Shown: one piece after another, positions 1 to 47,313 of the stretch
Layout: every line of letters begins with the position of its first letter
Position numbering within the stretch: position 1 is the first letter of the stretch
DNA from: Oscillospiraceae bacterium
GTDB lineage: Bacteria; Bacillota; Clostridia; Oscillospirales; Ruminococcaceae
Length of the DNA: 47,313 nucleotides
NCBI GenBank assembly: GCA_017555565.1
Contig: JAFZGF010000038.1
Span: 1 to 47,313 of the forward strand
Direction: 5' to 3'
Program-made: the position numbers and the translations under genes
Notes under the pieces: generated by a model
Told to the model about the DNA's origin: nothing
Databases searched by the model: none
Seen by the model: the letters and a program-made list of their open reading frames with translations, nothing else

Positions 1-143
1 AATGTAGATTTGCCTGCACCGTTTTCACCCATCAGTGCATGAATTTCGCCTTTATTGATGGAGAAAGTAACATCTTTGTTAGCAACAAAGCCGTTTGGGT
101 AAACTTTTGTTATCTTATCCATAAGCAAAATTTCTTCTGGCAT
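1..143 (-). CDS. ABC transporter ATP-binding protein, N-terminal fragment
   Basis: Only the first 47 codons are inside the window; the gene runs off the left edge. The protein opens [18 protein letters not shown] and reaches a Walker A motif GENGAGKST near residue 39, as in ATPases of sugar and nucleoside importers of the RbsA/NupO kind. A strong ribosome site (GAGGTGAGG) sits just before the ATG at 143. The gene beside it encodes a BMP-family binding lipoprotein, so this is probably the ATPase of the same nucleoside or base importer, with permease genes beyond the window. The family normally has two ATPase halves of about 500 residues in total, which cannot be checked here. Confidence 0.9.
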
Positions 144-178
144 ATTCCTCACCTCACTAAGTATTAAAATTCATATAT

Positions 179-207
179 ATTGTACTAAAAAATTAATAAA
201 ATGTAAA
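179..207 (-). promoter_or_regulatory. Sigma-A promoter for the ABC ATPase gene
   Basis: On the minus strand -35 TTTACA (207-202), a 17-base spacer and -10 TACAAT (184-179). The start would be near 172, giving a short leader with the GAGGTGAGG ribosome site. It lies downstream of the binding-protein terminator, so the ATPase can be made independently of the lipoprotein. Confidence 0.6.
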
Positions 208-227
208 CAAAAATTTTCTATTTGTAC

Positions 228-258
228 AAAAAAAGGCAATACTCACAGAGTATTGCCT
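228..258 (-). terminator. Intrinsic terminator of the BMP lipoprotein gene
   Basis: Perfect 11-bp inverted repeat AGGCAATACTC / GAGTATTGCCT with a 3-base loop. On the minus strand it is followed by a run of seven T. It closes the lipoprotein transcript before the ATPase gene. Confidence 0.9.
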
Positions 259-298
259 CTTTATTTGTCTTAATACCAAACTGTATTAACAATTTGAA

Positions 299-1372
299 TT
301 ATTTTGCAGAATCAACGAGAGCGTTGATTTCGTCTGCTGTCATACCATAAGCTGTTGGAACAACGATTGTGCCGTCTGCCATTTTAGCTTTGATGTCGTC
401 GATTGTTGCGCGGTCTTCTTCAGAAACGATTGCAAGGTAGTTTTCGTTTTCAGCGATACCTGCACAGCCTTCTGGCATACCGAACCACATCTGTTCAGCC
501 CAAGCGTATGTGCCGTCAACCATAGAACCTACTACTCTGTAGAGAGATTCGCCAACATCTTTCAGAGAAGATGTAACGATAGATTTAGCAAGGTCAGGTT
601 TTGCTTCTTTGAATGCTTCGTACTGGTCAGCATCAACGCCGATACCAAGTTTGCCAGCTTCAAATGCAGCTTCAAGGTAACCATTACCTGAACCGCCAGC
701 TACAGCGTGAAGAACGTCTGCGCCGTTGTTAAGGTCTGTAACGCCAAGGTCTTTACCTTTACCTGGGTTTGTGTATTCACCAACATAAGATACGCAAACT
801 TTGATGTCTGGGTTTACGTACTGAGCACCAAGGATGTAACCAACGAGGAAGTCGTGGATAACTGGTGTTTCCTGGCCGCCTACAAAACCGATAACGCCTG
901 TTTCGGAAACGAGAGCAGCAAGAGCACCTGCAACGTAGTCAGATTCGTTAGCTTTGTAGCAAAGGAACTGAACGTTCTGGTCTGGGAGTGTTACAGATGG
1001 TTCATCGTAGATGATGAATGTTGTTTCTGGGTAGGAAGCTGCATTAGCTTTCAGCCAGTCTGTAGCCATACCAAAGCCAAGGTTGTTACAGATAACTACA
1101 TCGTAATCTTCAGCAGCTTCTTCCATTGTGATAACAACTTTGGAGTTGTCGTTGCCGTATTCTGTACATGTGTAGTCGATTTTGCCTTCGTTTTCAAGTC
1201 TTACAAGACCAGAGTCAGCTGAGTCGTTGAAAGATTTGTCGCCAAGGTTCTGAACGATAAGGTTAACTTTCAGCAGTTCTTCGCCTGTTGAGCCACCTTC
1301 TTCACCGCCGCCGCAAGCAACCAGAGAGAATGCCATTACGCCAGCGAGAACAAGAGCAAGTAATTTTTTCAT
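299..1372 (-). CDS. BMP-family ABC transporter substrate-binding lipoprotein
   Basis: A 357-residue lipoprotein. The signal peptide MKKLLALVLAGVMAFSLVAC ends in a lipobox with the lipidated Cys20, followed by a flexible Gly/Glu linker. The mature part carries BMP (PnrA/Med-like) hallmarks: GDKSFNDSA near the start of the domain and NPGKGKDLG in the middle. Members bind purine nucleosides or related ligands outside the membrane and pass them to an ABC permease. The ligand here is inferred from the family, not shown. The ATPase gene is directly downstream but behind a terminator. A strong ribosome site (AGGAGGA) precedes the ATG, and the leader has a small GGGAC/GTCCC hairpin at 1401-1414. Confidence 0.93.
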   Translation of the reverse strand: MKKLLALVLAGVMAFSLVACGGGEEGGSTGEELLKVNLIVQNLGDKSFNDSADSGLVRLENEGKIDYTCTEYGNDNSKVVITMEEAAEDYDVVICNNLGFGMATDWLKANAASYPETTFIIYDEPSVTLPDQNVQFLCYKANESDYVAGALAALVSETGVIGFVGGQETPVIHDFLVGYILGAQYVNPDIKVCVSYVGEYTNPGKGKDLGVTDLNNGADVLHAVAGGSGNGYLEAAFEAGKLGIGVDADQYEAFKEAKPDLAKSIVTSSLKDVGESLYRVVGSMVDGTYAWAEQMWFGMPEGCAGIAENENYLAIVSEEDRATIDDIKAKMADGTIVVPTAYGMTADEINALVDSAK

Positions 1373-1426
1373 TTGAGTAGTCCTCCTGTGAATTTTATAT
1401 GGGACTTTTGTCCCTTATTGATATAA

Positions 1427-1455
1427 ATTATATACCATCACTTTTTATTTTGCAA
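1427..1455 (-). promoter_or_regulatory. Sigma-A promoter for the BMP lipoprotein gene
   Basis: -35 TTGCAA (1455-1450), 17-base spacer, perfect -10 TATAAT (1432-1427) on the minus strand. Start near 1420 gives a leader of about 48 bases with a GGGAC-TTTT-GTCCC hairpin (1401-1414) and an AGGAGG ribosome site. No purine riboswitch is visible. Confidence 0.7.
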
Positions 1456-1565
1456 CCATATCTTTCACCAATTTTGGTTATATTTTGCTATATTATGCAT
1501 AATTTTTATAAAATATCAGCATTTTTATACAAAATAAATATAACAAAATTATTACAATTTTTATA

Positions 1566-1593
1566 TTGTTAAATTTAATATTTATGTTAGAAT
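1566..1593 (+). promoter_or_regulatory. Probable promoter of the 48-residue peptide gene
   Basis: -35 TTGTTA (1566-1571), 16-base spacer and -10 TAGAAT (1588-1593) on the plus strand, about 30 bases before the ATG at 1622. Confidence 0.5.
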
Positions 1594-1621
1594 TGAATTA
1601 TCAAAAAGGAGTTGTGATATT

Positions 1622-1768
1622 ATGGATAATCCGTTTTACAATCTTGGTTATGGCCTTGCCTGGGCACTGCCTGTTGCCCTTGCTTTGTTCTGCATAAATA
1701 AAATTAGAAAAAACAGAGCCGAAATCAAAAAACTGGAAAAAGAACTGGAAAGAAACAAAAGAAAATAA
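1622..1768 (+). CDS. Small single-span membrane peptide, unknown function
   Basis: A 48-residue protein starting MDNPFYNLGYGLAWALPVAL. One hydrophobic span (about residues 8-25) is followed by a strongly charged helical tail rich in Lys, Glu and Arg that could form a short coiled coil. I do not recognise the family. The case for a real gene is an AAGGAG ribosome site 10 bases before the ATG, a fitting promoter, a strong terminator straight after the stop, and hydrophobic-then-charged order typical of small bacterial membrane proteins. It stands alone on the plus strand between two minus-strand transcription units, so context gives no hint of its partner. Confidence 0.65.
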   Translation: MDNPFYNLGYGLAWALPVALALFCINKIRKNRAEIKKLEKELERNKRK

Positions 1769-1770
1769 CT

Positions 1771-1804
1771 AAAAGCCTTTACCCAAATGGGTAAAGGCTT
1801 TTTT
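1771..1804. terminator. Bidirectional intrinsic terminator
   Basis: Stem AAAGCCTTTACCC / GGGTAAAGGCTTT with an AAAT loop. T runs follow on both strands, so it ends the small plus-strand gene and the long minus-strand housekeeping operon after thiN, whose stop codon lies at its edge. Confidence 0.9.
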
Positions 1805-2430
1805 CAGTCTTTCTGTGTAACAATAAGCAGTATGCTGCCGCTTTTTACTGTGATATCCACATTTTCGCCGATAAACTCGTTACTTATACCAATAGGGAAA
1901 GAATTTGTAAGGGTGTAATCGGACAAAGGATATTTTGCACCTTTTATAGATACACCTTCAGCCTTTTCGCCCATCGAAAACAACGAGAAGAATTTATCCG
2001 GCATATCTGGCAGAGTGATACTGCCATCTTTTATAACCATCAGTGTGGAATATCTGTCCATCGCTGTGGCGTTTACTCTGTTCCGGGCAAAAAATACAAG
2101 TGTCTGGATATTTGCGATTGTATGCTCTATTCTTTTTCCACCGATAAGGCCCAGCAAAAGAACATCTGTGAAACCATTTTCCACCACATATTTTGCTATA
2201 TGGAAAGTATCTGTATCATCTTTAACTACAGGTAAAACAGTGATTTCTGCATCGGTATTTTCAGGGTACGGTGAAGAATCAAAATCGCCTACTATCATAT
2301 CCGGTTTTATACCGTGTTTTTTTGCATTTAGCCAACCTTTATCCGCACATATTACAAAATCTGTATCACGGATAAGATTTTCAGCCGGAAAATCCAGCTC
2401 AACCGCTCCTATAACAACACATCTTTTCAT
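1804..2430 (-). CDS. thiN: Thiamine diphosphokinase
   Basis: A 208-residue enzyme that transfers pyrophosphate from ATP to thiamine, giving the cofactor TPP in the cytoplasm. Family signatures are visible: CADKGWLNAKKHGIKPDMIV with the following GDFDSS in the N-terminal half, a KDDTDTFHIAKY segment, and GGKRIEHTIANI, which stands for the usual GGRxDHxxAN. It is the last gene of the operon. Its ATG overlaps the rsgA stop by one base (TAATG), so translation is probably coupled. The usual neighbour rpe is missing between rsgA and thiN. The window also carries the thiamine importer gene thiT, so the cell appears to salvage thiamine. Confidence 0.95.
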   Translation of the reverse strand: MKRCVVIGAVELDFPAENLIRDTDFVICADKGWLNAKKHGIKPDMIVGDFDSSPYPENTDAEITVLPVVKDDTDTFHIAKYVVENGFTDVLLLGLIGGKRIEHTIANIQTLVFFARNRVNATAMDRYSTLMVIKDGSITLPDMPDKFFSLFSMGEKAEGVSIKGAKYPLSDYTLTNSFPIGISNEFIGENVDITVKSGSILLIVTQKD

Positions 2431-3302
2431 TACAGTTCCCAGTCCTTTATATTTTTCTGTCTATCGTAGAGAGCACAGTAGCTTTCGTAGCGTGAAAGTG
2501 GTATTTCGCCTTTATCAACAGCAATTTTTACAGCACAGCCTTTTTCACCTGTATGGGAACAGTCGCTGAACTTGCAGTCTCCGATATGGTCAGCAAATTC
2601 GATAAAGGCATGCTGCAGGTCAGTTTTTGAAATAAAGTTGTCATAGTCCAACTCAACAGATGAAAAACCCGGAGTATCCGCAACCATACAGTCTTCCATT
2701 TCAAATATTTCGACCTGGCGGGTAGTGTGTTTGCCACGGCCCAGTTTTTTACTGATTATACCTGTTTCCAGCTTAAGATGCGGGAACAATTTATTAAGCA
2801 ATGTGGATTTACCCACGCCACTGTTGCCTGAGAAGGCACAGAGTTTACCTTTCATCAAACTGCGGAGTGCATCCAGCTGTTCAGCATCATTTTCACCAGT
2901 AAAGAACACCGGATAGCCCGCTTTGCTGTATGTGTCATAAACATGCTGGTATTCAGCCATATCAGTTTTTGTAATGACAATGGCAACATCCACATCCTTA
3001 TGCCGTGCAATAGCACACATTTTGTCCAGTACCAGATAATTAGGGGCTGGTTCTGTGGTGGAAACCACCATAATAAGCAGTTCCAGATTGGCAAAAGGCG
3101 GACGTATGAATTTATTTTTTCGCGGATAAATTTTGGTTATGACATTGGTGCTGCCATCAAACTCTGTATCCACAATATCCCCTGCAAGAGGAGAAAGGGA
3201 AAGGTTGCGAAACTTTCCCTTTGCTTTACATTCTATAACTTCATCTCCTGATTTCACATAGTAAAAACCACCTATGCTTTTCAGAATTATTTTATCTGTC
3301 AT
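2430..3302 (-). CDS. rsgA: Ribosome small-subunit GTPase RsgA
   Basis: A 290-residue circularly permuted GTPase that acts in late 30S subunit maturation. Order seen: OB-fold region (about 1-70), G4 TKTD (111-114), P-loop GNSGVGKST (159-167), switch segment TTRQV, G3 DTPG (209-212), then a C-terminal zinc site with Cys243, Cys248, His250 and Cys256. Length is normal for the family. It sits between prkC and thiN as in other Firmicutes; in Bacillus its homologue is a known substrate of the PrkC kinase, which is encoded just upstream here. Confidence 0.97.
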   Translation of the reverse strand: MTDKIILKSIGGFYYVKSGDEVIECKAKGKFRNLSLSPLAGDIVDTEFDGSTNVITKIYPRKNKFIRPPFANLELLIMVVSTTEPAPNYLVLDKMCAIARHKDVDVAIVITKTDMAEYQHVYDTYSKAGYPVFFTGENDAEQLDALRSLMKGKLCAFSGNSGVGKSTLLNKLFPHLKLETGIISKKLGRGKHTTRQVEIFEMEDCMVADTPGFSSVELDYDNFISKTDLQHAFIEFADHIGDCKFSDCSHTGEKGCAVKIAVDKGEIPLSRYESYCALYDRQKNIKDWEL

Positions 3303-3326
3303 ATAATTTTCCTGTTTTATTATATC

Positions 3327-5315
3327 TTACTCGTTGCCACCTTCAGGTGTGGCAACATCCGGAGCCGGATCAGCTGTTGGTTCTGGTGTTGGCTCTGGAG
3401 TTGGTTCTGGTGTAGATTCTGGAGTTGGCCGCGGTGTGGATTCTGGAGTAGGTGTTGGTGTTGGTTCAAGATCCGGGCACATATTGGCTTTATGCTGGCC
3501 TATATGTTTTTTACAACTGTCAGGACAATCACTTTCACCATGTTTGCCTTCAGCACCGCAAAGTTTGCAGATATGTTTTTCTGTGATATGTTCCTTGGAT
3601 TCACAGAACTTACATACAGGGTGATCTCTATGTTCTGTTGAACCACATACTGAACATGTTGGTGGGCCAGAGGAAATAACAAGGCTTACTGTGCTGCCTA
3701 CAACAACTTCTGTGCCTGCCCGTGGATTCTGTTCAATAACTGTACCATAAGGTGAACCATCTTCTCTGTATGAATAAGTACCTACAACCAAGTTGCTCTT
3801 TGCAAGAATTTTGGAAGCATCAGAGAACTGGTTGCCTGTAACGCCTACAACAAATGTTTTGTTTTTGTTATCTGGATCACCAGATGATACATAAAGTGTT
3901 ACAGTGTCGCCTGAATGAATAATAGTGCCTTTTTCAGGGTCTGTTTTCACAACGTAACCACGATCAATCTTCTTATCAGCAATTGTTTTGATAACAACAT
4001 TAACTTCCAGTTCTGAAAGAATTCTTTCGGCTTCGCCTCTGGAATAATTGGAAAGATCCTGTATCTGGCTGCTCATTGGGCCCTGGCTTACTTTAAGTTT
4101 TACAAGGCCGCCAGCTTTGATTGTTTTTGGAGGTTTAGGATTCTGTGACATAACGACGCCCTGTTCGTATTCACCTGAATAAAGATATTCAACTTCATAT
4201 TTGAACTCTTTATTGTTCTTTACATCAGCTTCATACATACCAACAAAACTTGGAAGTTCAACATCTGGCTGTTTTGAAAGCAATGGGCTGTTGTTTGATT
4301 TGAGAATCATAAAGCAGGCAATAATTGCACTTACAAAAAACGCTGCTGCAACACCCGCCATAATAGGAAGTGTTACACGGAAACCTTTTTTCACTTTTAC
4401 TTTTTTAGCTGGCTTCTTATCGGCCACTTTATTCACCACCACTGTCTGTGTTTTTTCATCTTCTCCATATGGGAAGATAATAGCAGGATTTGATTTGAAA
4501 TCCTGTAAATCCTTCAGCATTTCCTGTGCTGACTGATATCTGAATGAAGGCTGTTTTTCGATAGCCTTCATTACAATCTGTTCAAGGCCTGCAGGAATTG
4601 TATCTACAATTTCTGTAGGTTTTTTTGCTGTTTCCTGAACCTGCTTCATAGCAACTGAAACAGCTGAATCCGATACAAACGGAAGCACTCCTGTAAGCAT
4701 TTCATACATCATAATACCGATGCTGTATATGTCACTGCGACCGTCAGAATTTTTGCCGCGAACCTGTTCAGGGCTGATGTAGTGTACAGAACCGATAGCT
4801 TTGTCTGTAACTGTTTTCTGGTTTGCTGTGGACAGACGGGCGATGCCGAAGTCCATTATTTTGAGTGTGCCGTCACGCAGAAGCATTATATTGTGAGGTT
4901 TGAGATCTCTGTGGATAATACCGTTGTCGTGAGCATGACTGATGGCAGAAAGAATAGTACCTGTAAATGACACTGTTTCCTGCCATGTAAGAACCTTGCG
5001 GTTGTCGATATATTCTTTGAGAGTAATACCATCAATATATTCGACAACAATGTATTTTTCATTGTCGTTTATATTTACATCAATAACCTTGATGATGTTT
5101 GGATTGTCCAGCAGAGAGATAGCCTTGCTTTCATTTTTAAATCGGCGCACCAGTTCTTCATTTTCAAAAAATTCGTGCTTGAGGAACTTGATTGCAACTG
5201 TTTCGCCTGTAAGTGTATCTATTGCTTTGTAGACATTGGACATACCGCCAACACCTATCAGGGATATAACATCATATCGGTTATCTACTTTTTTTCCTAT
5301 ATAATTGTTATCCAT
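3327..5315 (-). CDS. prkC: PASTA-domain Ser/Thr kinase with a Cys/His-rich extracellular tail
   Basis: A 662-residue membrane kinase of the PrkC/Stk1 family that senses muropeptides or lipid II and phosphorylates cytoplasmic targets. Kinase domain 10-275: Gly loop GVGGMSNVY (21-29), Lys43, HRD (135-137), DFG (155-157), SPE (181-183). A basic stretch precedes the membrane span (about 312-337). Three PASTA repeats follow (about 354-412, 413-481, 484-551). The tail is unusual: residues 554-613 hold ten Cys and seven His in knuckle spacing (first C-x2-C-x4-H-x5-C), then a Pro/Thr/Glu tail to the end. The Bacillus protein has an Ig-like end instead. The same Cys/His-plus-Pro ending occurs in the SGNH protein at 44524-46959. 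The phosphatase gene prpC is just upstream. Confidence 0.96.
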   Translation of the reverse strand: MDNNYIGKKVDNRYDVISLIGVGGMSNVYKAIDTLTGETVAIKFLKHEFFENEELVRRFKNESKAISLLDNPNIIKVIDVNINDNEKYIVVEYIDGITLKEYIDNRKVLTWQETVSFTGTILSAISHAHDNGIIHRDLKPHNIMLLRDGTLKIMDFGIARLSTANQKTVTDKAIGSVHYISPEQVRGKNSDGRSDIYSIGIMMYEMLTGVLPFVSDSAVSVAMKQVQETAKKPTEIVDTIPAGLEQIVMKAIEKQPSFRYQSAQEMLKDLQDFKSNPAIIFPYGEDEKTQTVVVNKVADKKPAKKVKVKKGFRVTLPIMAGVAAAFFVSAIIACFMILKSNNSPLLSKQPDVELPSFVGMYEADVKNNKEFKYEVEYLYSGEYEQGVVMSQNPKPPKTIKAGGLVKLKVSQGPMSSQIQDLSNYSRGEAERILSELEVNVVIKTIADKKIDRGYVVKTDPEKGTIIHSGDTVTLYVSSGDPDNKNKTFVVGVTGNQFSDASKILAKSNLVVGTYSYREDGSPYGTVIEQNPRAGTEVVVGSTVSLVISSGPPTCSVCGSTEHRDHPVCKFCESKEHITEKHICKLCGAEGKHGESDCPDSCKKHIGQHKANMCPDLEPTPTPTPESTPRPTPESTPEPTPEPTPEPTADPAPDVATPEGGNE

Positions 5316-5336
5316 ATATGCATAACCCTTTCTCTA

Positions 5337-6059
5337 TTAGTATTCCAGCACAACAGCTGTTATATTGTCTGTTGCATTGTTTTCCAGAGCTTTTTCGATA
5401 AGCGCTGAAGGTATATTGTAAAAATCATCGTCTGACATAATCTGTGCCATAACAGATGATGAAACAAAGTTTGTCAGACCATCTGATGCACAGAGTATTC
5501 TGTCGCCTGGAAGAAGGTGAATTTCGCTTACATCTGTGTCCACATCATAACGAACACCTACTGCACGTGTAATAAGGTTTTTCTGTGGATGAGTAGCCAT
5601 CTCTTCCTCTGTAATGGCCCCCTGGAGATACAGCTGATGTACAACGGAGTGGTCTTCTGTAATAAGATTAAGCACTCCTGAACGCAGGATATAAACACGG
5701 CTGTCGCCTATATTGTATACTGTACACAGATTATCCTTTACTGTTACTCCGGATATTGTCGTACCCATACCGGACAGCTTACTGTCAGATTTTGACATAT
5801 GGTATATTTCAGAGCAGGCAGAATCGATGGCATCAAGAACAGTCTTTTCGCTGTCCATAGCCATATTGTCATTCTGCTGGAACAAACACTCTTCCAGTAT
5901 TCTGCACAAATGTGAAGAAGCCACACTTCCCCCGTTTGCGCCGCCCATACCATCGGCTACAAAGCCGAAAGCTGTGCCGTTGGCCAGCTTGCCTGCAATG
6001 TATCTGTCCTGGTTGTCAGGGCGTTTGTATCCTTTGTCTGTTTTACCGGCAATTCTCAT
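5337..6059 (-). CDS. prpC: PP2C-family protein phosphatase
   Basis: A 240-residue cytoplasmic Mn/Mg-dependent phosphatase that reverses PrkC phosphorylation. Metal-site motifs are in place: RPDNQDRY (13-20), DGMGG (36-40), GDSRVY in the middle, LCASDGLTNF, and the closing DNITAVV. Length matches the stand-alone bacterial PP2C type. It lies directly before prkC and three bases after rlmN, in the order conserved through Firmicutes, so kinase and phosphatase are made together. Confidence 0.97.
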   Translation of the reverse strand: MRIAGKTDKGYKRPDNQDRYIAGKLANGTAFGFVADGMGGANGGSVASSHLCRILEECLFQQNDNMAMDSEKTVLDAIDSACSEIYHMSKSDSKLSGMGTTISGVTVKDNLCTVYNIGDSRVYILRSGVLNLITEDHSVVHQLYLQGAITEEEMATHPQKNLITRAVGVRYDVDTDVSEIHLLPGDRILCASDGLTNFVSSSVMAQIMSDDDFYNIPSALIEKALENNATDNITAVVLEY

Positions 6060-6062
6060 AAC

Positions 6063-7088
6063 TCACCTGTTTTCATTTCTTAATTGACCGCATGCAGCGG
6101 AAATATCCTGCCCCAGTCTTCTGCGTATTGTTGCATTGACATGCAGGTCTGTAAGTTTTTTCTGGAAAGCTCTTATAGCTCTGTCATCACTCTGTGTATA
6201 GGCTGAACCATCTACAGGATTCAGTGGAATGAGGTTGACGTGGCTGAGCATACCTTTCAGCAGTTGTGAAAGGCGGCGGGCATCATCATCTGTATCGTTG
6301 ACACCCTTTATCATTGTATATTCAAAAGATATTCTTCTGCCTGTAATTTTTGCATAGTCGCGGCAGGCTTTAAGCAGTTCCTCCACGCTGTACGCATTTG
6401 TGATAGGCATAGTTACCTTTCGTTTTTCAGTTGTTGTGGCGTGAAGTGAAATTGAGAGTGTGATACCCAGCTTCAGCTGTGCCAGTTCGTAAATTTTTGG
6501 CACAATACCACAGGTAGAAAGACTGATGTTTCTCTGACTGATATTTTTGCCCTGTGGAGAAGAAATAATTCTGATAAACGCAATTGCATTGTCAAAATTG
6601 TCCAAAGGTTCGCCAATACCCATCATAACGATGTTGGATACGCGTTCACCGATATCTTTTTCTGTGTGATACAGCTGCTGAAGGATTTCGCTGGCTGTAA
6701 GATCGCGCACTTTGCCATGCTGTGTAGAGGCACAGAAAGTACAGCCCATACGGCAGCCTACCTGACAGGAAACGCAGATGCTGTTTCCGTGTTCATAGCG
6801 CATAAGAACTGTTTCGATACAGTTGCCGTCCTGCAGCTGATAAAGATATTTGATTGTGCCGTCAACAGAAACCTGTTTTTTACGGATGGAGAGTGTGGTA
6901 ATATAGCACTCTTCTTCCAGCTTCTGTCTTAAGTTTTTTGAAATATTTGTCATTTCATCAAAAGAATCCACACATTTTTCGTGGAGCCAGGTATAAATCT
7001 GACCAGCCACAAAAGCTTTGGCACCAAGGGATGAAATGTATTCTTTCAGCTGTTCAAGCTGTAAACTTTTAATATCTATCTTTTTCAT
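6063..7088 (-). CDS. rlmN: 23S rRNA/tRNA adenine-C2 methyltransferase
   Basis: A 341-residue radical SAM enzyme that methylates A2503 of 23S rRNA and A37 of some tRNAs. The iron-sulfur triad is Cys112-x3-Cys116-x2-Cys119 and the methyl-carrying cysteine is Cys333 in RRRLGQDISAACG near the C-terminus. The SAM-binding GEPLDN segment is present. Ends three bases before prpC and begins one base after rsmB, so it is part of a tightly packed operon. Confidence 0.97.
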   Translation of the reverse strand: MKKIDIKSLQLEQLKEYISSLGAKAFVAGQIYTWLHEKCVDSFDEMTNISKNLRQKLEEECYITTLSIRKKQVSVDGTIKYLYQLQDGNCIETVLMRYEHGNSICVSCQVGCRMGCTFCASTQHGKVRDLTASEILQQLYHTEKDIGERVSNIVMMGIGEPLDNFDNAIAFIRIISSPQGKNISQRNISLSTCGIVPKIYELAQLKLGITLSISLHATTTEKRKVTMPITNAYSVEELLKACRDYAKITGRRISFEYTMIKGVNDTDDDARRLSQLLKGMLSHVNLIPLNPVDGSAYTQSDDRAIRAFQKKLTDLHVNATIRRRLGQDISAACGQLRNENR

Positions 7089-7089
7089 T

Positions 7090-8406
7090 TTAACATATTT
7101 TTTCCAGAACCGCTACAAAAAATCCGTCACAACCTGTAGTATGTGGTAAAAATGTAACCATATTGTTATCATTTTCAACCCCTTTTACAGGGCAATTCAA
7201 TTCTGCAAGACGGAAATCATTGTGGTTTTCAAGGAACTGTGTGATTTGGTATTGGTTTTCGGCTTTATTTATTGTACAGGTTGAATATACTATGCGGCCA
7301 CCTGTTTTTATGTATCGTGCGGCAGTGCAAAGTATCTCCTGCTGAAGCTGGCACAACTGTTTTATATCGTCCAGCTTTTTATATCTCAGGTCAGGTTTTT
7401 TGGGAATTATGCCTATACCTGAACAAGGCACGTCACAGATGATGGCATCCTTACCCATAAGGTCTTCCCTATAGTTCTGACCAAGGTTTTCAAGTGTGGT
7501 GATATTGTCAAAGCCCAGGCGTTTTGCACCGTTTTCAATAAGAACAAGACGTGATGGGTTAGGGTCACAGCTGACAATGGAGCCTGTATTATTCAGATAT
7601 ATGGCTGTCGCAAAAGTTTTGCCGCCTGGAGCTGCACATAAATCCAAAATATTGTACCCCGTTTTTACACCCAGGGCATCGATAGCATACCGGCTGGTAA
7701 TCCCCTGCACAAAGAAGTGCCCTTCAGCAAATCCAGGCAGGTCAGTTACTGCGCCGCCGGAAGGAATTTCCAGGCAGTTTGGCAATGCTGTTGTGATGTA
7801 TTTTACGCCTGCATTGTCAAGGGCAGACATATAGTCACCCACTGAAATTTTAGTTGTATTGATATTAATTGTCAACGGAGGATTTATTAACATTCCCTTA
7901 AGAATATCTTCGTATGTATTTGGATAATCCCCCATTACAATACCTACAATTTCTTCGCTGATAGAGTAAAGTACACTCATTTTTTCAGTTTCTGAAGTAA
8001 ATTTTGCGGTGTTAAGGTCGAAATCTGCCGCTTTTCTTAAAACAGCATTAACCAAGCCCTTGGCGCTGGTCTTTTTGAAGGAAGAGCACAGCCCGACAGC
8101 CTGGTTAATTGCCGCAAAAGACGGCACGGAATTCATATATAAAATCTGATAAAGCCCGCTCTGCATTATTGCAACAACTTCTTTATCAAGTTTTTTCAAA
8201 GGTTTTGAGATAAAGCGGCTGAGAATATAATTCAGCGTGATTTTTCTTTCAATTGTTCCATAAAACAGATTGGAAATAAATGCTTTATCCTGGTTTGAGA
8301 GCCTGGTATCAGAGAGCAAAGATGGAAGAACAAGATTTGAAAAACCTGACTTTTCCACCTTGAGCAAGCCTTCAACCACAAGCTTTCTGTTTAAATCCTG
8401 AGCCAT
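7090..8406 (-). CDS. rsmB: 16S rRNA m5C967 methyltransferase
   Basis: A 438-residue protein with an N-terminal NusB-like RNA-binding domain (about 1-135) and a C-terminal Rossmann methyltransferase. Seen motifs: SAM loop CAAPGGK (257-263), PCSG (327-330), and STC with the nucleophile Cys377. It methylates cytosine 967 of 16S rRNA. Placed before rlmN as in most Firmicutes; yugP rather than fmt is the immediate upstream gene. Confidence 0.96.
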   Translation of the reverse strand: MAQDLNRKLVVEGLLKVEKSGFSNLVLPSLLSDTRLSNQDKAFISNLFYGTIERKITLNYILSRFISKPLKKLDKEVVAIMQSGLYQILYMNSVPSFAAINQAVGLCSSFKKTSAKGLVNAVLRKAADFDLNTAKFTSETEKMSVLYSISEEIVGIVMGDYPNTYEDILKGMLINPPLTININTTKISVGDYMSALDNAGVKYITTALPNCLEIPSGGAVTDLPGFAEGHFFVQGITSRYAIDALGVKTGYNILDLCAAPGGKTFATAIYLNNTGSIVSCDPNPSRLVLIENGAKRLGFDNITTLENLGQNYREDLMGKDAIICDVPCSGIGIIPKKPDLRYKKLDDIKQLCQLQQEILCTAARYIKTGGRIVYSTCTINKAENQYQITQFLENHNDFRLAELNCPVKGVENDNNMVTFLPHTTGCDGFFVAVLEKIC

Positions 8407-8418
8407 ATAACCTCTCTT

Positions 8419-9114
8419 TTAATCTCTGTCTCTGTTGCCGAAAAGAAGTACAAGACGCAAAAGCTGTGCCAGTGAAACCGCAAGGGCTGCAACATATGTC
8501 ATAGCGGCGGCTTTCAGCACTTTTTCAACGCCGTACAGTTCGTCATCTGTAAATGAACCGCTGATTGCAAGGGCGTCTACAGCACGGTTTGATGCATTGA
8601 GTTCAACCGGCAGTGTAACAAACTGGAACAGTGCCACCGAACCAAAAAGAATCAGACCGATGTTGATAAGCGGCTGACTGTTCATAAAAAAGCCGATAAG
8701 AATCATTGGCCACGAAATTGTACTGCCTATCTGACACACCGGCAATACTGCACCGCGCAGTCTGATAGGGGTATAACCCAGGGCATACTGCACCGCGTGG
8801 CCTGCTTCGTGGGCGGCAACGCCCACTGCGGCTATGCTTGGTGATGAATAAACACCGTCTGACAGACGGATAACATTCGCTTTAGGGTCATAGTGGTCTG
8901 TAAGGTTACCTGCTACCCTTTCGATATGCACATGACGCAGGCCGTTTGCATCAAGGATTCTGCGGGCGGCCTCGAAGCCTGTCATTCGGCTGTATGTTGT
9001 GTGGCGGGAATATTCGTTGTATGTGGAGTTTACCTTTGACTGTGCCCACATTGAAAATATTACCGCCGGGATTACAAGTATAAAATAGTAAATATCATAA
9101 CGATAAAAAAGCAT
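8419..9114 (-). CDS. YugP-type membrane zinc metallopeptidase
   Basis: A 231-residue membrane protein. It starts with a hydrophobic span (about 8-22), then a soluble part with the zinc-protease motif HEAGH (102-106), followed by two or more further spans. It belongs to the neutral zinc metallopeptidase family typified by Bacillus YugP; the substrate is unknown. In Bacillus the gene lies elsewhere; here it is embedded between fmt and rsmB. A weak internal promoter may lie upstream: -10 TATAAT at 9157-9152 with a poor -35 at 9179-9174. The ribosome site is AAAGGAG. Confidence 0.9.
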   Translation of the reverse strand: MLFYRYDIYYFILVIPAVIFSMWAQSKVNSTYNEYSRHTTYSRMTGFEAARRILDANGLRHVHIERVAGNLTDHYDPKANVIRLSDGVYSSPSIAAVGVAAHEAGHAVQYALGYTPIRLRGAVLPVCQIGSTISWPMILIGFFMNSQPLINIGLILFGSVALFQFVTLPVELNASNRAVDALAISGSFTDDELYGVEKVLKAAAMTYVAALAVSLAQLLRLVLLFGNRDRD

Positions 9115-9203
9115 ATAAAATCTCCTTTATTGAGTCAAATTCCATTAATATATTATATTCTACCCCATAAATTTGATAATTTGGTAAAAATCAAATGGAA
9201 ATT

Positions 9204-10133
9204 TTATATAAGGCTGTCACCTTTTTTGAAACGGCGGCCTGCTGCCCAGGCTGTGCCGTCCATAGCCTTGCCGCCTTCTGGCTGAACTGTGATAAGGCGC
9301 AGTGATTTGTCAGCAGTTGCTATAACCAATGGTTTTGTGGAAATAATTTCACCCGGTTTGCCTGAAAATTCTTCCACCTGTGCTTTGATAACTTTTACTT
9401 TTTTACCTTCAAACATAAAGTGAGCGCTAGGCCAAGGGTTCTGGCCACGAACTTTGTTGTGCAGCGTAAGCGCATCGGTATCAAAGTCAAAAAGTGCCAT
9501 TTCTTTTGTAAGAGGTGGGGCAAGTGTAGCTTTTTCGTGGTCCTGTGGTGTGCGGGTATAATCACCTTTTACAACATCTTCCATCACTTTGCTGAGGAAC
9601 ACTTTACCTTTTTCTGCCACCTTATCAAAAAGTTCTTCGGCATTTTCATTTGGGTCGATGTCTATAGGAAGAACATCAATAATGTCCCCTGTATCCAGAC
9701 CTTCATCTATATGCATTACTGTAACACCAGTCTGTTTATCACCATTGATAAGTGACCACTGGATAGGTGCAGCGCCACGGTACTGTGGCAGGAGTGAAAC
9801 GTGGAGATTGAGGCAACCAAACTGTGGCACATCAATTACAGCTTTTGGCAGAATTCTGCCATAAGCTACAACAACAATCATATCAGGGTTCAGCTGTGCA
9901 ACAACATCGCTGTATTCACCTTTGAGAGTTTTTGGCTGATAAACAGGAATATTGTGCTGAAGAGCCAGTTCTTTTACTGGCGGTGCAGTAAGAATCTGCT
10001 TTCTGCCAACCGGTTTGTCTTCTCTTGTGAAAGCACCGATAATGTTCCAGCCGTCTTCAATGAGCTGTGCCAGACAGTCGCGTGCGATGTCCGGAGTGCC
10101 CATAAAGAGTACTTTTGTTTCGTTTTTATTCAT
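9204..10133 (-). CDS. fmt: Methionyl-tRNA formyltransferase
   Basis: A 309-residue enzyme that formylates the initiator Met-tRNA with 10-formyl-THF. The catalytic set is Asn109, His111 and Asp147, in the segments LNLHVSLLPQYRGAAP and GLDTGD with the same 38-residue spacing as the Escherichia coli enzyme. The C-terminal domain ends in the usual WAAGRRFKKGD-like stretch. The start overlaps the end of def by eight bases, so the formylase and deformylase are co-translated. Confidence 0.97.
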   Translation of the reverse strand: MNKNETKVLFMGTPDIARDCLAQLIEDGWNIIGAFTREDKPVGRKQILTAPPVKELALQHNIPVYQPKTLKGEYSDVVAQLNPDMIVVVAYGRILPKAVIDVPQFGCLNLHVSLLPQYRGAAPIQWSLINGDKQTGVTVMHIDEGLDTGDIIDVLPIDIDPNENAEELFDKVAEKGKVFLSKVMEDVVKGDYTRTPQDHEKATLAPPLTKEMALFDFDTDALTLHNKVRGQNPWPSAHFMFEGKKVKVIKAQVEEFSGKPGEIISTKPLVIATADKSLRLITVQPEGGKAMDGTAWAAGRRFKKGDSLI

Positions 10134-10656
10134 AGTCTTCCAGCTCCTGGATTGCTTTCAGCTGTTCAGGTGTCATATCTTCGTAGAACAGATTTGCATT
10201 GTCGAGAACTGTGATGCCGTTGAGGTGATCATTTTCATGGCAGATAGCGCGGGCAAGGATACCTTCGGCTTCAATTTCAAACCAGTCGCCGTTTCTGTCC
10301 TGTGCTTTTGCACGAACATATGCTGGGCGTCTGATAAGGCCGTTTCTTCCTGGGAAAGACAGACAGCCTTCAAAAGAAGTGATTGTTTCTTCACTTTTTT
10401 CAAGGATTTCAGGGTTTACGAATTCGATGATTTCATCAACTTCGTTATCGTCTTCATCGATGTACTGGTCCAACACAACAAATACACGGCGCATCATACC
10501 AACCTGTGGGCCAGCAAGACCAAGGCCGTTTGCATCAATCATTGTTTCGCCCATATCGTCCAGCAATGTAGCCAGTTTTTCGTTGAAGTCTGTAACAGGG
10601 CGACATACTTTTTTAAGGATAGGATCGCCGTCTTTAACAATATTTCTGATAGCCAT
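10126..10656 (-). CDS. def: Peptide deformylase
   Basis: A 176-residue iron or zinc enzyme that removes the N-formyl group from new proteins. The three motifs are GLGLAGPQ (44-51; Gly replaces the second Ala of the common GLAAPQ), EGCLS with metal ligand Cys98, and HENDH (140-144). Type I size. A clear AAAGGAG ribosome site precedes the ATG. It is followed by fmt with an eight-base overlap and preceded by priA with a 12-base gap. Confidence 0.97.
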   Translation of the reverse strand: MAIRNIVKDGDPILKKVCRPVTDFNEKLATLLDDMGETMIDANGLGLAGPQVGMMRRVFVVLDQYIDEDDNEVDEIIEFVNPEILEKSEETITSFEGCLSFPGRNGLIRRPAYVRAKAQDRNGDWFEIEAEGILARAICHENDHLNGITVLDNANLFYEDMTPEQLKAIQELEDYE

Positions 10657-10668
10657 ATTATTTCTCCT

Positions 10669-12891
10669 TTATTCCTGAAGTGGATTTATATTTACATAAA
10701 CTGATGATTTATTTTCTTTATCTTTAAGATAAATTTCGATAGATTTGTTTAAAAACTGTCTGAAAGCAGGGTTATTCCTGCATTTTATGGACAAACGCCA
10801 GCGGTATGTTTTGCTGACCATGGCAACGTCAAAAGGTACCGGTCCAAGAACCACCAAAGGTATGTTGTGATTTTCAACTTCCTTTTTGATGATATTTAAA
10901 AAAGCACGGGAATCCTTGGCGGCGGTAGCTTCGGATGTATGTGTAAAGGCTACGGTTACCATAGTGCAGAAAGGTGGATAGGTATTCAGCTTTCTGTATG
11001 CAATTTCTGAATTATAGAAAGCCGCATAATCCTGCTTTGCAGCAAGGTTGATAACCGGGTTGTAGCTGTCATAAGTCTGTATAACAGCTTTTGCGCCCCG
11101 GCTGTGACGACCTGCACGGCCTATAACCTGTGTTATGAGATTAAATGCCTGCTCGTTGGAATTGTATCCAGGGTGATTCAGCATTGAATCTATTCCCAGA
11201 ACACAGACCATATTTACATCTTCAAAATCAAGACCTTTGGCAACCATCTGGGTGCCTATCAATATATCATACTCTTTTTTGCCGAAAGCTTCAAGCATTT
11301 CTTCGTGGGAATCCGCCTGATTAGTGGAATCGGCGTCCATTCGCAGAATTCTTGCAGTAGGAATTGCCTGCTGGATATATTCTTCAATATGCTGTGTGCC
11401 AAAGCCACTGTAAGAAATCTCGCCTCCGCATTCCGGGCAAGTTTCAATTACTGGATAGGTTTTTCCACAGTAATGGCACATAAGCTTATTCTGTTTTTTA
11501 TGTTTTACAAGATTTACAGAGCAGTCATCACACTTTATGGTATGGCGGCACTCCTTGCATACGCCCACAGTCTGATAACCGCGGCGGTTTATTAGGATAA
11601 TGCTCTGTTTTTCGTTTGCAATGTTTTCAGCCAGATAGCGTAATACCACTTTTGACACAGGGCCTGTATCCCCTGCCATAGCCTGCATGGACATATCAAT
11701 AATTTCTACCTGCGGCAATGGCATGCCCCGATATCTGTGGGGCATTGAATGCAGATGATAGTATCCGTTATTTGCAAGATAGAAACTTTCTATACTTGGT
11801 GTGGCGCTGGCCAGAACCAATTTTGCACCGGTCTGTCTGGCTATATACTGCGCTACGCGGATAGCTGAATAGCGTGGGGCTGATTCGGACTTAAAACTTT
11901 TTTCGTGCTCTTCGTCTACGATAATCAGCTGCAGGTTCTCAAGAGGTGTAAACACTGCACTGCGGGTACCAACCACAACACGGGACTGTCCATTCAGCGC
12001 GCGGTTATATTGCAAAAGTCTTTCCGTATGAGAAAGCCGTGAATGAATAACACTGACCGTGTCACCAAAGTATTCTTTCAGAAGACGGATCATCTGTGGA
12101 GTAAGGGATATCTCCGGTACAAGCACCATTGCAGAACCACCGTTTTTCAAGGTGTTTTGTATAAGCTTAATAAATACCATACTTTTGCCGGATGATGTTA
12201 CCCCGTGGAGAAGATGGGTTTTACCGTCGTTTATATTTAAAATATCATTATAAACTTTTTGTTGCTGGTCTGAAAGCGTTACATCTTCCCTGGATTTTTC
12301 AATATGGGAATAGGCAGATGTGTGTCTGTCCTGCTGTTTCGTGATAACCGCACCTGCTTTTTCCAGGTTATCCAGCACAGCCTTGGTGGTCTGTGTTGAT
12401 ATGGTAATCTGATTTACATCATACCATCCAGTCAGAAGAAAATCATAGACCGCTTTTTGTTTTGCTGTTTTAAGCAGGTTCTGGTCAAAATCTGTGTTGG
12501 CTGTATAAAAGGTTTTAAGATGACGGACCAGCTGTTTGGAAAGAAATCCATTTTCAATTTTGTACAATGCACCATAAGGAATAACTGTTTTTACTGCTTC
12601 ATACCAGGTGCAGAAAGTGGTTTCTTTAAGGTGTTTGATAAGAGAAAGTGCGTATGGTGTGATGGTATTGTCTTCGTTTTTGATATCGGCAATGCATTTA
12701 AGCTTCCGGATATCCTCTTTTTCTTCTATGGAAAGCACAATACCTATACGCAGTTTGTCCCCACGACCGAAAGGCACAATGACTATAGAGCCTATTTTCA
12801 GCTCTGGAGCAAATATATCTGGAACCGCATAGGAAAAAATGCGGTCAAAATCAAGGGTGGCTTTATCAACCGCAACACCCGCTGTCAACAT
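10669..12891 (-). CDS. priA: Primosomal helicase PriA
   Basis: A 740-residue superfamily-2 helicase that restarts stalled replication forks. Order seen: N-terminal DNA-binding region, Walker A GVTSSGKS (230-237), DEEH box (326-329), a zinc-binding insert with four CxxC pairs (CKEC, CDDC, CHYC, CPEC) around residues 440-490, and helicase motif V/VI near QVIGRAGRHSRG. Full family length. The two genes that normally stand between gmk and priA in Firmicutes, rpoZ and coaBC, are absent; the gap to gmk is only 18 bases. Confidence 0.97.
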   Translation of the reverse strand: MLTAGVAVDKATLDFDRIFSYAVPDIFAPELKIGSIVIVPFGRGDKLRIGIVLSIEEKEDIRKLKCIADIKNEDNTITPYALSLIKHLKETTFCTWYEAVKTVIPYGALYKIENGFLSKQLVRHLKTFYTANTDFDQNLLKTAKQKAVYDFLLTGWYDVNQITISTQTTKAVLDNLEKAGAVITKQQDRHTSAYSHIEKSREDVTLSDQQQKVYNDILNINDGKTHLLHGVTSSGKSMVFIKLIQNTLKNGGSAMVLVPEISLTPQMIRLLKEYFGDTVSVIHSRLSHTERLLQYNRALNGQSRVVVGTRSAVFTPLENLQLIIVDEEHEKSFKSESAPRYSAIRVAQYIARQTGAKLVLASATPSIESFYLANNGYYHLHSMPHRYRGMPLPQVEIIDMSMQAMAGDTGPVSKVVLRYLAENIANEKQSIILINRRGYQTVGVCKECRHTIKCDDCSVNLVKHKKQNKLMCHYCGKTYPVIETCPECGGEISYSGFGTQHIEEYIQQAIPTARILRMDADSTNQADSHEEMLEAFGKKEYDILIGTQMVAKGLDFEDVNMVCVLGIDSMLNHPGYNSNEQAFNLITQVIGRAGRHSRGAKAVIQTYDSYNPVINLAAKQDYAAFYNSEIAYRKLNTYPPFCTMVTVAFTHTSEATAAKDSRAFLNIIKKEVENHNIPLVVLGPVPFDVAMVSKTYRWRLSIKCRNNPAFRQFLNKSIEIYLKDKENKSSVYVNINPLQE

Positions 12892-12909
12892 AAAGCCACC
12901 TCCTGTAAA

Positions 12910-13473
12910 TTATTTTTCGTTATCGTAAATGTTAATAATGGATTCTGCACACTGTTCAACAAAGTTATTTTCAACTATATAATCATAGCTGGATTTGAAG
13001 CCCAGTTCTTCATTTGCTTTGAAAAGACGCTGTTTGATAACATCGTCACCTTCTGTACCGCGGTTGCGCAGGCGACGTTCCAGCTCTTCCAGTGAAGGTG
13101 GAGCAACAAAAATTGTAAGTGCATCAGGATAAACCTTTTTGACATTGGCAGCACCTTCAACTTCAATTACCAGAACAACAACTTTGCCGTCTGCTACCTT
13201 CTGTTCTATCTGGCTTTTCAGTGTGCCGTAGTAGTTGCCGCAGTAAAGTGTGTGTTCCAGAAATTCACCGCCGGCAATTTTGCCGATGAATTCAGGGGCT
13301 GTAAGGAATATGTAGTCAACGCCATCTGTTTCTGTAGGACGTTTTGGTCTTGTGGTAGCTGATACGCTAAGCACAAAACGGTCATCTGTTTTAAGGATAT
13401 GTTTCACTACTGTATCTTTGCCGCAACCGGATGGACCGGAAATTACAACAAGATTTTTACCGATTTCACTCAT
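12910..13473 (-). CDS. gmk: Guanylate kinase
   Basis: A 187-residue enzyme that converts GMP to GDP with ATP. P-loop GPSGCGKD (13-20), the GMP-binding segment SVSATTRPKRPTETDGVDY and the lid region RLRNRGTE are present. Its start overlaps the end of remA by eight bases. Position after remA and before priA is the standard Firmicute order. Confidence 0.97.
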   Translation of the reverse strand: MSEIGKNLVVISGPSGCGKDTVVKHILKTDDRFVLSVSATTRPKRPTETDGVDYIFLTAPEFIGKIAGGEFLEHTLYCGNYYGTLKSQIEQKVADGKVVVLVIEVEGAANVKKVYPDALTIFVAPPSLEELERRLRNRGTEGDDVIKQRLFKANEELGFKSSYDYIVENNFVEQCAESIINIYDNEK

Positions 13474-13732
13474 CTTCTGTCTCCATAAATTTAATTAAGC
13501 TGTCGTTAGAAATACCAAAAATTCTTTCAGCTGAAAAAGCGCATATAATAATCTGATTGGTATCAGTAATCAATACTGTTTTTGTTTTTCTGCCAAAGGT
13601 TGCATCTATCAGCACTTTGTCAGCTTTTGCTTTTGACACCATTCTTTTTACAGGTGCAGAGTCTGGTGAAAGGGCCGCAATAACTCTGTCTGCACTGATC
13701 ATACTGCCAAAGCCTATATTAAGCATTGCCAT
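13466..13732 (-). CDS. remA: RemA-family (DUF370) DNA-binding regulator
   Basis: An 88-residue protein with the family opening NIGFGSMISADRVIAALSP and the conserved LIDATFGRKTKTVLITD. In Bacillus RemA binds DNA as oligomeric rings and activates biofilm matrix and osmoprotection genes. I chose the first ATG because AGGTG lies six bases before it. The gene sits eight bases after yicC and overlaps gmk, as in other Firmicutes. Whether it controls the same pathways here is not known. Confidence 0.93.
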   Translation of the reverse strand: MAMLNIGFGSMISADRVIAALSPDSAPVKRMVSKAKADKVLIDATFGRKTKTVLITDTNQIIICAFSAERIFGISNDSLIKFMETEDE

Positions 13733-13740
13733 AAAATCAC

Positions 13741-14619
13741 CTATTCAATATTCTGAATCTGTTCACGGATTTTTTCAATTTCGGATTTGATTTCAACCAC
13801 CATATTTGTAATGGCAAGATCATTTGATTTAGAACCGATGGTGTTTGTTTCTCTATTGAGTTCCTGTGTGAGGAAATCCAGTTTTCTGCCCCGCGGTTCT
13901 TTTGATGAAAGGATTTTTCTGTACTGGGAAATGTGGCTGTAAAGGCGTGTAGTTTCTTCATCGACTGCCACTTTGTCTGCAAAGATAGCTGCCTCTGTAA
14001 GGATACGGGCTTCATCGATCTGTTTGTCAGCCAGAATGTTCTGCAGTTTATTGTACAGCTTTTCTCTATAGGCCTGAACACGCTGTGGTGCGGCTGTTTC
14101 GATATCTTTTACAATATTTTCAATTACAGCCAGTCTGTCCATAACATCTGCGTAAAGTTTTTCGCCTTCTGCTTTTCTCATGGCAAGGAATTCTTCCATT
14201 GCAATGTGGAGAACTGTTTTTACATCATTCCACAGAGTTTCGGCATCTTCTTCATTTTTTACCTGAGTGAGTACACCATCAAAACGGGAAATAGCCAGTA
14301 CATCTGCATTGTTTGGAAGGCCAAGACCTTCTGAAATAGCACCAAGTGCATCGTAATAGCTTTTTGCCAGCAATACATCTGCTTCAATTTTTGTCTCGCT
14401 GGATTCAACTGCGCGCACCATAAGGCTGACTTCAACCTTGCCGCGTGCAATCATACCCTGGATTTCTTTCTTGATTTTGTCATCAAGGAAAGAGAAAAAA
14501 CGGGACATTCTGCTGGAATATTCAAAGTATCTGTGGTTGACACTTTTCACTTCTACTGTTATATCTTTGCCGTGTAAAACAAGGTTGCCCTTGCCATAGC
14601 CTGTCATACTGTAAACCAT
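13741..14619 (-). CDS. YicC-family endoribonuclease-like protein
   Basis: A 292-residue cytoplasmic protein of the YicC/YloC family (DUF1732), reported as endoribonucleases affecting small-RNA stability. It opens MVYSMTGYGKGNL and keeps the family C-terminal segment RGRKLDFLTQELNRETNTIG and the closing KSEIEKIREQIQNIE. An in-frame ATG 117 bases upstream exists, but GGAGG stands directly before the start given here and a sigma-A promoter lies at 14646-14675, inside the longer reading. It is the first gene of the operon that runs to thiN. Confidence 0.93.
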   Translation of the reverse strand: MVYSMTGYGKGNLVLHGKDITVEVKSVNHRYFEYSSRMSRFFSFLDDKIKKEIQGMIARGKVEVSLMVRAVESSETKIEADVLLAKSYYDALGAISEGLGLPNNADVLAISRFDGVLTQVKNEEDAETLWNDVKTVLHIAMEEFLAMRKAEGEKLYADVMDRLAVIENIVKDIETAAPQRVQAYREKLYNKLQNILADKQIDEARILTEAAIFADKVAVDEETTRLYSHISQYRKILSSKEPRGRKLDFLTQELNRETNTIGSKSNDLAITNMVVEIKSEIEKIREQIQNIE

Positions 14620-14645
14620 AATGAGAAACCTCCGATTAATATTTA

Positions 14646-14675
14646 ATTCTACACTATTTTTACGTAATATGTCAA
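14646..14675 (-). promoter_or_regulatory. Sigma-A promoter of the yicC-thiN operon
   Basis: Consensus -35 TTGACA (14675-14670), 18-base spacer and -10 TAGAAT (14651-14646) on the minus strand. Start near 14639, leaving a 20-base leader with GGAGG before the yicC ATG. It supports the short yicC start. Confidence 0.7.
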
Positions 14676-14774
14676 TGTTAAACAGAGATAAGCCGAGTAA
14701 AAATGAGATAAATGATGGTGGGTTCATGATGGGCATATTGTGGGTAGCTATGTGAACATCACCAGTGTTATAAC

Positions 14775-14802
14775 AAAAAAAGCAGGGAGTATTCCCTGCT
14801 TT
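14775..14802 (-). terminator. Intrinsic terminator of the M50-scpAB operon
   Basis: Stem AAGCAGGGA / TCCCTGCTT followed on the minus strand by seven T. It separates the upstream operon (M50 protease to the 75-residue protein) from the yicC operon. Confidence 0.88.
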
Positions 14803-14806
14803 CAGA

Positions 14807-15034
14807 TTATCTTTTCTTTTTTGATTTTGGCTTACGACTGTTTTTTACTGCTTTCAGTTTAACTGTAGTGTATGCAACCACAACAATGCCCAGCATTTCA
14901 ATTATGCCAAGAGTGCGGATTACATTGTCCGGCAGGACGATACCTGCCAGATTGGCAATGCCAAAAACCACAAGTACACCTGCTATGGCAGACATACCAG
15001 CCAACCAATATGGATAATGTTTATCTCGTTCCAT
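14807..15034 (-). CDS. Small two-span membrane protein, unknown
   Basis: A 75-residue protein with two hydrophobic spans (about 10-32 and 39-58) joined by a short loop, and a very basic C-terminal tail (KNSRKPKSKKKR), which by the positive-inside rule should be cytoplasmic. No family recognised. It is the last gene of its operon, six bases after the 117-residue gene, and its stop is followed at once by the terminator. Its position behind rluB and a GNAT-like gene gives no firm functional hint. Confidence 0.8.
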   Translation of the reverse strand: MERDKHYPYWLAGMSAIAGVLVVFGIANLAGIVLPDNVIRTLGIIEMLGIVVVAYTTVKLKAVKNSRKPKSKKKR

Positions 15035-15039
15035 AGCTG

Positions 15040-15393
15040 TTATTCGCCTTCACAAGGTGTGAACAGCTTGTCATTTGAAATAACATCGCCTTCTTCTTCA
15101 AAGAAGATGCGTTTATATTTCATCAGGTGTTCGTTGTCTTTGTTGAATGTGAATTTTGTAGCGCCACGAGCTTCGCCGTAAGCAACACTGGCACGGATAA
15201 GGCCGTCCATAAACATATCGCTTGGTGGCAGAATGTCCAGCAGGCTTGTTACATCACCATCAATGCGGAAAAGTGACCAGCCAAAAAGATCTGCACCGTC
15301 TGAAAGGATATAACCTTCCATTTCGCCTGCAAAACGGCCGTTGTTAAGTAAATCCAGAACATCAGGTTCCAGAATAGGTTTCATAGCGTACAT
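15040..15393 (-). CDS. Small acetyltransferase-like protein, unknown
   Basis: A 117-residue cytoplasmic protein. The order of strands and helices (GWSLFRIDGDVTSLLDI, then PPSDMFMDGLIRASVAYG, then KFTFNKDNEHLMKYKRIFFE) resembles a cut-down GNAT acetyltransferase fold, with the last part like the GNAT end that reads 'grffek.Gf'. The acetyl-CoA loop (Q/RxxGxG/A) is not visible, so enzymatic activity is doubtful. Start chosen at MYAM because GAGG lies eight bases upstream. Its ATG is three bases from the rluB stop. Confidence 0.75.
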   Translation of the reverse strand: MYAMKPILEPDVLDLLNNGRFAGEMEGYILSDGADLFGWSLFRIDGDVTSLLDILPPSDMFMDGLIRASVAYGEARGATKFTFNKDNEHLMKYKRIFFEEEGDVISNDKLFTPCEGE

Positions 15394-15396
15394 ATT

Positions 15397-16164
15397 TTAG
15401 TCCTCGTATTTCTTTGCTCTTTTCTGGCGGGATGCTTTCTGTGCAGCACCTTTAAGTGCCAGAACTTCAGATGGTTTGAGTTCTCTGTATTTGCCTGGCT
15501 GAAGCATACCGAGTTTTACAGCACCGATGGATTTTCTTGAAAGACGTGCCACTTCCAGACCTACAGCTTCACACATACGACGGATCTGACGGTTTTTGCC
15601 TTCTTTGATAGACATTTCCATAACTGTTCTTTCGTCATCTTCTGCAACTACACGGATAACTGCAGGCAGAGTTTTACTGCCGTCATCAAGGTAAACACCG
15701 TTGGAAAGAGCAATAATCTGTTCTTCTTCAGCCTTTGGATGTACTGTAACACGGTACATTTTTGCAATCTGGTGAGATGGATGTGTCAGTGCATTTGCCA
15801 GGGCACCATCGTTTGTAAACAGCAGCAGACCTTCACTGTCTTTGTCAAGACGGCCAACTGGATAAACACGTGTTGGGATGTCTGCAACCAATTCCATAAC
15901 TGTTTTTCTGCCGCGGTCATCTCTTGCTGTTGTGATATAACCACGAGGTTTGTGCAGAATGTAATATTTGTATTCTTTCTGTTTTGGTGGGCGTACTGTC
16001 TGACCGTCTACTGACAGCAGATCTGTAGCCATATCCATTTTATCACCCAATTTTACAGGGCGGCCGTTGAGTTTAACACGGCCTTCAAGGATGATCTGTT
16101 CAGCCTGGCGGCGGGAGCAAAGGCCCATATCAGCCATAGCTTTCTGAATTCTTGTATCTCTCAT
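15397..16164 (-). CDS. rluB: 23S rRNA pseudouridine synthase B
   Basis: A 255-residue RsuA/RluB-family enzyme. An S4 RNA-binding domain (about 1-60, with GLCSRRQAEQIILEGRV) is followed by the synthase domain. The catalytic aspartate is Asp107 in GRLDKDSEGLL. The tail is basic (KKASRQKRAKKYED in part). The gene stands in the Clostridia order scpA-scpB-DUF2953-gerW-rluB. RluB and RsuA cannot be told apart with certainty by eye; context favours RluB. Confidence 0.93.
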   Translation of the reverse strand: MRDTRIQKAMADMGLCSRRQAEQIILEGRVKLNGRPVKLGDKMDMATDLLSVDGQTVRPPKQKEYKYYILHKPRGYITTARDDRGRKTVMELVADIPTRVYPVGRLDKDSEGLLLFTNDGALANALTHPSHQIAKMYRVTVHPKAEEEQIIALSNGVYLDDGSKTLPAVIRVVAEDDERTVMEMSIKEGKNRQIRRMCEAVGLEVARLSRKSIGAVKLGMLQPGKYRELKPSEVLALKGAAQKASRQKRAKKYED

Positions 16165-16199
16165 ATTTTCTCCGTATATAATATATGTTCTAAAATTAA

Positions 16200-16619
16200 T
16201 TAAAATGTTTCTTCGTTTACGTCAGCAGGAACCAGTTCAGGTTCTTTTTTTGTCTTTTTGCCGATAAGCGCTTCCAGTTTGTCTATAACTTCCGGCATCA
16301 TATTGATAAGGCGGTCGATCGTCCGGTTGCCTTCTGCCACCTGCATAAATTTAACAGATGTGCCGTTGATTACAAGAAAACCAACCGGTGTGATGGAAGC
16401 ACCTGAAGATGCAGCACCACCGAAAAGGTCTTTCTGCTTATCGTTGGCAAAGTCTGTGCCGCCGGAAACAAAACCAAAGCTGATTTTGGAAACCGGAATA
16501 ATTGTAACGCCGGATTCGTTGGTGATTGGTGTACCGATTACTGTATTGGAGTCAACCAGTTCACGCATTTTGCCAAGGGTATTGGCCATAAGTTCCTGTA
16601 CGGTCTGTTGTTTATCCAT
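16200..16619 (-). CDS. gerW: GerW/YtfJ-family sporulation protein
   Basis: A 139-residue protein with the family core: an N-terminal MRELVDSNTVIGTPI, then VTIIPVSKISFGFVSGGTDF, and a central Gly/Ala loop. In Bacillus YtfJ (GerW) is made in the forespore and is needed for normal spore germination. The gene overlaps the end of the DUF2953 gene by eight bases, which matches the conserved ytfI-ytfJ pair. It marks the organism as probably spore-forming. Confidence 0.92.
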   Translation of the reverse strand: MDKQQTVQELMANTLGKMRELVDSNTVIGTPITNESGVTIIPVSKISFGFVSGGTDFANDKQKDLFGGAASSGASITPVGFLVINGTSVKFMQVAEGNRTIDRLINMMPEVIDKLEALIGKKTKKEPELVPADVNEETF

Positions 16620-17295
16620 TGTTAGTCTCCTTTTCTGTGGCGTCTGGCGCCTTTTTGTTGTTTTCCATTATCGAATTATACTGTCCGTAGGCAAACCAGG
16701 CCGCTGCCAAAAGCAGAACAGGACTGGATGTAATCTGACAGTAAAAATATATGCTGTCTTTGTATCTGTCGGCAAAATCCGCCACAAACAAAGGACTTTT
16801 AAAGGTTATCTGCAGATGTTTCTGCAGGAATACGGAAAGTGCATAGAAGCTGTTTGTCACCATCCCGTATGTTTTCTGTGTTTTGAATGCATCACCGCTG
16901 TGTACTGGTATTGTGAAAGAAACATCTCTGAACTTTATTGCATTGAGAATTCTTTTTACAATGCCTTTGGCCGCAGACACAACTTCTTTCACGAGGTTGA
17001 AAGAAAATTCAATATCATCAAGTGGGTTGAATTTTTCTTTTTTATCTTCGTTTTTTTCTGCAGGTTGTTCTTTTTTTACTGTATTTTCCTTTTTCTTTGC
17101 CTTTTTGTTCAGAAATTCCGGCAAAGGATAAAGACTGACTTTAAAAAGGCCAATATTCATTTTTACCATTGGGCCATCTGGCTTGGAATACTCTATCCAA
17201 AAGTGACGTGGCATAATGATAATCCACAGTAAAACTGCCAGCAGTACAGCAAGTATTATTCCTATAAGTGACAGGATTTTAAGAATCAATGTCAT
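16612..17295 (-). CDS. DUF2953 (YtfI-like) membrane protein
   Basis: A 227-residue protein with an N-terminal hydrophobic span (about 8-30), a Lys/Glu-rich charged stretch (about 65-92), and a C-terminal half with another possible hydrophobic segment. The segment MNIGLFKVSLYPLPEF fits DUF2953, whose members sit next to ytfJ. Function unknown; the steady pairing with gerW suggests a sporulation role. It overlaps scpB by 17 bases. Confidence 0.85.
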   Translation of the reverse strand: MTLILKILSLIGIILAVLLAVLLWIIIMPRHFWIEYSKPDGPMVKMNIGLFKVSLYPLPEFLNKKAKKKENTVKKEQPAEKNEDKKEKFNPLDDIEFSFNLVKEVVSAAKGIVKRILNAIKFRDVSFTIPVHSGDAFKTQKTYGMVTNSFYALSVFLQKHLQITFKSPLFVADFADRYKDSIYFYCQITSSPVLLLAAAWFAYGQYNSIMENNKKAPDATEKETNNG

Positions 17296-17857
17296 TGTAT
17301 TCTTCCCCGTCTGTCAGGTCATCCGTAGAAAGCTGACCATCTGTATTTTCTGATTTAATTCTTGGCAGCTCTGCCAGTGATGTCAGTGAGAAACTGCGAA
17401 GGAACACAGCAGTTGTTTTATAACTAAGTGGGCGACCTGGTATTTCAAGACGGCCTGCCTCTTCTACCAAGCCTCTTTCAATAAGTGTTTTTACACTGGA
17501 TGATGAATCCACACCGCGCACCTGCTCGATAAAAGCACGTGAAACCGGCTGGTTATATGCAATGATAGCCAAAGTTTCCATAGCCGCATTGGAAAGAGGT
17601 GAGTTTTTCTTGATTGCAAGAGCCTGGTGAACAATTTCTGCCTGATCTTTACAGGTAGTGAAAGAAATGATTTCACTGTTCTGCACCAGGATTATACCAG
17701 AATTACCATCATAGTATTTGTCTTTGAGCATATCGAGGATATACTGCATCTGTTTTTCGTCAGCCTGGAGTATTTCCTGAAGAGCATTAAAAGAAATACC
17801 GTCACCGCTGGCGAAAATAATTGCTTCAGCTGCTTTGATTGACTGGTCAATTGTCAT
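17279..17857 (-). CDS. scpB: Segregation and condensation protein B
   Basis: A 192-residue winged-helix protein that joins ScpA and SMC in the condensin complex for chromosome segregation. It opens MTIDQSIKAAEAIIFASGDG, and the family stretch METLAIIAYNQPVSRAFIEQ with VRGVDSSS is clear. I chose the ATG at 17857; a GTG six bases upstream (17863) is in frame and also near the AGGAGA site, so the start could be there. It overlaps the end of scpA, and the DUF2953 gene overlaps its own end. Confidence 0.95.
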   Translation of the reverse strand: MTIDQSIKAAEAIIFASGDGISFNALQEILQADEKQMQYILDMLKDKYYDGNSGIILVQNSEIISFTTCKDQAEIVHQALAIKKNSPLSNAAMETLAIIAYNQPVSRAFIEQVRGVDSSSSVKTLIERGLVEEAGRLEIPGRPLSYKTTAVFLRSFSLTSLAELPRIKSENTDGQLSTDDLTDGEEYNDIDS

Positions 17858-18563
17858 TTTCACTTCTCTCCTTTCTGATTATTTCCATAGAGCCTTTTTC
17901 GTCCACAGTAATTCTGTGTGCGCGCACAAGCTCCAGTATAGCAAGAAATGTGGCAACTGCCTCACTTCTGCTTTTCATACCGCTGAAAGCAGTATGTATA
18001 TTGTCTATGTTTTTTCTGATAACACCTTTTAATATGCTGAAAATTTTTGATGTAACCGAAACCTGAGGGGTGCTTACAATAGGCTCAAATCTTTCTACCA
18101 CCGGGGCAGTGCGGGCAAGTGAGCGGTCTGACAGGCGTGAGTAAGCGCGTACAAGATCATCAACAGGATGGATATGGTTGTATGTATAGTCTACTTTCAG
18201 CTCCATTGGCTGTCTTAACACTATTTTATCGCCTATAAATCTGGCTCTCAGCATATTGGATGCTTTTTTTGCCTGGGAGTATTCTATCAGCTGGCCCTGG
18301 AGTTCAGCTTTCAGTTTTTCGCCTTCATCGTCCTTTGGCAGAAGATACACAGATTTTAGGTAAATAAGGCGGGCAGCCATATCGATAAATTCGCTGGCTG
18401 TGTCAAGGTCCTTTTCCTCTGTTGCATTGATAACTGCAAGGTACTGGTTGATGATGGTGATAATCTCCACATCGGCAATACTCATTTTATTTCTGGAAAT
18501 AAGAACCAGAAGAAGGTCCAGCGGGCCTTCGAAATCTTCAATTTTATAATTAATCCGGTTCAT
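17847..18563 (-). CDS. scpA: Segregation and condensation protein A (kleisin)
   Basis: A 238-residue kleisin that bridges the SMC heads. The N-terminal signature YKIEDFEGPLDLLLVLISRN is followed by the family EFIDMAARLIYLKSVYLLP segment and a C-terminal winged helix ending in the EAVATFLAILELVR stretch. The gene precedes and overlaps scpB, as in nearly all Firmicutes. The M50 protease gene is just upstream. Confidence 0.96.
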   Translation of the reverse strand: MNRINYKIEDFEGPLDLLLVLISRNKMSIADVEIITIINQYLAVINATEEKDLDTASEFIDMAARLIYLKSVYLLPKDDEGEKLKAELQGQLIEYSQAKKASNMLRARFIGDKIVLRQPMELKVDYTYNHIHPVDDLVRAYSRLSDRSLARTAPVVERFEPIVSTPQVSVTSKIFSILKGVIRKNIDNIHTAFSGMKSRSEAVATFLAILELVRAHRITVDEKGSMEIIRKERSENDN

Positions 18564-18584
18564 TATTTCTCCTTGGATTTTTAA

Positions 18585-19247
18585 TTAAAATAATACTTTA
18601 CACAGCAAATCCACAAAAAAAGTTGCTTTGTTAATCAGTGTGTATATAATACCATTGAAAAATGCCAATGGTCCATCAAGTACGCCTAAATACAGAAGGA
18701 TAAACAATCCCCAGAAGATGTACTGTTCGTACTCCATAATTTTGAAATAGAATCTGTCACTGAGGAAATAGTTGAAAATTCTGGAACCGTCAAATGGCGG
18801 AATAGGCAGAAGATTAAAAATTGCCAGTGAGATATTGATGGAACACATTGTGGAAAAAATTGTGTACAGAGTGTTCATAACCCAACCTGCACCCAATACA
18901 TAACTGGCATACCAGATGATTTTAGTAATAATAAGACTGACAGTGGCCAGCAGGATATTTGATATTGGGCCTGCGGCAGCTGAAATAGCCATACCTTTTT
19001 TTCTGTCGTCAAAATTCATTGGATTTATAGGCACTGGCTTTGCCCAGCCGATGCCAAACAGCAGCATTGAAATACAACCCATAAGGTCAAAATGTGCCGC
19101 AGGATTGAGGGTAAGTCTGCCACGATAGCGTGCGGTAGGGTCACCCAGTTTGTCCGCCACCCAGGCATGTGCTGCTTCGTGAACAGGTATTGTAGTGATA
19201 AACACGATAGCACGTACTATCAGTGTAAAAGGACTAAGATGTAACAT
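18585..19247 (-). CDS. Site-2 protease family (M50) membrane metallopeptidase
   Basis: A 220-residue polytopic protein of the short M50B type (Bacillus YwhC/YydH-like). The zinc motif HEAAH (23-27) lies in the first span and the second motif NLLPIPPFDG in the fourth; the Asp is the third metal ligand. About five to six spans. Members cut peptides within the membrane; the substrate here is unknown. First gene of the operon, directly behind a sigma-A promoter, with GAGGAG as ribosome site; next to scpA as in many Clostridia. Confidence 0.93.
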   Translation of the reverse strand: MLHLSPFTLIVRAIVFITTIPVHEAAHAWVADKLGDPTARYRGRLTLNPAAHFDLMGCISMLLFGIGWAKPVPINPMNFDDRKKGMAISAAAGPISNILLATVSLIITKIIWYASYVLGAGWVMNTLYTIFSTMCSINISLAIFNLLPIPPFDGSRIFNYFLSDRFYFKIMEYEQYIFWGLFILLYLGVLDGPLAFFNGIIYTLINKATFFVDLLCKVLF

Positions 19248-19272
19248 AATATATATTTCTCCTCAAACTATT

Positions 19273-19301
19273 ATTATATGTGTTTTTGGTATTTTTTTCA
19301 A
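19273..19301 (-). promoter_or_regulatory. Sigma-A promoter of the M50-scpAB-gerW-rluB operon
   Basis: -35 TTGAAA (19301-19296), 17-base spacer, perfect -10 TATAAT (19278-19273) on the minus strand. Start near 19266, about 20 bases before the ATG. The rest of the 293-base gap to rpmB (19248-19540) is AT-rich and holds the divergent rpmB promoter; no other feature seen. Confidence 0.75.
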
Positions 19302-19476
19302 GTGTCTAATTACATATGAATAGAATATATAGATATTTAACAACTATCAGACTACAGTATAGAGTAATTATGTGTATATTTTTAAAAAATTATTTTACAT
19401 TTTGCAAAAATAGTACTTGATATTTTTGTTTATTTGTGATAAACTAATTTAGCAATTAAAAAATGTCTGTTTTCTA

Positions 19477-19505
19477 TTGCAAAATGGAAAACAATCTGTT
19501 ATACT
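19477..19505 (+). promoter_or_regulatory. Sigma-A promoter of rpmB
   Basis: -35 TTGCAA (19477-19482), 17-base spacer, -10 TATACT (19500-19505). A second possible pair lies upstream (TTGATA, 17 bases, TAAACT) around 19417-19446. The leader is short and ends in AGGAGG before the ATG at 19541. Confidence 0.75.
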
Positions 19506-19540
19506 GATACAGTTATCAAATTTTAGGAGGTGCAAGCAGA

Positions 19541-19729
19541 ATGGCAAAATGTGATTGTTGTAATAAAGGTGTGACTTTTGGTATCAAAGTTTCTCACTCA
19601 CACAGACGCTCTAACAGAGCATGGAAACCAAACGTAAAGAGAGTTAAAGCTATCGTGGATGGTTCTCCACGTTATATTCACGTATGCACCAGATGTCTTC
19701 GCTCTGGTAAGGTTACAAGAGCTATCTAA
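19541..19729 (+). CDS. rpmB: 50S ribosomal protein L28
   Basis: A 62-residue ribosomal protein with the family core VSHSHRRSNRAWKPNVKRV. It is the zinc-binding form, with CDCC near the N-terminus and CTRC near the C-terminus giving the four-cysteine site. Such forms depend on zinc; paralogues without the cysteines exist in some bacteria, but none is seen here. Monocistronic: own promoter, AGGAGG ribosome site and terminator. Confidence 0.97.
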   Translation: MAKCDCCNKGVTFGIKVSHSHRRSNRAWKPNVKRVKAIVDGSPRYIHVCTRCLRSGKVTRAI

Positions 19730-19747
19730 TTAACTTGAAAATACGTC

Positions 19748-19778
19748 GCTGACCTCTAGCAGGTCAGCTGTTTTTTTT
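19748..19778 (+). terminator. Intrinsic terminator of rpmB
   Basis: Perfect 8-bp stem GCTGACCT / AGGTCAGC with a 5-base loop, then eight T. Confidence 0.92.
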
Positions 19779-19801
19779 CCCAAATTTAAAGGAGGATAGG
19801 T

Positions 19802-20392
19802 ATGGATAAAAATAAATATTCACCTGAGCATTGGTTATTGCTTATGCTGGGTACAGCCATACTTTCCTTCGGGCTGTACAACATACACAGCCAGAGCCGG
19901 ATAACTGAAGGCGGTGTGCTGGGTATGATACTGTTACTTAACCATTGGTTTAAAATAAGCCCGAGTATTTCCGGGGTTATACTGGATTTCAGCTGTTATT
20001 TTATTGGTTGGCGTATGTTGGGCAACAAGTTTTTGAAAAATGCGGTTTTCTCCACAGTATGTTTTTCATTATGGTACAGACTGTGGGAGTATATTGGGTA
20101 TGTTATTCCCAATTTGTCCTCATATCAGTTGGCTGCAAGCTTGGTGGGGGCTGTATTTGTAGGTGTTGGCGTAGGCATAGTTGTGCGAGAAGGCGGCGCT
20201 GCCGGCGGTGACGATGCGCTGGCGCTGGTTATTTCAAAGGTGGCAAAATGCCGTATTTCAAGAGCATATCTGTTGACAGACCTGACAGTGCTTACCTTGT
20301 CTTTAAGCTATATACCATTTTCAAGAATAGTTTATTCTTTTATAACCGTTACACTTTCATCGCGGATAATTGATAAAATACAGGATATGTAG
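19802..20392 (+). CDS. YitT-family membrane protein, short form
   Basis: A 196-residue membrane protein with about five spans. The signature VREGGAAGGDDALALVIS matches the YitT (DUF161) family, where a GGxxGGxD loop is typical. Most Firmicute members run to about 280 residues with a C-terminal DUF2179 domain; that domain is missing here and the reading frame ends cleanly before a terminator, so this is a natural short form rather than a frameshift. Role unknown; related proteins are thought to be transporters. Ribosome site AAAGGAGG; expression probably relies on readthrough of the rpmB terminator or an unseen promoter. Confidence 0.88.
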   Translation: MDKNKYSPEHWLLLMLGTAILSFGLYNIHSQSRITEGGVLGMILLLNHWFKISPSISGVILDFSCYFIGWRMLGNKFLKNAVFSTVCFSLWYRLWEYIGYVIPNLSSYQLAASLVGAVFVGVGVGIVVREGGAAGGDDALALVISKVAKCRISRAYLLTDLTVLTLSLSYIPFSRIVYSFITVTLSSRIIDKIQDM

Positions 20393-20417
20393 AGAGCGTT
20401 TTTCCGCTCTCTTTTTT
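20391..20417 (+). terminator. Intrinsic terminator of the YitT gene
   Basis: Perfect stem AGAGAGCG / CGCTCTCT with a TTTTTC loop, followed by six T. Confidence 0.9.
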
Positions 20418-20460
20418 ATTCCAAAAAATTTGCTCTCTATTTTGTCTATACTGTATTGTG

Positions 20461-20489
20461 TTGACAAAAAATCAATATAGTGCTATTAT
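20461..20489 (+). promoter_or_regulatory. Sigma-A promoter of thiT
   Basis: Consensus -35 TTGACA (20461-20466), 17-base spacer, -10 TATTAT (20484-20489). The start falls near 20496, immediately before the riboswitch. Confidence 0.85.
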
Positions 20490-20499
20490 GCAGACAGAA

Positions 20500-20576
20500 C
20501 ATAAAAACAGGGGTGCCTTTGGCTGAGATTATACCCTATACCTGATTCGGATAATGCCGACGGAGGGAGTTTTTCA
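20500..20576 (+). ncRNA. TPP (THI-box) riboswitch
   Basis: All core elements are present in order: GGGGTGCC, GGCTGAGA, ATACCC, ACCTGAT, GGATAATGCC and GGAGGGA. The closing P1 helix can form between AAAAAC (20503-20508) and GTTTTT (20569-20574). The P3 arm is reduced to a few bases, a compact form. The GGGAG at 20565-20569 is identical to the 3' arm of the terminator that follows and can pair with CTCCC at 20590-20594. This gives a plain switch: with TPP bound P1 forms and the terminator folds; without TPP the antiterminator forms and thiT is read. Confidence 0.95.
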
Positions 20577-20589
20577 TATTGCGATTACG

Positions 20590-20619
20590 CTCCCCCACAA
20601 TATTGTGAGGGAGTTTTTT
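20590..20619 (+). terminator. Riboswitch-controlled terminator before thiT
   Basis: Stem CTCCCcCACAAT / ATTGTGaGGGAG with one mismatch, followed by six T. It lies 14 bases after the TPP riboswitch and ahead of thiT, with no gene between, so it is a conditional terminator. Confidence 0.88.
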
Positions 20620-20633
20620 GTATATATGGCTCG

Positions 20634-20665
20634 CCTTACAGGTGACTGTAAGGATTTTGTTTTTA
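20634..20665 (+). other. Second hairpin with U-rich tail in the thiT leader
   Basis: Perfect 8-bp stem CCTTACAG / CTGTAAGG closed by a GTGA (GNRA) tetraloop, followed by ATTTTGTTTTT. It resembles another, weaker intrinsic terminator between the riboswitch terminator and the thiT start. A third short palindrome (TTCCC / GGGAA) lies at 20676-20690. The 96 bases from 20620 to 20715 hold no reading frame I trust. Confidence 0.6.
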
Positions 20666-20715
20666 TGGTCGACTATTCCCCGGCCGGGAAAACAAAATTT
20701 AAAAGGAGTAAATTT

Positions 20716-21288
20716 ATGAAAAGAACAAATACTCGTGCTATGGTAGAGTGCGCCCTGATGATTGCGCTGGGCACTGTACTGGCACAGATTAAAGTATGGC
20801 AGATGCCTTATGGCGGCAGTGTTACACTGGTTTCCAGCCTGCCGTTTATTCTCATCTCTTATCGCCATGGTGTAAAATGGGGAGTTTTGTCCGGTTTGGC
20901 CAATGGCGTGCTGCAGATACTTACAGGTTGGTATGCTCCACCTGCAGGCACAATAGGCGCTATTGTGCTGTGTGTGATGCTGGACTATCTTCTGGCATTC
21001 AGCTGTCTTGGGCTGGCAAGTGTTTTTTCAAAACCTATTGAAAACAGAAAAGCCGGTGTTTTTGCAGGTGTGTCTGCAGTTATGATTATGCGCTTTCTTT
21101 GCAGCTTTGTATCCGGTGCATTGCTGTGGGGCAGTTATCAGAGTTATTATGAATGGGCTGAGGGTATGTCTGTGTGGATGTACAGCTTTCTGTACAATTC
21201 AAGCTATATGTTGCCAGAGCTGATTTTAACTGCAGTAGTAAGTTGCCTTATTGTTTCTGTATCACCAAAACTGTTTGAAAAGCAATAA
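20716..21288 (+). CDS. thiT: Thiamine transporter substrate-binding subunit (ECF type)
   Basis: A 190-residue, six-span S component of an ECF importer that captures thiamine at the membrane and works with a shared EcfAA'T energy module. Features of ThiT: MALGTVLAQIK-like first helix, WQMPYGGSVTLVSSLPF in the thiamine pocket region, and SYMLPELILTAVV at the end. The start is fixed by AAAAGGAG nine bases upstream; a longer in-frame reading would run through the riboswitch and is rejected. Regulation by the TPP riboswitch confirms the substrate. The Ecf module is not in the window. Confidence 0.96.
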   Translation: MKRTNTRAMVECALMIALGTVLAQIKVWQMPYGGSVTLVSSLPFILISYRHGVKWGVLSGLANGVLQILTGWYAPPAGTIGAIVLCVMLDYLLAFSCLGLASVFSKPIENRKAGVFAGVSAVMIMRFLCSFVSGALLWGSYQSYYEWAEGMSVWMYSFLYNSSYMLPELILTAVVSCLIVSVSPKLFEKQ

Positions 21289-21294
21289 AATGAT

Positions 21295-21325
21295 AACCAG
21301 AGCCTTTCAGGGCTCTGGTTTTTTT
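21295..21325. terminator. Terminator between thiT and the DegV gene
   Basis: Stem AACCAGAGCC / GGCTCTGGTT with a short loop, followed on the plus strand by seven T. The stop codon of the convergent DegV gene lies in the T run. An A-rich stretch is present only weakly on the other side, so it serves thiT mainly. Confidence 0.9.
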
Positions 21326-22178
21326 ATTTTATTTTGAATCCGCCTGCACCGAATGCACCGGGACCGGCGTGAGTAGCAATTACACAACCTGTAGGAACCC
21401 ATGTGATTTTTTTATAGCCGTGCTTACGTGCTGTATGTTCCAGCTGCTTTTTCACATCCTCTTCAAGACCTGCGGAATATACCATAAAGAAGGTTTCTTT
21501 TTCGAAACTGTTGTTGGCAAGATACTCATCGAGAAATTTCACAAATACCTTATCGTTATTGCCACGGTATTTTTTTGTGCCAACCAGTTTACCGTCAATC
21601 ATTTCTATAAGTGGTTTCAGATTCAGCATTGATGCCACAAGATATGCGGCATTTGATACCCTGCCCCCTGCCTTGAGATATTCCAGGTCGCCAGGGAAAA
21701 ATGCAAACTGGCATTTTTCCGCCATATTCTCGCCATATTCTTTGATTTGCTGTGGTGTAGCATCAGGATTGTTTTCAATATATTCTGCAATTTTTAGAAC
21801 AACTGCACGCTGACCACCTGTAACATTTTTTGTATCTATATGTGTTACATTATTCATCCCTTCTGCGGCAAGCACTGCATTGTGGTAAGAGGCGGTAGTA
21901 ATGGCAGAATAAGCCACATGTATAATCTGTGCATCAGGATTTTTAGCCATTATCCTGTCAAACGCTTCTTTATATTCGTGAGGGTTGGTAGCGCTGGTTT
22001 TCGGCAACACTTTTGTACGCTTGTAGCTGTCAAAAATATCTGTTACCGGGAAAGTACCATCATCACGGCTTTCACCTTCTATCTGTACATGCATAGGCAC
22101 AATTTCAATTTCGTATTTTTCTGCATCCCGACGGAAAAGGTCACCGCCAGTTTCGGTCACAATATATGTCTTTTTCAT
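21324..22178 (-). CDS. DegV-family fatty-acid-binding protein
   Basis: A 284-residue cytoplasmic protein of the DegV/FakB family. Members bind a fatty acid and present it to the kinase FakA. Family parts seen: N-terminal IVTETGGDLF, KTSATNPHEY, YSAITTASYHNAV, KPLIEMIDGKLVG, and a C-terminal GPGAFGAGG. The first motif departs from the usual TDSxxDL, having TETGGDL. No fakA-like gene is in the window. Monocistronic, with its own promoter and a leader of about 60 bases. Confidence 0.92.
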   Translation of the reverse strand: MKKTYIVTETGGDLFRRDAEKYEIEIVPMHVQIEGESRDDGTFPVTDIFDSYKRTKVLPKTSATNPHEYKEAFDRIMAKNPDAQIIHVAYSAITTASYHNAVLAAEGMNNVTHIDTKNVTGGQRAVVLKIAEYIENNPDATPQQIKEYGENMAEKCQFAFFPGDLEYLKAGGRVSNAAYLVASMLNLKPLIEMIDGKLVGTKKYRGNNDKVFVKFLDEYLANNSFEKETFFMVYSAGLEEDVKKQLEHTARKHGYKKITWVPTGCVIATHAGPGAFGAGGFKIK

Positions 22179-22246
22179 TTCAATTATCCTTTTATGAATT
22201 TATATAAATCATTTTATATAGTTTTAATTACTATATAATCAAATTT

Positions 22247-22275
22247 ATAATACTATTTATTTGTATCAAAGTCAA
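22247..22275 (-). promoter_or_regulatory. Sigma-A promoter of the DegV gene
   Basis: -35 TTGACT (22275-22270), 17-base spacer, -10 TATTAT (22252-22247) on the minus strand. The leader contains a short ATATAG / CTATAT hairpin (22216-22236). Confidence 0.6.
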
Positions 22276-22314
22276 TAGACCACAAATATTATTGTCAATA
22301 AAATGAAAAACATA

Positions 22315-22343
22315 CAAAAAACACCGCCTCATTGAGGCGGTGT
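22315..22343 (-). terminator. Intrinsic terminator of the zinc-ribbon gene
   Basis: Perfect 10-bp GC-rich stem ACACCGCCTC / GAGGCGGTGT with a 3-base loop, followed on the minus strand by TTTTTT. Confidence 0.92.
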
Positions 22344-22353
22344 AAGTTTTTGA

Positions 22354-22629
22354 TTATTCAGCCTGTTTTGCTGCGAAGCATTCGCTGCAGAGAACTGGTC
22401 TGTCTTCTCTTGGCTTGAAAGGAACTCTTGCTTCTTTGCCACAGTTTGCACATGTAGTTGTGAAGTATTCTTTAGTGCCTTTTACCTGGTTTTTTCTTGC
22501 GTCACGGCATGGTTTGCAACGCTGTGGTTCATTTTCAAAGCCGCGTTCTGCGTAGAATGCCTGTTCGCCTGCTGTGAATGTGAATTCTTTGCCACAGTCT
22601 TTGCATACTAATGTTTTGTCCTGATACAT
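22354..22629 (-). CDS. Zinc-ribbon protein with two CxxC ribbons
   Basis: A 91-residue protein with four CxxC pairs: CKDC and CKPC (first ribbon, about residues 9-41), CANC and CSEC (second ribbon, about 59-84). The sequence KFT-like FTFTAGEQAFYAERGFENEP and the closing 'RPVLCSECF' fit the 'probable zinc-ribbon' family common in Clostridia, whose role is unknown, perhaps nucleic-acid binding. It has a clear ribosome site (AAAGGAGAAG) and a terminator. Confidence 0.88.
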   Translation of the reverse strand: MYQDKTLVCKDCGKEFTFTAGEQAFYAERGFENEPQRCKPCRDARKNQVKGTKEYFTTTCANCGKEARVPFKPREDRPVLCSECFAAKQAE

Positions 22630-22733
22630 TGGTGTTCTTCTCCTTTATTTAAAAAAAGTGTATTAGCCAGGAGTGAATTTAAACCAATGATAAATTACCT
22701 TAAAGACGCGCCTGGATATAATAAGCGATGTGC

Positions 22734-23270
22734 TTATTTACGAAGTTTTGTGTGAATTCTCTGGATTGCATTGTTTACTGATTTTTCGTTTTTACCTGTA
22801 ATCTGCGCAATCTCCCTGTAGGAATACTGCATAGTATAAAGACTGAAAACCAGAAATTCAAATGGAGACAGTTTCTGTTTTGCAATTCGGATAAATTCTT
22901 TGTTTTGTTCCCTGTTTATATAATCGGTTTCAAAACTTTGCAAAAGAATACTTTCGTCAAGAGGCAGGGCATTGTTAAGTACAGCGTGTTTCTGCGCTGT
23001 GGCCGCCCGCCTGGCTGATAACATATTGTTCAGTATACATTTTTTTGCATATGTGGCGAAGGAAGCACCTCTGTTATCTCTGTAGCTGAGAATAGCCTTG
23101 AACAGACCTATATTACCCTCCTGCACGGCATCTTCAAAATCGAAGCCATCTGCACGGAGTTTGGCGGCGCAGGAGTACACTGCAGGCTTGAACGCATCAT
23201 ATATAGTCTGTATATCCTTTGCGTTGCCGCTTTTTGCACCCTCAAGATGTTCTTTGTTGATATCTTGCAT
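22734..23270 (-). CDS. SigH-like sigma-70 family factor
   Basis: A 178-residue sigma factor with only regions 2 and 4. Region 2 (about 15-85) holds DFEDAVQEGNIGLFKAILSY and SFATYAKKCILNNML, close to SigH of spore-formers. Region 4 (about 130-178) has the helix-turn-helix YSYREIAQITGKNEKSVNNA. No anti-sigma gene is adjacent. SigH is the switch to sporulation in Bacillus, but this copy lacks the usual sigH gene context, so it may be a paralogue. A perfect consensus promoter drives it. Confidence 0.88.
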   Translation of the reverse strand: MQDINKEHLEGAKSGNAKDIQTIYDAFKPAVYSCAAKLRADGFDFEDAVQEGNIGLFKAILSYRDNRGASFATYAKKCILNNMLSARRAATAQKHAVLNNALPLDESILLQSFETDYINREQNKEFIRIAKQKLSPFEFLVFSLYTMQYSYREIAQITGKNEKSVNNAIQRIHTKLRK

Positions 23271-23304
23271 ATCCGCACCATTTTCGTATTATTTTACAAT
23301 TTAA

Positions 23305-23333
23305 ATTATATACAAAACATTTTGAACTGTCAA
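23305..23333 (-). promoter_or_regulatory. Perfect consensus promoter of the sigma-factor gene
   Basis: -35 TTGACA (23333-23328), 17-base spacer, -10 TATAAT (23310-23305) on the minus strand: a full match to the sigma-A consensus. Start near 23298. Confidence 0.85.
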
Positions 23334-23370
23334 ACTGTTTTTGTATTATATTGCACAAAAATAACATAAC

Positions 23371-23419
23371 TATACCCGGACATACATCAGCTTTAAACTG
23401 AAATTTGCCCGGGTATATT
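23371..23419 (-). terminator. Possible terminator after the MATE gene
   Basis: Long-loop inverted repeat ATACCCGG / CCGGGTAT, with a smaller repeat in its loop. On the minus strand only a broken T run follows (GTTATGTTATTTTTG), so termination is uncertain. Confidence 0.45.
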
Positions 23420-23427
23420 ATATTTTC

Positions 23428-24795
23428 TTAAAAATCGTCTCTTGTAACAGTTCTTATCCACGCACCGCTGGAGATTCTTTTAAGTTCTATAAAGATTTTT
23501 ATAAAAGAGTCACAGCGCATTGCAAGAAAGATAAACTGCGGTGGAATTTTAAGTATAAGACCAGTGAGAATACCCATAGGGATATTACACAGCCACATAC
23601 CGCAACCATCAAGGGCCAGACCCAGTTTTGTATCGCCGCCGCCACGGAGAATACCTACGATGCTGATAATATCAATAGCCATTACAGGCTGTGTTATGGC
23701 CAGAACCATCATCATGCCATATGCAGATGTCTTTGCTTCTGCTGTAATGTCGTATATAGACAGGAATGGTGTACGCAGTATAAGTATAATAGCTGAACTT
23801 ATAAGACCAAAGCCTACTGCCATAAGAAGCAGTGTATTGGCTGTTTTCTGTGCACGGTGATGTTTGCCTTCACCGATAGTTTTGCCACAAACAACCGCTG
23901 CTGCATTGGAAATACCAAAGATGAACACCTGTGCCAGCTGTGCAATAACGTTTGTAATACTGTTTGCCGCTACAAATGTAGAACCGATGCGGCCCATAAT
24001 CATACTTGTAGCTGTAGCACCCAGCCCCCATATCATTTCATTACCTACTACAGGCAGTGCATGACGGACAAAGTCAGGAATAAGCGCTGAGTCCAGTTTG
24101 AACATACAATGCATTCTGAAGCCAACCTTTTTTTCCATTGTGTACATATAAATTGTCACACAGATAAATTCAAAAATACGGGCTATAAGAGTACCCATAG
24201 CGGCACCTACAACACCCATTTCCGGTGCACCGAATTTACCAAAAATAAAAGCATAGTTGAAAAAAACGTTTACAAAAAATGACATACAGTAAACTACTGT
24301 GGACATTTTTACATTTTCAACAGCACGGAGGCTGGACATATAGTTGTTTGCTATTGCATAGAACACAAATCCAACAGAAATCACACGAAGGTAACCTGCC
24401 GCTGCAGCCTGTACTTCTGCTTCGTGTGTATAAAGGCTCATAACCTGATAAGGAAAGAAAAAGCAGATTATGCTTGCAATCACAGCAATAACAGTAACTG
24501 CCAGCATGGAGATACGCATAACCTTGCGGATAACCTCTTTGTCACCTTTTCCCCAATACTGTGAAATAAGAACATTACCACCGCCTGCAAGGCCAAAACC
24601 AGCCATAGACATAAGGAAAAACGGCTGACCACCAAGGTTCGCCCCTGAAACTGCAATATCTCCCAGAGAGCCCAGCATAATGCTATCCATTGCATTTACA
24701 CCAAAGCTGATAACATTCTGCATTGCGATAGGCAGTGTTATGGCAAAAACTGTTTTGAAAAAGTCTTTTTCAAAAAGAAAATGCTCTTTAAACAT
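23428..24795 (-). CDS. MATE-family efflux protein
   Basis: A 455-residue, 12-span multidrug and toxin extrusion transporter, using Na+ or H+ to drive drugs out. Typical MATE stretches are found in both halves: a first span with TLPIAMQNVISFGVNAMDSI, then GGQPFFLMSMAGFGLAGGGN, and in the second half NEMIWGLGATATSMIMGRIG. Length is normal. Monocistronic. Its mRNA starts with a large hairpin described at 24826-24863, so expression may be post-initiation controlled. Ribosome site GGGAGG. Confidence 0.94.
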   Translation of the reverse strand: MFKEHFLFEKDFFKTVFAITLPIAMQNVISFGVNAMDSIMLGSLGDIAVSGANLGGQPFFLMSMAGFGLAGGGNVLISQYWGKGDKEVIRKVMRISMLAVTVIAVIASIICFFFPYQVMSLYTHEAEVQAAAAGYLRVISVGFVFYAIANNYMSSLRAVENVKMSTVVYCMSFFVNVFFNYAFIFGKFGAPEMGVVGAAMGTLIARIFEFICVTIYMYTMEKKVGFRMHCMFKLDSALIPDFVRHALPVVGNEMIWGLGATATSMIMGRIGSTFVAANSITNVIAQLAQVFIFGISNAAAVVCGKTIGEGKHHRAQKTANTLLLMAVGFGLISSAIILILRTPFLSIYDITAEAKTSAYGMMMVLAITQPVMAIDIISIVGILRGGGDTKLGLALDGCGMWLCNIPMGILTGLILKIPPQFIFLAMRCDSFIKIFIELKRISSGAWIRTVTRDDF

Positions 24796-24825
24796 ATATT
24801 AAACCTCCCGTTGAAAACTAAACAA

Positions 24826-24863
24826 AAGATATGTGCTGTCAGTATTTCTGATGCACATATCTT
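24826..24863 (-). promoter_or_regulatory. 5'-terminal hairpin in the MATE mRNA leader
   Basis: Perfect 11-bp inverted repeat AAGATATGTGC / GCACATATCTT around a 16-base loop in which CAG and CTG can pair further. The predicted start is 24866, so the stem begins almost at the first base of the mRNA. On the minus strand TTTTGTTT follows directly, as in an attenuator. The rest of the leader is about 30 bases with the ribosome site. Confidence 0.65.
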
Positions 24864-24872
24864 AACTTAATT

Positions 24873-24901
24873 AATATATCATTTATATTTTTTATTGTCA
24901 A
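24873..24901 (-). promoter_or_regulatory. Sigma-A promoter of the MATE gene
   Basis: -35 TTGACA (24901-24896), 17-base spacer, -10 TATATT (24878-24873) on the minus strand. The -35 box directly abuts the T run of the upstream ferredoxin-gene terminator. Confidence 0.75.
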
Positions 24902-24931
24902 TAAAAATAAAGGGAGGCATAAGCCTCCCTT
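24901..24931 (-). terminator. Intrinsic terminator of the molybdoenzyme operon
   Basis: Perfect 9-bp stem AAGGGAGGC / GCCTCCCTT with an ATAA loop, then TTATTTTTAT on the minus strand. It lies just after the ferredoxin gene. Confidence 0.9.
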
Positions 24932-24940
24932 CTGACAGTT

Positions 24941-25450
24941 TTATTTCTGGCTTTCTGCCAGCAGACTGCACTGATGAACCAAAGATTTTTCTTTGTCTAC
25001 AGGGTTGTTTTCGCTGTCAACCAACTGAAGTGCCCCGAATGTACAGCCACGTACGCAGGCAGGTTCAAGACCTGCACGTATACGGTCAATGCATCCATCA
25101 CATTTTTTCATTTTGCCGTCAGGGCCGAATGTAGGTGCACCAAATGGGCAAGCCATAGCACAGCTGTGACAACCGATACAGTATTTTGTATCAAACAGTG
25201 TAAGCCCTGTTTCTTCGTCTTTGTACAGACAGCCCGATGGGCAGGCAGTTACACAGGGTGCATTGTCACAGTGCATACAGGACATTGAGTAATATTCAAT
25301 AAGGCCAAGATGTCTTGTTTCCTGTCTGAACACCATACGGAATGGACGTACACCAGTGGAAAGGTCGGTGTCGTTCTGGTCCATACAAGCAACTGCACAG
25401 GCACCGCAGGCGCAGCAGCGGGATATATCAAGTTCCAGTTTCAATGCCAT
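24941..25450 (-). CDS. Four-cluster [4Fe-4S] ferredoxin subunit, DmsB-like
   Basis: A 169-residue electron-transfer subunit of the DmsB/PhsB type. Four cysteine groups are visible: C12/C15/C18/C22, C58/C61/C66/C70, C91/C94/C97/C101 and C117/C120/C132/C136, enough for four [4Fe-4S] clusters. No signal peptide or membrane span. It would carry electrons to or from the molybdenum subunit encoded directly upstream; the genes are two bases apart. The third partner is the FAD protein at 27566-28840. Strain and substrate specificity cannot be read from this subunit. Confidence 0.93.
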   Translation of the reverse strand: MALKLELDISRCCACGACAVACMDQNDTDLSTGVRPFRMVFRQETRHLGLIEYYSMSCMHCDNAPCVTACPSGCLYKDEETGLTLFDTKYCIGCHSCAMACPFGAPTFGPDGKMKKCDGCIDRIRAGLEPACVRGCTFGALQLVDSENNPVDKEKSLVHQCSLLAESQK

Positions 25451-25452
25451 TT

Positions 25453-27576
25453 TTATTTCCTCCTGATGTAGCAGAATGCACTGCGATATGCAGGGAATCC
25501 TGAATATGGGTCAAGGTTTGTGCCGTCAAGAATGCTGTTTATATCCAGTTCGCGATAGCCGTGGTAAATGTAAATTTCACCTTTCTGAACAGTTGCTGTT
25601 GGTATAGCTTTAAATGTAAGAGAACCGATGTTTGTTACAACTTCTACATCGTCGCCAAGTTCGATGCCGTATTCGTCAGCATCTTCCATACTCATTTCAA
25701 CCGATGGTTCTGGCAGAAGGTGGCGTTCCCAAGGTACTTCGTGAAGACGGGTATGAAGTGCATTAGGAATACGTGTGCCTGCGCACAGCAAAATTGGGTA
25801 TTTTACTGGGTCAGGATTAAATGGTGGTTTGTAGGTTGGCAGAGCATCAAGCCCCCACTGTGGATTGTCTTCAATAAGTTTTGAACACAGTTCCAGCTTG
25901 CCTGTAGGTGTTTTGAGACCTCTTTCCAATGTGCTGCCGAATTTATATGGTGCAAAGCCTTCAAGCTTGAATGGGTGTGGTGCATCTTTAAGCTGCTGCA
26001 CTGTAACCGGTAAATCTTCGATTACATATTCAATACATTTTTCGTAACCGCCACAGAGATATTCATCTTCAAGGCCAAGTTTATTCGCCAGCATTGTATA
26101 GATATCAACGTCAGACTTTGATTCGCCCATAGGTTTTACTACTGGTGTTGTGTGCCATATAAAGCAGCCTGGATATGATTTGAACTCACCGCGTTCCATA
26201 GATGAACATGCTGGCAGTACAATATCAGCCCATTTACATGTGTCGGTCATAAACAGGTCAACATTTACGAAGAAGTCCAATTTTTTGAAAGCTTCAATGT
26301 AATTTTCTGTCTGTGTGAACATACGGTAGTTCATACCACCGCCAAACAGCACACGCACAGAATCTTCATCCTGACGGAGAATATTGAATGCAAGATCGTT
26401 TGCCTGCATTTCGTTGCGCAGTGCGTGCCACAGCGGATGTTCTTTTGCGCCTACTGCCGGTTTTGTTCCTTCTGGGAAAAGTTCGTACTGGAATTTATGG
26501 TCTTTTGTTGGGAAACCACAGTCAATTTCGATAAATGAATGGTTCAGCGGACGCTGGCCACCTTTTCTGTCAAAGTTGCCTGTGATAACCAGCAGGCTCA
26601 TCATTGCACGGTAGTTCTGCATACCGTTTGTATGATGACCAAGAGGTGCAGAGCTTTCTGTGATGCAGGCAGATTTTGACTGATGAATCATTTCAGCTGC
26701 TTTGATAATATCAGCAGCAGGTACACCTGTAAGTTCTTCACCTTTTTCCGGTGTGAATTCTTTTACATATTCGGCGTATTTTTCGTAGCCATATGTGTAT
26801 TTTTCAATAAATTCTTTATCAACCCAGTCATTTGCAATAAGTACATTTGCAATAGCAAGAGCCAGGGCACCATCTGTGCCCAGATGTGGGCGCAGATGCA
26901 GGTCGGCGATACGTTCTGTTGTTGGAGTGATACGAGGGTCAACGATAATAACCTTCATGCCGCGTTTTTTATTGGCTTCCATACCGCCTACCATTGGCCA
27001 GCGGGAGAAAAAGCTGTTTGTACCCCAACCGATGAACAGGTCTGTATTTGCCATATCCTGCTGCATATATTCCTGAGCAATCAGCTGCCAGGCCATAACA
27101 CCACTGGTGAAGCAGGAAGAAGATTCTGTGCCAAAGTTTGGTGTGCCGAAAGCATAAGCCAGGCGGCGCAGCATAAATCTGAACCATTTACTGTAACCAA
27201 CATAGAAAGCCACAGATTCCGGACCGTATTTTTCTTTTGACTCCAGCATTTTGGACGCAACTATATCCATAGCTTCGTCCCAGCTGATTGGTTCGAATTT
27301 GCCTTCGCCTCTTTCACCCACTCGTTTAAGCGGTGTGAGGATTCTGTCTTCACGGTTCATATACTGTCTGTTGCCCAGACCTTTTGTACAAAGTTTGCCT
27401 TTGCTGAATGCGTGTTCCTTTGTACCTTCGATTTTTATGATTTTTTCATCTTTTACATAACAGGTAAGACCACAGTGCATACCAGGTGTGCAGATATCAC
27501 ATACTGAATAACGCAGTTCTATTCCGCTTTCTTCGCCCGGTATTTTACCTTTGAGGTAATCAATTTTATTTGCCAT
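25453..27576 (-). CDS. Molybdopterin oxidoreductase, DMSO-reductase family, cytoplasmic
   Basis: A 707-residue catalytic subunit with a bis-MGD molybdenum (or tungsten) cofactor. A [4Fe-4S] site is formed by Cys26-x2-Cys29-x5-Cys35 and Cys63 (CTKGLG). The family core follows, with WDEAMDIVASKM near 99-110. Cys155 in TESSSCFTSG is at the place of the metal ligand. There is no Tat signal, so it acts in the cytoplasm. I chose the ATG at 27576 because GGAGGG lies eight bases before it; an in-frame ATG at 27600 lacks a site. It overlaps the FAD-gene end by 11 bases. The substrate is unknown: annotation beyond 'DMSO-reductase family' would be guesswork. Confidence 0.94.
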   Translation of the reverse strand: MANKIDYLKGKIPGEESGIELRYSVCDICTPGMHCGLTCYVKDEKIIKIEGTKEHAFSKGKLCTKGLGNRQYMNREDRILTPLKRVGERGEGKFEPISWDEAMDIVASKMLESKEKYGPESVAFYVGYSKWFRFMLRRLAYAFGTPNFGTESSSCFTSGVMAWQLIAQEYMQQDMANTDLFIGWGTNSFFSRWPMVGGMEANKKRGMKVIIVDPRITPTTERIADLHLRPHLGTDGALALAIANVLIANDWVDKEFIEKYTYGYEKYAEYVKEFTPEKGEELTGVPAADIIKAAEMIHQSKSACITESSAPLGHHTNGMQNYRAMMSLLVITGNFDRKGGQRPLNHSFIEIDCGFPTKDHKFQYELFPEGTKPAVGAKEHPLWHALRNEMQANDLAFNILRQDEDSVRVLFGGGMNYRMFTQTENYIEAFKKLDFFVNVDLFMTDTCKWADIVLPACSSMERGEFKSYPGCFIWHTTPVVKPMGESKSDVDIYTMLANKLGLEDEYLCGGYEKCIEYVIEDLPVTVQQLKDAPHPFKLEGFAPYKFGSTLERGLKTPTGKLELCSKLIEDNPQWGLDALPTYKPPFNPDPVKYPILLCAGTRIPNALHTRLHEVPWERHLLPEPSVEMSMEDADEYGIELGDDVEVVTNIGSLTFKAIPTATVQKGEIYIYHGYRELDINSILDGTNLDPYSGFPAYRSAFCYIRRK

Positions 27577-28840
27577 TGAATTTGCCCTCCATTTTTTCAA
27601 TAAATGATGGTTTCAAGCCTTCTTTGATAAGGATACCCTTCTGTATAGGAGACAATGTAGTGTCTTTTGTTTCCATAATTCTGTACAGATAGTTTTTAAC
27701 TGTACCGCTGATACGGTAGTTGTCCAGAATATTTACACCCACAAGACCTTCTTCGCCTATTACAGCCTCTACATACAGACCTTTTGTAATATCACCTGAT
27801 GTGTACACAGTGCCTGTAAGCTTATTGTCACCAAAGCCGATAAAGTCCATATCCATAAAGTGGGTAATGTTGTGCATAAAGTTGCCATCAAAGCTGGCGG
27901 TGCCGCCTGCCATATTTGCGCCGGCTGTGATACCCTGGTGTGCGGCATTTGCCCACAGGCCGATAATCATACTGTCTTTGCTCTGCAGTTCAGCGCCTTC
28001 GGAAACGTCGCCTGCGGCATAAATACCATCAGCAGATGTTGCCATATTTTCGTCAACAAGAATACCTTTGTTGATTTTTACTTTATCTGCATCAACGATA
28101 GATACATTTGTCCTTGTACCAATACACAGAACTATAAGGTCTGCTTCCACAATGCTGCCATCAGACATATTACATTTAAAACCATCAGAAGTTTCTTCTA
28201 CTGATGAAAGTGCACTGCCGAGAGCCAGTTTTACACCTTTTTCGCTGATTCTTCTTTCAATTTCCCTGGAAACACTTTCGTATGCAGCAAGTGGGAAAAT
28301 TCTGTTTGCCATATCCGCGAAAGTAGTTTTTATTCCGCGTGCATTGAGCAGTTCAACAACCTTGATACCTACCATTGAAGCGCCTACTACAAGTGCTGAT
28401 TTGTAACTGTGGGATTCCAGTGCTTCTTTCAGCTTGATAGCATCGCCTATTGTTCGCATATAAAAAGCTTTTTCAGGAGCAAGACCTTCAAATGCAGGGG
28501 CAAAGGCGCTGGCACCTGTGGAAATAAGAATTTTATCAAAAACAAATTCTTCACCGTTTTCCATAACAACTGTTTTGCTGTCTGCATCAACCCTGGCTAC
28601 TTTTTTGCCGCTGATTACGTTAAGCCCCAGTTCTTCCTTTATTTTGTACATATCACCAAATGGGAACATACCTTCAAAAGGAATTTTATTTGCCACGTAA
28701 TATGTGGTAAGCATAGGGTTGTAAGGTGAATATTCATGTTCGCTGAAAACTGTGATTTTGCCGTCTGGGTCGTTTTCCCTTATGGTTTTTGCACCATAAT
28801 AACCAGCACATCCAAAACCGATGATTGCATATTCTGCCAT
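27566..28840 (-). CDS. FAD/NAD(P)-dependent oxidoreductase
   Basis: A 424-residue pyridine nucleotide-disulfide type flavoprotein without the redox disulfide, like NADH:rubredoxin reductases and the N-part of NirB. FAD site GFGCAG (8-13), a PYNPMLTTYY segment, a second dinucleotide site VVGASMVGIKVVEL near residue 150, and GIYAAGDVSEG near 270. First gene of a three-gene operon with the molybdenum subunit and ferredoxin. The likely flow is NAD(P)H to FAD protein to ferredoxin to Mo site, or the reverse. Ribosome site AGGAGG. Confidence 0.92.
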   Translation of the reverse strand: MAEYAIIGFGCAGYYGAKTIRENDPDGKITVFSEHEYSPYNPMLTTYYVANKIPFEGMFPFGDMYKIKEELGLNVISGKKVARVDADSKTVVMENGEEFVFDKILISTGASAFAPAFEGLAPEKAFYMRTIGDAIKLKEALESHSYKSALVVGASMVGIKVVELLNARGIKTTFADMANRIFPLAAYESVSREIERRISEKGVKLALGSALSSVEETSDGFKCNMSDGSIVEADLIVLCIGTRTNVSIVDADKVKINKGILVDENMATSADGIYAAGDVSEGAELQSKDSMIIGLWANAAHQGITAGANMAGGTASFDGNFMHNITHFMDMDFIGFGDNKLTGTVYTSGDITKGLYVEAVIGEEGLVGVNILDNYRISGTVKNYLYRIMETKDTTLSPIQKGILIKEGLKPSFIEKMEGKFNGK

Positions 28841-28868
28841 GATTTCCTCCTGTGAATATACCGATATA

Positions 28869-28898
28869 ATTATAAATAAATATTTTTTTACTTGTTTA
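28869..28898 (-). promoter_or_regulatory. Possible promoter of the molybdoenzyme operon
   Basis: Perfect -10 TATAAT (28874-28869) with a weaker -35 TAAACA (28898-28893) at 18 bases on the minus strand. The poor -35 could mean that an activator is needed; no operator could be identified with confidence. Confidence 0.45.
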
Positions 28899-28963
28899 AA
28901 TGTTAACCTTTTTAACTATAAATGTCAATGGAAAACAGCGTATGAGCTGCTTTTTATATATGC

Positions 28964-28996
28964 AAAAAAACAGCGGTATAAATTTACCGCTGTTTT
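28964..28996 (-). terminator. Terminator of the amidohydrolase/membrane-protein operon
   Basis: Stem AACAGCGGTA / TACCGCTGTT with a 6-base loop, followed on the minus strand by seven T. T-rich on both sides, but the plus strand has no gene to end. Confidence 0.9.
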
Positions 28997-29008
28997 TAAT
29001 GATTTAAA

Positions 29009-29737
29009 TTATTCCATATCGTGTTCAACGCCGTTTTCGTCGATCATAATCTGTTTAACAATACCTTTTTTCCACAGGATGAATGCGAAAGCAAGTGTGA
29101 GAGGGATAGCACCAAGGATTGCAAAACCCTGTTTGCTTGTGAAGCCTTCGATAAAGATAAGGCCCAGGATAGACATTGTGATAGGAGCAACTGCAACCAG
29201 CATTTTGTTTTTGATTCTAACTTTACCGGACTGTTTGAATACGCCCAGCATCAGACCACCCATCAGAGCAGGAACCATATAAGCTGTACATGTTGAAACT
29301 GCTGGCAGTGTGAGAACTGGCTGCAGAGGTTTCAGCATAAGAACGCCAACTGCGATGATAGCGATTGTTTCCAGTGAAGAAAGTGCGATAGCCATTGTAG
29401 AAATAGCATCGGATTCAGGTGTGTTAGCTTCAACGCCTGCGATCTGCTGAGCAGAAATAGCAACAGGCAGTTTAAGGTTCATAACGTTACCTGTGATAAA
29501 TGTGATGTAAGAAGCTGAACCAAGGATTGGTGCGTAACTGATAACTTCAGAAAAAGCAGATGGAACGAACATAGCCAGAAGACCGCCGCCTGCCTGGATA
29601 ACTGTGGACATTGATGGCCATGCATCATAAACTGTACACATAATAGCAGGAATACCCATCATAAAACATACAGCAATAAAGCTGCCCAAACGACCTAAAT
29701 TATGAATACTGTCAATATATTTTTTATCGTCTTTCAT
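29009..29737 (-). CDS. Polytopic membrane protein, partner of the DUF5058 protein
   Basis: A 242-residue protein with about six hydrophobic spans, a charged N-terminus (MKDDKKYIDSIHNL) and a short charged C-terminal tail. Notable stretches are GSASYITFITGNVMNLKLP and PALMGGLMLGVFKQSGK. I do not recognise a named family. It follows the DUF5058-like gene by 16 bases and both follow an AbgB-like hydrolase, which suggests a two-part transporter for the hydrolase substrate or product. That role is inference only. Confidence 0.85.
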   Translation of the reverse strand: MKDDKKYIDSIHNLGRLGSFIAVCFMMGIPAIMCTVYDAWPSMSTVIQAGGGLLAMFVPSAFSEVISYAPILGSASYITFITGNVMNLKLPVAISAQQIAGVEANTPESDAISTMAIALSSLETIAIIAVGVLMLKPLQPVLTLPAVSTCTAYMVPALMGGLMLGVFKQSGKVRIKNKMLVAVAPITMSILGLIFIEGFTSKQGFAILGAIPLTLAFAFILWKKGIVKQIMIDENGVEHDME

Positions 29738-29753
29738 TATTAGTACCTCCTAC

Positions 29754-30470
29754 TTAAAATATTGCTGTCCACAGCAGGGCTGATGCCATACCAAGGATAA
29801 GTGTAAATGCCATGGAGAATTCACCAAGCCATTTCCAGCCTGTTTTCTGCATAATAATACCGATAAGCAGAGTGATAAGAGCAGATGTTACCATAACCAT
29901 GATGTATGCCATACCGTTAAATGCCTGGAATGGAAGCATAACACCCATAAGAGCCAGCATGAAACAACCGTTCATAATAGGACCGAAACCGCCTTTTTTA
30001 CCACCAGCTTTTGCCATGGATGTTGTAAGGGATTTACCGATAAATGCGTTGATAACGATACCAGCGATGATACCCATTGACATAACGAACATAACTGCGC
30101 CGAATGTAGCACCGTCAGAAGACATAGCTGCTGTCATTTCTGTAAAGCCCAAAGCTGCTGTAGCCATCTGTGCAGCGATAAGTTCGTAAGTAACAGCACC
30201 AACAACTGACAGACGGAACCAAGCCCAAGGTGTACCGATAACTGTAGAAAGTGTGATAAGACCGATAACAATTGAGAATGAAGGAACAACTGTCAGGGAA
30301 AGTGTGTTTTTTTGAATTGCTTTCAGAGTTTCTTTTGAGAAGCCAAGTTCAATAGCACGTTTGTATGTTTTGCGATAGAAAATAACACACAGAAGTGCAA
30401 CGAAACCAAGACCTGCCATAACCAGACCATAAAGTAATGGGCTGTTGGCCATTTCGAGATATGTAGCCAT
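29754..30470 (-). CDS. DUF5058-like polytopic membrane protein
   Basis: A 238-residue protein with about six spans. The order SIVIGLITLSTVIGTPWAWF, then RLSVVGAVTYELIAAQM, then TFGAVMFVMSMGIIAGIV fits the DUF5058 family as I recall it; the assignment is by memory and moderate. A glycine-rich basic loop (AKAGGKKGGFGP) lies mid-protein. Second gene of the operon begun by the M20 amidohydrolase, with AAAGGAG as ribosome site; the partner membrane gene follows. Function unknown. Confidence 0.82.
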   Translation of the reverse strand: MATYLEMANSPLLYGLVMAGLGFVALLCVIFYRKTYKRAIELGFSKETLKAIQKNTLSLTVVPSFSIVIGLITLSTVIGTPWAWFRLSVVGAVTYELIAAQMATAALGFTEMTAAMSSDGATFGAVMFVMSMGIIAGIVINAFIGKSLTTSMAKAGGKKGGFGPIMNGCFMLALMGVMLPFQAFNGMAYIMVMVTSALITLLIGIIMQKTGWKWLGEFSMAFTLILGMASALLWTAIF

Positions 30471-30510
30471 ATTTTTTCTCCTTTATAAAATATACTTCTT
30501 TTATTTATAG

Positions 30511-30534
30511 CCGGCCACAAGCGCAGGTGGCCGG
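30511..30534 (-). other. GC-rich stem-loop between amidohydrolase and membrane genes
   Basis: Perfect 8-bp palindrome CCGGCCAC / GTGGCCGG with an 8-base loop, in an otherwise very AT-rich 99-base gap. No T run follows on the minus strand, so it is unlikely to be a full terminator; it could stabilise or process the mRNA. Confidence 0.6.
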
Positions 30535-30569
30535 AATATAACAATTATATGCGTAAAACCTGTTGATTA

Positions 30570-31994
30570 TTAAGGCTGTGGTTTTACATCTTTAGGGATT
30601 GGGCAGTTGTAAACGCCGCCAGTTACAGCATTGAGTTCTTCTCTTGCTTTAACAATAAGTTCTGGGTTTTCAAGGAATTTTACACCTGTGAGAGCCATAA
30701 CTTTTGCTGCATAGTTTGTACCTTCGTGAGCCAGAACTGATTTGGACTGTGCTGTCTGCTGCCATGAGTGACCAGGTGTACCGATGATAGCTGTAGCAGC
30801 TGAAAGCTGTGCTGTAGGTACTACGTAAGATACGTCACCAACGTCTGTGGAACCAGGCATAGCGTAGTTGAGGCGTTTGTATGGGAATACGTCTGGAATG
30901 ATAGCTTCGTGTACGCGTTTAACTGCTTCTTCCATTGGCATATTGCCTGCCAGTGAGCCGATACCGGATTTAAGATCAGCTTCTGTAAGTGATTTGTACA
31001 TTTCTTTAGCAAATGCTTTAGCTTCGTCAGAGAATTCGATAGGACCGATTTCCAGCATTGCATCGCTCATTGCTCTGGAAACAACATCGTTAGGAATGTA
31101 GTCGGAAAGAGCTGTTTTGATTTCAACTGTAAGTTCTGTTTCTGTCATATGAGCAGCGCCTTCTGCACATTTAACAACTCTTGGGAAAATGTCCATAACC
31201 TGTTCAGTTTTTGGTGCGCGGATATAGTAAAGAACAGTTGCTCTGTCCTGTACAACGTTTGGTGCGCCGCCGCCAACTTCTGTGAATGCATAGTGCATTC
31301 TTGCTTCTGGGATAACGTGTTCACGCAGGAAGTTTACACCAACGTTCATAAGTTCTGCAGCGTCAAGTGCTGAACGGCCCAGATGTGGCACTGCAGCAGC
31401 GTGTGCTGTAATACCTTTGAAATGGAAGAATACAACGATGTTTGCCAGTGATGACATACCCCAAACAGAGTTTGTTGAACCTGGATGCCATGTGAGAGCG
31501 ATATCTACATCGTCAAATACGCCTTCTCTTGCCATAAATGTTTTGCCACAGCCTGATTCTTCAGCAGGACAGCCAAAGTATACAACTGTACCAGGAAGAT
31601 TGTTTTCTTCCATATATTCTTTCAGAGCTGTTGCTGCAGCCATAGAACCTGCACCAAGGTTGCAGTGACCACAACCGTGACCGTTGCCGCCTTCTTCAAC
31701 CGGTTTTTTCACATTGCAGGAAGCTTCCTGGCTGAGTGATGGCAGAGCGTCAAACTCACCAAGGAAAGAGATAACAGGTTTACCGCTGCCCCAAGTACCC
31801 TTGAATGCAGTTTCAATACCTGCGAGACCTTTTTCTACTTTGAATCCCTGATCATCGAGAGCTTTCATAAGTGTTTTAGCTGATTCGAATTCAAGGAAAC
31901 CAAGTTCAGGTGTAGCCCACACATCATCATTTACTTTTGCAAAGAAATCTTTTTTGGATTCAACCAAATTAATAATTTTTTCTTTTGAAGACAT
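30570..31994 (-). CDS. M20-family amidohydrolase, AbgB-like
   Basis: A 474-residue two-metal hydrolase of the M20D type, closest by eye to subunit B of p-aminobenzoyl-glutamate hydrolase. Metal-site segments are GHGCGHCNLGAG (Cys108 and His110), PAEESGCGKTFM, and a C-terminal histidine region; the dimerisation insert begins with FHFKGITAHAAAVPHLGR. The start is the ATG at 31994, ten bases after GGGAGG; an in-frame TTG six bases upstream is less likely. First gene of an operon with two membrane proteins. The substrate (an N-acyl amino acid, dipeptide or pABA-Glu) is not shown; no AbgA or AbgT gene is nearby. Confidence 0.92.
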   Translation of the reverse strand: MSSKEKIINLVESKKDFFAKVNDDVWATPELGFLEFESAKTLMKALDDQGFKVEKGLAGIETAFKGTWGSGKPVISFLGEFDALPSLSQEASCNVKKPVEEGGNGHGCGHCNLGAGSMAAATALKEYMEENNLPGTVVYFGCPAEESGCGKTFMAREGVFDDVDIALTWHPGSTNSVWGMSSLANIVVFFHFKGITAHAAAVPHLGRSALDAAELMNVGVNFLREHVIPEARMHYAFTEVGGGAPNVVQDRATVLYYIRAPKTEQVMDIFPRVVKCAEGAAHMTETELTVEIKTALSDYIPNDVVSRAMSDAMLEIGPIEFSDEAKAFAKEMYKSLTEADLKSGIGSLAGNMPMEEAVKRVHEAIIPDVFPYKRLNYAMPGSTDVGDVSYVVPTAQLSAATAIIGTPGHSWQQTAQSKSVLAHEGTNYAAKVMALTGVKFLENPELIVKAREELNAVTGGVYNCPIPKDVKPQP

Positions 31995-32029
31995 ATTCAA
32001 ATATCCTCCCCCGTCAATATAATGTCACC

Positions 32030-32059
32030 ATTATAGTACAAATTGACTATATAATTCAA
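32030..32059 (-). promoter_or_regulatory. Sigma-A promoter of the amidohydrolase operon
   Basis: -35 TTGAAT (32059-32054), 18-base spacer, perfect -10 TATAAT (32035-32030) on the minus strand; start near 32023. Confidence 0.65.
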
Positions 32060-32250
32060 CAATTTAAATACTTTTTGTGAAAGTTTGGTAAAATGACTGA
32101 ATTTTTAGTTAAATATTTAACAGATTTGTCTGTTTCAACAACGCTTTTGTGTATTCGATATGTACAATCGTAGTTATTCGCAGTACAAAACGATAAAAAA
32201 ATCCGTATTTAATCCAGATTTAAAGGATTTTACGTCTTTCGTCAATATAC

Positions 32251-32284
32251 ACAAAGAATAAGGTGTGTACTACTGCACACACCT
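32251..32284 (-). terminator. Probable terminator of the coat-protein genes
   Basis: Perfect 8-bp stem AGGTGTGT / ACACACCT with an 8-base loop. The T run on the minus strand is broken (TTATTCTTTG), so strength is moderate. Confidence 0.55.
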
Positions 32285-32295
32285 GTATAATAGGA

Positions 32296-32616
32296 TTATT
32301 TTGATTTTTTCGTTGTTTTTGATGTTTTCTTTGCTGATGTTTCAGCAGGCTTTTTAAGGTTTGTAGCTGAAGAAATATGCTGCTGTACAGCCCGGTCAAC
32401 CTTTGCCTGAGGGGCATTTGTTGTTTCGTACCAGCCTTTTGCCTGCATATTCTCAAATATTCTGAACTGAATGTCGTGTTCTTCCCCAAGAATCTTCATC
32501 AATCTGTTTTTCCCCTGCTTTGTGGAAAATTCGCCTGCATAGTTATTGTAGTTCCGTGCAATGAATTTCTGTGTGGATAACATATCCGTCATCATTGTTT
32601 TGTCATCGTATGGCAT
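32296..32616 (-). CDS. CotF-like spore coat protein
   Basis: A 106-residue protein with a ferritin-like helical coat-F domain: MLSTQKFIARNYNNYAGE, then LMKILGEEHDIQFRIFENMQ and the segment KGWYETTNAP typical of the family. The last 20 residues are a Lys/Thr/Ser tail, common in coat and DNA-associated proteins. It follows a 61-residue helical gene by nine bases; such pairs are usual in Clostridia. It would be deposited in the spore coat late in sporulation. Confidence 0.87.
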   Translation of the reverse strand: MPYDDKTMMTDMLSTQKFIARNYNNYAGEFSTKQGKNRLMKILGEEHDIQFRIFENMQAKGWYETTNAPQAKVDRAVQQHISSATNLKKPAETSAKKTSKTTKKSK

Positions 32617-32625
32617 ATATTCCTC

Positions 32626-32811
32626 CTACTGTATCTGCGCAAAAATTATATTGAAATGTTCCTGGTGACGCTGTGCTGCGTCTTTGCAAAGTTTTTTCAG
32701 ATTGGGGTCTTTGCAGTTCTGTGCATAGTAGTTGAATTTATCAACTGCAGCTTTTTCCTGAGTGAGAAGCTCATTATATGCAGAAAGTTCTTTTTCTGTT
32801 ATGTTTTTCAT
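32626..32811 (-). CDS. Small helical protein paired with CotF-like coat protein
   Basis: A 61-residue protein, all helix by appearance, starting MKNITEKELSAYNELLTQEK and ending in HFNIIFAQIQ. Spaced Glu and His residues recall the ferritin-like coat families, and its partner gene encodes a CotF-like protein. I chose the internal ATG at 32811 because AAAGGA lies eight bases before it; an upstream ATG (32829) has no site. Function inferred from context only. Confidence 0.75.
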   Translation of the reverse strand: MKNITEKELSAYNELLTQEKAAVDKFNYYAQNCKDPNLKKLCKDAAQRHQEHFNIIFAQIQ

Positions 32812-32879
32812 TATATAAAATCCTTTCATATGATGTTAATAACAGTATTTGCAGGATTTTGTTTTTTATACAGCGTGTA

Positions 32880-32907
32880 TTGTTTTCGAAGTTAATAATG
32901 ATATAAT
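32880..32907 (+). promoter_or_regulatory. Probable promoter of the GYN-repeat gene
   Basis: -35 TTGTTT (32880-32885), 16-base spacer, perfect -10 TATAAT (32902-32907). The leader is very short, with GGGGGA before the ATG at 32927. Confidence 0.5.
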
Positions 32908-32926
32908 GATATGGGGGACCATTAAA

Positions 32927-33505
32927 ATGAACTATTTTTTTATCGCATTTTTGGCATTGATACTTCTTATATCATTATTCAAGTTCAATGGCTATAATTC
33001 TGACGGTTTCAACCGAAAAGGAATACATCTGAACGGAACAAGATATGATGATGATGGCTATGATTGTAAAGGTTATAACAAAAATGGCTACAATCGTCAA
33101 GGGTACAATAAAGAAGGATATAATTACAAAGGATATAATTATTACGGATATACTATAGAAGGAAAAAACATTAACGGACAATATAACAGACTATTTGATA
33201 AAGTGAATAAAGATGGCTTTTGTCCGTTATCTGATTTTCCCATCATAATTACTACACACGCAAAACAACGTATTATCGAACGCATTCCGCCCAATTATTA
33301 TGATGATATGAATACTATGGTATACGATGCCTATTGTTACGGAAAAAGTAAATATCAGGTAAAGAAAAGTTCTGCACAGCAAATGGAAACATATGAGTCA
33401 CGATACGATAGTAGCAGATTACTGATATATCGTGGTTATATATATGTCTTTTCTACAGATAATAAACTTATTACTGTTTACAAAAACAATAACATTATAT
33501 TGTAA
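32927..33505 (+). CDS. Membrane-anchored protein with Gly-Tyr-Asn pentad repeats
   Basis: A 192-residue protein of unknown function. One N-terminal hydrophobic span (about 3-18) is followed by a run of five-residue repeats, consensus xxGYN, through residues 21-82 (GYNKNGYNRQGYNKEGYN in the middle). A globular part of about 90 residues follows, starting TTHAKQRIIERI, which looks like the His-Ala-xx-Arg opening of DUF4258/RelE-like small domains; this is a weak match. Codons differ between repeat copies, so the repeats are old or under selection. Base use is more AT-rich than the neighbours, hinting at transfer. Lone plus-strand gene with own promoter and terminator. Confidence 0.82.
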   Translation: MNYFFIAFLALILLISLFKFNGYNSDGFNRKGIHLNGTRYDDDGYDCKGYNKNGYNRQGYNKEGYNYKGYNYYGYTIEGKNINGQYNRLFDKVNKDGFCPLSDFPIIITTHAKQRIIERIPPNYYDDMNTMVYDAYCYGKSKYQVKKSSAQQMETYESRYDSSRLLIYRGYIYVFSTDNKLITVYKNNNIIL

Positions 33506-33540
33506 AAAAACCCGCTGCATTTTACAATGCAACGGGTTTT
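33504..33540. terminator. Bidirectional terminator between GYN gene and plsY
   Basis: Stem AAACCCGcTGCAT / ATGCAaCGGGTTT with one mismatch and a 6-base loop; T runs on both strands end both convergent units. Confidence 0.9.
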
Positions 33541-33546
33541 GAATAT

Positions 33547-34203
33547 TTATTTTGATTTTTCGCCGATTTTACGTTCTGTACCTGCCATAAGGCGCTTGAT
33601 ATTGGAACGATGGGCATAGATAATAATTGCTGGCAGAATTACTGCAGCAATACCATGAGGAATTGAATAACTGCCTGAAATCATAAAACTTATAAATGTA
33701 AACACTGTATAGCCTGCAACAGCAAGAATAGATGCCAATGACACATATTTTGTCAATGCAACCACAACAAGCCATACACCAAAAGCAGCAGCTGTGATAG
33801 GTGGTGTACCTGCCATCATTGCGCCAAATGCAACACTGATGCCTTTACCGCCTTTGAACCCGAAGAAAACAGGTTTCAGATGACCAAAAAGCGCACCTGC
33901 TACTGCAATATACAGTGCAAGGTCTCGGAAAAATTCGATATTTTCAACACCTGCAAGCTGCTGGCTGTTCATAATGGCATTGCAGATTACAACAGAAAAA
34001 ACACCTTTGAAAAAGTCGCCTGCAAATGTTGCTGCAGCAGCTTTTTTTCCGAATGTGCGCAGAACGTTTGTCATTCCTGCATTGCCGGAGCCAAAGTTAC
34101 GGATGTCCTGTTTATAAAATGTTTTACTGATAACTACAGCAAAGCTGATTGAACCAAGAAGATAGCCTATAGTAAAAACAAGAGCTAAGGTCAGGTAAAT
34201 CAT
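33547..34203 (-). CDS. plsY: Glycerol-3-phosphate acyltransferase PlsY
   Basis: A 218-residue, five- to seven-span membrane enzyme that acylates glycerol-3-phosphate from acyl-phosphate, the first step of phospholipid synthesis. The three conserved loops are seen: GSISFAVVISKTFYKQDIRNFGSGNAGMTN, split here as GSISFAVV and RNFGSGNAG; GHLKPVFFGFKGGKGIS in short form GFKGGKG; and HRSNIKRLMAGTE. Last of the DUF512-der-plsY operon, two bases after der. Confidence 0.96.
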   Translation of the reverse strand: MIYLTLALVFTIGYLLGSISFAVVISKTFYKQDIRNFGSGNAGMTNVLRTFGKKAAAATFAGDFFKGVFSVVICNAIMNSQQLAGVENIEFFRDLALYIAVAGALFGHLKPVFFGFKGGKGISVAFGAMMAGTPPITAAAFGVWLVVVALTKYVSLASILAVAGYTVFTFISFMISGSYSIPHGIAAVILPAIIIYAHRSNIKRLMAGTERKIGEKSK

Positions 34204-34205
34204 AT

Positions 34206-35525
34206 TTATTCTCCTCTTTCACGGATAATCAGACGAAGTGGTGTACCTTCAAGGCCGAACACTTCACGAATCTGATTTTCAATATATCTCTGGTATGAGA
34301 AATGGAACAGTTCTTTATCGTTACAGAAAGCAACAAATGTAGGTGGACGTGTGGAAATCTGTGTCATATAGTAGATTTTCAGACGTTTGCCTTTGTCTGA
34401 TGGTGGCTGTACACGGGCAACGGCTCTGGCCAGAATATCGTTGAGAACACCTGTTGTTGTTCTGAATGAGTTCTGGTTATCAACAAATTTGATAAGTTCA
34501 AACAGTTTGTCCAGACGCTGACCTGTCTGTGCAGAGATAAAAATCATAGGAGCATAAGACATAAATTTGAAATGTTCTGCAAGGTCTTTTCTCATAACAT
34601 CCATTGTCTTATCGTCTTTTTCAACAGCATCCCATTTATTGATGGCAATGATGCAGGCTTTACCCTGTTCATGGGCATAACCGGCAATTTTGGAGTCCTG
34701 TTCTGTAAAGCCTACTGTGCCGTCAATCATAATTACACACACTTTACTGCGGTCAACTGCTGCCAGTGCACGGATTACAGAGTATCTTTCAACACCGTCA
34801 TCAACATTGCCTCTTTTGCGCATACCTGCTGTATCTGTGAATATAAATTTGCCGTGTTTGTTTTCAATATAGCTGTCAACAGCGTCACGTGTTGTACCGC
34901 TTTCATCACGTACAATCATTCTCTGCTGACCAAGAATTTTGTTTACAAGGCTGGATTTACCAACATTTGGACGACCGATAACAGCAACGGAGATTTTTTC
35001 ATCTTCGTCTTCTTCCTCTTCAGAATATTTGATGTATTTGAAACATTCATCAAGGATATCACCTGTGCCGTGACCGTGCACGGAAGAAACCGGGAATGGT
35101 TCGCCAAGGCCAAGTGAGTAGAAATCATAGATGTCGTCCGGAACGCGACCGATTGTATCGCATTTATTTACCACCAGCACAGTTGGCTTGCCGCTTTTCA
35201 GCAGCATTGTGGCAACATCATAGTCGTTGGCTGTAACACCGCTGCGGATATCTGTAACAAACAGAATAACATCTGCAGTGTCAATAGCAATCTGAGCCTG
35301 GTCTTTGATATGTCTGAGAATAGTATCGTTATCTTTTGGTTCGATACCGCCTGTATCAACAAGTGTGAATTTTTTATCCAGCCATTCACCTTCAGCATAG
35401 ATTCTGTCACGTGTTACGCCTGGAGTATCTTCAACAATGCTGATACGAGTGCCAATTATTTTATTGAAAAGTGTGCTTTTGCCTACATTAGGTCTGCCCA
35501 CTATTGCAATCATTGGTTTTGCCAT
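34206..35525 (-). CDS. der: Ribosome-assembly GTPase Der (EngA)
   Basis: A 439-residue protein with two GTPase domains in tandem and a KH-like C-terminal domain. First domain: GRPNVGKS (8-15 region), DTGGIEP, NKCD. Second domain: a second GRPNVGKS near 185, DTAGMRKRG, NKWD. It works in 50S subunit assembly. Full family length. A short acidic linker (EEEEDEDEK) joins the GTPase domains. Placed between DUF512 and plsY, the conserved Clostridia order. Confidence 0.97.
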   Translation of the reverse strand: MAKPMIAIVGRPNVGKSTLFNKIIGTRISIVEDTPGVTRDRIYAEGEWLDKKFTLVDTGGIEPKDNDTILRHIKDQAQIAIDTADVILFVTDIRSGVTANDYDVATMLLKSGKPTVLVVNKCDTIGRVPDDIYDFYSLGLGEPFPVSSVHGHGTGDILDECFKYIKYSEEEEDEDEKISVAVIGRPNVGKSSLVNKILGQQRMIVRDESGTTRDAVDSYIENKHGKFIFTDTAGMRKRGNVDDGVERYSVIRALAAVDRSKVCVIMIDGTVGFTEQDSKIAGYAHEQGKACIIAINKWDAVEKDDKTMDVMRKDLAEHFKFMSYAPMIFISAQTGQRLDKLFELIKFVDNQNSFRTTTGVLNDILARAVARVQPPSDKGKRLKIYYMTQISTRPPTFVAFCNDKELFHFSYQRYIENQIREVFGLEGTPLRLIIRERGE

Positions 35526-35545
35526 ATTGTACCTCCTTATTATCT

Positions 35546-36859
35546 TTAAAATTCAGTACCTAACAGCTTCTGGGCTAACTGATAGCCATCGTTAGGATAA
35601 AACTCTGTTTTTACACCCAGGGCTGCTTCGATATCAGCCGGGGTTTTGTTATCAAGGAACATATCCTGCTCACTGCGCAGCATATCATTACACAGCAGAA
35701 GTCTGTCTGATGTAAGTTTTCCCTGCAACTGATCTATTATATCTGTGGCAGTGATAAGGCCTGTAACCCATACATTGCCGCCAAAGAAATTGTTTTTGAT
35801 TTTGTGGACTGTCACATCCAGCATATCTCCTGCTTTTTCCTTTGCTTTTTCAATTACTGAGCAAAGTACAGGATACATAGCTTCACCGGTAACAATATCG
35901 GCTTTTACTTTTTCTGTAAGGCCTTCGTACCAGTTCAATTCTTCCTCAAAGCTGTCTATAAGGGTACGCACCATGCCTACACCGTTTTCGATCTGTGGGA
36001 AAGAGCCATAGTAGGCAGTTTCCGGAATAGGCAGTTCTGCACGAAGGAAGAATTCGTCTGAAAGATACACAAGTCTTTCACCCTGCTGTTTGTAGAAGTC
36101 TTCTGTCCAGCTGTTAACCTGGTCAATTACGCAGCGGCACTCTTCTTTTGAGAAAGTTTCCACCGGTGCAAGACCATCACGGTAACGGGTAACACCTACA
36201 GGAACAATTGAGCAACTGGCAACCTGCGGATACAGACTCTGCAATTTTTCAATTGATTTTTTCAGAATTTCTCCATCATTTACGCCTTTGCAAAGAACAA
36301 TCTGCGTGTTCATTACAATGCCTGCATCGGCAAATTCCTGCATAATGTCATTTATTTCCACAGCGCGAGGATTTTTCATCATAAACAGACGCACATCAGG
36401 GGCTGTTGCGTGGACAGAAATATTGATAGGTGAAATTTTCATCTTTTTGATTCTGTCAATTTCGCGGCGGGAAAGATTTGTAAGGGTAATATAGTTGCCG
36501 AAAAGATAGGAAAGTCTTTCGTCATCATCCTTGAAATACATATCCTGGCGCAGGCCTTTTGGCAACTGGTCAACAAAGCAGAAAATGCATTTGTTTTTGC
36601 AGGAATGCTGTTTGTCAATGAGATATGTGGCAAATTCAAGACCCAGAGGTGTATAATCATCCTCTTTAACTATATGAAGATTGATTTTTTCACCATTTCT
36701 GGAAATTTCCACATCCAGCTGTGTATCTGTGGAATAGAACTGCAAGTCCATCATATCAAATATTTCTTCGCCATTTATAGAAACAAGTTCATCACCTGGC
36801 ATAATATTATATTTGTGGGCAGGTGTGCCCTTTTCAACATCAATAATCCTGACTGCCAT
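35546..36859 (-). CDS. DUF512-family radical SAM-like protein with PDZ domain
   Basis: A 437-residue cytoplasmic protein. An N-terminal PDZ-like domain (about 1-65, with HKYNIMPGDELVSINGEEI) precedes a radical SAM-type part with Cys87-x3-Cys91-x2-Cys94 in the CIFCFVDQLP segment, and a DUF512 C-terminal region. The reaction is unknown. The gene is always near der and plsY in Clostridia, but no function follows from that. Ribosome site AGGAGG. Confidence 0.92.
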   Translation of the reverse strand: MAVRIIDVEKGTPAHKYNIMPGDELVSINGEEIFDMMDLQFYSTDTQLDVEISRNGEKINLHIVKEDDYTPLGLEFATYLIDKQHSCKNKCIFCFVDQLPKGLRQDMYFKDDDERLSYLFGNYITLTNLSRREIDRIKKMKISPINISVHATAPDVRLFMMKNPRAVEINDIMQEFADAGIVMNTQIVLCKGVNDGEILKKSIEKLQSLYPQVASCSIVPVGVTRYRDGLAPVETFSKEECRCVIDQVNSWTEDFYKQQGERLVYLSDEFFLRAELPIPETAYYGSFPQIENGVGMVRTLIDSFEEELNWYEGLTEKVKADIVTGEAMYPVLCSVIEKAKEKAGDMLDVTVHKIKNNFFGGNVWVTGLITATDIIDQLQGKLTSDRLLLCNDMLRSEQDMFLDNKTPADIEAALGVKTEFYPNDGYQLAQKLLGTEF

Positions 36860-36948
36860 AATACCTCCTGATTAAAATATAATGGAAACTTCACTAACAA
36901 TATATTTTACCATATTATTATTGAATTTTCCACAAAAAATTGAATTAC

Positions 36949-36980
36949 AAAAAAATAAAGGGCAGGAAAGACCTACCCTT
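36949..36980 (-). terminator. Intrinsic terminator of the DUF177-rpmF operon
   Basis: Stem AAGGGTAGG / CCTGCCCTT (one G-T pair) read on the minus strand, followed by TATTTTTTT. Confidence 0.85.
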
Positions 36981-37003
36981 GACTGTTTAATTATACAAAA
37001 GAA

Positions 37004-37186
37004 TTAAGCTTCTTTTTTGATAACAGCTTTGCCTTTGTAATAACCGCAAGATTTGCAAACTCTGTGTGGAAGTGTCAATTCGCCGCACTGTGGGCATTTT
37101 ACGAATGATGGAGCTTCGAGTTTCCAAACATTTGATCTTCTTTTATCTCTTCTTGCTTTTGAAAGTTTTCTCTTTGGTACTGCCAT
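37004..37186 (-). CDS. rpmF: 50S ribosomal protein L32
   Basis: A 60-residue ribosomal protein starting [19 protein letters not shown]. Zinc-ribbon form with CPQC and CKSC pairs near the C-terminus. I took the ATG at 37186 since AGGAGG is eight bases upstream; an ATG nine bases further up is in frame but not preceded by a site. Forms an operon with the DUF177 gene as in most bacteria; the usual next gene plsX is not here, and a terminator follows. Confidence 0.96.
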
Positions 37187-37204
37187 TTTTAGCACCTCCT
37201 CTAA

Positions 37205-37708
37205 TTATTCATCGTTATCCAGTAATTGTTTTAAGATTAATAACCTTGGGTCAACTCTTTCTTCGAGCTGACAGCCACAATTCTCTTCCTTCGGTCTGCC
37301 ACATTTTGGACAAAGGCCCTGACAATCCTCTTTGCAGAGCATTGTAGAAGGGATTTCCAAAGAAAGTTCTTGCAACACAAGCTGTTTTACGTCAAGTATG
37401 TTATTGCTGTTCACCGGGATTTCGCTTTCCGGGTCTGTGAGGGTCGCCGGAGTAACTATAAATTCCTGTGAAAAGGAAAAATCCTTTTCAAACAGCTTTA
37501 AACATCTTGCACAGCTGCACTTGGCTGTTGCCTGTACAGTAAGCTTTATAAATGTTTCGCCATTACCTTTTTTAAGGAACAGGTCTGTTTTTACAGGCTG
37601 TTCAAAGGTTGCATCATAGCTGACATTTTCTGCGGAAAAATCAAATTCCGTTGTAAGCTGTTTTTCAGTCTCACCACGAGTGAAGATATTGCTGAGATTA
37701 ACTAACAT
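37205..37708 (-). CDS. DUF177 (YceD-like) protein
   Basis: A 167-residue protein linked to large ribosomal subunit assembly or rRNA accumulation in plants and bacteria (DUF177). CARCLKLFEKDF mid-protein and the cysteine cluster CKEDCQGLCPKCGRPKEENC near the C-terminus are family marks and probably bind zinc. The start is the ATG at 37708 with GAGGTG ahead of it. Always paired with rpmF; the pair is driven by a perfect consensus promoter. Confidence 0.92.
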   Translation of the reverse strand: MLVNLSNIFTRGETEKQLTTEFDFSAENVSYDATFEQPVKTDLFLKKGNGETFIKLTVQATAKCSCARCLKLFEKDFSFSQEFIVTPATLTDPESEIPVNSNNILDVKQLVLQELSLEIPSTMLCKEDCQGLCPKCGRPKEENCGCQLEERVDPRLLILKQLLDNDE

Positions 37709-37733
37709 AAAGCACCTCATAGGTCACTTAAAT

Positions 37734-37762
37734 ATTATATAAAGCTTTGCACATTTTGTCAA
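37734..37762 (-). promoter_or_regulatory. Perfect consensus promoter of DUF177-rpmF
   Basis: -35 TTGACA (37762-37757), 17-base spacer, -10 TATAAT (37739-37734) on the minus strand. The -35 box lies in one arm of the inverted repeat at 37754-37780. Confidence 0.88.
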
Positions 37763-37780
37763 GGATATTTTTTGACAAAA
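37754..37780. repeat. Inverted repeat over the -35 box, possible operator
   Basis: Perfect 9-bp inverted repeat TTTTGTCAA / TTGACAAAA with a 9-base spacer. One arm contains the -35 box of the DUF177-rpmF promoter. Dyads of this size at -35 often bind a repressor; it could also be chance, since TTGACA is itself half of it. Confidence 0.55.
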
Positions 37781-37816
37781 TGACGAAGTTTTTGGCTGAT
37801 TTTCTATTAATTTTAC

Positions 37817-37850
37817 TCAAAACAAAGGTGGCGTTTTACCAGCCACCTTT
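37817..37850 (-). terminator. Terminator after the small P-loop gene
   Basis: Perfect 9-bp stem AAAGGTGGC / GCCACCTTT with a 9-base loop, then TTTGTTTTG on the minus strand. Confidence 0.85.
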
Positions 37851-37879
37851 ATTATGAGTTTTGCAATTAGGTTTAATTA

Positions 37880-38281
37880 TTACAGGTATTTTTTTACGTT
37901 TTCTGTAAGTTCTTCTTCTGCAGCTGAAACTGTTACAACAACGAGTTTGTCGCTAGCAATAGCATCGATTTTTTCCAGGAGTTCGCCCAGAGCCTGAACG
38001 TTCTTTTCACCGATTTTCAGAAGACCGTCAACATAAACCTGTTCGATATCGTAGTTGCCTGCGAGAACGCCAGCAAAGAAGCCATAGAACATATTGTAGT
38101 CAGCAATTTTGTATTCGTCAACGTCAATAAGTCTTACTGCTGCATTGATGTTGTGTGTTTCCTGCATAGATTTTTCGATGCAAACGATGTTGCCTTTTAC
38201 AACGCTGAGGTTTTCGTTGATCATGTCGATCAGCTGTTTTGTTTTGCCTGAACCTTTAGGACCAGTAATTAATTTAATCAT
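37880..38281 (-). CDS. Small P-loop ATPase-like protein, unknown
   Basis: A 133-residue protein starting with a hydrophobic strand and a Walker A motif GPKGSGKT (7-14). The rest is alternating strand and helix, with a possible Walker B strand near QVYVDGLL and a closing LVVVTVSAAEEEL. Too short for a full AAA+ or kinase domain. Similar small P-loop proteins occur in Clostridia without known role. It follows pgi by 33 bases with an AGGAG site, so the two are probably one transcript, though a shared function is not obvious. Confidence 0.82.
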   Translation of the reverse strand: MIKLITGPKGSGKTKQLIDMINENLSVVKGNIVCIEKSMQETHNINAAVRLIDVDEYKIADYNMFYGFFAGVLAGNYDIEQVYVDGLLKIGEKNVQALGELLEKIDAIASDKLVVVTVSAAEEELTENVKKYL

Positions 38282-38314
38282 AAGAATACACTCCTTTATT
38301 GTACGCTGTAAGCG

Positions 38315-39646
38315 TTATTCACCTAATTTTTTCAAAAGTTCTTCGCGCTGAGCTTCATAGCCAAGTTTGCCCATAAGTGCAAACATATTTCTCTTGTAGT
38401 CTTCAACGCCCGGCTGGTTGAATGGGTTTACACCCAGCATATAACCGGAAATAGCACATGCTTTTTCAAAGAAGTAGATAGCATGACCAAGTGTAACTTC
38501 GTCTTTGCCGTCCAGTTCAATAACGATATTTGGTACACCGCCATCATTATGAGCCAGGATAGTACCTTTCATCGCATTGGTATTAACGATAGACATATTC
38601 TGATTTGCCAGGAAGTTGAGGCCGTCAGCATTTTCAGGATCTTCTTCCAGGAAGAAATCAGCTTTTGGAGCTTTGATGTCGATAACAGTTTCGAACATTG
38701 TGCGGCTACCGTCCTGCACGAACTGACCCATAGAGTGGAGGTCTGTTGAGTAGATAACGGATGCTGGGAAAAGACCTTTCTGATCTTTGCCTTCACTTTC
38801 GCCGAACAGCTGTTTGTACCATTCGTTCATAAGTGTCCAGTCTGCGTCATAACATGCCATAAGTTCAATTGCTTTGCCTTTGCGCAGAAGAATATTTCTT
38901 GCTGCAGCATATTTGTAGCAGTCATTGTCAGGTGAGAGAACTTCATACTCTTTGCATGCGTTCTGTGCGCCTTCCATCAGTTTGTCAATATCAAAGCCTG
39001 CTGCTGCGATTGGCAGAAGACCAACTGCTGTAAGTACGGAGAAACGACCGCCAACATCGTCAGGAACAACGAATGTTTCGTAGCCTTCTCTGTCTGACAG
39101 ATTTTTCAGTGTGCCGCGGGCTTTGTCAGTTGTAGCATAGATACGCTTTGCAGCGCCTTCTTTGCCATATCTTTCTTCCATAAGTTTTTTGAAAACACGG
39201 AAAGCCAGTGCGGATTCTGTAGTTGTACCTGATTTGGAGATAACATTTACTGAAAGACGTTTGCCTTCGCAAAGTTTCAGGATATTGTTAAGATAATCAG
39301 GGCTGATATTGTTGCCAACGAAATAAACTTTAAGGTCATTAAGATCGTTGTACTGCATTGAACCCAGATATTCGATAGCTGCACGGGCGCCAAGATAGGA
39401 ACCGCCGATGCCGATAACTACAAGAACATCGCTGTCGCTTCTGATTTTTTCAGCTGCTTTTTTGATTCTGCCGAATTCTTCTTTATCGTAAGAAAAAGGC
39501 AGGTCAAGCCAACCAAGAAAATCATTGCCTGCACCGCTTTTTGCATGCAGAATGTTGTGGCACAGCTCAACCTGTGGATATACATTATCAAATTCTGCCT
39601 GGGAAACAAAACCGTTCAAATATTTACCATTGAATTTTACAGACAT
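38315..39646 (-). CDS. pgi: Glucose-6-phosphate isomerase
   Basis: A 443-residue cytoplasmic enzyme that interconverts glucose-6-phosphate and fructose-6-phosphate. Substrate-site motifs: [32 protein letters not shown] and the closing [14 protein letters not shown]. Length fits the short bacterial type. The start at 39646 is preceded by AAGGTG; an upstream in-frame ATG 42 bases away lies too near the predicted transcription start. Promoter at 39703-39731. Confidence 0.97.
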
Positions 39647-39702
39647 ATTTTCACCTTCTGTTATGTAAAATAGCATATGATTTTTCACTTTTGCTTTATA
39701 TA

Positions 39703-39731
39703 ATCATACAATAGTAACGGGGCAGTGTCAA
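39703..39731 (-). promoter_or_regulatory. Sigma-A promoter of pgi
   Basis: Consensus -35 TTGACA (39731-39726), 17-base spacer, -10 TATGAT (39708-39703) on the minus strand; start near 39696. Confidence 0.8.
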
Positions 39732-39746
39732 CAATTATTTGCCCCG
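39718..39746 (-). terminator. Palindrome after dacF overlapping the pgi promoter
   Basis: Inverted repeat CGGGGCA / TGCCCCG with a 15-base loop. It probably ends dacF, but the T run on the minus strand is poor (TTACTATTG). Its loop and one arm cover the pgi -35 box and spacer. Confidence 0.45.
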
Positions 39747-39769
39747 CTAAAGCTGTTTCGGCTTTTTTA

Positions 39770-41038
39770 TTACAGCTGACCAATATTCTTTGTCAAAATT
39801 GACAAAGCTTTGACAAAGTCTATTTTTTCTGCATCTTCTTCCAGCACAATATCATATTCTTTTATTTTTCCTTGTCCGCTGTAGAGGGACACACTGCCTA
39901 TTTTCATACCTTTGAACATAGGTGCGTCAATATACTGTGGAAGTTCTGTCCTGCAAGTAAGACTGGTAGTGGCACCTTTTACAAACAGCAGTGCATCCGG
40001 TATGTCGCAGGAGATTTTTGCCTGTTTTTGCGTTCCCAGTTTTACTGCTATCTCCTTTGGTAAATCATTGATTTGCGGAAATGGTTTGGTTTCAAAATTT
40101 GCAAAACCGAAATCCAGCAGCTTCTTTGCCGCTGAAAACCTTTCCTGACTGGAATCAGACCCAAGTACGACGGCTATAAGGGATAAATCATTACGTTTTG
40201 CTGTTGCACATATACACACCCCTGCACCGCTTGTAGTGCCTGTTTTGAGGCCAGTTATGCCGTTGTATGAGCGCAGAAGCTTGTTGGTATTAGCCAGCTG
40301 GGTCTCTCCACCACGTAGATAATCTGTCCATATGGTAGTGTAGTTATAAATTTCCGGGTGTTTCATAAGTTCTTTTGCCATAATTGAAATATCCTTGGCT
40401 GTGGAATAATGGTCTGGGGCATCAAGGCCACAGGCATTTACAAAGTTGGTGTTGTTCATACCCAATTCTTTTGCACGGCTGTTCATCATCCGACAGAAGC
40501 TTTCTTCACTGCCACCTACAAATTCTGCCAGGGCAACCGCCGCATCATTGGCGGAAGAAACTGCCACAGCCTTAAGCATTTCATCTACAGTGAAGATTTC
40601 ACCGGGTTCCAGCCATATCTGACTGCCGCCCATAGAATATGCATGTACTGACACAGGAACAGTATCATTAAGGGTGATTTTGCCTGCATCAAGAGCTTCC
40701 ATAACCAGTAGCATAGTCATTATTTTTGTAATGGAAGCCATAGGCATAGTCTCTTCTGCCCTTTTTTCATACAGAATCCGACCGGTCTGCTCTTCAATAA
40801 GAAAAGCGGCTTTGCAGGGCACATCAAAATCCTGCACAGTTGCAGTTTTATCAACAAAGCTGTCTGTTCCACCCATAGTTTCCATAATCTGTGGAGAAAA
40901 AACATACTGTTCTTCATTTTCAAATTCACTGGTATCTTCTTCTGAATAAACCGGGACAAAATCCATGGCATAAGCCCTGGGAACAACCGCATATATCAGT
41001 GTGAGAACACACAGCAGGTATATAAGTTTATTTTTCAT
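39770..41038 (-). CDS. dacF: D-alanyl-D-alanine carboxypeptidase
   Basis: A 422-residue low-molecular-weight penicillin-binding protein that trims the terminal D-Ala of peptidoglycan stems. A signal peptide (about 1-24) is followed by the S11 catalytic set: Ser102-x2-Lys105 (SITK), Ser162-Ala-Asn164, and KTG (265-267). A C-terminal beta-domain and a possible amphipathic membrane anchor (KALSILTKNIGQL) complete the DacF type. Divergent from mtaB. The symbol is by domain order; dacA/dacB paralogues are hard to separate by eye. Confidence 0.92.
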   Translation of the reverse strand: MKNKLIYLLCVLTLIYAVVPRAYAMDFVPVYSEEDTSEFENEEQYVFSPQIMETMGGTDSFVDKTATVQDFDVPCKAAFLIEEQTGRILYEKRAEETMPMASITKIMTMLLVMEALDAGKITLNDTVPVSVHAYSMGGSQIWLEPGEIFTVDEMLKAVAVSSANDAAVALAEFVGGSEESFCRMMNSRAKELGMNNTNFVNACGLDAPDHYSTAKDISIMAKELMKHPEIYNYTTIWTDYLRGGETQLANTNKLLRSYNGITGLKTGTTSGAGVCICATAKRNDLSLIAVVLGSDSSQERFSAAKKLLDFGFANFETKPFPQINDLPKEIAVKLGTQKQAKISCDIPDALLFVKGATTSLTCRTELPQYIDAPMFKGMKIGSVSLYSGQGKIKEYDIVLEEDAEKIDFVKALSILTKNIGQL

Positions 41039-41098
41039 ATATAAAACTCCTTCTTTTTCTTAATATCTATGTGGGAAACTTTGCGATTATTAAACATA

Positions 41099-41127
41099 TT
41101 GAGAAAAGAATTATAATTTGATATAAT
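41099..41127 (+). promoter_or_regulatory. Sigma-A promoter of mtaB
   Basis: -35 TTGAGA (41099-41104), 17-base spacer, perfect -10 TATAAT (41122-41127). The leader ends in AAGGAG before the ATG at 41157. Confidence 0.82.
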
Positions 41128-41156
41128 ATAATATAGTTTTATTTTAAGGAGCTAAT

Positions 41157-42446
41157 ATGAAAGTTTGTTTTTTTACATTAGGTTGTAAAGTTAACCAGCA
41201 GGAAACTGCTGCTATGATAAATATATTCAAAAAAGCCGGATATGAAGTTGTACACGGCGAAGAAGCTGCTGATGTTTATGTGGTAAACAGCTGTACTGTA
41301 ACACTGAACGGTGACAGAAAGAGTATCCAATGGATAAGACGTGCAAGAAGGCAAAATCCTGATGCTGTAATCGCCCTGTGCGGCTGTATGCCACAGGCTT
41401 TCCCGCAGAAAGCAATCGATGTGCAGGAAGCCGATATTATTATCGGCAGTAAAGGCAAAGGTGAAATACTGAATCTTGTAAATCAGTTCAAAGAAAACAG
41501 AGAACGACACATTGACATTATTCCACATAGCGAAAAAGACAAGTTTGAAGAGCTGGCAAGTGAAACCGATGCTCTGCATACAAGGGCATTTTTGAAAATC
41601 CAGGATGGCTGCAACAGGGAATGTGCATATTGCATCATTCCTAAAGCAAGGGGCCGTGTGCGCTCAAGACCTGTGGACAGCATAGTTGCCGAAGCAAAGA
41701 AAATGGCTGCTGCAGGCCACAAGGAAATTGTGCTGACAGGGGTAAATATCTCCTGCTATGGCCAGGACCTGGGCAACAATGTGTGTGATGCCATTGAAGC
41801 TGTGGCTGAAATAGACGAAGTAAAAAGAGTGCGTCTGGGTAGCCTGGAGCTGGATTTGTTCACAGATGAAATGCTGGTAAGAATGAGCAAAGTGGAAAAA
41901 TTCTGCCCTCATTTCCACCTTTCACTGCAGAGCGGCAGTGACAAGACACTGAAAAATATGAACCGACTGTATGACACTCAGCTGTATACAGATATGATGA
42001 ACCGACTGAGAGAACTGTTTGACAAGCCAAGCTTTACAACAGATATCATTGTTGGTTTTCCACAGGAAAGTGAAAAGGATTTTCTTGACAGTGTAGCTTA
42101 TATGCAGAAATGCCGCTTTATGAGAGTGCACTGCTTCTCCTACTCACAGAGACCTGGTACAAAAGGTGCTGAAATGAGCGGCCAGATTGATAATGCTACA
42201 AAGAGTGAAAGAAACAGAATTATGACTTTTAAGTCTGAACAGGTGCGCGATTCTGTTTATGCAGAATATATTGGCTTTGAAGAAGAAGCCCTGCTGGAGC
42301 AGAAAACTGCTGACGGGTATTTTACAGCATACACAAAACGCTATATCCCTGTACTGGTAAAGGACAACGGGTATAATGCAGGCGATATTGTGAAGATAAG
42401 ACTGACAGGTATAGATGGCGGTAAAATGAGTTGTGAAGTGATTTAA
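41157..42446 (+). CDS. mtaB: tRNA t6A37 methylthiotransferase
   Basis: A 429-residue radical SAM enzyme that converts t6A37 to ms2t6A in ANN-decoding tRNAs. N-terminal cluster cysteines Cys10, Cys46 and Cys77 (in CGCMPQ), then the radical SAM triad Cys152-x3-Cys156-x2-Cys159 (CNRECAYC), the HFHLSLQSGSDKTL segment, and a C-terminal TRAM domain ending in VKIRLTGID. The opening TLGCKVNQQET separates it from MiaB and RimO. Monocistronic. Confidence 0.95.
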   Translation: MKVCFFTLGCKVNQQETAAMINIFKKAGYEVVHGEEAADVYVVNSCTVTLNGDRKSIQWIRRARRQNPDAVIALCGCMPQAFPQKAIDVQEADIIIGSKGKGEILNLVNQFKENRERHIDIIPHSEKDKFEELASETDALHTRAFLKIQDGCNRECAYCIIPKARGRVRSRPVDSIVAEAKKMAAAGHKEIVLTGVNISCYGQDLGNNVCDAIEAVAEIDEVKRVRLGSLELDLFTDEMLVRMSKVEKFCPHFHLSLQSGSDKTLKNMNRLYDTQLYTDMMNRLRELFDKPSFTTDIIVGFPQESEKDFLDSVAYMQKCRFMRVHCFSYSQRPGTKGAEMSGQIDNATKSERNRIMTFKSEQVRDSVYAEYIGFEEEALLEQKTADGYFTAYTKRYIPVLVKDNGYNAGDIVKIRLTGIDGGKMSCEVI

Positions 42447-42471
42447 TAATACAAACTGAGTAAAATAATAA

Positions 42472-42505
42472 AAAAGACAAGGTGTAAAACCTTGTCTTTT
42501 CTTTT
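42472..42505. terminator. Bidirectional terminator after mtaB
   Basis: Perfect 12-bp stem AAAAGACAAGGT / ACCTTGTCTTTT with a 5-base loop. T-rich in both directions. A near copy of the stem occurs at 44490-44516. Confidence 0.9.
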
Positions 42506-42515
42506 ATTGTGTGTC

Positions 42516-42537
42516 GGTACGATGTAATCGCCGTACC
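42516..42537. repeat. Short inverted repeat after the first lipoprotein gene
   Basis: Perfect 6-bp repeat GGTACG / CGTACC with a 10-base loop, between the mtaB terminator and the lipoprotein stop. No T run of its own; it may add to termination. Confidence 0.4.
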
Positions 42538-42554
42538 CTGCCGCAAAAGTTAAT

Positions 42555-43334
42555 TTATTGTGAAATATAGTCTCTGAACCGTGGACTGTTTTCTTTCAAA
42601 ACCTCTTCTATAGAGTAGAAATCAAGCTTTACTGCATTATCTCTTGTCAGATGTTTATATCTTTCCCATTGTTTTTCATATTCATCTTCTGTAACTTTCT
42701 GGCCGTTATAGTCATAATGTTCCGTATCAGGGTCACCAGTCATCATTCTTCCAAAAGTAAATTCCCTTGCTGTGCCATCTTTATATATTTCTGTTACAAA
42801 TATAATCAGACCTGTTGTGCTGTGGTAATAAATTATAGTATTGGGATATACATAAAAAGATCCGTGCATTCCGTTGCCCATATTGGCCGGAATATTAATG
42901 ACTTCACCATCCCTATATGTATAAACATATTTATGTATTCCTGCTTCATTTATACTCAGAAAAAGCTCTGGCACATCATCTCCGGTGATATCATATATGG
43001 CATAATCAGGGCAGTATTCATCCCAGTCCGAATAAAATAATTCGTTACGGATTTTTTCATTGTAAGCATTTATTGCCCGATTATATTCATTGCTGCAGCT
43101 TGTATCTGTTGCCAGAAAAACAACATCTTTTGCCATATCTTTCAATACATCTGTATGTAATGACTGTTCTTCCTGTGGTTGAGATGAAACACTGTTGCTT
43201 TCAAACTGTGATGAAGTTGGCGCCTGTGGCTGGGAAGCGGTTTGTTCTGACTGACCACAACCGCCAACCAATAAACTGAATAGCAATATAAACACCAAAC
43301 CAATATTTTTTATCATCTGCATTTTATCTTTCAT
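42555..43334 (-). CDS. Lipoprotein with Ser/Gln linker, unknown (A)
   Basis: A 259-residue predicted lipoprotein. The signal peptide ends in a lipobox LVGGC with Cys26, followed by a Ser/Gln/Pro linker (about 27-58) and a globular part of about 200 residues. The segment YAIYDITGDDVPELFLSI resembles the Asp-rich loop of VCBS/FG-GAP or dockerin-like calcium sites. It starts two bases after the stop of lipoprotein B, with which it shares the signal and linker style, so the two may be distant paralogues. Function unknown. Confidence 0.82.
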   Translation of the reverse strand: MKDKMQMIKNIGLVFILLFSLLVGGCGQSEQTASQPQAPTSSQFESNSVSSQPQEEQSLHTDVLKDMAKDVVFLATDTSCSNEYNRAINAYNEKIRNELFYSDWDEYCPDYAIYDITGDDVPELFLSINEAGIHKYVYTYRDGEVINIPANMGNGMHGSFYVYPNTIIYYHSTTGLIIFVTEIYKDGTAREFTFGRMMTGDPDTEHYDYNGQKVTEDEYEKQWERYKHLTRDNAVKLDFYSIEEVLKENSPRFRDYISQ

Positions 43335-43336
43335 CT

Positions 43337-44467
43337 CTATTCCAGTCCGTTTTCAGTAATATCAATAACCCGTATTGAATAACCTATTGAGGATACATAA
43401 TTATTTTCTCTTACAATTTCTGCTGTGCCATCTCCATCCACATCGCCTATAAAAAAGTGTGGTCTGTATCTCAGAATATTGACACTGTTGTCATTGTTCG
43501 CATAGTTTGTATATATGGAGTATGTTTCTATATTGCCTTCCCGGTTATACTGATATGTATTGTATTCAAATCCGCCAAAATCTTCGCTGTCATAATTATC
43601 AGAAGGCTTTACAAATGAACAATTTACATTGTTCGGGTACTGTTTATGGTTCAGTGAATCCTTTGAAACTGTAAAATCATAATACGAATCAAGTTTAACA
43701 TATTTGTCCCCTATAAAAACAGCTGTCATACGATATACAGTATTTTTATTGCCTGCAGGTAAAGACGTGTCGGTTTCTTCCTTTTCGGCCCAGGCCACAT
43801 TGTCAGCTTCAACAATGGCACAATCCATATCATTGTATTTAAACAACCAGGCATCTGAAATTAATATTGGAACCTTTGTCCCGTACAATTCCTGCCGTTT
43901 TTTATCAAAATAATCAATCCATTTCTGTTGTGGCATTTCTTCTGTATCACCCCTGTAACTGATATATTTCACATCAGCTGTAAAAATATCCCAGTCACCA
44001 TTGGTTTTGGCAATTATAGCATTCCCAAGTTTTCCATAGTTTGTTGAATCCGGATGATAATAATCCTTTGCATAAAGGTTTACTGCGTCTTTTCTTTCCC
44101 ATGCATCATAGTCAACTTCGGGATAATAGCCGTTCATTCCCCATCCTTTTTCTTCGTCTACACGCCTGAGTTGCTGACCATCAACTGTGTATGAAACAGG
44201 TTGATAATATACATCACCATACCCTTCCCAAGGTAAAAGAAAATCCGTATCTACAAATGTATACAAGACATTGTCAGATATTACAGCAGACTGTTCTGTT
44301 TTTTCTGACTGTGGTGTAACTGTACTTTCCTGCTGTAAAGAAACACTGCTGCTTTCCATCCGTGAAGAAGATGGAGACTGCGGATGTGAGCTGGGTTGTT
44401 CTTCTGCGCAGGAACTTATAAGTAAAAGTATCGGCAGCATCAAAAAGCAAATTAACTTTTTTATCAT
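43337..44467 (-). CDS. Lipoprotein with Ser/Gln linker, unknown (B)
   Basis: A 376-residue predicted lipoprotein. Start at 44467 (MIKKLICFLMLPILLLISSC; lipid on Cys20), with AAGGAAAA before it; an upstream in-frame ATG is less likely. A Ser/Pro/Gln linker (about 21-65) leads to a large Tyr- and Asp-rich globular part. Near the C-terminus GDVDGDGTAEIVRE is a good match to a calcium-binding DxDxDG loop as in VCBS or FG-GAP repeats. Paired with lipoprotein A in one transcript. No function recognised. Confidence 0.84.
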   Translation of the reverse strand: MIKKLICFLMLPILLLISSCAEEQPSSHPQSPSSSRMESSSVSLQQESTVTPQSEKTEQSAVISDNVLYTFVDTDFLLPWEGYGDVYYQPVSYTVDGQQLRRVDEEKGWGMNGYYPEVDYDAWERKDAVNLYAKDYYHPDSTNYGKLGNAIIAKTNGDWDIFTADVKYISYRGDTEEMPQQKWIDYFDKKRQELYGTKVPILISDAWLFKYNDMDCAIVEADNVAWAEKEETDTSLPAGNKNTVYRMTAVFIGDKYVKLDSYYDFTVSKDSLNHKQYPNNVNCSFVKPSDNYDSEDFGGFEYNTYQYNREGNIETYSIYTNYANNDNSVNILRYRPHFFIGDVDGDGTAEIVRENNYVSSIGYSIRVIDITENGLE

Positions 44468-44489
44468 ATTATTTTCCTTATATAACACA

Positions 44490-44516
44490 GACAAGGCATC
44501 ACAGGATACCTTGTCT
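44490..44516. terminator. Stem-loop after the SGNH gene
   Basis: Stem AGACAAGG / CCTTGTCT with an 11-base loop, between the SGNH stop and lipoprotein B. The T run is on the plus strand (TTTTTG), while the genes here are on the minus strand, so it may not end the SGNH transcript well. Confidence 0.4.
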
Positions 44517-44523
44517 TTTTGTT

Positions 44524-46959
44524 TTATTCTGTTGTTTCTGGGACTGGCGCAGGATCTGCAGGTTGTTCAGGTATTGGTTGTGGATGCTGTGTGTGCTCTG
44601 TAGAACCGCATTCTGGGCAATGAGTTGCTGTGCAATTTACAGCATTGCACCAGGAACAGTGATTTTCTGCTGTATGACCTTCACCGCCGCAGGAAGCACA
44701 TTTTATAACCGGAACAGGTACATCTGTAATAACCACAACACAGGTTGCAGACCGGCCGCCCACAGTTACAGTAACTGTATCTGTAAGTGTACCAGATGGG
44801 CTGGTAAGGTCGCTGCGCACAGTCACTGTGCCACCGCTTACAGAAACATAGCCGTTGGCAGATGACCAGCTGGCAGTTGTGTCCACCCCTTCAGGTCTGT
44901 CTGGAAAAGCCAGTACAGGGGTTGCGGTAAGTGTGGCTGTACCACCAGGTGTCAATGTAATTTCACCGTTTGACAGTGAAACGGATTTCACATAGTTAGG
45001 TTCCTGTTTTACAACAATTGTAATCTTGGCCGTGCAATTGCCTACTGTGCAGGTAATTTCTGCAGTACCAGCAGAGTTTGCTACAACAGCACCTTCGGAT
45101 ACTGTAGCAACGGATGTGTCACTGCTGGACCATTTTGCCGCTTTGCTTTCAGTTGTATCAGCAGGATTATATGCTACTGTCAGCTGTGTCTTTTCGCCTT
45201 CAAACAGTTCTGTAGTGCCAGACAGAGAAATGCTTTCAAGTGGTTTAGGCCGTGTCACATTGACAGTATGCTGTGCAGTAAATCCATCAAGTGTAGCTGT
45301 GATTACTGCTGTGCCTTCCTTTTTAGCTGTAACTTTACCGCCTGCAACAACTGTAGCAACTGATTCATCACTTGAGGACCATACTGTGTTATTGACATCA
45401 GCAGAAGCACCTGCTGGTTTCAATTCAGCTTTAAGCTGAACTGTACCGCCCACCATAACGGCGCTGTCACCAGAAATTGAAATACCTTCCAATGGCTGAT
45501 TTACAACTACATCACATACTGTGTATATTTTATTACCCAATATTGAAGCGATAATCTGTGTTTTACCACCATTTACTGCTGTTACATTACCATTTTCATC
45601 AACTTTGGCAATTGAGGAATCTTCACTTGTCCAAGTCACCGTCCTATCGCCTCTAAATGCAGCTGTAATATCAGCTGTAAGCTGTTTTGACTGACCTTTA
45701 TCAAGTTTTATTGATTTTGTCAGATTTCCGTCTGCTTTAATTCCAAGCCCTACTTTAGCAAAGTTGGCTGTGATTACAATTTCTGTTACATTTTCATCAA
45801 CCTTAGGTACTGTAAATGTTACTGAATCTTCTGATGTAGAAGAAAGGCCTTCTACATTGCAGGACCAGCCTGTAAACACGCCACCGTTTTCTGTTACTGG
45901 AACAGCTCTTACTGGCTGTGATGTAATTGTGCGCTTGATTTTCTGTTCAACTTCACCTTCTACCCTGCCCAGGTTAACATCTGATGACTGGAAAACAATT
46001 CTGATTCTTGTTCCACGTACTGCGATAGGGTCTTCACTGATAACACCTGTAGGGGTTTCCTCTCTTTCAGGCACTTTTTTCAGTGGTTTAGGGCGTTTGT
46101 CTTCAGTGATATATGCGTGAGTGCGGAAGTATTCAAACATTGCGTCCATTCCCAACTTACTGAGATGAACACCATCGCCTATTGTGTAATCTTTTTTTGC
46201 AAAGCCTGTTTTTTCATCTTTCAATGCTTCTGCAGAGTTGATAAACTTATATCCCTCTTCTTTTGCCATTTCGGACAAAGCCTTGTTCATCTTGTCGATT
46301 GTCTGCATTGTGATGGCTGTGTTTTCACGTTCTTTGTCAACAGGAGGGATAGAGTTGATTATAATTTCAGCGTAAGGATAGGCCTTTTTGATGGCATTGA
46401 GGCCATCTTTATACATTTTTATAAAATCTTCAACAGTAAAGCCAAGAGTATTGTTTGTACCATATGTAATGATAATACGCTGTGGCTGGATAATCTTTAC
46501 AGCTTCGGGTACCGTTACAGCTTCTTTATATCCTTTAAAATATGTCATTTTAAGATTTGGAATATGTTGTACCCCCATCGATACAGCAGCTACTACATTG
46601 TTCCAGGTGGTGTGACCATAAACCTGGGTACGAACTGTGTTGGAGTCGCCTATAAAGAGAGTGTTGTCTATATATTCCTGGCCAGCATCCTCTGTTTCCA
46701 TAAGGATTGTATTGCCCAGCTGTTCAACATCAAGGGCTTCCTGGTCTTTATCGTAGGACTGGTCCAGCTCGTTTTCAACATATTCGTCAACTATGTCATT
46801 ATTCCCGCCGCAAGCTACCATAAATATTGGCAACATAAGAGCCGCAAGGGCAACTGCTATTATGCCTATATGCAATTTGCTACCGGATTTAGCCTGGCGG
46901 AATATGTATTTAATGCTTTTTGAAATATTGTTTTTCTTATTTGATTTTTTGCCTGACAT
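44524..46959 (-). CDS. Secreted SGNH/GDSL hydrolase with Ig-like domains and Cys/His-rich tail
   Basis: An 811-residue surface protein. A basic N-terminus leads into a span (about 29-49) ending in MVAC50, a possible lipobox with an unusually long n-region. SGNH domain 98-285: GDSN with Ser106, GTNN (167-170), and DGVH with Asp262 and His265. Then a linker, a beta-rich domain (about 312-402) and four Big_2/Ig-like domains (about 410-487, 490-570, 573-650, 656-745). The end is a Cys/His cluster (754-791, C-x2-C-x4-H-x5-C first) and a Pro-rich acidic tail, the same as in PrkC. SGNH enzymes deacylate esters; a cell-wall or glycan O-acetyl target is a guess. Start chosen by GGAGAA at 46959. Confidence 0.9.
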   Translation of the reverse strand: MSGKKSNKKNNISKSIKYIFRQAKSGSKLHIGIIAVALAALMLPIFMVACGGNNDIVDEYVENELDQSYDKDQEALDVEQLGNTILMETEDAGQEYIDNTLFIGDSNTVRTQVYGHTTWNNVVAAVSMGVQHIPNLKMTYFKGYKEAVTVPEAVKIIQPQRIIITYGTNNTLGFTVEDFIKMYKDGLNAIKKAYPYAEIIINSIPPVDKERENTAITMQTIDKMNKALSEMAKEEGYKFINSAEALKDEKTGFAKKDYTIGDGVHLSKLGMDAMFEYFRTHAYITEDKRPKPLKKVPEREETPTGVISEDPIAVRGTRIRIVFQSSDVNLGRVEGEVEQKIKRTITSQPVRAVPVTENGGVFTGWSCNVEGLSSTSEDSVTFTVPKVDENVTEIVITANFAKVGLGIKADGNLTKSIKLDKGQSKQLTADITAAFRGDRTVTWTSEDSSIAKVDENGNVTAVNGGKTQIIASILGNKIYTVCDVVVNQPLEGISISGDSAVMVGGTVQLKAELKPAGASADVNNTVWSSSDESVATVVAGGKVTAKKEGTAVITATLDGFTAQHTVNVTRPKPLESISLSGTTELFEGEKTQLTVAYNPADTTESKAAKWSSSDTSVATVSEGAVVANSAGTAEITCTVGNCTAKITIVVKQEPNYVKSVSLSNGEITLTPGGTATLTATPVLAFPDRPEGVDTTASWSSANGYVSVSGGTVTVRSDLTSPSGTLTDTVTVTVGGRSATCVVVITDVPVPVIKCASCGGEGHTAENHCSWCNAVNCTATHCPECGSTEHTQHPQPIPEQPADPAPVPETTE

Positions 46960-47063
46960 TATAATTCTCCATAAAATCAATATCTTGTTTAATATATAAT
47001 ACACTAATTTCGACAAAAAAGAAAGATATTAATTATTAAGTGACTGTTTTGTTACTTTTTAGG

Positions 47064-47095
47064 CAAAATAAAAATCCCCCGATTTCTCGGGGGAT
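47064..47095 (-). terminator. Terminator of the rplQ operon
   Basis: Perfect 9-bp stem ATCCCCCGA / TCGGGGGAT with a TTTC loop; on the minus strand TTTTTATTTTG follows. It ends the ribosomal-protein operon before the SGNH gene. Confidence 0.92.
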
Positions 47096-47119
47096 GTATA
47101 ATTATATTTATCTAATGGA

Positions 47120-47313
47120 TTAAACCAGTTCGATGATTGCCATTTCAGCAGCGTCACCACGACGTGGGCCGATTTTGATGATTCTTGTGTAACCACCGTT
47201 GCGGTCTTCGTATTTTGGTGCGATTTCGTCAAAAACTTTTTTTGCTACTTCTTCTTTTGTGATGTAGCTGTATACCTGTCTCTTTGAGTGCAGAGTATTT
47301 GTCTTGCCGAGTG
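47120..47313 (-). CDS. rplQ: 50S ribosomal protein L17, C-terminal fragment
   Basis: The last 63 codons of a gene that enters from the right edge. The translation includes [20 protein letters not shown], then [20 protein letters not shown] and ends MAIIELV, the typical C-terminus of bacterial L17. It is normally the last gene of the alpha operon after rpoA, which fits the terminator directly downstream; the SGNH gene then begins a new unit. Confidence 0.96.

Follow-up and report, generated by a model that had tools for sequence, protein, structure and literature searches.

To our knowledge, zinc knuckles have been described as intracellular or virion binders of nucleic acids and proteins. Surface Cys/His repeats of other kinds, such as CGxxEHTHTxxC (in surface protein L252) or CSVCGNVE...H (in L238), are widespread in Firmicutes and, like the blocks considered here, combine extracellular Cys and His with CG and H; their spacing and sequence, however, differ from those reported below. 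The YARHG domain offers a further parallel, being small, extracellular, found on kinases, peptidases and SH3 proteins, and proposed to bind the cell wall, yet it has a sequence of its own, is predicted to be helical and, in the accessible portions of the report, is presented with no mention of metal ligands; the same portions place the zinc ribbons of YARHG-type proteins inside the cell (PMC3355149). Lactococcal Llmg_0524 and Llmg_0526 are likewise membrane proteins with a zinc-binding Cys motif (CX2CX10CX2C), one of them being linked to cell-wall integrity, but the available text assigns the motif-bearing end to the cytoplasm on the basis of PhoA fusion, and the motif comprises four Cys (PMC4628341). 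Zinc ribbons of membrane proteins encountered here (L176, L195 and L197, as judged by reading), as well as those in the excerpts of the literature consulted, also lie on the cytoplasmic side, unlike the present blocks. Finally, according to the available part of one account, Cys tends to be kept out of the exported proteins of obligate anaerobes (PMC12453122).

The stretch of DNA analyzed here (the window; 47,313 nucleotides from an uncultured Oscillospiraceae bacterium of the gut) encodes an SGNH hydrolase, SGNH-1, and a PASTA kinase, PrkC, each of which bears a Cys/His-rich tail. The features concerned are the following:

44524..46959, minus strand: SGNH-1, from its ATG (translation and Pfam)
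44581..44703, minus strand: Cys/His block of SGNH-1, KCASCGGEGHTAENHCSWCNAVNCTATHCPECGSTEHTQHP, with 7 Cys and 5 His (translation)
44527..44580, minus strand: Pro/Glu-rich end of SGNH-1 (translation)
3327..5315, minus strand: PrkC, comprising kinase, transmembrane segment, three PASTA stretches, Cys/His tail and Pro-rich end (NF033483; Pfam Pkinase and PASTA)
3474..3665, minus strand: Cys/His tail of PrkC, PPTCSVCGSTEHRDHPVC...KANMCP (composition; DZR_2 match when scanned alone)
3330..3473, minus strand: Pro/Thr/Glu-rich end of PrkC (translation)

SGNH-1 runs from an N-terminal hydrophobic, lipobox-like segment through an SGNH hydrolase domain (Lipase_GDSL_2, 3.3e-12) and three Big_2 stretches (1.5e-33) to the Cys/His block and the Pro/Glu end. 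The listed open reading frame starts at a TTG found 19 codons upstream of the ATG, the latter being its residue 20. Numbered from this ATG, residues 754-789 (44593-44700, minus strand) present the pattern C-x2-C-x4-H-x5-C-x2-C-x4-C-x4-C-x2-C-x4-H, namely, CASCGGEGHTAENHCSWCNAVNCTATHCPECGSTEH. The original prediction had reported this pattern, with an end at 44587 that takes in two extra residues, T-Q, beyond which one further His is found (HTQHP).

PrkC scores 501.9 bits over residues 6-548 against NF033483, the PASTA kinase PrkC/Stk1 equivalog model (threshold 450), with the match stopping just short of the tail, which lies outside the model. The tail is 64 residues long and contains 9 Cys and 7 His, whereas the preceding 210 ectodomain residues contain no Cys. 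Of 17 sequences, 16 contain 0 or 1 Cys in the 200 residues upstream of the tail; only G014, in which the frame is broken, departs from this. Within the genus, the tail was present in all 15 PrkC orthologues found, with the search having returned no PrkC from G006. Outside the genus, 25 genomes were searched and 15 loci could be read, the other ten genomes offering no readable locus; the tail was seen in none of the 15, one of which (L139) is cut at the locus end such that its C-terminus is out of view. In a sister genus (g19), PrkC carries a single CCHH unit.

The first unit of the SGNH-1 and PrkC tails (3603-3656 in the latter) shares the spacing C-x2-C-x4-H-x5-C-x2-C, as was originally pointed out. 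When each whole protein was shuffled 20000 times, this spacing never arose in either case; when only the tail was shuffled, thus keeping its Cys/His-rich make-up, it arose in 0/20000 instances for SGNH-1 and 21/20000 for PrkC. Pro/Glu-rich sequence follows both tails, also as had been claimed. As for the words said to be shared by the tails, CGSTEHxxHP does occur in both but is the sole likeness beyond the placement of Cys and His, with the alignment score of the pair (57) falling within those of 60 shuffles in which all C and H were held fixed (maximum, 65). The kinship of the tails is supported not by this pair but rather by the wider cross-family set, in which 168 of 398 pairs, not mutually independent, scored above all 60 such shuffles, as compared to a chance expectation of about 6 or 7.

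The original prediction had further held that the ending behaves as a portable module, as could be checked with a profile. A profile built from PrkC tails only was used to search 16 genomes of the genus at E <= 0.001. Apart from PrkC, SGNH-1 (in G000 and G009), a lipoprotein and a CWB2-Bmp protein were matched, all exported as judged by sequence, and no cytoplasmic protein appeared among the matches; in the SGNH-1 block, it was the last unit that was matched (E 6.5e-4). Reading of the matched loci and a domain scan confirmed the identity of these carriers. The Cys/His block is as such a portable module carried by otherwise unrelated proteins predicted to be exported, and on these matches, together with the shuffles, a chance origin of the motif was rejected. 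A second profile, built from CCHC units, returned 19 rows at E <= 2e-6, with the next row at 0.0185. Because 17 of the 19 top stretches were seeds of that profile, the search is informative only in this gap and in the lack of other strong matches. In the window's own genome, the spacing pattern gave 28 matches across all frames. A crude Cys/His-cluster filter applied to the own-genome loci, which missed SGNH-2 (C31) with its sparser units, yielded 21 frames, among which SGNH-1, PrkC and the C5 protein were taken as bearing the module, L017 was a zinc-ribbon-type protein and the remainder were judged by eye to be non-coding.

Seven types of carrier were read, namely, the PASTA kinase, the paralogues SGNH-1 and SGNH-2, a CARDB-like LPXTG protein, a GH25 lysozyme, a Big_2 lipoprotein and the CWB2-Bmp protein. 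The block is C-terminal in PrkC and the SGNH proteins, N-terminal in the CARDB-like protein, the C-terminus of which matches an LPXTG anchor model, and found between domains in the CWB2-Bmp and GH25 proteins. In PrkC, SGNH-1, SGNH-2, the lipoprotein and the LPXTG-anchored CARDB-like protein, it is distal to the membrane anchor, and most carriers were read as containing an anchor-like segment of their own. The number of units per array varies freely, from one to about seven. In a tree of 28 of the 32 SGNH matches (G002:C39, G004:C12, G006:C105 and G013:C70, with frames of 285-308 residues, were left out), tail state changed at least eight times. The knuckle array is absent from 17 of the 28, meaning that the SGNH enzyme can do without it; 14 of these 17 have no Cys repeat whatsoever, and three of the 28 proteins contain other Cys repeats in the tail slot. 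Considering SGNH-1 alone, 9 of 16 proteins lack knuckle units.

Three forms of unit were recognized, namely, CCHC/CHHC knuckles (C-x2-C-x4-H-x4-C), CCHH (C-x2-C-G-S-x-E/D-H-x2-H-P) and CHCC (C-x4-H-x5-C-x2-C). In raw counts, taken with no chance baseline, all 73 C-x2-C-x4-H units found in 35 carriers are followed by another C or H no more than eight residues on. This fourth site corresponds to x2-H in 35 units, x4-C in 18, x4-H in 12 and others in 8, some of which may belong to the next unit; C and H thus swap at this position, as zinc ligands do. In four PrkC tails, 16 of 16 C/H columns are invariant, as compared to 18 of 46 other columns. pN/pS values of 0.07, 0.12, 0.27 and 0.32 were obtained for the four tandem arrays tested and 0.31 between the four PrkC tails, such that copies diverge at synonymous sites with the protein sequence being held, i.e., they are under purifying selection. 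The net charge (K+R-D-E) of whole blocks ranges from 0 to -8 in 35/35 carriers (0 to -11 with a shorter cut) and is positive in none.

The original statement that no description of the ending was known requires qualification, since the CCHC units are recognizable as zinc knuckles; at the same time, no account of extracellular bacterial zinc knuckles or of such a PrkC tail was found in the open-access literature. When compared to the PDB, the CCHC profile matched 48 sequences, led by AIR2 (2.8e-11; 2LLI), TUT7, TUT4 and retroviral nucleocapsids, with the rest presumably being mostly CCHC proteins. Like the zinc knuckle (PF00098), these units show C-x2-C-x4-H-x4-C spacing, a G preceding the H and tandem pairs; unlike it, the blocks are extracytoplasmic, bacterial, neutral to acidic and mixed with CCHH and CHCC units. 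Knuckle spacing is limited to one class (18 of the 73 units), with 35 units being CCHH (x2) and CHCC units being ordered otherwise. The zf-CCHC cut-off (20.8) was exceeded by the CARDB-like block of G009 when cut out (24.9) and by a shortened lipoprotein array (21.3, with no single stretch passing) but not by the SGNH-1 (14.8) or PrkC (8.8) tails of the window. In whole-protein scans, zinc-knuckle models remained below their cut-offs, with the entire G009 CARDB-like protein giving only zf-CCHC_4 (21.8; cut-off 27) and zf-CCHC not being listed at E <= 0.01.

Scores above cut-off were also obtained with zinc-ribbon models. DZR_2 (PF18912; cut-off 27) matched the PrkC tail alone (28.0) but neither whole PrkC (22.4) nor the SGNH-1 tail (12.8), Zn_ribbon_RRN7 (PF11781; cut-off 27.1) matched the G013 PrkC tail alone (30.8), DZR (PF12773; cut-off 27.3) matched the whole lipoprotein (28.6) and Zn_ribbon_LapB (PF18073; cut-off 25.7) matched whole SGNH-2 of the window's own genome (28.7). 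The blocks share CxxC units with such ribbons, yet the matches jump among models, several with no single passing stretch, and His is a regular ligand in the blocks. Given how the units drift to different models, no one fold is established across them. No convincing PDB relative was found for a CCHH array used as a single sequence (the top match, to a ribosomal zinc protein, had E 0.004) or for a CHCC profile (best E 0.0053).

In a single-sequence search of 100 relatives, nothing beyond the genus scored better than E 0.0037. In a family sample of 396, the PrkC-tail profile matched five non-genus genomes at E <= 0.001, corresponding to two PrkC tails (both g19), two zinc-ribbon proteins (L195 and L197) and a 47-residue frame inside a topoisomerase-like gene (L194). 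Among 394 genomes of the order, six besides the window's own were matched, corresponding to four CxxC zinc ribbons (L253-L256), a 59-residue frame (L257) and, weakly (7.6e-5), L252 with its different Cys/His repeat. The CHCC profile matched only the own genome among 398 genomes of the phylum at E <= 1e-4. An origin in a mobile element or phage was rejected, with no relative found in viral contigs (using exact-peptide patterns, sensitive to close relatives only), plasmids (E <= 0.01) or phages (E <= 0.1); three records returned at E 0.3-0.7 in a further phage search were taken as noise.

Our preferred reading, assigned a probability of about 0.55, is that the blocks form a zinc-clamped contact module built of short zinc-finger-like units on proteins of the cell envelope. 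Each unit would most likely fold round one Zn2+, which would substitute for a hydrophobic core. Pro/Ser/Thr linkers join the arrays to their carriers, and the arrays usually occupy the extremity most distant from the membrane anchor. In that position, they would most likely engage in contacts that depend on metal, be it with a single wall or surface partner common to them or among themselves. On this view, PrkC, a wall-sensing kinase, would have its partner or its location in common with several wall proteins. Portability, predicted exported carriers, ligand conservation, purifying selection and the similarity of CCHC units to zinc knuckles are all apparent in the sequences. Metal binding, one of the roles originally suggested, is the best reading of the blocks; that the metal is Zn2+ and the role one of contact, rather than of storage or sensing, we infer. 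As the knuckle-like units sit outside the cell, they would probably serve as swappable, metal-holding contact points.

Were the arrays instead to catch Zn2+ or some other thiophilic metal in the wall, PrkC occupancy would report supply and the other carriers would act as a reservoir. The dense ligands of the arrays, which run from one to about seven units in freely variable number, and the tailing of a signalling receptor in all 15 genus orthologues found would suit such sensing or buffering. Yet no zinc transporter or regulator was noticed among the window ORFs of at least 150 aa between 12900 and 44500 or those of at least 120 aa in L190 and L191 (a scan outside of which lie the genes beside PrkC and which short regulators would escape), the hydrolase and the CARDB-like protein have no evident use for a reservoir, and PrkC of the sister genus has just one unit, such that this explanation appears rather unlikely. 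Disulfides, redox-responsive or structural, are improbable: although the cysteines are exported, CxxC pairs can be redox active and DsbA candidates are reported for some clostridia in the text available (PMC12453122), His is as conserved as Cys, the Cys/His interchange at the fourth site would be left unexplained, CCHH units offer only a CxxC pair, and the anaerobe habit of keeping Cys out of exported proteins points the other way.

The many gains and losses of the tail, its tandem expansion and the other Cys repeats occupying its slot could also describe a neutral coding repeat, spreading and expanding in linkers and serving no function; the low pN/pS values and the retention of the tail in every PrkC orthologue found, however, leave little room for this. 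CCHC units align with nucleic-acid-binding knuckles of the retroviral and AIR2/TUT kinds, which could suggest the binding of extracellular DNA or RNA. Nucleic-acid knuckles are as a rule basic, and the neutral-to-acidic charge of every block argues against such a role; as AIR2 knuckles reportedly bind protein as well, similarity alone is no proof of it, and the idea seems highly doubtful. The sorting or anchoring tag originally entertained, or a processing tag, would fit the C-terminal position in PrkC and SGNH proteins and the sharing of the block by several exported proteins. It is, nonetheless, scarcely tenable, with variable position and tail-less orthologues taken to rule it out: in three types of carrier, the block sits at the N-terminus or between domains, most carriers were read as having anchor-like segments of their own, with one matching the LPXTG type, more than half of the SGNH-1 proteins lack units, and the SGNH-1 and PrkC tails are not followed by a hydrophobic segment, which a sorting signal would have along with a charged one. 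Nor was a processing enzyme noticed in passing among the loci read.

Returning to the zinc-clamped contact module, a bolder version, offered tentatively and judged somewhat unlikely in its entirety, would have extracellular zinc fingers arising in this Oscillospiraceae genus, most likely on the tip of PrkC, where the sister genus has its single CCHH unit, and then spreading to hydrolases, lysozyme, lipoprotein and LPXTG protein, so that a common zinc-dependent contact code would unite the sensor with the wall enzymes, either directly or at a single partner. If true, a knuckle array outside a Gram-positive cell, on a wall-sensing kinase and on wall enzymes, would represent a new use of the fold and one of the few departures from the habit of anaerobes of keeping cysteine out of their exported proteins. 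It would also raise the questions of whether the PrkC tip responds to zinc and whether the tails serve to bring their carriers together or to a common ligand. The fast swapping of the module among proteins offers a natural laboratory for the spread of new extracellular domains. In G003 and G015, the SGNH tail slot is occupied by a repeat of the CSVCGNVE...H type, and in L192 and L233, the Pro/Glu end is present with no Cys/His block preceding it.

Two proteins encoded in the window present a short cysteine- and histidine-rich block near the C-terminus, namely:

44524-47016, minus strand: ORF of the SGNH hydrolase SGNH-1 (Pfam Lipase_GDSL_2, 3.3e-12; Big_2, 1.5e-33, in three stretches)
3327-5315, minus strand: PrkC, comprising a kinase domain, a transmembrane segment and PASTA domains

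Translation of SGNH-1, which likely starts at the ATG at residue 20 of the ORF, places the block KCASCGGEGHTAENHCSWCNAVNCTATHCPECGSTEHTQHP close to the C-terminus, followed by a Pro/Glu end. In PrkC, the NCBIfam PASTA-kinase match stops at residue 548 and is followed by a 64-residue tail containing nine Cys and seven His, with no Cys being found in the 210 residues of the PASTA ectodomain ahead of it. The Cys/His spacing that the original prediction had assigned to the two tails proved exact, and none of 20,000 whole-protein shuffles of either protein reproduced it. Taken alone, the window's SGNH and PrkC tails are only weakly alike apart from Cys/His placement. Two lipoprotein-like genes (42555-43334 and 43337-44494, minus strand) with similar, Ser/Gln-rich N-terminal stretches come after the SGNH gene; a tail-less SGNH gene elsewhere (locus L192) is likewise followed by a relative of the 43337-44494 gene.

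When the host genome (2.08 Mb, 85 contigs) was queried with each tail as a single sequence, only weak matches were obtained (E 0.0053 on contig C5; E 0.19 on contig C31), which on reading were seen to be two additional carriers. The first is a 614-residue CARDB-like protein (CARDB E 0.0033, under the model's cut-off), in which an N-terminal signal-like segment precedes at least four zinc-knuckle units, the C-terminus being an anchor of LPXTG type (TIGR01167, 19.0 bits versus a cut-off of 15.9). Its gene is flanked by genes read as encoding an ABC-transporter ATPase and a MacB-type permease. The second is another SGNH protein, SGNH-2 (Lipase_GDSL_2, 1.1e-15), with four units of the form CG(A/S)LGHSEVG(T/I)CPVCNS.KTPEPT and a fifth, CGDVGHSTDGTCPVCGSTYT.

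Sixteen genomes of the genus were considered using profiles. A profile seeded with nine PrkC tails and no other protein (A3) gave 22 rows at E ≤ 0.001, corresponding to 17 PrkC tails and five rows in four other proteins, i.e., SGNH-1 of the host genome and of genome G009 (two rows), a Big_2 lipoprotein of G009, and, in G010, a protein combining three CWB2 stretches with a Bmp domain (Pfam); no cytoplasmic protein appeared at this threshold. The six rows at E 0.001-0.01 were likewise all in carriers. Among the rows read at E > 0.01, carriers occurred alongside N-terminal zinc ribbons (L176, L177) and zinc proteins of the cytoplasm, e.g., RecR (L180). A second profile, seeded with 17 double-knuckle units (A2), recovered nothing but PrkC, CARDB-like and SGNH proteins at E ≤ 2e-6; these 19 rows came from nine of the 16 genomes, 17 of them being the seeds themselves, and the next row appeared only at 0.0185. 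Reading of a weak A2 match (E 0.7) revealed a GH25 lysozyme-domain protein of G007 (Glyco_hydro_25, 9.5e-32), whose block is closely like the SGNH-1 blocks of G002 and G006 (23/35 and 22/35 identities outside the Cys/His pairs). Beside its block, this protein (L118) presents a SpaA-like domain together with a choline-binding-type repeat.

The presence of the module on SGNH proteins is variable. Eleven of 28 such proteins present it, 14 are without any Cys repeat and three contain a different Cys repeat in the tail slot, a distribution requiring at least eight changes of tail state on the SGNH tree. In a relative from the roe deer rectum MAG RGIG4610 (74% identical in the best segment), an Ig-like end and a Pro/Glu end are present without a Cys/His block between them. 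At L238 (G015) and at L237 and L249 (G003), another Cys/His repeat occupies the slot, as if two unlike repeats can replace each other there.

In PrkC, the tail is fixed, being present in 15/15 orthologues of the genus (an orthologue was located in 15 of 16 genomes). Outside the genus, the PrkC search of 25 genomes revealed a tail in 0/15 loci read, one of which (L139) ends before the C-terminus. Broader distribution was addressed in 100 relatives (one sequence), 396 family genomes (A3), 394 order genomes (A3) and 398 phylum genomes (the CHCC profile A4). Several genomes are incomplete assemblies. In the family sample, PrkC of two species of another genus, g19, has just one unit (CPVCGSTEHTKHP or CPVCGSTEHLVHP) close to its end, before a Ser- or Pro-rich stretch, which suggests that PrkC is the module's old home. 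In G014 (L136), a stop codon interrupts prkC in the assembly, with the tail in the downstream piece. Directly after prkC in five species (L129, G015; L130, G002; L131, G013; L132, G004; L134, G011) lies a gene for a second PASTA protein of ~250-270 residues, without kinase domain or Cys/His tail.

The simplest model is that the block probably works as a putative zinc-held contact module, extending into or through the wall. As deduced from signal, transmembrane segment, lipobox and domain order, carriers would be exported, with the block at the anchor-distal end of PrkC, SGNH-1, SGNH-2 and the lipoprotein, and also, in reversed orientation, of the LPXTG protein; linkers rich in Pro, Ser and Thr separate it from the protein body. 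A sorting tag fits less well; in the GH25 and CWB2-Bmp proteins, the block is internal. Disulfide formation by the cysteines also fits less well. Metal binding is favored by the ligand pattern: across 35 carriers, each of 73 C-x2-C-x4-H units has a further Cys/His within the next eight residues (x2-H, 35; x4-C, 18; x4-H, 12; others, 8), and in four PrkC tails 16/16 Cys/His columns are invariant versus 18/46 other columns. A CCHC profile matched 48 PDB sequences, with the zinc knuckles of AIR2 (2.8e-11), TUT7, TUT4 and retroviral nucleocapsids on top. Because neither a single CCHH array (best E 0.004) nor the CHCC profile (best E 0.0053) found a convincing PDB relative, these units may represent separate or heavily altered forms. 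The Pfam models passed by the tails, alone or within whole proteins, are scattered (zf-CCHC, whose cut-off was reached by cut-out stretches only, DZR, DZR_2, Zn_ribbon_RRN7 and Zn_ribbon_LapB), and agree on zinc, not on any single fold. The main rival to a contact role is that the module senses or stores metal. Nucleic-acid binding is disfavored, since no block, taken whole, is basic; net charge lies between 0 and -8 (neutral to acidic) in 35/35. Neutral spread of a coding repeat fits less well too; among the tandem copies of the four arrays tested, most differences are synonymous (uncorrected pN/pS 0.07-0.32).

The closest known counterparts of the module are zinc knuckles, zinc ribbons, the YARHG domain and lactococcal zinc membrane proteins. 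Neither extracellular bacterial zinc knuckles nor a PASTA kinase with a tail of this kind was seen described in the limited set of open-access literature searched. Different Cys/His repeats were also encountered, namely, a very long array of TCTATGLTEGSHCGVCGEVI type in G010 (L117) and CGxxEHTHTxxC repeats in a large, seemingly extracellular protein of G958 (L252). Finally, a 218-residue ORF in the window (32849-33505, plus strand) contains a run of GYN-x-x or G-Y-x-x-x-G-like repeats.
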